Source: a virus
Strand: one strand, 5' to 3'
Virus record (IMG/VR): IMGVR_UViG_3300025120_000624
Coordinates: 1-22,249 of that record
Length of the DNA stretch: 22,249 nt
This document shows positions 1 through 22,249 of the stretch, one piece after another; positions within the stretch are counted from its first letter, which is position 1; every line of letters begins with the position of its first letter. The notes under the pieces were generated by a model, which was not told the DNA's origin, made no database searches, and was given only the letters and a program-made list of their open reading frames with translations. Made by a program: the position numbers and the translations under genes.

Positions 1-423
1 ATCAAATTTTCCCTACGGGGTTTCTATCATGTGCTTCGCACTCTATGTTCTATCATGGCCGCGCCATGGGTATGGTTTAGGTGATGCGATTTAGTACACA
101 AAAAAGCATTGCCTGCATCTTTTTTGCATCACGTTATAGCTGGGCGGCACGAAAGAATATTGCGCGCACAGGCGGATAGCCTAAGATTATTACGCAGACT
201 GTCGGCCAGGCGACACATTGTTGCGCTGCAGAGTAATATAATTACAATATGGGAAAAACACAGTAAAATCAACGGTTTACGCGTGTGAGCTTGACGGGTA
301 CGCATGGGCCAGGCCCCCCTTACCAGTTACATGTACATGACTCCGACACAAAATTGGGGATTTCAACTTGTATACCAGTGGCGGCGGGTGCACCGCAGCG
401 GCCCCCTACGATGGTTTTTAGGC
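1..423. other. Gene-poor left edge
   Basis: I see no convincing gene here. All three forward frames are open for only about 25-32 codons from the left edge, so the tail of a gene entering from outside cannot be recognised or ruled out. The decamer TTCTATCATG occurs twice (about 22-31 and 48-57). Short hairpins sit at 31-41 (GTGC/GCAC) and 55-67 (ATGGC/GCCAT). At 100-125 an A-run, a GCA/TGC stem and a T-run could form a weak bidirectional terminator. None of these is strong enough to name. Confidence 0.4.
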
Positions 424-463
424 AAAATAAAAGCTAGCAAGGGTTTTACGCCTTAAACTAGCT
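424..463 (-). terminator. Intrinsic terminator of the leftward gene
   Basis: Read leftward, the arms AGCTAG (463-458) and CTAGCT (437-432) form a six-base-pair stem. It is extended by AAGG/CCTT (454-451 with 442-439) after a small asymmetric internal loop, and is followed at once by TTTATTTT (431-424). The stop codon of the leftward gene (460-458) lies inside the first arm. The position and orientation fit a rho-independent terminator for that gene. Confidence 0.65.
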
Positions 464-724
464 GAATGGATTCCGTAATTTTCTTATTCTTCTGGTTGGT
501 TCTTGTATTTTCTTGGTAGTTTTTTCTTTTTGTTTGGTATTATTGTATATTTCTTTTTCCATGCTTCTTTTGCTACTGGATTTATCACTTGAATTGTTGT
601 AATCTTTTTTATCATTTCTTTCTACCTCCACATAATCAAAGCTATACACTGGAGATTTGTATTTTTTATGTCTACTTATCTTAAATCTAGAGAAATCATA
701 ATACTTTTTTTTATTTCTTTTCAT
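458..724 (-). CDS. Small basic protein of unknown function, leftward
   Basis: This is an 88-residue, very Lys/Arg/Asn/Ser-rich protein with no recognisable domain. It starts MKRNKKKYYDFSRF and ends in a basic RRIRKLRNP tail. It has no signal peptide or membrane segment, and the middle is probably disordered. It is the only leftward gene I accept in the window. The case comes from its surroundings: a near-consensus sigma70 promoter upstream, a pyrimidine-rich leader, a Shine-Dalgarno sequence serving a tiny leader ORF whose TGA overlaps this ATG, and a terminator overlapping its stop. Its base composition is more AT-rich than the phage genes to the right. A nucleic-acid or protein-binding role would fit the charge but is a guess. 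It could be an early or host-interaction gene. Confidence 0.55.
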   Translation of the reverse strand: MKRNKKKYYDFSRFKISRHKKYKSPVYSFDYVEVERNDKKDYNNSSDKSSSKRSMEKEIYNNTKQKEKTTKKIQEPTRRIRKLRNPFS

Positions 725-738
725 ATTTTGCTAATCAT
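721..738 (-). CDS. Five-residue leader ORF coupled to the leftward gene
   Basis: This is a minimal reading frame (MISKI, then TGA) starting at 738. AGGA (749-746) lies seven bases upstream of its ATG. Its stop overlaps the ATG of the 88-residue gene as ATGA (724-721). The main ATG has no well-placed Shine-Dalgarno sequence of its own, so ribosomes may be delivered by termination and restart. It is too short for coding statistics, and the arrangement could be chance. Confidence 0.35.
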   Translation of the reverse strand: MISKI

Positions 739-745
739 AAGATGT

Positions 746-749
746 TCCT
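746..749 (-). promoter_or_regulatory. Shine-Dalgarno site of the leader ORF
   Basis: AGGA read leftward is seven bases from the leader ATG at 738 but about 21 from the main ATG at 724. That spacing is why the leader ORF is proposed as the ribosome entry point. Confidence 0.4.
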
Positions 750-787
750 GAAAAAGAAAAAAGGGGAAAAAAGAAAAACGTAGGGAA

Positions 788-816
788 ACTATAGGCTTTT
801 TACACCCCCTTGTCAA
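788..816 (-). promoter_or_regulatory. Sigma70-type promoter, leftward
   Basis: Read leftward, TTGACA (816-811) and TATAGT (793-788) are separated by exactly 17 bases. This is a perfect -35 box and a -10 box one or two bases from consensus. Transcription would start near 781 and run into the 88-residue gene through a roughly 40-base tract made almost only of C and T. It is the best promoter match I found in the window. Confidence 0.7.
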
Positions 817-868
817 CCCCTAAAAAATACAATTAGCATAACTTTTCTACATATGCCTAGAAAAATAG

Positions 869-1141
869 AAAAATATTCTAATATCTAAAGCATGTACTGG
901 TAACGTTAAGAAAGTCAATAATATTATCTTCACAAATGCAACTAATTATGATACAATATGTATAATTGTAGATTTATCCAGTGTTGAGGATGTTAAAAAC
1001 GTTGGTTGCTGAGATTAATTTACTGTTCAAAGACCTGATGCTGTACTTATTCCTGCGGGGTTCGCTATAGCCACTCTAAGGCATCATATGGGCGGAGTCT
1101 TGACAACGTTGGGTTCCGTCCATCTTTTTTACAACTCTTAG
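869..1141 (+). pseudogene. Possible decayed structural-protein reading frame
   Basis: One forward frame is open for 47 codons (869-1009), meets TGA at 1010 and TAA at 1016, then continues open for 40 codons to TAG at 1139. The translation on both sides looks coherent: NNIIFTNATNYDTICIIVDL before the stops, and RPDAVLIPAGFAIATLRHHM after them. It resembles the small beta-sandwich proteins of phage virions, whose strands are often written N-x-T...IPAG. No start codon or ribosome site is seen at the left. Open runs of this length do occur by chance in AT-rich DNA, so this is tentative. Confidence 0.3.
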
Positions 1142-1156
1142 AAAAAGGCTAAGTCC

Positions 1157-1369
1157 ATGTTTACAGCATTCATAATGATTTGTTCTATCTCCTTTGCAGA
1201 TGGTTGCATGGAACTAGAAGACTCTAGAGGACCATATGAGGCCCGTTCCGTATGTAAAGAGCGTGTAGATGAGATGGTACACAGCATGATACCCGTTATT
1301 CCACCAGATTCGGAAATAAAATGGAAATGTCAGCATAATCCCATTGAAAACCCAGGAGTAAATACATAA
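1157..1369 (+). CDS. Small cysteine-containing protein with hydrophobic N-terminus
   Basis: A 70-residue protein that begins with a hydrophobic stretch (MFTAFIMICSISFADG) and has four cysteines (9, 17, 33, 58). The core reads LEDSRGPYEA...C..R..EM. Small proteins with a short hydrophobic start, a DxRGPY-like segment and a late Cys occur in marine phages, and I recognise the style rather than a named family. The hydrophobic start may be a membrane anchor or signal peptide, but it is short and lacks N-terminal positive charge. It is the first gene of the rightward operon and is joined to the next gene by TAATG. Two similar small proteins lie at 5897-6231. Function unknown. Confidence 0.65.
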   Translation: MFTAFIMICSISFADGCMELEDSRGPYEARSVCKERVDEMVHSMIPVIPPDSEIKWKCQHNPIENPGVNT

Positions 1370-1509
1370 TGGCTGCAACCCCAAAGAATAAAGCTTTGTA
1401 CTCACGTGTCAAGTCGGAAGCAAAAAAGAAATTCAAGGTGTACCCGTCAGCTTATGCTAACGCATGGCTTGTTAAGACGTACAAGAAGCGTGGCGGAACC
1501 TATAAGTAA
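1369..1509 (+). CDS. 46-residue basic phage protein
   Basis: It starts at the ATG overlapping the previous TAA (TAATG). It carries 13 Lys/Arg and a single acidic residue. The core, RVKSEAKKKFKVYPSAYANA followed by WLVKTYKKRGGTYK, is a pattern I recall from small proteins of marine phages, usually of unknown function. The pattern of one aromatic-rich helix and a GG-x-Y-K end suggests a compact nucleic-acid-binding or virion-associated peptide, but that is inference. The next gene begins at its stop codon, again as TAATG, so the two are probably translated as a unit. Confidence 0.7.
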   Translation: MAATPKNKALYSRVKSEAKKKFKVYPSAYANAWLVKTYKKRGGTYK

Positions 1510-1769
1510 TGGCTAAACCAAAGGGCGGACTGACAAAATGGTTTAAAGAGGACTGGCGGGACGTAAAAACAGGCAAAAAATGCGGTCGTTCTGGTTCTGA
1601 AAAGAAAAAACGCCCTTATCCAGCTTGTAGACCCGCTAAAGTTGCCAGCCGCATCACTAAAAAGGAAGCCGCTAAGAAAACTGGGCCATCCAAGGTAAAA
1701 TGGTCTGTAACTGCCTCCGGCAGGAAGCGCAGTACCACAAAAAGGAAGAAATCTCGTGCCACCGCGTAA
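1509..1769 (+). CDS. Basic domain-of-unknown-function protein (KGGLTKWFKEDW type)
   Basis: An 86-residue, strongly basic protein beginning MAKPKGGLTKWFKEDW, with the middle pattern CGRSGSEKKKRPYPACRPA and a Lys/Arg-rich tail. The family is common in marine phages and is annotated only as a domain of unknown function (possibly DUF5872, from memory and unchecked). Two cysteines about 15 residues apart frame a conserved KR-x-YP-x-C segment. It is coupled to the gene before by TAATG. The next gene starts 14 bases before its end. A DNA- or RNA-binding role would suit the charge, but no catalytic residues are visible. Confidence 0.75.
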   Translation: MAKPKGGLTKWFKEDWRDVKTGKKCGRSGSEKKKRPYPACRPAKVASRITKKEAAKKTGPSKVKWSVTASGRKRSTTKRKKSRATA

Positions 1770-2055
1770 GAAAGATGTACCTATACGTAAGACTACCACA
1801 GGTAAGGGCGCGAACTACCGCCCAACTAAGTCGGGTGCTGGCATGACTGCTAAGGGTGTGGCTGCGCATAGACGCGCTAATCCTGGTAGTAAACTAAAAA
1901 CAGCCGTAACAGGCAAAGTTAAAAAAGGCAGTAAAGATGCAAAGCGGCGTAAATCGTTTTGTGCTCGGTCTGCCGGACAGATGAAGAAGTTTCCTAAAGC
2001 TGCAAAAGACCCGAATAGTCGTTTGCGTCAAGCAAGGAGAAGGTGGAAGTGCTAA
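1756..2055 (+). CDS. Basic DUF6321-like phage protein
   Basis: A 99-residue protein starting at GTG 1756, preceded by an AGGA site (1743-1746). No in-frame ATG fits better, because the conserved N-terminus MPPRKKDVPIRKTT begins here. The C-terminal block FCARSAGQMKKFPKAAKDPN with the ending RLRQARRRWKC is highly characteristic of a small protein family in marine phages (DUF6321 by memory). About a third of the residues are Lys or Arg. It has no known function. The conserved Cys-Ala-Arg-Ser and terminal W-K-C suggest a folded core rather than a simple basic tail. It is part of a run of three basic proteins. Confidence 0.8.
   Translation: MPPRKKDVPIRKTTTGKGANYRPTKSGAGMTAKGVAAHRRANPGSKLKTAVTGKVKKGSKDAKRRKSFCARSAGQMKKFPKAAKDPNSRLRQARRRWKC
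2035..2039 (+). promoter_or_regulatory. Shine-Dalgarno site that sets the holin start
   Basis: AGGAG lies nine bases before GTG 2049 but only three before the in-frame GTG at 2043. This favours the later start. Confidence 0.5.
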
Positions 2056-2432
2056 ACTTATTAATCGGACCAATCGCAGAAATTGCTGGCACATGGATGT
2101 CAGGCAAAGTAGAACAAACAAAAGCTAATGCACAGACTAAGGTAGCTAAAGCGCAAGCTGAAGCTGTAGTCATGCAGAAGAAAGCTACCGGTGAGATTGA
2201 CTGGGACTTGGAGATGGCTAAAGGCTCATCCAACTCTTGGAAAGACGAATGGCTTACAGTTTTATTTAGTATACCCCTAGTTATGGCCTTCGTGCCTGGA
2301 ATGGAAGAAATAGTTGCAAATGGATTTCAACAATTGGAGCAAATGCCTGAATGGTACCAGTACAGCTTGGGCGTTATTGTTGCTGCAAGCTTTGGAGTCC
2401 GCTCGGCAACAAAGTTCTTTGGAAAAAAATAA
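2049..2432 (+). CDS. Holin of the three-segment gene-transfer-agent type
   Basis: A 127-residue membrane protein starting at GTG 2049. Residues 1-17 form a short hydrophobic or amphipathic segment. Residues 20-50 are an Ala/Lys/Gln-rich helix, followed by W-K-D-E-W and a first long membrane segment at about 68-85. A second segment (104-122) ends in FGVRSATKFF. The layout, with the SWKDEW and MPEWYQYSLGV signatures, matches the family known as holin of 3TMs for gene-transfer release (GTA_holin_3TM), typical of alphaproteobacterial phages and gene transfer agents. It would permeabilise the inner membrane so that the lysozyme encoded at 3158 can act. The next gene overlaps its stop as TAATG. Confidence 0.85.
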   Translation: MLNLLIGPIAEIAGTWMSGKVEQTKANAQTKVAKAQAEAVVMQKKATGEIDWDLEMAKGSSNSWKDEWLTVLFSIPLVMAFVPGMEEIVANGFQQLEQMPEWYQYSLGVIVAASFGVRSATKFFGKK

Positions 2433-2551
2433 TGAAATTTATAAGAAAAATAATAGATAGGTTACTTAATTCAATTGTACCCGTTGAATTCGGCGGTGAT
2501 ATGGCAGAGCACAGAAAGCATACGACTAAGTATGAGGATTTGTGTAAGTAA
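2432..2551 (+). CDS. 39-residue protein of unknown function
   Basis: A tiny gene between two coupled genes, with TAATG at both ends. The product (MKFIRKIIDRLLNSIVPVEF, then a charged end rich in His/Lys) has an amphipathic N-terminal helix and no membrane segment. A longer frame upstream (from 2351) exists, but it overlaps the holin for 80 bases and lacks a reason to be used. I do not recognise the family. Its place inside the lysis cassette suggests a helper of lysis or nothing more than operon filler. The double start/stop coupling is the main evidence that it is translated. Confidence 0.6.
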   Translation: MKFIRKIIDRLLNSIVPVEFGGDMAEHRKHTTKYEDLCK

Positions 2552-2793
2552 TGACTGTAGAAGCCTTTTTGAAATGGAAGATACTTCCTAGATTTATGAT
2601 GTTAGCCAGCACAGTAATGTCTTGGCGGTGTGCTGAATGGTTCATGGATTTGCCCGACCCTACAGCGTCACAATCTGCTTTCGTAAGCGTAGTAATGGGC
2701 GTGATGACGGGTGTCTTTGGAATTTGGATGGGACACGAACATAAGGGAGATACAGTAGGTGAAAGCCGCAGCAACAAGACTAAACGAGGCTAG
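2551..2793 (+). CDS. Small two-segment membrane protein, lysis cassette
   Basis: An 80-residue protein with hydrophobic segments at about 11-31 and 43-62, a short DLPDP turn between them, and a charged hydrophilic C-terminus. It begins MTVEAFLKWKILPRFM. This type of protein is common next to holins in marine phages. A second holin or antiholin role is plausible from size, topology and position, but no family-specific motif proves it. It is coupled to the previous gene by TAATG. The next gene starts 35 bases before its end in another frame, so its C-terminal tail (GESRSNKTKRG) is read twice. Confidence 0.7.
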   Translation: MTVEAFLKWKILPRFMMLASTVMSWRCAEWFMDLPDPTASQSAFVSVVMGVMTGVFGIWMGHEHKGDTVGESRSNKTKRG

Positions 2794-3055
2794 CGAAGTC
2801 ACTATTCCTTTACGGAATTTGATTAGTATGATTGCGTTTACTGCGGTTAGCGTCTGGGTTTATTTTGGCCTAACCGAACGTATTTCGTTTCTTGAACACA
2901 ACCTAGAATTGACTATGCAAGAAGTTGAAGAAAATGACGACTGGATTGATAAGTTTGAGCCACCTAAATCTGTACAAGATACAGTGGGTAGAGTTCACGA
3001 ACTAGAAATAGAACTGGCCAAACTGAAGCTGCGGATAGATGTTTTGCATGACTAA
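2759..3055 (+). CDS. Membrane-anchored coiled-coil protein
   Basis: A 98-residue protein starting at GTG 2759 with AGGGAG about ten bases upstream. Residues 18-38 form one membrane segment. From about residue 39 the chain is a charged, heptad-like helix (SFLEHNLELTMQEVEEN, a W-I-D-K-F-E-P-P break, then VGRVHELEIELAKLKLRIDVL). One N-terminal segment followed by a periplasmic coiled coil is the layout of inner-membrane spanins, and the gene sits between holin-like genes and the lysozyme. I see no lipobox partner (outer spanin), so the role is an inference. It overlaps the genes on both sides. Confidence 0.7.
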   Translation: MKAAATRLNEASEVTIPLRNLISMIAFTAVSVWVYFGLTERISFLEHNLELTMQEVEENDDWIDKFEPPKSVQDTVGRVHELEIELAKLKLRIDVLHD

Positions 3056-3161
3056 AAAAAGTCCTTGTGTAGGGATTTGCGTTCTGGATAAAGAACGTAT
3101 CAGATGCATCGGCTGTGGCCGAACTATGGATGAGATTATTAACTGGGGTAAAACTAAATGA
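3048..3161 (+). CDS. DUF1289-type zinc-binding miniprotein
   Basis: A 37-residue protein made almost only of a DUF1289 core: SPCVGICVLD, a short turn, CIGCGRTMDEI, then W. Cysteines 7, 11, 20 and 23 would bind one zinc ion. In bacteria DUF1289 proteins are small and of unknown biochemical function. Here the fold is stripped to the minimum. The start overlaps the previous stop by eight bases and its own TGA overlaps the lysozyme ATG (ATGA). No ribosome site is needed if translation is coupled. It was probably taken from a host gene, since the family is mainly bacterial. Confidence 0.8.
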   Translation: MTKKSPCVGICVLDKERIRCIGCGRTMDEIINWGKTK

Positions 3162-3652
3162 AGTACGATAGAGCACATTACATTGAAAAGCTGATAAAGC
3201 ACGAAGGCATTGTACTGAACGTATATAAAGATTCCCTAGGAATTGATACTATTGGTATCGGCAGGAACTTGGAAGACCGTGGCATTACTAAGGAAGAGCT
3301 AGACGATTTAGATATTCCTAACATGGACCACATATATGAATATGGCATAACTGAGACTGATGCAGTTTATTTAGCCACCAATGATATTGAGATTGTTGAA
3401 GAAGAGCTATGCCGAGCCCATAGCTGCATAGAAGACTTAGATGCTGTACGACAGCTAGTCGTAATGGACATGGCCTTTAACATGGGTGTGCCCCGTCTTT
3501 GCAAATTTAAGAAGATGTGGGCGGCTATTCATGACGGTGATTACAATACCGCAGCTGTAGAAATGCTGGATTCACGTTGGGCTACACAAGTTGGCACACG
3601 TGCGATTAAATTGTCTAAAGCTATGGAAGAGGGCAAATTTTCAAATGATTGA
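3158..3652 (+). CDS. Endolysin, T4-type lysozyme (glycoside hydrolase 24)
   Basis: A 164-residue muramidase that cleaves the glycan strands of peptidoglycan at the end of infection. The catalytic triad is complete and spaced as in T4 lysozyme: Glu16 in KHEG, Asp25 in VYKDSLG and Thr31 in DTIGIGRNL. The C-terminal lobe contains QLVVMDMAFNMGVPRL and a final SRWATQVGTRA helix, both typical of the family. The length equals that of T4 lysozyme. No signal peptide or signal-anchor is present, so it should depend on the upstream holin for access to the wall. It starts at the ATGA overlap with the DUF1289 gene. Confidence 0.95.
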   Translation: MKYDRAHYIEKLIKHEGIVLNVYKDSLGIDTIGIGRNLEDRGITKEELDDLDIPNMDHIYEYGITETDAVYLATNDIEIVEEELCRAHSCIEDLDAVRQLVVMDMAFNMGVPRLCKFKKMWAAIHDGDYNTAAVEMLDSRWATQVGTRAIKLSKAMEEGKFSND

Positions 3653-4019
3653 CTTTATTGTCGGTAAAGCTAAAGATATAGTATCTGAACGACGTCAAAA
3701 GCTTGGTACAGAAAAAAACTCAAAAAAATCTACTAAAGAAAACGAGTATTCTATTGCCCAGTTGCCAGAAGCATATCCAATTATTAATCCCGATACCGGC
3801 AGAAAAACCCCCGTCAACTTTCACAAAAGTTTCCTTACAACAGCTAAAAAATATTATGAAGAAAGAGGAATAAAAGTACCCAAACACATTAATCCAGATG
3901 ACGTACAAGGATATGTAAAACATGTTACATCTGCAAAGAAACGTGGCGGAACAAACCTTCGTAAGCGGAAGCCTACACCATCTATTATGGAATTGCCCAC
4001 TGTTGGCAAGAGAAATTAA
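3645..4019 (+). CDS. Hypothetical protein, 124 residues
   Basis: I do not recognise this protein. The start at 3645 overlaps the lysozyme stop by eight bases. A longer in-frame ATG at 3591 would overlap the lysozyme by 62 bases and is less likely. It opens MIDFIVGKAKDIVSERRQKL, then has a Lys/Ser-rich spacer. The central part, EAYPIINPDTGRKTPVNFHK, looks folded and is followed by an acidic-basic helix and a C-terminal basic tail ending PTVGKRN. No membrane segment or catalytic motif is seen. A weak GAGGG ribosome site lies about a dozen bases upstream. Confidence 0.7.
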   Translation: MIDFIVGKAKDIVSERRQKLGTEKNSKKSTKENEYSIAQLPEAYPIINPDTGRKTPVNFHKSFLTTAKKYYEERGIKVPKHINPDDVQGYVKHVTSAKKRGGTNLRKRKPTPSIMELPTVGKRN

Positions 4020-4026
4020 TCAGCTG

Positions 4027-4560
4027 ATGCATCCTATAGAAGCTGACATACGGAAGTGGTCGCATGAATTTCTTGAAGTACCTAATGAGAAACTTAATGG
4101 ACTACCACCGTGCCCCTACGCAAAACAGGCATGGCTAGACAACAAAGTTGTATTTAGTATAAATACAGGGCTTGATGGACTAGCTAAAGAGGTTGCAGAT
4201 TTTTATGAACACGACTATGATATAGTTGTGTGGGCAAACGAAGTCCTACCAGATGTAGAATATCTAGATGGTTGGTGTGATGGCGCAAACGAAGCCTTAT
4301 CAATTGCAGGTAAAGATATTCACCTAATGGTGTTTCATCCAGATTACGATGCTGAAAAAGCGGGTTTGGATTTTTTGATTGACGACAATGTAGTAGACCC
4401 TGGCCTAGACTACTGCATGGTATTTGTGCAAAGGCTATCTACCCTAGACGACGCAGCATTAAGTCTGGAGAAGTCTGGGTATTATAAACACTTTCCTACG
4501 GATGTGTATGAATCACTAGTAATAGAGAGAAGGAAATTACGTGATGAAGGGCAAAACTAA
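4027..4560 (+). CDS. Hypothetical acidic protein, 177 residues
   Basis: I choose ATG 4027 because the 35 codons before it (from 3922) lie over the previous gene and read as nonsense. The protein opens MHPIEADIRKWSHEFLEVPN and continues LNGLPPCPYAKQAWL, a beginning I recall from unnamed marine-phage proteins. The remainder is acidic and mixed alpha/beta, with DLYEHDYDIV-like strands, a WCDGANEA turn and MVFHPDYDAEKAGLDFLID. The Cys-Pro-Tyr-Ala-Lys segment near residue 35 could be a ligand or active-site loop, but nothing is proven. It has no membrane segment. The repeat protein that follows starts 17 bases before its stop in another frame. Confidence 0.75.
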   Translation: MHPIEADIRKWSHEFLEVPNEKLNGLPPCPYAKQAWLDNKVVFSINTGLDGLAKEVADFYEHDYDIVVWANEVLPDVEYLDGWCDGANEALSIAGKDIHLMVFHPDYDAEKAGLDFLIDDNVVDPGLDYCMVFVQRLSTLDDAALSLEKSGYYKHFPTDVYESLVIERRKLRDEGQN

Positions 4561-4705
4561 AATGGCAAAGAAGATGATGCGCGGCGGTACAGTTGCTAAA
4601 AAGAAAATGGCTGGCGGCGGCATGGCTAAAATGGCCAAAAAGAAAATGATGCGTGGCGGCGTAGCTAAGAAAATGATGCGCGGCGGTATGGCAAAAAAGA
4701 AATGA
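4544..4705 (+). CDS. Met/Gly/Lys repeat miniprotein
   Basis: A 53-residue protein built almost only of Met, Gly, Lys, Arg and Ala. The unit K-(K)-M-M-R-G-G recurs three times, spaced by A-K-K-K-M or V-A-K-K blocks. About a quarter of the residues are Met and more than a third are basic. AAGGA lies ahead of the start and the end overlaps the next gene as ATGA. The frame is kept open between two coupled genes, and GGC/GGT and AAA/AAG codons vary among units, which suggests the protein and not just the DNA is maintained. Similar Met-Gly-Lys repeat peptides exist in marine phages. No function is known. Confidence 0.7.
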   Translation: MKGKTKMAKKMMRGGTVAKKKMAGGGMAKMAKKKMMRGGVAKKMMRGGMAKKK

Positions 4706-4821
4706 GGAAAAAACTTGTTTACTATTTTGCAATAGCATTACTTAATATTGGTAAGCCTTTTACCTGTATCGGTAACTGGTTCTGGAAAAAACATAGAGAT
4801 GTGCTAGATTGGACTAAGTAA
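4702..4821 (+). CDS. 39-residue membrane-associated peptide
   Basis: A tiny protein starting at an ATGA overlap and ending at a TAATG overlap. Positive residues (MRKK) precede one hydrophobic stretch (LVYYFAIALLNIGKPFTCIG, residues 5-24), followed by an aromatic/basic NWFWKKHRD segment. It would sit in the inner membrane with its start inside. I do not know its role. The exact coupling to the oxygenase-like gene downstream means that gene's translation may depend on it. Confidence 0.6.
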   Translation: MRKKLVYYFAIALLNIGKPFTCIGNWFWKKHRDVLDWTK

Positions 4822-5894
4822 TGCCACCACGTAATCACAAAGATTGGACTAAAGAACCTAAAGTTGAATATATTAATTCACTAATCTACTCCGACCAGTC
4901 TTTATATGAGCAGGAAGTAGAAAATATATTCTCCAAAGTGTGGGTTCCATGCTTTCATAAAAGCGAACTTCCTAACGCCGGCAACTTCAGAACTGGTCAA
5001 ATAGCAGGGCAGAATATCCTTGCTTATAATACCGGAACGGAAATTAGAGCTTATCGTAACTACACCGTAATGGAACCTTCTGGTACCTTTGCAGCTCCTG
5101 TAGTTACATCTGAGCCTAGGTTATATTGCGAGGTAAAGCATGGTGGTATGGTTTGGATTACTTTAGACCCCAATCCCACCATGTCAGTGGAGGAATGGAC
5201 CTGCGGTGCTTTTGATTGTATTGCTGACGCGATTGATACGGAAGAAATGGAAGTCTTTCACTACCACAAAGCCGTAATAGATACTAACTACAAGCTGTGG
5301 CACGATACCAACAGCGAGTTTTACCATGACTTCATGCATTACTTCAATCGTGTGTCAGGATTTAACGATGAGTATTTCGCTAGAAAGAATATTCCTTTCG
5401 ATAATGGTCACGTTAACGTCAGTAGCTTTACTGTTAACTATGAAGAGTATGACGGATTTGAAGATAGGGGTGAGCTATCTTTTCCCAATCTGCCACCAAA
5501 CCAGTGGTACATGGTGGACTTATTCCCCGGTTATAACTTTAACCTACGGGGTAGTGCCTATCGTAGTGACAGCGTAACACCACTAGGGCCAAACAAAGTA
5601 CTGATTGAGTTCCGTGGATACGGCTTAATGAAAGACACCCCAGAAGAAAGACATACACGTATTAAGCATCATAACTCTATCTGGGGACCGTTCGGTAGGA
5701 ACTTACACGAAGATTTGATTGGCGTGGCTGGCCAAGGTACAACAATGCGTGAAGGTACAGAACCTCGTAACATCCTACACGGAAGACACGAGAATGGTAC
5801 AATACACGATGAAGTAGGTATGCGTCACTATTACGCTGAGTGGAGCAAGTGGATGGGCGTAGAAGCAAGTAGCCCATGTCAATTGGCGGCGTAG
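4821..5894 (+). CDS. Ring-hydroxylating-oxygenase-like protein without a Rieske centre
   Basis: A 357-residue protein related to the alpha subunit of Rieske non-heme iron oxygenases. The N-terminal part matches the family (QEVENIFSKVWVPCFHKSEL, then TEIRAYRN), but the Cys-x-His and Cys-x-x-His pairs that bind the 2Fe-2S cluster are absent. After RN81 the chain runs YTVMEPSGTF and reaches VKHGGMVWITLDP some 25 residues later, much sooner than in normal members. The catalytic half is kept: N-Y-K-L...E166-F-Y-H169-D-F-M-H173 and, near the end, H-E-D298-L-I-G, then WGPFG-type and EWSKWMG blocks. These give a possible 2-His-1-carboxylate iron site (H169, H173, D298). The two histidines are three residues apart, whereas four is common. 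Without the cluster, normal electron delivery is impossible, so it is either repurposed, partnered with another donor or non-catalytic. Confidence 0.8.
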   Translation: MPPRNHKDWTKEPKVEYINSLIYSDQSLYEQEVENIFSKVWVPCFHKSELPNAGNFRTGQIAGQNILAYNTGTEIRAYRNYTVMEPSGTFAAPVVTSEPRLYCEVKHGGMVWITLDPNPTMSVEEWTCGAFDCIADAIDTEEMEVFHYHKAVIDTNYKLWHDTNSEFYHDFMHYFNRVSGFNDEYFARKNIPFDNGHVNVSSFTVNYEEYDGFEDRGELSFPNLPPNQWYMVDLFPGYNFNLRGSAYRSDSVTPLGPNKVLIEFRGYGLMKDTPEERHTRIKHHNSIWGPFGRNLHEDLIGVAGQGTTMREGTEPRNILHGRHENGTIHDEVGMRHYYAEWSKWMGVEASSPCQLAA

Positions 5895-5896
5895 TA

Positions 5897-6055
5897 ATGT
5901 TCTGTGTCGCTGTTGCGAACTCTTCGGGGGTGAGCATAGTTGTACATGATACCCATAAATGGCTATCCCTTTGTCACGTAGCTGTAACTGAACACGGATT
6001 TGATAATCCTGATGCAAATTGCTTTTGCGTTAAAATGGATAAAGAAAAAAAGTGA
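5897..6055 (+). CDS. Small Cys/His-containing protein (first of a pair)
   Basis: A 52-residue protein starting at ATG 5897, two bases after the oxygenase-like stop. It begins MFCVAVANSSGVSIVVHDTH and ends with a N-C-F-C-V-K motif and charged tail. Cysteines are at 3, 26, 42 and 44. The short hydrophobic start and late C-x-C-V resemble the protein at 1157 and the next gene. No ribosome site is obvious, so translation probably continues from upstream. Its TGA overlaps the next GTG (GTGA). I do not recognise a function. Confidence 0.5.
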   Translation: MFCVAVANSSGVSIVVHDTHKWLSLCHVAVTEHGFDNPDANCFCVKMDKEKK

Positions 6056-6231
6056 TTGTATTTGTATTGTACGTGTACTTGGGTGCCAATGTAATAGACC
6101 AAACACAAAAGTTTGTAGACATGGATAGATGCCTATACTTTGCTGAAAGGTTGTCCAGACAACAGGCGGTTCCAGCGGGTGGTGGTAAAAGAAAAAAAAT
6201 AACTGCAGTATGTAGACCACAACCCAAGTAG
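6052..6231 (+). CDS. Small protein with hydrophobic start (second of a pair)
   Basis: A 59-residue protein starting at GTG 6052 inside the preceding stop (GTGA overlap). It opens MIVFVLYVYLGANVIDQTQK, then FVDMDRCLYFAERLSR, a Gly/Lys-rich turn and an end with ITAVCRPQP. The order of hydrophobic N-terminus, a mid-protein R-C helix and a terminal V-C-R-P resembles the 1157 protein (C-K-E-R... K-C-Q). The similarity is of pattern, not strong identity. It is probably secreted or membrane-tethered, with one Cys pair (31, 54). Function unknown. Confidence 0.55.
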   Translation: MIVFVLYVYLGANVIDQTQKFVDMDRCLYFAERLSRQQAVPAGGGKRKKITAVCRPQPK

Positions 6232-6243
6232 GAACCCCTAGCC

Positions 6244-6723
6244 ATGATTGCCGAAACTCTAGCAGGAATAGCATTGGTAAAAAGTGCTGTGGACGGCATT
6301 AAATCTGCAATCGGCACTGCTAATGATATAAGTGATATTGCTGGTCATATAGATAACCTATTTGCTGGCGAAAAACAAGTACAACAAGAACGTGCTAAAA
6401 AAGCTGGTGTAGGTATATCAGACCAGTTTGGCGTAAACAATGTAGCACGTGATGTTATTGATGCCAAGATTGCCGCAGAAAAGCTCCAAGAAGTAGCCAC
6501 TATGGTAGACATGAGATTTGGCCATGGCACATGGAAAGGCATCTTAGCTGAGAGGCAGAAGCGAATACAAGAAGCTAGAGAAGCAGCGGCTAAAGCCAGA
6601 CGAGAAGCTCAACGAGCACACGATGAAATGATGGAAAATGTAAGGACGACTGCTTTAGTCAGTGCCGTAATGGGCGCCGCCATAGGTCTTTTATTTTTAG
6701 CAATTGCTATTTTACCTAAATAA
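6244..6723 (+). CDS. Coiled-coil protein with C-terminal membrane segment
   Basis: A 159-residue protein. Residues 1-45 are a helical, Ala/Gly/Ile-rich region (ETLAGIALVKSAVDGIKSAI). Residues about 67-132 are a long charged coiled coil (ERQKRIQEAREAAAKARREA). Residues 134-157 form a single membrane-spanning segment at the C-terminus. Proteins with this exact layout recur near the terminase genes of marine and cyanobacterial phages and are unnamed. It may be an internal virion or membrane-interacting protein, for example one that joins DNA entry or assembly to the membrane, but this is only a suggestion. It starts at ATG 6244 after a short gap containing GGAACC. Confidence 0.75.
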   Translation: MIAETLAGIALVKSAVDGIKSAIGTANDISDIAGHIDNLFAGEKQVQQERAKKAGVGISDQFGVNNVARDVIDAKIAAEKLQEVATMVDMRFGHGTWKGILAERQKRIQEAREAAAKARREAQRAHDEMMENVRTTALVSAVMGAAIGLLFLAIAILPK

Positions 6724-6741
6724 TTCAACAGAGGGCAACGG

Positions 6742-6996
6742 ATGACCAAGCGTAATTACAGAGCTGAGTATGATAAATACCATGCAAAGCCAAAGCAAAA
6801 GAAACGACGGGCATCTCGTAATGCGGCTAGAGCCATTATGGCTAAAAAGGGCAAGGTTACTAAGGGTGACGGTAAAGACGTACACCATAGTACTGGCAAC
6901 CCCATGAATAACAAAAGACTAGCTGTTAAATCTCGTAGCGCAAACCGTTCTTTTGCGCGAACTAAATCAGGAAAAAAGGTGAACCCCCGTGCCTAA
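6742..6996 (+). CDS. Small basic HNH-like protein next to the terminase
   Basis: An 84-residue, strongly basic protein with GAGGG six bases before its ATG. The N-terminal half (RNYRAEYDKYHAKPKQKKRR) is helical and cationic. The C-terminal half reads KGDGKDVHHSTGNPMNNKRL followed by AVKSRSANRSF. The H-H...N...N-N...L-x-V-x-S-x-x-N spacing resembles the core of compact HNH domains of the HNH_3 kind. HNH proteins next to terminase genes assist cohesive-end cutting in several phages. Here the second half of the metal-binding loop is shortened, so nuclease activity is uncertain. The family is recurrent in marine phages just before the terminase small subunit. The terminase gene begins eight bases before its stop. 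Confidence 0.75.
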   Translation: MTKRNYRAEYDKYHAKPKQKKRRASRNAARAIMAKKGKVTKGDGKDVHHSTGNPMNNKRLAVKSRSANRSFARTKSGKKVNPRA

Positions 6997-7381
6997 ACAA
7001 CTTACAGAATTGCAAAATAACTTCTTAGATGCCCTATTTGGCGAAGCTAAAGGTAGTTATGCTAAAGCTATGCGTTTAGCTGGGTACTCGACAAGTACTA
7101 ATCCTTATGCTATAATACAAGCATTACGTACAGAAATTATAGAACGTGCTGAATTAGAGATGGCAGCTAACGCGCCGAAAGCCGTTTTATCAATGGTCGG
7201 TGTCATTGATGACCCGTCAGCCGTAGGTAATAGAGAAAAACTAGCCGCTTCTCAACAAGTGTTGGATAGAGTTGGTCTTTCTAAAGTAGAAAAACTAAAC
7301 GTTTCTTCAGATAAACCAATTGGGGTATTTATTTTACCAGCAAAAGATGATGACACTAGCTCAGAAATTGAATCCAACTGA
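6989..7381 (+). CDS. terS: Terminase small subunit
   Basis: A 130-residue protein starting at GTG 6989 (AGGTG upstream). The N-terminal helix-turn-helix region reads LTELQNNFLDALFGEAKGSY, then AKAMRLAGYS, the classic start of phage small terminase subunits that recognise the packaging site on DNA. A central helical region (to about residue 100) would form the oligomer ring. The end, KPIGVFILPAKDDDTSSEIE, is strand-forming then acidic and is the usual large-subunit contact in related proteins. Its position just before a putative DNA-binding gene and the large subunit supports the call. Confidence 0.85.
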   Translation: MPKQLTELQNNFLDALFGEAKGSYAKAMRLAGYSTSTNPYAIIQALRTEIIERAELEMAANAPKAVLSMVGVIDDPSAVGNREKLAASQQVLDRVGLSKVEKLNVSSDKPIGVFILPAKDDDTSSEIESN

Positions 7382-7685
7382 ACGATACGAAAGAACTAAT
7401 GGCCCCAGAGTACCGTGGGGGTACAAGAGGTCAGAACATGACCGCCAGCTCCTAGAGCCCGTTAATGAGCAATTAGAGGCGCTGGAGCAGGGTCTAGACT
7501 ACTTGAAGGCATCATCCTACCCAGAAGTAGCAAGATGGCTTACAGAGTACACAGGGCGCTCTATAACCCCTATGGGTCTGTGGAAACGTGTAAAGACAGA
7601 CAAATCAGACAGACGGAAGTATGCTGAACAAAAACGCCGTACCGCCAAGGCCCAAAACGAAGGCAACATCAACACCTCAAACTAA
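7347..7685 (+). CDS. Putative DNA-binding protein between the terminase subunits
   Basis: About 112 residues, starting at one of two adjacent ATGs (7347 or 7350) inside the end of the small terminase gene, with a 32- to 35-base overlap. I reject the longer frame from 7320. It reads NGPRVPWGYKRSEHDRQLLE, then a helix, then SSYPEVARWLTEYTGRSITP and MGLWKRVK. The PWGY and S-Y-x-E-V-A-x-W-L-x-x-x-T-G-R-S-I motifs resemble the DNA-binding recombinase domain of large serine recombinases, without any catalytic domain. A helix-turn-helix role in packaging-site recognition or cleavage is likely from position. This protein is regularly found between terminase genes in related marine phages, by memory. 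The large subunit starts 65 bases before its end. Confidence 0.75.
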   Translation: MMTLAQKLNPTERYERTNGPRVPWGYKRSEHDRQLLEPVNEQLEALEQGLDYLKASSYPEVARWLTEYTGRSITPMGLWKRVKTDKSDRRKYAEQKRRTAKAQNEGNINTSN

Positions 7686-9246
7686 AGAGGAAAAAGAACA
7701 GGCTCGCCTAGCTAAACAAAAACGTTCTGCACGTATGCAACTTAATATGGCGCAGAAGAAGATACAGAAGCTTGAGCGCCTTGAGAACCCAGAACCCGAA
7801 ATGCAAGTTATGGGTACTTCTGGGTTTGAGCAGTCTAACGAAGAACCCGAAGATAAAATCCTGTTTGAACCAAATCCCGGCCCTCAAACGGATTTTCTTG
7901 CGGCACCTGAGCGCGAAGTCTTATATGGCGGCGCAGCCGGAGGCGGCAAGTCTTACGCTTTAATTATAGACCCGTTGCGCTATTGCAACAACAAGAACTT
8001 CAATGCGCTAATTCTACGTAGAACAAATGATGAATTGCGTGAATTGATACATAAAAGTCAAGAGATGTACCCGAATGCTTATCCGGGTGCGAAGTGGATG
8101 GAAAAGAAAAGCCAATGGGTTTTTCCATCCGGTGCCAGAATATGGATGACCTATCTAGAACAGGACAAAGACGTTCTACGTTACCAAGGTCAGGCGTTTA
8201 CATATATTGGTATAGATGAATTAACACAGTATGCTACACCTTATGCTTGGGATTATCTACGCTCGCGTCTTAGAACAGCAGACCCTTCGCTCCCAGTCTT
8301 TATGCGAGCGACAACAAACCCTGGCGGACCTGGGCATATTTGGGTTAAGAAAATGTTCATCGACCCGTCCACCCCTGGAAGACCCTTTTGGGCGACGGAT
8401 ATCACCACCGGTGAAACCCTCACCTACCCAAGTCGGCATTCTAAAGCGGGTCAGCCTCTTTTCAACAGGCGTTTTGTGCCAGCTAAATTGTTGGATAACC
8501 CATATCTGTACGAAGCAGGTGATTATGAAGCCATGCTGCTCTCACTGCCAGAAGTACAGCGTAAACAATTATTAGAAGGGTCTTGGGACATTGCTGAAGG
8601 CGCGGCGTTTTCGGAATTTGATAGGCGGGTACACGTTATTGACCCATTTGAAATACCGAACTCATGGCGAAAGTTCAGGGCTTGCGATTATGGTTACGCT
8701 TCTGCTTCTGGCGTTCTTTGGTTTACTGTAGACCCAACTAACGAAACTTTAATTGTTTATAGGGAACTATACGTAAGTAAGGTACCAGCTAAAGAACTGG
8801 CGCATATGGTTCTAGAAGCTGAGGATGGAGAATCAATACATTACGGCGTACTTGATTCATCACTTTGGCATAAGCGCGGAGACACAGGACCATCCCTTGC
8901 AGAACAAATGATTGTCGAAGGGTGTAGGTGGCGCCCATCTGATAGAAGCAGGGGTAGCCGTGTAGCGGGTAAGAACGAACTACACCGGCGCCTACAGGTT
9001 GACGATGAAAGTGGCAGAGCTGGCATTGAGATAATGAGCAATTGCACTAATCTGATTGCGCAGCTTCCTACACTTCCAATGGATAAGACTAACCCAGAAG
9101 ATGTCAACACTAAAGTAGAAGACCACTTATATGATGCGTTACGATACGGTATTATGACGCGCCCCAAATCACGTTCCGTTTTTGATTTCTCTGGTGGACC
9201 ACCAAATCAACGATGGCAACCCGCTGATGCAACCTTTGGATATTAA
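7621..9246 (+). CDS. terL: Terminase large subunit
   Basis: A 541-residue packaging motor and nuclease. Residues 1-75 are a charged extension rich in Lys/Gln (ARLAKQKRSARMQLNMAQKK). The ATPase has Walker A YGGAAGGGKS (102-111), Walker B YIGIDE (195-200, with Asp199 and Glu200) and coupling motif ATTNPGG (230-236). The RNase-H-like nuclease has its metal-binding acids at Asp356 (ACDYGY), Asp412 (GVLDSSLW) and Asp501 or Asp505 (DHLYDALRYG). The start at 7621 overlaps the previous gene by 65 bases. A shorter start at Met39 is possible, but the extension looks coherent and is kept. No ribosome site is well spaced, so coupling is likely. Confidence 0.96.
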   Translation: MLNKNAVPPRPKTKATSTPQTKEEKEQARLAKQKRSARMQLNMAQKKIQKLERLENPEPEMQVMGTSGFEQSNEEPEDKILFEPNPGPQTDFLAAPEREVLYGGAAGGGKSYALIIDPLRYCNNKNFNALILRRTNDELRELIHKSQEMYPNAYPGAKWMEKKSQWVFPSGARIWMTYLEQDKDVLRYQGQAFTYIGIDELTQYATPYAWDYLRSRLRTADPSLPVFMRATTNPGGPGHIWVKKMFIDPSTPGRPFWATDITTGETLTYPSRHSKAGQPLFNRRFVPAKLLDNPYLYEAGDYEAMLLSLPEVQRKQLLEGSWDIAEGAAFSEFDRRVHVIDPFEIPNSWRKFRACDYGYASASGVLWFTVDPTNETLIVYRELYVSKVPAKELAHMVLEAEDGESIHYGVLDSSLWHKRGDTGPSLAEQMIVEGCRWRPSDRSRGSRVAGKNELHRRLQVDDESGRAGIEIMSNCTNLIAQLPTLPMDKTNPEDVNTKVEDHLYDALRYGIMTRPKSRSVFDFSGGPPNQRWQPADATFGY

Positions 9247-9248
9247 TT

Positions 9249-11354
9249 ATGGCTGATGAAGAACATATTGAAGCACTAGTATTTGAACCCGTTTCTGGTT
9301 CAGAAGCACTAGCAGGATATATTTCAAATAAATTTGAAAGCGTAGAGTCCAGCAGGTTGGAAGAAGAAGAGCGTTGGTTGAACGCCTATCGCCAATACCG
9401 TGGATTGTATGGCACAGAAACACAGTTTACGTCTACTGAAAAATCCAAAGTATTTATCAAGATTACAAAAACTAAAGTTCTAGCGGCGTATGGTCAAATC
9501 ATTGATGTATTGTTCGCCGGTCAAAGGTTCCCTTTAGGGGTTGAATCTACACTGGTGCCAGAAGGCGTTGAAGAAGCGGTACACTTTGACCCCAAAGATG
9601 ATACTAACGCTATGGATGAACTTCAAAGCAAGTATGGTTTTCCGGGCGATGGTGCAGAACTTCCACCTGGTGCTACGAGCCAGATGCTAGATGACCTAAA
9701 CTTAGGCGTATTTTCTGACGAACTGGGCGAGCTAGGTGATAAGCTACGTGTAGGTCCGGGCAAAACCGCTACATCTCAAACCTACCGCCCTGCAGAAACT
9801 GCAGCCAAACGCATGGAAAAGAAAATGCTTGACCAGCTAGAAGAGTCAAGTGCTTCTAAGCATCTGCGTCATACCGCGTTTGAGATGGCTTTGTTTGGTA
9901 CAGGCGTACTAAAAGGACCGTTTGCTTACGATAAAGAATATCCTAACTGGGATGAAGAAGGTAACTATTCTCCCATTATTAAAACCGTACCCAAGGTAGA
10001 AAATGTTTCTTTATGGAACTTGTACCCTGATTCAGATGCAAAAAATATGGATGAGTGCGAATTTGTTATTCAACGCCACCGTCTAAGCTTTTCTGAATTA
10101 CGTAATCTTAAAAAACGTCCATACTTCCGGCATGATGCTATTGATTCTGCAGTTAGCATGGGAACTAACTATGTACGTAAATGGTGGGAAGCAGACCTTG
10201 AAGATTATCGCAATACATATGATGTAGAACGATTTGAGATATTTGAGTATTGGGGTAACATTGACAAAGACCAAGCTGAAGAAGCCGGCCTTGAAATACC
10301 TAGCGAACTTGATGACTTGGATACGCTACAAGTAAACTGCTGGGTTTGTCACAATCAAGTGTTGCGTCTTGTTATCAATCCATTCACACCGAAGCGTATT
10401 CCTTACTTTGCCGCACCATACGAACTAAACCCTTACTCATTCTTTGGTGTTGGCCTAGCTGAAAACATGACTGACACACAGGCACTGATGAACGGCTTTA
10501 TGCGTATGGCTGTTGATAACGCTGTTCTGTCGGGCAACCTAATCTTTGAGATTGACGAAACCAACCTTGTTCCGGGCCAAGACCTAGAACTGTATCCGGG
10601 TAAGGTATTCCGCCGCCAAGGTGGAGCACCGGGGCAGTCGCTGTTTGGAACAAAGTATCCTAACGTATCACAAGAAAATATGATGATGTTTGATAAGGCC
10701 AGACAGCTTGCTGACGATGCTACAGGCATTCCATCGTACTCGCATGGTCAGACAGGTGTCCAAGGAACTGGACGAACTGCGGCAGGTATCTCCATGCTTA
10801 TGGGTGCTGCCCAAATCAGTATTAAGGGCGTTGTTAAAAACATTGATGATTACTTGCTACAGCCTTTGGGCGAGGCATTCTACGCATTTAACATGCAGTT
10901 TAATTTTGACCCCGCTGTTCGCGGTGATTTAGAAGTTAAAGCCCGTGGTACAGAAAGTCTTATGAAGAACGAAGTTCGCAGCCAACGTCTGCTTCAGCTT
11001 CTTCAGATTGCTGGCAATCCTAACCTAGCATCGTTTGTAAAGTTCCCTGTTGTATTGCGGGAGCTGGCACAAGCTATGGACTTGGATGCTGAAAAGATTA
11101 TTAACGATGAACGCGAAGCATTCCGTCAAGCAGAAATCATTAGAGCCGCTGGCGGTATGGCTGGCCCAGAAGAACAGGCCGCTGGTATTAATCCAATGGA
11201 TATGTCTGGCGGAGGCGGTGGTAACATCGGTGTAGGCGGAGCAGCAGTTCCGGGAGAACAGGGCTTCAGTGCCGCACCGGAACAAGCACCACAGCCAGAA
11301 GGTGGGCAAGCAATGGGCGCACAACTAGCTAGCATAATGGGCGGACTTAAATGA
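9249..11354 (+). CDS. Portal (head-tail connector) protein
   Basis: A 701-residue protein forming the ring through which DNA enters the capsid. Its length is typical for podovirus portals. The N-terminus has RLEEEERWLNAYRQYRGLYG, then KSKVFIKITKTKVLAAYGQI, the start of the clip and wing regions. Near residues 380-560 come IPYFAAPYELNPYSFFGVGL, the ALMNGFMR helix, and the stem/crown region with G-T-G-R-T-A-A-G-I-S (about 517-526), a hallmark of these portals. Residues from about 640 are a Gly/Pro/Ala/Gln-rich tail. It follows the large terminase by two bases with a GGA ribosome site. The next gene starts in its TGA (ATGA). Confidence 0.93.
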   Translation: MADEEHIEALVFEPVSGSEALAGYISNKFESVESSRLEEEERWLNAYRQYRGLYGTETQFTSTEKSKVFIKITKTKVLAAYGQIIDVLFAGQRFPLGVESTLVPEGVEEAVHFDPKDDTNAMDELQSKYGFPGDGAELPPGATSQMLDDLNLGVFSDELGELGDKLRVGPGKTATSQTYRPAETAAKRMEKKMLDQLEESSASKHLRHTAFEMALFGTGVLKGPFAYDKEYPNWDEEGNYSPIIKTVPKVENVSLWNLYPDSDAKNMDECEFVIQRHRLSFSELRNLKKRPYFRHDAIDSAVSMGTNYVRKWWEADLEDYRNTYDVERFEIFEYWGNIDKDQAEEAGLEIPSELDDLDTLQVNCWVCHNQVLRLVINPFTPKRIPYFAAPYELNPYSFFGVGLAENMTDTQALMNGFMRMAVDNAVLSGNLIFEIDETNLVPGQDLELYPGKVFRRQGGAPGQSLFGTKYPNVSQENMMMFDKARQLADDATGIPSYSHGQTGVQGTGRTAAGISMLMGAAQISIKGVVKNIDDYLLQPLGEAFYAFNMQFNFDPAVRGDLEVKARGTESLMKNEVRSQRLLQLLQIAGNPNLASFVKFPVVLRELAQAMDLDAEKIINDEREAFRQAEIIRAAGGMAGPEEQAAGINPMDMSGGGGGNIGVGGAAVPGEQGFSAAPEQAPQPEGGQAMGAQLASIMGGLK

Positions 11355-11569
11355 CCCCAGAAATAGCTAAGAAACTTCTACCTCTCGTTAATGTTAAGCG
11401 CAATCTTGATGCATTAGAAATGTATATGGAGTCCCGTATCACTGATATGCACCGCAATATGGAACAAGGTGATGATATGAAAGCCATGTATCAGGCACAA
11501 GGTGCTATACAAGAATTACGCAGGTTACGTACCCTGCGTGATGAAGTCATATCTAAGGCGGCAGCATAA
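11351..11569 (+). CDS. Small helical protein after the portal
   Basis: A 72-residue all-helical protein (LLPLVNVKRNLDALEMYMES, then HRNMEQGDDMKAMYQAQGAI and LRRLRTLRDEVISKA). It starts at an ATGA overlap with the portal stop and ends at TAATG with the next gene. No membrane segment is seen. Similar small helical proteins lie at this spot in related marine phages and carry no name. Proximity suggests a head-assembly role, for example a portal or scaffold helper, without further evidence. Confidence 0.75.
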   Translation: MTPEIAKKLLPLVNVKRNLDALEMYMESRITDMHRNMEQGDDMKAMYQAQGAIQELRRLRTLRDEVISKAAA

Positions 11570-14500
11570 TGGCTAAAACTATAAAGAAAGTCAAAGACAC
11601 CCTTGAAGAGGGATTGACTATAAATGTACCTGAAAGTTATTACAAAAAGCCCTTTGTCAAAAGAATGCTTGACCCGTCAAGTCCGACTATAGAGGTAGAT
11701 GGGGAAGAAGCTTCTGTCCGAACAATGAGTATGGATGGAAAATTATTTCCTACAATTGTTAAACAAGAATTATCTGATGGTTCATTTGGTTTAGTTGAGT
11801 TAGAACCACAACAAGCTTATGACAGAGCCATTGCTACAGGCAATTTTATACAGTTTGATAGCGATGAACAAGCTGACAGAAGTTCTAAACTACTCAGCAA
11901 AGAAGCAAGCACACTTCGCAAGGAATATAAAAATAACCAAAATTTTATAGCGCAGGGTGGTAAAGGTCTTGGGGACATAGAATTTCGTGCAGATATGGAG
12001 CCTTATTCAGGAGATGATGCATTAAATAGGTTGGCATTAGAGCTATTCCGCAGAGGGGAAATTGAATTAAAGGGCATTACACAGGACCAAGGTGAACGAC
12101 CTGGTGGAGGTGTCATAGGAGGATACGCAGGAAGAAACTTCTCTCGCCTAAATAATTCTTTGAAAAGACCTTTACGAGACCAGAATCCTCTGACTAAAGA
12201 AAAGATTATGTCAAGCCCTAGTCTCGCCACATACATTGCAGGAGTATCAGAAGACTCTGATACGACATTTGATAGACCTCGCGGAGAGTCAGAATTAGCT
12301 GCTATGCATGAACTAAGACACGGTGCTCTACGGTATTTGTTTAATAACACAGATTTAAAAAAACAAAAATATTTTGATAATTATGACATAGATGTTGAAG
12401 AAGACATTATGGATATGACTGATAATAAAACAATTAAAGACCGTAGTATACCTATAAAAATGAATGAAGTTTCTAAATTAAATCCTAAATATATAGGCGG
12501 AAGAGACAGATTTGATACGATTACTAAATATGCAACACAGGCACTTGAAGATTTTAATGTGCCGAAACGCACTGAACAGAAAAAGCCAGGCATGTTACAA
12601 AGTTTATTTGGCATGGAACAAGGGGGAATAATGATGGCACAACAAGGCAAAATGCCGCTACCGATGGAGGAAGCAACATCTGCACCTCAAGGTGGTGGAC
12701 CAAAGGCAGCTAACCCTGCGGCACAACCAGCAGGTTTGGGAGCACCTACAGGAGCACCTGCACCAGCCGGTTCATCCGACCCACGAGATGAAGCAATTAA
12801 AGAAGTGGCGCAAAAAATGCAAAGTCGTTCTGCCCCCGCACCCATTCCAGCAGAAGTTCCTCAAATGGCTCCTCCTGTACCCCCAACTGGATTAGCCGCC
12901 CCTATGGAAGAAGTGCCTATGATGGCAAAAGGTGGAATGACAGATGACAGCGGAATGTCAGTAATGATTGGACTAGGTGCCCCTCCTGCCGATTATGAAA
13001 AAGCCGCTGAAGGCAACCCACCGCCAGGCGCCACTAAAGAAGAAGTAGCTGACGACCAGCTTGTGCTTCTCAGTGAGGGCGAACTTGTAGTTCCCGCCAA
13101 TGTTGTCCGTTACCATGGTCTAGGTGCATATGAAGGTATGCGCCGTGATGCTCTTATGGGTCTTCAGGATATGGAAACCAACGGACAGATTGAGTACGTT
13201 AGTGGCGGTGCTGAAAAAGCTGATAAAGTTGATGATGATGGCGGTATTATTAAAGCTAACCGAGGTACATACTTAGGAAACCCAGGCACATATACACAAA
13301 ACCCAGTAGTTCCACAAGCCGCATCCTCTCAATACGTACAAGTGCCCGGAACCCAAGGTATGAATCCCGCGTTAAACACTATAACCGGATTGGCTAAACC
13401 AGTACTTAATGCACTTCAACCTCTATCTTTACCCGGAATGCCTACACTGGGTCAACCATATCAACCAGTAACTACGGCTAGCAGTGTATACGCTCCCAAT
13501 GTAGGTTCATACGCTGGTGATGGCACGGATGATGCCGCAGATGACAGCACTGACGACAGCACAGATGATGGAACAGGCACTGATGAGACTGAAGAAGAAA
13601 GACGTCGTCGGCTTGCAGCCCAGAATGCGGGAGATGGCGGAGATAACCCAGAAGAATACACGGGAGCTACTACTGTATTTGGTGGTACATCCCAAGATGG
13701 CATGATTAGAGGTGGCAAACAATACCAAATTGCGTACGAATCTAGCTCTAAACAAAAAGTACCGGGTATGGTTGGCGCTTTAATGAACATTGGTAATCTT
13801 GACCAAGTTAGGTTAACTGACCCAACTACAGGGCAAAGCGTTAGCATGTCTAAAGCAAAATATGATTCAATGAAAGAAAATAGAACAGACGCAGCCAATA
13901 TCAATTTTATTGATACTTTAATGCAAAACCAAGCCGGCATTGACTATAACAGAACGAGAGCTGGTGCCATTGCACCATTTAAAACAGGGCTTGCAGTAGC
14001 GGGTGAAGCATTAGGATTTGGTAATGCACCTGGAACTAGCGTGGCCGAACAGAATGAATATGCTAGAAGTCTGGCTGGCAGTCTAGGTATCGAGTACAAT
14101 GGGCAGTCCTTTGCTGAAGTAATGGCAACCCCAGAATTTAATGCGCCTAGAGAAGGTGGACCAGCTCCTGTATTTAGAGAAGATTCACAGGGTAACTTGG
14201 TTCCTGACACAAGATTTAGTACACCGCAAGGACTAGCCGCACCACAAGTTGGTGTAAGCACCTCCCCAACACTAGAAGGCGTAAGCCAAACAGGTAATTA
14301 CGCAGCTACGCCAACCTCCATAACGGACCCAGTAACTGGGCTAGTGTCAGCAGCACCATCAGCATTGGCAGGAAGACAGAGTGTTCCAGGTATAGCTAAT
14401 ATAGCTGGAACAGTTATGACCGTTATTGACCCTGTAACTGGTGCAGTTAGTTCCCAACCAATGCCGCAGATGAGCACTATGAATACGGCAGCTATGACAC

Positions 14501-15411
14501 CTGCACAACGTAGTACCGCTAGCGAAATTATTGATAGGCAGATGCAGGCAGCTGGACTTACTTCTGCACCTAGCGAACAAGTTGGTGTAAGCACCTCCCC
14601 AACACTAGAAGGCGTAAGCCAAACAGGCGATTACAGAAGTCAAGAAGTAGGTAGAAGCACATCTCCTACGCTTGAAGGTGTAAGCCAGACGGGTAACTAT
14701 GGAATTGAAGAAGGCGACTTTGACACCCCCGATAACCAAGGCGCCAGTATGGACGATGATGCCCCATCCTCAAGCCGTGATATGAGCACAAAAGAAGGAC
14801 GTAAAGCTGCTGCTGATGATGAAGCACGAGACCAAACAGGTAATCCTAATGCTACAGCCGTGACAGATAGCGCGGGTAATGCAGTTAGAAGCGGTAGTAA
14901 TAATAGCGTTGTAACTAATACTCCGCCTTCTAGTAATGACAGCGGCAGCGATGATGGCTGTTTTGCTAAAGGAACATTAATCAGTATGGCAGATGGTACT
15001 ACTAAATCAGTTGAGGATGTGGACATTAGTGATGAAGTAAAACTTGGCGGATTTGTATTTGCTACAGGTAAGTTCCTAATTAATAATCTTTATGAATATA
15101 AAGGTATCCAAGTGTCTGGTAGCCACATGGTTTTTGAAGATGGTAAGTGGCTTCGTGTTGAAGACAGCGAACTGTCCAAACTAATAACTAAAGATGACAC
15201 AATTGTATATGTATTTGGTTCAGAAAACAGACGTATTGTAATTGATGATGTGGTATTTACGGATTACTTTGAAGTCACTGAGCAAGAGAAACTAAAACAA
15301 ATTGGCAATTCTTACTTTACAAATTGGAAAAAAGATGCTAAAATTACTTCTAAATCTAATTTAGAAGTGAGAAACACAGCTAATGCTAACGCCACGACCT
15401 TGGCAGCTTGA
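11569..15411 (+). CDS. Large multidomain virion-region protein: HExxH motif and C-terminal Hint domain
   Basis: A 1280-residue protein in several modules. Residues 1-350 include HELRH (247-251), a zinc-metallopeptidase HExxH motif, with a Glu pair at 277-278 as possible third ligand. Residues about 355-460 are a Pro/Ala/Gly/Met-rich linker. Residues 498-545 contain LLSEGELVVPANVVRYHGLG, a motif of unknown role common in phage virion proteins. A low-complexity Asp/Thr stretch lies at about 650-675. Three 18-residue repeats follow at 894-1044. From Cys1131 (CFAKGTLISMADG) to the end is a Hint (intein/hedgehog) domain with the G-S-H1186 block and no terminal His-Asn, so splicing is unlikely but N-terminal self-cleavage is possible. 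It may be a minor capsid or injected protein. The next gene overlaps its end by 29 bases. Confidence 0.8.
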   Translation: MAKTIKKVKDTLEEGLTINVPESYYKKPFVKRMLDPSSPTIEVDGEEASVRTMSMDGKLFPTIVKQELSDGSFGLVELEPQQAYDRAIATGNFIQFDSDEQADRSSKLLSKEASTLRKEYKNNQNFIAQGGKGLGDIEFRADMEPYSGDDALNRLALELFRRGEIELKGITQDQGERPGGGVIGGYAGRNFSRLNNSLKRPLRDQNPLTKEKIMSSPSLATYIAGVSEDSDTTFDRPRGESELAAMHELRHGALRYLFNNTDLKKQKYFDNYDIDVEEDIMDMTDNKTIKDRSIPIKMNEVSKLNPKYIGGRDRFDTITKYATQALEDFNVPKRTEQKKPGMLQSLFGMEQGGIMMAQQGKMPLPMEEATSAPQGGGPKAANPAAQPAGLGAPTGAPAPAGSSDPRDEAIKEVAQKMQSRSAPAPIPAEVPQMAPPVPPTGLAAPMEEVPMMAKGGMTDDSGMSVMIGLGAPPADYEKAAEGNPPPGATKEEVADDQLVLLSEGELVVPANVVRYHGLGAYEGMRRDALMGLQDMETNGQIEYVSGGAEKADKVDDDGGIIKANRGTYLGNPGTYTQNPVVPQAASSQYVQVPGTQGMNPALNTITGLAKPVLNALQPLSLPGMPTLGQPYQPVTTASSVYAPNVGSYAGDGTDDAADDSTDDSTDDGTGTDETEEERRRRLAAQNAGDGGDNPEEYTGATTVFGGTSQDGMIRGGKQYQIAYESSSKQKVPGMVGALMNIGNLDQVRLTDPTTGQSVSMSKAKYDSMKENRTDAANINFIDTLMQNQAGIDYNRTRAGAIAPFKTGLAVAGEALGFGNAPGTSVAEQNEYARSLAGSLGIEYNGQSFAEVMATPEFNAPREGGPAPVFREDSQGNLVPDTRFSTPQGLAAPQVGVSTSPTLEGVSQTGNYAATPTSITDPVTGLVSAAPSALAGRQSVPGIANIAGTVMTVIDPVTGAVSSQPMPQMSTMNTAAMTPAQRSTASEIIDRQMQAAGLTSAPSEQVGVSTSPTLEGVSQTGDYRSQEVGRSTSPTLEGVSQTGNYGIEEGDFDTPDNQGASMDDDAPSSSRDMSTKEGRKAAADDEARDQTGNPNATAVTDSAGNAVRSGSNNSVVTNTPPSSNDSGSDDGCFAKGTLISMADGTTKSVEDVDISDEVKLGGFVFATGKFLINNLYEYKGIQVSGSHMVFEDGKWLRVEDSELSKLITKDDTIVYVFGSENRRIVIDDVVFTDYFEVTEQEKLKQIGNSYFTNWKKDAKITSKSNLEVRNTANANATTLAA
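14248..14301 (+). repeat. 54-bp coding repeat, copy 1
   Basis: This encodes V-G-V-S-T-S-P-T-L-E-G-V-S-Q-T-G-N-Y. It differs from copy 2 by only two bases over 54, in the N/D codon region. Confidence 0.9.
14581..14634 (+). repeat. 54-bp coding repeat, copy 2
   Basis: Nearly identical to copy 1 at the DNA level, including third codon positions, which indicates a recent duplication or gene conversion. It is followed after 12 bases by a third copy. Confidence 0.9.
14647..14700 (+). repeat. 54-bp coding repeat, copy 3 (diverged)
   Basis: This encodes the same 18 residues except that Val3 becomes Arg, but many third codon positions differ from copies 1 and 2. The protein sequence is conserved while the DNA has diverged. 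Confidence 0.85.
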
Positions 15412-15823
15412 CTTAGATTATCCCATATTAATCAATTGGTGGAAGCAATGGGAATTTGGCGTTGTACCTAGAGAATGCCTGCCCCCCGAAGGTATTATTG
15501 TAGAGCATGACACTGTTCCCATTTGTGCTACTGGTCTATACGTAGGCGAAGGTACAAAATATGGTTTTATGGAATGGGTGGTTGTTGATAAGTTAGCACA
15601 ACCAAAAGCCACGCACAAAGCTATAACTCTTTGCATTAATAGTATTATTGACTTAGCTAAACAAAAACAACTTAAACTTCTGTATACTGTAACTGGGGAT
15701 AAGAGCTTACATAAACGGTACACAAAGTATCATAATATGCATTTGCTTGAGAATAATACTAAAACGTTCCTTTTAAATTTGACAGATGCTCCCATAGATT
15801 TAGAAGCTTTTTCTGAATATTAG
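15383..15823 (+). CDS. Acetyltransferase-like protein
   Basis: A 146-residue protein starting 29 bases before the end of the Hint protein, in another frame. The layout is that of a short GNAT fold: PWQLDLDYPILINWWKQWEF, then PPEGIIVE and PICATGLYVGEGTKYGFMEW strands, VVVDKLAQPKATHKAITLCI with a helix, and KLLYTVTGDKSLHKRYTKYH with a final strand. Marine phages carry close relatives next to head genes, annotated as acetyltransferases by fold. The usual acetyl-CoA loop (Q/R-x-x-G-x-G/A) is not clear, so activity is uncertain. It could modify a virion or host protein or be structural. Confidence 0.65.
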   Translation: MLTPRPWQLDLDYPILINWWKQWEFGVVPRECLPPEGIIVEHDTVPICATGLYVGEGTKYGFMEWVVVDKLAQPKATHKAITLCINSIIDLAKQKQLKLLYTVTGDKSLHKRYTKYHNMHLLENNTKTFLLNLTDAPIDLEAFSEY

Positions 15824-15859
15824 ATTGTGTAACAGCACCACATTAACTTGCTGTAGACT

Positions 15860-15893
15860 GGCTACCCATCACCCCATTCGGCTACTGGTGGCC
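15860..15893 (+). promoter_or_regulatory. Hairpin leader before the scaffold gene
   Basis: GGCTACC (15860-15866) can pair with GGTGGCC (15887-15893) in seven base pairs, one of them G-U, around a 20-base loop. It lies in the only gap between the acetyltransferase-like gene and the scaffold and ends a few bases before the AAGGAGAAG ribosome site. I recall similar GC-richer stretches before scaffold genes in related phages. It may be a translational control or RNA-processing element. Confidence 0.4.
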
Positions 15894-15910
15894 CCGACAA
15901 GGAGAAGACT

Positions 15911-16768
15911 ATGGCTCGTATGGCTGTACAAGAAAAGGCTACAGCAGTAGCTGCCCCTACACGATATAATAGGGATAACTCAGAAGAGATTTCAGAATTA
16001 GAAGCATTACAAAACGAACGTAACGCTATTATTGAAGAACAACAGGATGCTGAAGAAACTGAAGCTATGCAACCTGAAGAAAAAACATTTAAGAAACGGT
16101 ATGGTGACTTGCGCCGCCATGCCCAAGAAAAAGAAAAAGATATGCGCAACCAGATACGCCAGCTTGAAGAACAGTTATCGTCAGCCACAAAGGAAGGCAT
16201 AAAGCTTCCTAAATCAGATGAAGAAATTTCTGAGTGGTCAAAGCAGTATCCTGATGTTGCTAAAATTGTAGAAACAATTGCTACTAAGAAAGCACAGGAA
16301 CTAGATTCTTCAATTGAAAAACGTTTACAGAATATAGCTGAACGTGAAATTGAATCTAACCGCCAACGAGCTGAGGTAGAGTTACTTCAATTGCATCCTG
16401 ATTTTGATGAAATCAGAAATAGCGAAGATTTTCATTCGTGGGTAAGCGAACAGCCTGCATGGATACAGAAAGCACTGTATGAAAATGAAAATGATGCTAA
16501 ATCAGCAGCCCGCGCTATTGACCTGTATAAAATTGACAGTGACATAGTAACTAAAAAGGCTAAAAAACCAAATAACAAAGATGCAGCAAAGTCTGTGTCT
16601 AGTAAAAATTCTATACCAAAACCACAGTCGGATGAAGCATCAGCATCTATAAAAGAATCTGATGTAGATAAAATGTCCGCACAAGAATACGAAAAACACG
16701 CAGAAGCAATTACTGCTGCTATTCGTAGTGGAAACTTTATTTATGATTTATCTGGCTCTGCTAGATAA
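15911..16768 (+). CDS. Capsid scaffold protein
   Basis: A 285-residue, highly charged, mostly helical protein just before the capsid gene. It guides procapsid assembly and is normally lost before maturation. Residues 20-50 are an acidic helix (EEISELEALQNERNAIIEEQ). KTFKKRYGDLRRHAQEKEKD and a coiled coil follow (to about 95), then KLPKSDEEISEWSKQYPDVA, a segment shared with scaffolds of related marine phages. A second coiled coil runs to about 170, followed by LHPDFDEIRNSEDFHSWVSE and a Lys/Ser linker. The terminal helix (YEKHAEAITAAIRSGNFIYD) is the probable coat-binding end. AAGGAG lies close before the ATG. Confidence 0.88.
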   Translation: MARMAVQEKATAVAAPTRYNRDNSEEISELEALQNERNAIIEEQQDAEETEAMQPEEKTFKKRYGDLRRHAQEKEKDMRNQIRQLEEQLSSATKEGIKLPKSDEEISEWSKQYPDVAKIVETIATKKAQELDSSIEKRLQNIAEREIESNRQRAEVELLQLHPDFDEIRNSEDFHSWVSEQPAWIQKALYENENDAKSAARAIDLYKIDSDIVTKKAKKPNNKDAAKSVSSKNSIPKPQSDEASASIKESDVDKMSAQEYEKHAEAITAAIRSGNFIYDLSGSAR

Positions 16769-16998
16769 ATAATGAATTGGCAAAAGCGGGTGCTTTTGTC
16801 ATATGTAGAATAGGCAGGGTAGCTCCTTGCCGACGCTGCAAAATAGCAAACTACAAACATCTTAAAGATTACCTGAGTAACATGGCCTACTACGTACACT
16901 GGTTGCAACCTTTGTACATTGTACACCCTACGTTATACAGCCTCTGCAAAGAATTGTACTGTTTGCATCTGTAAAATCCAAAACATAGGAGATGGATT
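16769..16998 (+). promoter_or_regulatory. Structured leader of the capsid gene
   Basis: A 230-base gap with no convincing gene. It contains three hairpins: GGCAAAAGC/GCTTTTGTC (16779-16800, nine pairs with one G-T and a four-base loop), GGCAGGG/CCTTGCC (16813-16831, seven pairs with one G-T, five-base loop) and TGCAAA/TTTGCA (16945-16967). GGTTGCAACC (16901-16910) is a perfect palindrome, and TGTACA occurs twice at 16913-16925. The first hairpin is not followed by a clear T-run, so it is better read as an attenuator or processing site than a full terminator. The region probably raises or separates capsid expression. AGGAGA lies before the capsid ATG. Confidence 0.5.
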
Positions 16999-18054
16999 AT
17001 GGCTTTTCCAAGAGCTCCGGGCTATAACAACTTACCGAATGGTAATTTTAGTCCTGTAATTTACTCCAAACAGGTGCAGCTTGCATTCCGCAAGGCCGCT
17101 GTTTGTGACGCGATTACTAATAATGACTACTTTGGAGAAATCGCAAACTTTGGTGATTCAGTTAAAATCATTAAAGAGCCTGAGATTACTGTCAAAGCAT
17201 ACGAGCGTGGTACGACCATTACCCCGCAAGACCTAGACGATGAAGATTTCACACTGACCGTTGACAAAGCAAACTACTTTGCTTTTAAAGTTGACGACAT
17301 TGAGGAAGCACATTCGCACGTTAACTTTGAATCACTTTCAAGCAACCGTGCTGCATACCGTCTAGCTGACCAGTTTGACCAAGATGTTCTTGGCTACTTG
17401 ACTGGTTTCAAACAGGCTGCAATTAACGGCAACGCTAATGTAGTCAACAACATTGTTAACGGAACTGTTGCTGTTGCCACTGCTGGCACAGATGAACTTC
17501 TTACTTCAATGAAGTTGACAGCCGCTGACTTTAATGGTGGTAACGCTGCTAACTGTGTGGGCTTGAAGCCTCGCGCATCTGAAGCTGTACCAACAGGTGC
17601 TGGTGTTGCTAACCCACTGACAGTGATTGCACGTATGGGTCGTCAACTTGACCTCCAAAACGTAGAATCACAAGGTCGTTGGCTAGTAGTTGACCCAGTG
17701 TTCGTTGAGCTACTGAAAGATGAAGACTCACGTTTGTTTGATTCAGACTTCGGTGGTTCTGGTCTTCAGAACGGCTTGATTTTGAATAACCTGCATGGAT
17801 TCCAAGTTCATGTTTCTAACAACCTGCCTTCTATTGGTACAGGTCCATCTACTACAGGTGGAACTAATGCTAATAACTTTGGCATGATTGTTGCTGGTCA
17901 TTCTTCATCAGTTGCTACTGCTGACCAAATCAATAAGACGGAAACATATCGTGACCCTGACAGCTTTGCTGACATTGTCCGTGGTATGCATCTGTATGGC
18001 CGCAAGATTCTTCGTCCTGAAGGTCTTGTTAACGCCAAATACTGCTTGCTGTAG
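16999..18054 (+). CDS. Major capsid protein
   Basis: A 351-residue coat protein. It starts after a strong AGGAGA site. The opening, with VQLAFRKAAVCDAITNNDYF, is followed by FGDSVKIIKEPEITVKAYER, the beta region of P22-like/HK97-fold coats. FTLTVDKANYFAFKVDDIEE and QFDQDVLGYLTGFKQ form the spine helix. In the middle, ARMGRQLDLQNVESQGRWLV with VDPVFVELLKDEDSRLFD is typical of this capsid group. The C-terminus has GMIVAGHSSSVATADQINKT, then TYRDPDSFADIVRGMHLYGR. The position after scaffold, the length and the strong ribosome site all agree. It is probably the most highly expressed gene here. Confidence 0.95.
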   Translation: MAFPRAPGYNNLPNGNFSPVIYSKQVQLAFRKAAVCDAITNNDYFGEIANFGDSVKIIKEPEITVKAYERGTTITPQDLDDEDFTLTVDKANYFAFKVDDIEEAHSHVNFESLSSNRAAYRLADQFDQDVLGYLTGFKQAAINGNANVVNNIVNGTVAVATAGTDELLTSMKLTAADFNGGNAANCVGLKPRASEAVPTGAGVANPLTVIARMGRQLDLQNVESQGRWLVVDPVFVELLKDEDSRLFDSDFGGSGLQNGLILNNLHGFQVHVSNNLPSIGTGPSTTGGTNANNFGMIVAGHSSSVATADQINKTETYRDPDSFADIVRGMHLYGRKILRPEGLVNAKYCLL

Positions 18055-18067
18055 GGGGGATTGAATT

Positions 18068-18556
18068 ATGGCACTAGGTGATAATACACTCCAAGCGGCA
18101 CGTGGCAACTCGCAACGTGGTCGTAATCCATACATGGTTGAGATGGAACTAGACTTTGCTACCGCATTGTCTGACAAAGGTTCTGCTCTTGCAGCAGCTG
18201 ATGTCATTCCTTGCATCTCTGTCAAAAAAGGCTTCATGGTTATGAATGCTGGCATTGAAGTTGTTACTGCTACTTCAGCAGGAACTTCTACTGTGGACTT
18301 GGGTACAGGCGTAGATGTTGATTGTTTTGTTGATGGTTTCAACAGTGCATCAGGCACAGCAGCAGGTACTGTAGCACAAAATGCTGCAGCTTATCAGCCG
18401 CTAATGTGTGTTGCAGACGATACCATTGACCTTGTTCTAGCTACTCAGTCTGGCACAGCTTTGACTACGGGTCTTTTCCGTATCTGGGCAGTGCTGATGG
18501 ATTGCACAGAAGAAGGCGATTTGACTGCGCAAGAAGTAAAGCGTGACTTTGCTTAA
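18068..18556 (+). CDS. Head-associated (decoration-like) protein
   Basis: A 162-residue protein right after the capsid gene with a strong GGGGGGA ribosome site. After a short MALGDNTLQAARGNS start, it is all-beta: NPYMVEMELDFATALSDKGS, ISVKKGFMVMNAGIEVVTAT, TSTVDLGTGVDVDCFVDGF and a final FRIWAVLMDCTEEGDL. Small beta-sandwich proteins downstream of the coat gene in marine podoviruses are found in virions and may decorate or cement the head. That role is inferred from place and fold. A terminator follows. Confidence 0.75.
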   Translation: MALGDNTLQAARGNSQRGRNPYMVEMELDFATALSDKGSALAAADVIPCISVKKGFMVMNAGIEVVTATSAGTSTVDLGTGVDVDCFVDGFNSASGTAAGTVAQNAAAYQPLMCVADDTIDLVLATQSGTALTTGLFRIWAVLMDCTEEGDLTAQEVKRDFA

Positions 18557-18569
18557 ATAACATAGTATT

Positions 18570-18606
18570 GGGGCAGGGCAACTTGCCCCTTTACTTTTAT
18601 TTTTTA
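18570..18606 (+). terminator. Intrinsic terminator after the head genes
   Basis: GGGGCA (18570-18575) pairs with TGCCCC (18584-18589) around an eight-base loop. It is followed by a T-rich run (18590-18606) of thirteen T in seventeen bases. This is the clearest intrinsic terminator in the window. It separates the highly expressed head genes from the tail genes. Confidence 0.85.
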
Positions 18607-18620
18607 ATTAAGGATGTGCA

Positions 18621-19547
18621 ATGGCATACGACTATTTGGGATTAACTAATGAAGTTATTGCTCGTATGAACGAGGTATCTCTGACTGCGGCTAACTTTAT
18701 CTCTGCACGGGGATTCCAAATTCAATGTCAAAATGCAGTTAATGATGCTATTAATTACATCAACCAACGAGAATTTGGTTGGTCTTTTACACATCAAACC
18801 CAAACTGAAACATTAGTTCCGGGTACTACTAGATATACTGCACCAGCTTCCACACAATCCATAGATTACGATTCCTTTAGAATTAGTAAAGATTCTAACC
18901 TAGCTTCTGCTGGAGTTACACTTAGGATTATTGATTACAAAGAGTATACACAACGATACATTGTTCAAGAAAATGATGTCGTTTCTACAACTTTAAATGG
19001 CGGTATAAATAATACCGTTACTACAATTACTGTAGTTAGCACAGCGGGTTTTGACGCCGCAGGGTCAATACAGATTGCTAATGAAACAATCACGTATACT
19101 GGTACCACTACCACAACCTTTACTGGTTGTACACGGGGTACAGCAGGAACAACTGCTGCCGCACATAATACCGGCGTTAATGTAGCACAGTTTACAACTG
19201 GGGGTATACCCAGTCTTGTATTTAGAACACCTGATAACAACTTCGGTTTGTATCCGTACCCTAATAAAGGTTATGAATTAGTGTATGAGTACTTTGATAG
19301 GCCCACTATTTTAGTGGCGGCAACTGATGTTCCAACTATTCCAGAACAATTTAGACAAGTTATTGTAGATGGTGCCACAGCGTACTCATATCAGTACCGA
19401 GGTGAAGCACAACAGTACGGCCTTAACTTTGCTCGTTTTGAAGAAGGCATTAAACAAATGCAAACCCTATTACTCAATAGGGCAGACTATATCCGTTCTA
19501 CTTATATACCGGCTGTTCAACGGTATGGAAATATTGCGGGATATTAA
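18621..19547 (+). CDS. Head-to-tail adaptor-like protein with inserted module
   Basis: A 308-residue protein just after the terminator, with AAGGATG before its ATG. The beginning (YLGLTNEVIARMNEVSLTAA, then QCQNAVNDAINYINQREFGW) is helical and matches the adaptor/tail tubular A type of short-tailed phages, which joins portal and tail. The ending has IPEQFRQVIVDGATAYSYQY and helices with NRADYIRSTYIP. Between them, residues 123-188 are a Thr/Gly/Val-rich beta module (ITYTGTTTTTFTGCTRGTAG core) that also occurs in the next gene. In sequence databases such modules are assigned to the FCCH-like domain, by memory. The module is probably surface-exposed. Confidence 0.8.
   Translation: MAYDYLGLTNEVIARMNEVSLTAANFISARGFQIQCQNAVNDAINYINQREFGWSFTHQTQTETLVPGTTRYTAPASTQSIDYDSFRISKDSNLASAGVTLRIIDYKEYTQRYIVQENDVVSTTLNGGINNTVTTITVVSTAGFDAAGSIQIANETITYTGTTTTTFTGCTRGTAGTTAAAHNTGVNVAQFTTGGIPSLVFRTPDNNFGLYPYPNKGYELVYEYFDRPTILVAATDVPTIPEQFRQVIVDGATAYSYQYRGEAQQYGLNFARFEEGIKQMQTLLLNRADYIRSTYIPAVQRYGNIAGY
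18987..19184 (+). repeat. 66-codon inserted module, copy in adaptor
   Basis: This encodes residues 123-188 of the adaptor: T-T-L-N...TTITVVSTAGF...ETITYTGTTTTTFTGCTRGT...AAAH. The same module occupies 19844-20041 in the next gene with the same length. Confidence 0.85.
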
Positions 19548-19558
19548 GGTAAAAAACT

Positions 19559-21274
19559 ATGTCAGATGAAACTGGCCTCAATCCGTTTGTATTTGCTTGT
19601 CAGGGGGGTCTAGTACTTGACCAATCTACTTTCGCTATGCAGCCCGGAATGGCGTTAGAATTAGAAAACTTTGAACCTGCCACTACTGGCGGATATCGTC
19701 GTATATCTGGCTATACAAAATGGAATCCTAATATAGTTCCACAAGACCAAAGTGCCAGCGAACAAATATTAATGTCTGCACATTTTGATGGTAACGTTAT
19801 TGCAGCGAGGGGGCGTAAAGTTTGGAAAGCTACTAATGGTAGCACAACGTTAAGCCTAGCATTGAATAACTCAGTCACGACTGTAACAGTAACATCCACT
19901 ACAAACTTTAGTACCCAAGGAACACTATTAGTTGGTTCTGAAGAGATTACCTACACTGGTAAAACTAGCACAACTTTTACAGGATGTTCGCGCGGAGCTA
20001 ATAGCACTTCTGCAGCAGCACACCTTAATAACGCAGTTATTACCCAAACTTGGACAGAGCTAGATTCAGGAAGAACAGGTGCAGGTAGATACTCTTTTTT
20101 TAGATACAATCTTGCAGGTGTAGATTATATTATATGGGCTGACGGTGCTAATGCGGCATCTAGATATAAAACTGCCAGCAACACAATATTAGACATTACA
20201 GCATCGGGTGCACCCGCAGACCCTAAATTTGTTACCGGCTATAAAAACCATATGTTCTTTGCTGGTATGTCTGCAACACCACAATCTTTAGTATTCAGTG
20301 CACCATTTAATGAAAATGATTTTCAAACGGGTCAAGGTGCAGGTATAATAAATGTAGATAGTCCTATTACAGGATTATTTCCATTTCGTGATTCTTTAGT
20401 TATTTTCTGCGAAGAACGAATATTTAAGTTAGTAGGTAACACTCTATCTGACTTTCAATTACAACCAATTACACGTGAAATAGGATGTCTTAACGGTTCT
20501 ACTATTCAAGAATTTGCAGGAGACATTGTATTTCTAGGGCCGGATGGACTGCGTACGGTTGCTGGTACAGCCAAAATTGGTGACGTAGAACTTGGTACAA
20601 TTAGCCGCGCAGTTCAAGAACGTTTTGAACGTTTATCAGACGTGGATGAATTTACAAGTACAGTTATTGCAGATAAAACACAATATAGAATATTTTTTAC
20701 TAATTCTGAAACACCCAGAGCTGTAACAACCGGCATTATATGTGTAAAAAAGAGCGAGGCGTATGAGTTTGCTGATTTAAAAGGCATACGTCCCAGTTGT
20801 ACAGATAATGTTGTATCTAATGGGGAAAGCATTATTGTACACGGCGACTTTGACGGGTACATATATAGACAAGAACAAGGGAATGACTTTGACGGTAATA
20901 ACGTAACTGGAAAGTATCGTTCCCCAGATTTAACAATGGGTGACGCAGGTTTACGTAAATCCTTTCAACGTGTCATTCTTAACTACGCACCCGAAGCGGC
21001 TGTTAATGCAGACTTATTCGTGCGTTATGACTATGAAGCACCCAACGTAGCTCGTCCAGCCGCATATCCATTTGACAGTGCCAGTGTAGTAGCCGTGTAT
21101 GGAAGTTCTGTATATGGCACTGCAACATACGGTGGACAGTCTAACCCGTTAGTAAGACAGCCTATTGAAGGTAGTGGATTTGCTGTAGCACTGCGCGTTA
21201 ACGATAGAGGTACATCAGCACCCTACGCCCTAAAAGGGTTTCAGTTAGAATTTACAGCCGATGCAAGGAGATAA
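19559..21274 (+). CDS. Large tail protein (tail tube/hub type)
   Basis: A 571-residue mainly beta protein. It opens MSDETGLNPFVFACQGGLVL and DQSTFAMQPGMALELENFEP, a start I recognise from tail proteins of marine podoviruses. Blade-like repeats follow, containing GYRRISGYTKW, MSAHFDGNVIAARGRKVWKA, DYIIWADGANAASRYKT, FVTGYKNHMFFAGMSATPQS and GEIVFLGPDGLRTVAG-like strands, which suggests a beta-propeller such as the tail stabilisation or hub protein of short-tailed phages. The later part (QFAVALRVNDRGTSAPYALK-like) is a beta-sandwich. Residues 96-161 carry the same inserted module as the adaptor. A RBS-like AAGGT lies before ATG 19559. The exact role is inferred. Confidence 0.75.
   Translation: MSDETGLNPFVFACQGGLVLDQSTFAMQPGMALELENFEPATTGGYRRISGYTKWNPNIVPQDQSASEQILMSAHFDGNVIAARGRKVWKATNGSTTLSLALNNSVTTVTVTSTTNFSTQGTLLVGSEEITYTGKTSTTFTGCSRGANSTSAAAHLNNAVITQTWTELDSGRTGAGRYSFFRYNLAGVDYIIWADGANAASRYKTASNTILDITASGAPADPKFVTGYKNHMFFAGMSATPQSLVFSAPFNENDFQTGQGAGIINVDSPITGLFPFRDSLVIFCEERIFKLVGNTLSDFQLQPITREIGCLNGSTIQEFAGDIVFLGPDGLRTVAGTAKIGDVELGTISRAVQERFERLSDVDEFTSTVIADKTQYRIFFTNSETPRAVTTGIICVKKSEAYEFADLKGIRPSCTDNVVSNGESIIVHGDFDGYIYRQEQGNDFDGNNVTGKYRSPDLTMGDAGLRKSFQRVILNYAPEAAVNADLFVRYDYEAPNVARPAAYPFDSASVVAVYGSSVYGTATYGGQSNPLVRQPIEGSGFAVALRVNDRGTSAPYALKGFQLEFTADARR
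19844..20041 (+). repeat. 66-codon inserted module, copy in tail protein
   Basis: This encodes residues 96-161: T-T-L-S...TTVTVTSTTNF...EEITYTGKTSTTFTGCSRGA...AAAH. By eye roughly half of the residues are shared with the adaptor copy, while the DNA has diverged. Confidence 0.85.
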
Positions 21275-21277
21275 ATA

Positions 21278-22249
21278 ATGGCAGGCTATACCAGACAATC
21301 CAGTTATGCTGATGGTGACATCATTGATGCTGCGGACAGTAACAACGAATTTAACCAAGTTCTAGCTGCATTTGTAAATACATCAGGTCACAAGCATGAC
21401 GGTACAGCCGCTGAAGGTCCAGTTATTGGTTTAATTGGAGACCCAGGCGTTGCTACACCACTTAACAAAGTTGTTGTTGACGATACAAATAACCGTGTTG
21501 GGGTGTTTGTAGATGCAGGTGGTGCAGGTTCTACAGTAGAACAACTTCGTTTTCAAGATGGCGTAATATTACCTGTAACAAATAACGACATTGACTTAGG
21601 CTCTAGTTCTAATAAATTTAAAGACTTAAATATAGCTGGTGCTGCTAACATTGCTGGCACTATGACCCTATCAGGTAACGTAATTGTATCTGGTACTCTC
21701 GGTGCTGACCTAATACCTGATGGTGATAACACTCGTGACATTGGTAGTTCCTCTGCAGAATGGAAAGACTTATACATAGATGGTGTCGCATACTTAGACG
21801 CAATCAACTTTAATGGTACAGCTATTTCAGCTACTGCAGCAGAGTTAAACATCATGGATGGTGTAACATCTACCACTGCAGAACTTAACATACTAGATGG
21901 CGTTACGTCAACAACAGCAGAACTGAATATCTTAGACGGTGTAACTTCTACTGCTGTTGAGTTAAACATCCTTGATGGTGTTACAGCTACAACAGCAGAA
22001 CTTAATCTAACAGACGGTGGTTCTACTGTAGGTACAACAGCCGTAGCTGGTGGTGATGGTCTTCTAACTAACGATAATGGCACCATGCGCCAGACATCTG
22101 TGGATACTTTTGATACGTATTTTGCACAGAGCACTAAAACACTAACAAATAAAACCTTGACAAGTGCTGTGCTAAACGGTACAATAAGTGGAACATCAAT
22201 TAAAGATGAAGACAATATGGCATCTGATAGTGCCACTCATCTTGCTACC
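21278..22249 (+). CDS. Tail fibre or spike protein, truncated by the window edge
   Basis: The frame is open from ATG 21278 to the right edge (324 codons, no stop), so the gene continues outside. AAGGAG lies before the start. The N-terminus (MAGYTRQSSYADGDIIDAAD, then SNNEFNQVLAAF...HKHDG) is the usual tail-attachment start of phage fibres. It is followed by repeated beta turns such as NNDIDLGSSSNKFKDLNIAG and NTRDIGSSSAEWKDLYIDGV, then five 13-residue repeats of the TTAELNILDGVTS type (21833-22027). Such repeats form trimeric fibre shafts in many marine phages. The receptor-binding end is not included. Confidence 0.88.
   Translation, partial: MAGYTRQSSYADGDIIDAADSNNEFNQVLAAFVNTSGHKHDGTAAEGPVIGLIGDPGVATPLNKVVVDDTNNRVGVFVDAGGAGSTVEQLRFQDGVILPVTNNDIDLGSSSNKFKDLNIAGAANIAGTMTLSGNVIVSGTLGADLIPDGDNTRDIGSSSAEWKDLYIDGVAYLDAINFNGTAISATAAELNIMDGVTSTTAELNILDGVTSTTAELNILDGVTSTAVELNILDGVTATTAELNLTDGGSTVGTTAVAGGDGLLTNDNGTMRQTSVDTFDTYFAQSTKTLTNKTLTSAVLNGTISGTSIKDEDNMASDSATHLAT
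21833..22027 (+). repeat. Five 39-bp fibre repeats
   Basis: Five consecutive 13-codon units, T-[TA]-[AV]-E-L-N-[IL]-x-D-G-V-T-x, start at 21833, 21872, 21911, 21950 and 21989. Third codon positions differ strongly between units while the amino acids stay fixed. The last unit is degenerate (LNLTDGGS). Confidence 0.9.

Follow-up and report, generated by a model that had tools for sequence, protein, structure and literature searches.

HMO-2011-type phages are a common and abundant group in the ocean. At the locus examined here, Puniceispirillum phage HMO-2011 (gp49, ADW08441) and Roseobacter phage CRP-1 (gp49) encode proteins of 762 aa and 715 aa that share with ours an LSEGE motif, a low-complexity body and a cysteine-headed C-terminal module. 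Neither phage has the N-terminal enzyme module, the Hint domain or the GNAT gene described below, and the protein at this locus is enlarged to 1280 aa. Three other described systems bear on these additions: bacterial intein-like (BIL) and Hedgehog autoprocessing (Hog) domains (PMC7664689), thermolysin-like gluzincins (HExxH...ExxxD), and GNAT acyltransferases. A fourth, phage tail lysozyme with LysM (PF18013, PF01476), fills the N-terminal slot of a Hint-bearing relative (L033), and LysM fills that of another (L037); here an HExxH module lies in its place.

The explanation that we favor, and consider reasonably though not strongly probable, is that of a modular protein with exchangeable ends, comprising an entry hydrolase and a Hint domain that forms a thioester, with a GNAT acyltransferase alongside.

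Results

A gp49-like protein in an HMO-2011-type phage

We analyzed a 22,249 nt stretch of viral DNA (IMG/VR record IMGVR_UViG_3300025120_000624, hereafter the window). Gene order and homologues fit an HMO-2011-type phage (lysozyme, TerL, portal, gp49, scaffold, capsid and MsmA-like oxygenase). On the basis of this gene order and of gp49 homology, the source virus is an HMO-2011-type marine podovirus and the 1280-aa protein is an enlarged homologue of HMO-2011 gp49. The ORF has the extent first noted for it and, as had been described, lies between portal and scaffold: it follows the portal gene and a 72-aa gene, and precedes the genes of the presumed scaffold and the major capsid protein (Table 1). 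Searches of the whole protein against Pfam, PHROGs and NCBIfam returned nothing beyond subthreshold Hint matches, and phmmer found no relative of solved structure. Residues 351 to 500 and 561 to 1130 consist to 73 to 74% of G/A/S/T/P/Q/N/D/E; the LLSEGELVVPANVV motif noted earlier was found within the body, at residues 500 to 513.

Table 1. Features of the modular gene and its neighbors in the window
Feature	Residues	Nucleotides	Strand	Basis or remark
Portal protein		9249..11354	+	SU10_portal E 1e-30, phrog_332/1216; upstream landmark
72-aa gene between portal and modular gene		11351..11569	+	Kept in relatives
Modular gp49-like protein, 1280 aa		11569..15411	+	ORF call, gp49 homology
N-terminal exchange module	1-350	11569..12618	+	Alignments, exchange boundaries, AF2 model
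HELRH	247-251	12307..12321	+	Predicted helix 240-260; H247, E248 and H251 invariant in 19 sequences
E277-E278-D279	277-279	12397..12405	+	Start of predicted helix 274-292; E277 or E278 candidate third zinc ligand
Low-complexity body	351-1130	12619..14958	+	Composition, relatives
LLSEGELVVPANVV motif	500-513	13066-13107	+	Within low-complexity body
QTGNPN linker		near 14833	+	Within low-complexity body
Compact Hint-like module	Cys1131 to end	14959..15408	+	Profiles, alignment, dN/dS 0.06-0.13
Cys1131 (CFAKGT)	1131	14959	+	Hint domain start
Hint block B, S-G-S-H1186	1186	15115	+	His invariant in 21 sequences
Asp1232, replacing terminal Asn	1232	15262	+	Asp invariant in 21 sequences; ~48-aa tail after
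GNAT-fold partner, 146 aa		15383..15823	+	phrog_17252; overlaps 3′ end of Hint gene by 29 nt
Presumed scaffold protein		15911..16768	+	phrog_13678; function from position only; downstream landmark
Major head (major capsid) protein		16999..18054	+	phrog_267, E 1e-62

A Hint-like domain predicted to retain at most the first step

The Hint domain begins, as originally predicted, at Cys1131, the sole cysteine of the protein, with the predicted scissile bond between Gly1130 and Cys1131. Significant profile matching is limited to block A (~29 residues), which matched PI-SceI (E 6e-4) and canonical BIL domains (hhalign, 97%); a match to Hom_end_hint (E 2e-4) fell below the Pfam cut-off. The positions of block B and of the terminus were set by alignment. 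Among 21 Hint relatives, Cys1131, the block B histidine (His1186) and the terminal aspartate are invariant. In a set of 49, glycine occupies the −1 position in 45. The C-terminal His-Asn of class 1 inteins and type A BIL domains is absent, Thr1231-Asp1232 standing there, and the +1 Cys/Ser/Thr nucleophile of class 1 inteins is likewise absent, with Tyr1233 following Asp1232. The domain thus resembles BIL and Hog domains in its Cys1, block B [TS]xxH and −1 Gly and in lacking a +1 nucleophile, and, as in those domains, the first N-S acyl shift seems the only possible step. It differs from them in being shorter (by ~30 residues relative to canonical Hints), in having Thr-Asp for the terminal His-Asn, in the profile match to block A only and in the linked GNAT-fold gene. 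Because Cys1 and the block B His are kept and the C-terminal His-Asn is lost, the predicted chemistry is at most the formation of a thioester at Gly1130-Cys1131.

A search of 50,697 records of phages, cultured or deposited, gave no Hint of the present type. The match in Vibrio phage vB_VmeM-32 proved to be an intein fragment within a RecA-like gene and is unrelated. We weighed the scarcity of cysteine upstream of Cys1 (10 in 23,781 residues) as further evidence, but it counts for little, since cysteine is also missing from other virion genes of low complexity in the window.

The Hint domain travels with a GNAT-fold partner

The model of the partner protein was predicted with a pLDDT of 93, and its best PDB matches are all acetyltransferases, with E down to 7e-7. 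The family shares the predicted fold of GNAT acyltransferases but is without their Q/RxxGxG/A acyl-CoA (coenzyme A) loop, K-x-x-H/F-K-A occurring in its place; it is further set apart by a marine subfamily that is nearly always found near a Hint ORF. GNAT lies downstream of 44 of 53 viral Hint ORFs (for six, which belong to a separate subfamily, it is not directly downstream), and a Hint occurs no more than 2.5 kb upstream of 55 of 56 marine-type GNAT ORFs. HMO-2011-type relatives lacking Hint also lacked the GNAT gene (0/23), and GNAT homologues in Bacteroidetes phages occur without Hint. In bacterial genomes, none of 40 Hint loci had the GNAT partner, and we thus have no indication that the pair exists in bacteria. 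As shown by sequence comparison among relatives, the Hint domain and the GNAT gene are a single exchange cassette: between L005 and L012, homology stops 7 to 10 nt before the Cys codon and restarts after the GNAT stop. The near-constant company of the Hint tail and a small partner gene of acyltransferase fold suggests an as yet undescribed protein-modification unit in phages; we found no description of the Hint and GNAT pairing in the literature.

The C-terminal slot is filled either by Hint or by any of several unrelated modules, each starting at a cysteine. This replacement by unrelated folds within the same gene, together with the loss of the C-terminal His-Asn from Hint and the lack of the canonical coenzyme A motif in the GNAT family, would fit an unreactive Hint, all C-terminal modules then being folded caps or docking domains to portal, scaffold or tail, and the GNAT protein an assembly chaperone. 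We regard this as unlikely, though deserving of some weight; against it stands the retention of Cys1, the block B His and the −1 Gly in host proteins that differ widely, since a mere cap would have no need of them. The alternative C-terminal modules were themselves examined: an identity with CFI-box-CTERM found no support (the CVIATH, ICTE and CCFI modules gave no NCBIfam match at E ≤ 1), homology to Hint was rejected, and homology among them is weak at best.

An HExxH module at the N terminus

The N-terminal module consists of a first domain with a DGK...PT motif (residues ~28-120), an LGDxExRAD motif and the HExxH domain, in that order; it is exchanged along boundaries that fall at the ATG and shortly ahead of the core. 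The original prediction had pointed to a possible zinc peptidase motif, HELRH with E277/E278 downstream, and both elements are present. His247, Glu248, His251 and Glu277 are invariant in 19 aligned relatives with identity down to 22%, Glu278 is nearly so, and every distant relative keeps the motif as HE[LV]xH. This conservation is a stronger test of the motif than its chance expectation at the composition of the protein, 0.0008. Only four of the 1280 residues are histidines; HELRH accounts for two and Hint block B for one. In the AF2 model, which is of medium confidence (mean pLDDT 69.8), HELRH lies mid-helix and the two glutamates stand at the beginning of the next helix, which answers only in part the earlier question whether one of them is near an active-site helix. 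The module resembles gluzincins in its HE[LV]xH helix and in a downstream EExxxD that the model puts on the following helix, where Glu277 or Glu278 is a candidate third ligand, but neither a sequence family nor a matching fold was detected; in a fold search with this model nothing in the PDB reached E ≤ 0.001 and nothing viral was significant. Given the invariance of HExxH...E in 19 sequences, the module is likely a gluzincin-like hydrolase, yet no known fold matches it, and we give it no family name because the PDB and viral fold searches gave nothing significant. What is supported of the original prediction is an HExxH that is probably a zinc-hydrolase motif, with a conserved glutamate downstream.

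The two ends are exchanged independently

As sequence comparison among relatives shows, the protein is a long low-complexity body whose two ends can be exchanged independently. In the N-terminal slot lies the HExxH module, a DUF6973-like module or phage lysozyme with LysM, or the slot is empty. HExxH occurs without Hint in four relatives (L002, L003, L004 and L047) and Hint without HExxH in four others (L005, L031, L033 and L037). L001 and L053 are near-identical phages that differ exactly by the modules: their identity is 98% as far as the ATG and again 98% after the GNAT stop.

These exchanges bear on the earlier suggestion of a self-processing polyprotein or injected protein, from which an HExxH protease and Hint would jointly release separate functional fragments. 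Two catalytic-type motifs do lie within a single chain, the G|C junction suits N-terminal Hint cleavage and relatives carry enzymatic N-terminal modules. HExxH and Hint are, however, inherited independently, each occurring without the other; the constant partner of Hint is the downstream GNAT-fold protein; processing would yield a low-complexity body plus a bare Hint rather than separate enzymes; and no second conserved cleavage site was seen. We find no support for a coupled cleavage system and hold it, like a processed polyprotein, to be improbable. More improbable still is a mobile element (intein relic plus passenger gene) that moves through phage structural genes and is of no use to the phage: Hint and GNAT are inserted precisely in several unrelated host genes, at some loci with a canonical HN-ending Hint directly ahead of the cassette, but the cassette has no endonuclease, its locus varies by allelic replacement with other modules and not by presence or absence of an insertion, and both genes are under strong purifying selection (dN/dS 0.06-0.13 for Hint, 0.09-0.10 for GNAT).

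Discussion

In the modular account that we favor, Cys1131 and His1186 would form a thioester at Gly1130, through which Hint may, with no splicing, detach the upstream chain or hand it over. The GNAT-fold partner would be an acyltransferase whose substrate is either this chain, once activated or newly cut, or Hint itself. Points that weigh against the account are the medium confidence of the HExxH model and its lack of a solved-fold match, the restriction of the Hint profile match to block A, the missing coenzyme A motif of the GNAT family, and the six Hint ORFs and the Bacteroidetes phage GNAT homologues that fall outside the pairing. A more specific version, to which we give little credence at present, is a two-part protein-conjugation system that joins a phage protein to an amine. 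Here Hint would activate Gly1130 as a thioester, and the partner, which is without the usual acyl-CoA loop, would take this protein thioester in place of acyl-CoA; the amine acceptor could be another virion protein, a small molecule or a host component.

With this account, a hitherto unannotated protein, encoded by an abundant group of marine phages, becomes a testable machine. In uncultivated marine viruses, a splicing-incapable Hint ends different phage proteins, almost always with a GNAT-fold gene alongside. If Hint and GNAT modify or conjugate virion proteins, they would constitute a new phage post-translational system and possibly a tool for protein ligation.

The protein is probably virion-associated. 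Its N-terminal module would be a metal-dependent hydrolase that attacks the host envelope at entry, and the different N-terminal enzymes that are swapped into a single slot amount to a natural experiment on the ways in which phages breach the envelopes of cells. A role at the envelope, or as an injected protein, is plausible, since phage lysozyme and LysM fill the N-terminal slot of relatives; in those that bear Hint, the lysozyme match reaches E 3.5e-14 (Pfam-level).

Exchange of modules at both ends

The viral-contig relatives of the modular protein share a common body, and both of their ends vary (see table). An N-terminal HExxH or DUF6973-like module was found with either a C-terminal Hint or a CVIATH-type module, so that all four combinations occur (HExxH+Hint, HExxH+CVIATH, DUF6973+Hint, DUF6973+CVIATH). 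Identity between loci L001 and L053 is 97.6% as far as the start codon, 90.7% across the body, and 98.2% past the GNAT stop codon, yet their modules differ at both ends. Between L005 and L012, homology stops 7 to 10 nt ahead of the Cys codon and resumes past the GNAT stop. At the sequence level, exchange at both ends is sharp and modular. Because it is sharp and yields all four combinations, the HExxH and Hint modules are not a co-evolved pair.

Positions of the two genes and occupancy of the terminal slots (L numbers denote related loci; CVIATH-, ICTE-, and CCFI-type modules begin at a cysteine and are unrelated to Hint)
Feature	Position or carrier	Remarks
Modular protein ORF	11569-15411 (+)	1280 aa
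GNAT partner gene	15383-15823 (+)	146 aa; 29-nt overlap with Hint gene
N-terminal slot, HExxH module	window, L001-L004, L007, L017-L022, L047	
N-terminal slot, DUF6973-like module	L005, L009, L012, L045, L048, L053	PF22322 sub-threshold, E about 1e-4 to 1e-3
N-terminal slot, phage lysozyme + LysM	L033	lysozyme PF18013, E 3.5e-14
N-terminal slot, LysM	L037	
N-terminal slot, other modules	some relatives	
N-terminal slot, nothing	HMO-2011	
C-terminal slot, Hint	window, L001, L005, L020, L031, L033, L037	
C-terminal slot, CVIATH-type	L002, L004, L009, L012	
C-terminal slot, ICTE-type	HMO-2011, L050-L073	
C-terminal slot, CCFI-type	L047	

The original prediction had read an HExxH motif and a Hint domain in one chain as a processed polyprotein or an injected protein. 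Its motifs and coordinates were all recovered in this ORF; the polyprotein reading is unsupported, the two motifs being real yet independent of each other. Gene order also agrees with the proposed place between portal and presumed scaffold, with a 72-aa gene beside the portal and a capsid gene also beyond. The modular protein may be located in the virion. No proteomics of these virions turned up in the literature searched. The body contains three in-frame copies of a 58-nt repeat (QVGVSTSPTLEGVSQTGNY; 14244-14301, 14577-14634, and 14643-14700), two of them 97% identical to each other.

The N-terminal HExxH module

The whole chain has only four His and one Cys; the Cys is C1131, HELRH accounts for two of the His, and Hint block B for a third. 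At this composition, the chance expectation of HExxH is 0.0008. As judged from alignments, the motifs of the modular protein are conserved: H247, E248, H251, and E277 are invariant in 19 aligned sequences of the HExxH module, with an LGDxExRAD motif upstream. E278-x-x-x-D282 also fits the gluzincin ExxxD pattern. With a profile scan, distant relatives (22-28% identity) were found within other phage proteins, some of them stand-alone ORFs of roughly 320 to 370 aa, and all keep HE[LV]xH (HELRH, HELAH, HELTH, HELGH, HEVGH, HELFH). In the AlphaFold2 model (mean pLDDT 69.8), helix 240-260 carries HELRH at its midpoint and helix 274-292 carries E277/E278 at its start; Foldseek matched the model to nothing in the PDB, nor in the viral library at E<=0.001. 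The module is probably a metal hydrolase of an undescribed family. Lysozyme and LysM in the same slot of relatives point to the cell envelope as its target, and it would act as an envelope hydrolase. In L033 (2013-5453) and L037 (1983-5462), the slot opens with a hydrophobic stretch resembling a signal or membrane segment, followed by lysozyme and/or LysM.

The C-terminal Hint domain

Matches to block A of the Hint are PI-SceI (E 6e-4) and, by hhalign (97%), a canonical bacterial intein-like domain encoded at related loci. That canonical domain in turn matches the solved BIL 2lwy along its entire length. All 21 diverse members compared share Cys1, the block B His, and an Asp at the position of the terminal Asn, and Gly directly precedes Cys1 in 45 of 49 sequences. 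The window-type Hint has neither a C-terminal His-Asn nor a +1 nucleophile. According to intein chemistry (PMC7664689), a domain of this kind could not splice, and its possible reactions would be thioester formation and N-terminal cleavage or transfer. The thioester would form at G1130. Three related loci (L151, L153, L170) carry tandem Hints, a complete HN-ending bacterial intein-like domain being followed within a few residues by a window-type Hint.

Linkage of Hint to a GNAT-fold partner

Hint-GNAT linkage is near-exclusive. Among HMO-2011-type relatives, every Hint allele whose downstream stretch is covered is followed by a GNAT gene, and none of 23 distinct non-Hint alleles is; as these are related sequences, no probability is attached. 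Of the 53 distinct Hint ORFs on all viral contigs fetched by a Hint profile, 44 are accompanied by the GNAT gene; the other nine comprise two cut by a contig end, one of another Hint type, and six of a separate Hint subfamily. In the other direction, a Hint ORF lies upstream of 55 of 56 distinct marine-type GNAT ORFs, either touching (28) or 1.2 kb away (27), and the sole exception is at a contig end. For both genes, dN/dS values of 0.06-0.13 indicate strong purifying selection.

Ahead of the 27 GNAT ORFs lying 1.2 kb away come a Hint protein that is Gly-rich and tail-fibre-like, then an Asp/Asn beta-hydroxylase (PF05118) and a short-chain dehydrogenase (PF00106). The tail-fibre-like protein ends in the same Hint, and the whole arrangement (L321 1-2953 and L288, and more widely L285-L333, about 27 loci) resembles a cluster for tail-fibre modification.

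The partner is predicted to have a GNAT fold, its AlphaFold2 model (pLDDT 93) matching GNAT acetyltransferases; it lacks the usual acyl-CoA loop motif. Acyl transfer may proceed by or with this protein. Bacterial Hint relatives lack GNAT, and distant GNAT homologues in Bacteroidetes phages lie among tail genes with no Hint. In such loci (L232-L236), the homologues adjoin structural or tail genes and are unannotated but for one, named N-terminal acetyltransferase subunit. The Hint-bearing loci L181 (4962-5417) and L195 (4937-5374) have no marine-type GNAT and carry, two genes downstream, a different ORF of ~150 aa that by eye resembles another acetyltransferase type.

All parts of the modular protein and the GNAT are of known kinds. 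In the literature searched, we found no description of a splicing-dead, Cys1-retaining Hint linked to a GNAT-fold partner, nor of allelic exchange of Hint-GNAT with unrelated Cys-headed modules. Window-type Hints are absent from cultured phage records.

Phage identity and other genes

The window itself is a virus record of 22,249 bases. At the modular gene locus, tblastn matched among cultured phages only HMO-2011 and its roseophage relatives, via the LSEGE region. HMO-2011 has the window's gene order, MsmA-like oxygenase and lysozyme included, and the modular protein corresponds to its gp49 (762 aa). In the ocean, HMO-2011-type phages are described as dominant and widespread (PMC9038755). The window's equivalent of the HMO-2011 MsmA-like gene is a ring-hydroxylating oxygenase alpha subunit (PF00848; 4821-5894). 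Two small overlapping, Lys/Arg-rich ORFs (1509-1769 and 1756-2055) resemble histone- or DNA-binding-like basic proteins. In each of two adjacent tail genes (18621-19547 and 19559-21274) there is a similar insert of ~60 aa (TxTVxVxSTxxFxxxGxxxxxxExITYTGxxxTTFTGCxRG), and in both genes it matches baseplate PHROGs.

Follow-up and report, generated by a model that had tools for sequence, protein, structure and literature searches.

A C-terminal Hint domain and its linked partner gene point to a possible undescribed route of virion-protein processing in marine phages

The window, a stretch of 22,249 nucleotides from an IMG/VR virus record, derives from a podovirus related to HMO-2011 and encodes a modular protein of 1280 aa whose C-terminal Hint domain looks able to cut itself off (predicted). 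At a probability of about 0.55, we consider that this is a virion-associated, probably ejected protein of modular construction carrying a C-terminal cassette composed of a self-cleaving Hint domain and a partner gene. The Hint domains known so far are those of inteins, Hedgehog proteins and toxin-release domains. If the proposal is true, a Hint fixed at the C-terminus of unrelated virion-type proteins and accompanied by a constant partner gene would put the fold to a new use.

The protein and its locus

The 1280-aa ORF (11569..15411, + strand) and all residue positions given for it by the first-pass annotation were borne out. Directly upstream of it lies a 72-aa ORF, which follows the portal gene (9249-11354; SU10_portal match, E 1e-30), and the capsid gene (16999-18054; phrog_267) lies on its other side. 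A location between portal and scaffold had been proposed; the gene at 15911-16768 (phrog_13678, a family with no assigned function) takes its scaffold name from position alone. The ORF is syntenic with HMO-2011 phage1322_49 and, by its position after the portal and its core motif LSEGE.V.PA.V, belongs to the proteins of the HMO-2011-type portal-scaffold locus. This family core (residues 484-553, DDQLVLLSEGELVVPANVVRYHGLG; 13018..13227, +) is common to HMO-2011 and the CRP roseophages, and the previously noticed motif LLSEGELVVPANVV was found at residues 500-513. Alignment of relatives also revealed a conserved N-terminal segment at residues 28-113 (DPSSPTIEVDG..MDGKLFPT..; 11650..11907, +), predicted to form a compact unit rich in beta structure (pLDDT about 75-90). 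The low-complexity linker with repeats STSPTLEGVSQTGNY (13489..14940, +) is fast-evolving, its identity with near relatives being 31-58% versus 75-97% for the portal and 82-96% for the Hint domain.

The Hint domain, its tail and the partner gene

The Hint domain extends from Cys1131 to Asp1232 (14959..15264, +). Pfam sees it weakly (Hom_end_hint, E 2e-4, 21.8 bits, under the 32.1 cut-off). The proposed start at Cys1131 was confirmed by a confident structure prediction (pLDDT 84.5), residues 7-108 of which matched PI-SceI (Z 13.0), the BIL2 domain of T. thermophila (Z 12.5), the BIL domain of C. thermocellum (Z 12.3) and Hedgehog (Z 11), these matches at Z 11-13 spanning 99-112 residues with an rmsd of about 2. 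The horseshoe beta fold of the superfamily is thereby present from Cys1 to the terminal residue, the structural match ending at the last residue of the inteins, where Asp1232 aligns with their terminal Asn. The position-1 nucleophile (Cys1131) and the block-B His (His1186) are both in place. In a first set of Hint sequences the invariance of FTDYFE and CF was partly an effect of the seed pattern; it held in 52 distinct sequences gathered by seeding on the partner gene instead of the Hint, with identities down to 37%. Cys1131, His1186, Asp1232 and the +1 residue Tyr1233 were found in all 52, Gly1130 in 51, and the domain ended in Thr-Asp in 51 and in Ser-Asp in one. A predicted N-terminal cleavage site at Gly1130-Cys1131, with the block-B His1186 intact, is supported by these residues.

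The opposite end of the domain departs from that of the inteins, since the penultimate His is replaced by Thr, the terminal Asn by Asp and the +1 residue is Tyr; in addition, the block-B Thr is Ser or Ala. The domain lacks the end of a class 1 splicing intein, in which Asn, Gln or Asp is followed by Cys, Ser or Thr at +1. It agrees with the BIL domains as a Hint devoid of a +1 nucleophile, although the C-terminal His-Asn of the A-type is missing. As Thr-Asp followed by Tyr is atypical for splice residues, splicing appears unlikely and a non-cleaving structural Hint becomes possible. The same substitutions would suit an intein remnant that has degenerated, lost its cleavage activity and taken a structural role, possibly as a covalent or binding anchor. 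We find this improbable: Cys1131, His1186 and Gly1130 are maintained to the extent given above in sequences free of the seed bias, and active inteins ending in Asp or Gln, as well as active BIL domains lacking the +1 nucleophile, have been described (PMC7664689, PMC4031507).

After the Hint the protein ends in a conserved, roughly 48-aa tail, helical in the model (residues 1233-1280 plus the stop codon, YFEV...NW...RN; 15265..15411, +), in which Tyr1233, Phe1234 and Asn1269 are invariant (52/52 partner-seeded sequences). The end of this ORF overlaps a gene of 146 aa (15383..15823, +; phrog_17252), the GNAT-like partner.

This linked gene was absent from the first-pass annotation and is the strongest feature of the region. 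A script placed it directly 3' of the Hint in 48 of 49 distinct loci, and in the remaining one (L058) it is also present, with an over-extended start call. Every Hint locus of the window's family with readable downstream DNA thus has the partner gene in its operon. Conversely, when partner loci with readable upstream DNA were inspected, a Hint was found directly upstream in 41 of 47, and the other six showed the order Hint - Asp/Asn hydroxylase - SDR - partner. For proteins with the HMO-type core, the gene accompanied 8/8 of those with the Hint versus 0/74 of those without it (Fisher p 3e-11). The term GNAT-like is a pattern-based label only, because searches in Pfam, PDB profiles and PHROGs and with hhalign, the last including comparisons with E. 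coli RimI and T7 gp13, gave no significant match to a GNAT; one homologue from a cultured phage is annotated as an N-terminal acetyltransferase subunit.

The pair occurs on several unrelated carriers, and the Hint always occupies the extreme C-terminus of unrelated virion-type proteins, mostly behind Gly-rich linkers. This placement, together with the conserved helical tail, would also be expected if Hint and tail formed a C-terminal folding or assembly cap served by the partner as a dedicated chaperone or trigger, with cleavage only removing the cap after assembly; Peptidase_S74, a self-cleaving chaperone domain of phage fibres, offers a precedent (PMC7824862). However, many orthologues have no Hint-type cap, finishing in a short basic tail, and homology to S74 is lacking, so that we judge such a cap rather unlikely.

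The HExxH domain and the exchange of modules

The second module of interest is a gluzincin-like HExxH domain (residues 134-334; 11968..12570, +), delimited by conservation and a low-confidence model. The motif H247-E-L-R-H251 (12307..12321, +) and the pair E277/E278 are present as had been annotated, the latter within E277-E278-D-I-M-D282 (12397..12414, +), a candidate for the third zinc ligand and a supporting acid. HELRH and EE are invariant in 16 distinct, diverged relatives (median identity 32%), some of them seeded on HELRH, with 18-28 residues between the two elements. A chance origin of the motif was ruled out by this conservation and by composition shuffles, which produced an HExxH in 0.075% of cases for a protein with four His. 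The expectation that HExxH lies on a helix with Glu277 or Glu278 near is followed by the model as far as the helices are concerned (HExxH on helix 240-260, EE on helix 274-292), at a low-confidence pLDDT of 58.7. No known structure matched this model at a Z of 5 or more, and no solved relative of the N-terminal region was found in Pfam, in the PDB or by fold comparison. These negative results would agree with a HELRH motif embedded in a non-enzymatic structural domain. We consider this doubtful, since few positions besides HELRH and EE stay invariant at such divergence and variable spacing, and several other modules in the same N-terminal slot are enzymes. The domain is referred to as a putative zinc metallopeptidase, on the gluzincin sequence pattern of HExxH plus a downstream Glu ligand.

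HExxH and Hint are independent, exchangeable modules. The former accompanies the core in the absence of a Hint in three relatives (L024, L131, L132) and appears in other contexts in three more (L134, L136, L137), while the Hint accompanies the core behind N-terminal lysozyme/LysM or other modules in L006, L009 and L012. Both are combined in the window protein, L002/L017 and L021, a co-occurrence that could be taken as cooperation in processing one polyprotein. Because each module is found without the other in relatives, this idea was rejected and joint HExxH-Hint processing is largely refuted; we regard it as very improbable. Of the earlier suggestion of two modes of cleavage in one chain, a real Hint and an HExxH with its acidic pair stand, and the single machine does not. 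The suggestion of an injected protein fared better: relatives carry peptidoglycan hydrolases at the same position (N-terminal lysozyme2, LysM or Hydrolase_2), which makes delivery of the 1280-aa protein into the host plausible.

Replacement also affects the C-terminal end. In the near-identical phage L024 (portal 97%), another Cys-led domain replaces Hint and partner between the same flanks. A conserved 38-bp element preceding the scaffold-position gene (15858..15895, +) is retained in L024 and L131 despite this replacement and is the right edge of the exchanged segment.

Proposed cassette and comparison with known systems

We propose that the enzyme in the N-terminal slot, in this case the putative metallopeptidase, is exchangeable, and that DD..LSEGE.VVPA.VV, the core, is what the family conserves. 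A minimal Hint/BIL-like domain, its tail and the partner would form a transplantable C-terminal cassette. The Hint would most likely catalyse an N-S acyl shift at Gly1130-Cys1131, after which either hydrolysis or transfer to a nucleophile would set residues 1-1130 free. The partner's probable role is to modify or assist the cleavage step or the carrier. More tentatively, marine phages may share an undescribed virion-protein processing cassette, in which a self-cleaving Hint ending in Thr-Asp and a GNAT-like enzyme, in some cases with an Asp/Asn beta-hydroxylase and an SDR, jointly cleave the carrier and modify or conjugate its new C-terminus. The pair is a testable system, as the point of scission is predicted exactly and the partner to co-express is obvious, and the cassette would offer a compact natural self-cleaving tag. 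Large 'hypothetical' proteins of abundant marine phages would in turn be explained as chimeras of N-module, core and C-module.

The cassette is frequent in marine viromes and nearly absent among cultured phages, where the Hint gave weak matches in Vibrio phages only. Among 84,980 prokaryote genomes the Hint appeared on one marine MAG contig with phage-like gene order. No description of the Hint and partner pairing, nor of the CFI-box, was found in the literature. A CFI-box standing in place of the Hint in cultured VrlC/DUF4815 proteins was considered and discarded, as seven isolates end without either. The corresponding model, NF041770, had no match in the window protein, its cut-off being passed by L027 only (52 bits).

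Regarding known systems, the BIL domains of C. thermocellum (2lwy) and T. thermophila (BIL2, 6y75) likewise combine the Hint fold, an N-terminal Cys and the block-B His, and lack a +1 nucleophile, so cleavage is expected over splicing; they differ in having His-Asn where the window Hint has Thr-Asp followed by Tyr, and the conserved tail, partner gene and phage carriers are peculiar to the latter. Class 1 inteins whose last residue is Asp or Gln share the fold and an Asp at the terminal position, whereas the window Hint is followed by Tyr, has no conserved C-extein, and in its family always forms the protein C-terminus instead of being inserted in a conserved site. The Hog domain of Hedgehog is also C-terminal, with a block-B His and an upstream part that would similarly be released, but no sterol-recognition region was seen in the window Hint, which has a linked partner gene instead. 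Gluzincins of the thermolysin type (HExxH...(N)ExxxD) resemble the HELRH domain, with EExxMD 18-28 residues further on; unlike them, it could be matched to no solved peptidase, either by sequence or by fold. The HMO-2011 phage1322_49 and CRP roseophage homologues have the same locus position and core motif, with other N- and C-terminal modules and neither Hint nor partner gene. CFI-box-CTERM (NF041770) and other orthologue domains fill the same C-terminal slot and are Cys-led, often after a Gly/Ser-rich linker, but are not Hints. Finally, the Peptidase_S74 chaperone is equally C-terminal, self-cleaving and common to unrelated virion proteins, although it has another fold and chemistry and no linked partner enzyme.

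Gene order and module exchange in the 1280-aa protein family

The 22,249-base virus record (G000) belongs to a tailed phage and encodes the terminase (7621-9246), the portal (9249-11354), a 72-aa ORF, the 1280-aa protein (11569-15411), a 146-aa ORF (15383-15823), the scaffold-position protein (15911-16768) and the major capsid protein (16999-18054), with the tail genes located 3' of the latter. This order agrees with the first-pass annotation, which had placed the 1280-aa protein gene between those of the portal and the scaffold, and is much like that of Puniceispirillum phage HMO-2011 and the CRP roseophages, whose counterparts of the protein (phage1322_49 in HMO-2011) are annotated as hypothetical. 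Judging from gene order and from the cell-wall hydrolases that relatives carry as modules, the 1280-aa protein is probably part of the virion. Elsewhere in the window, a gene similar to ring-hydroxylating (Rieske-type) oxygenase alpha subunits (4821-5894; PF00848 above cut-off) is a candidate auxiliary metabolic gene, and two neighbouring tail proteins (18960-19200 and 19830-20050) both carry the insertion TVTTITV..ETITYTG..TTTFTGC(T/S)RG, which matches PHROGs of the baseplate wedge.

The 1280-aa protein is chimeric, and its modules are exchangeable. Its core around LLSEGELVVPANVV, the sole portion detectable in cultured phages, is retained in the relatives while both ends vary. The N-terminal slot is occupied by a phage tail lysozyme with LysM in locus L009, by a lysozyme-like region followed by LysM in L012, by a Hydrolase_2 cell-wall hydrolase in CRP-2 and CRP-3, and by further module types in other relatives. 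The C-terminal module is the Hint domain in the window and in loci L002-L012 and L021, a CVIATHA- domain in L024 and L229, a CCFIML- domain in L131, L132, CRP-13 and CRP-345, a CYVATAL- domain in CRP-1, an ICTELY- domain in HMO-2011 and a true CFI-box in L027 (52 bits; profile cut-off, 40 bits), and in many other relatives the C-terminus is a short basic tail, for example KGGLASKKK. In L024, with a portal 97% identical to that of the window, the CVIATHA domain stands in place of the segment containing Hint and the 146-aa gene, and the DNA directly 5' of the next gene is retained, including a 38-bp element.

This element (15858-15895), 5' of the scaffold-position gene, is conserved nearly letter for letter across relatives, also in those with differing C-terminal modules, and a 36-bp pattern of it was found in 22 loci. 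An Rfam search gave no match; it is possibly a regulatory or recombination site. In addition, CRP-345 (L033, 8222-8926) and CRP-13 (L036, 6764-7459) have an overlapping methyltransferase gene 3' of the CCFIML module, an arrangement reminiscent of Hint and its partner; in L131 and L132 the module is present and the methyltransferase gene absent.

The HExxH module

The possible zinc peptidase motif noticed in the initial reading was upheld in its residues: very few positions do not vary among 16 distinct sequences (pairwise identity: median 32%, minimum 23%), and these include HELRH and a pair of glutamates (EE) lying 18-28 residues C-terminal of it. Several diverged members were collected with an HELRH seed and, since the seed fixed HELRH, EE alone is independent evidence in these. 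Thermolysin-type gluzincins carry N-E-x-x-x-D, and E-E-x-x-M-D of the 1280-aa protein resembles it as a sequence pattern. An AlphaFold model of low confidence (pLDDT 58.7) places HExxH in a predicted helix at 240-260 and EE in another at 274-292, as would be expected of gluzincins, and comparison of this model with solved folds gave no match. The module is best read as a zinc peptidase-like enzyme riding on a probable virion protein; its substrate may be peptidoglycan cross-links, a host protein or a phage protein. Its proposed pairing with Hint did not hold, as the module also occurs at other positions and without Hint (L133-L137).

Fold and predicted cleavage of the Hint domain

The Hint domain reported from Cys1131 was confirmed: residues 1125-1280 were modelled with a pLDDT of 84.5, and superposition of Cys1131-Asp1232, at about 2 A, gave Z scores of 11-13 with complete inteins, BIL domains and Hedgehog. 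As the intein ends coincide with Asp1232, the terminal His-Asn of inteins corresponds to Thr-Asp here, with Tyr as the next residue. Inteins with terminal Asp or Gln are known, and BIL domains lacking the +1 nucleophile yield cleavage products (PMC7664689, PMC4031507). All of 52 distinct Hint domains, collected by seeding on the neighbouring small gene, have Cys1131, Phe1132, Gly1184, His1186, Asp1232, Tyr1233, Phe1234 and Asn1269, and 51 of them have Gly1130. The domain would most naturally be predicted to cleave at its N-terminal side, between Gly1130 and Cys1131, and full splicing is not expected. The tail beyond Asp1232 is conserved, which suggests a separate role for the C-terminal piece. 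Asn1269 (15373-15375) lies close to the extreme C-terminus and is mostly followed by Ala.

Partner genes, carriers and proposed working

The 146-aa ORF belongs to the small-protein family phrog_17252. Of 49 distinct loci, 48 have a gene of this family immediately 3' of the Hint ORF, usually overlapping its end; the remaining locus also has it, with an over-extended start call. Conversely, Hint is directly upstream in 41 of the 47 small-gene loci having upstream DNA, and in the other six an Asp/Asn beta-hydroxylase (PF05118, 36-42 bits in the three tested) and a short-chain dehydrogenase (PF00106 in the two tested) stand, in this order, between Hint and the small gene. This order recurs in one marine MAG contig; the loci with the operon, which come from marine phages and this contig, are L165, L170, L186, L188, L208, L209 and L309. 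Among HMO-type core proteins, the small gene accompanies 8/8 with Hint and 0/74 without it (Fisher p 3e-11, not corrected for relatedness). The Hint hits that lack the small gene are confined to contigs that end and to L013 and L016, whose Hint is distant and of a different kind. By eye the small protein resembles a GNAT, and a homologue in one cultured phage carries the annotation of an acetyltransferase subunit; none of the profile methods applied confirmed it as a GNAT.

Hint carriers form several unrelated N-terminal clusters, including DUF4815/VrlC-like baseplate-region, tape-measure-like and glycine-rich proteins. At the C-terminus of DUF4815/VrlC-like or related baseplate-region proteins, nine loci (L048, L080, L083, L084, L087, L088, L093, L096 and L097) have tandem Hints, a BIL-like one ending in VVHN-KG and a window-type one directly after.

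We propose that the carrier would be synthesised with Hint at its C-terminal end, and that Hint would convert Gly1130 into an activated thioester, from which the carrier could be freed by hydrolysis or transferred to a nucleophile; the linked enzyme or enzymes may act on Hint, on the new end of the carrier or on the tail. The main rival explanation is that Hint serves as a cap or chaperone, as does the Peptidase_S74 domain of phage fibres.

Members of the Hint family are common in contigs of marine viruses, a single scan having confirmed 126, and next to none occur in 50,697 phage records; this would account for the family having been overlooked. No description of this use of the fold was found in the searchable literature. 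The Hint fold itself is already known, and what may be new is its cassette with partner enzymes.
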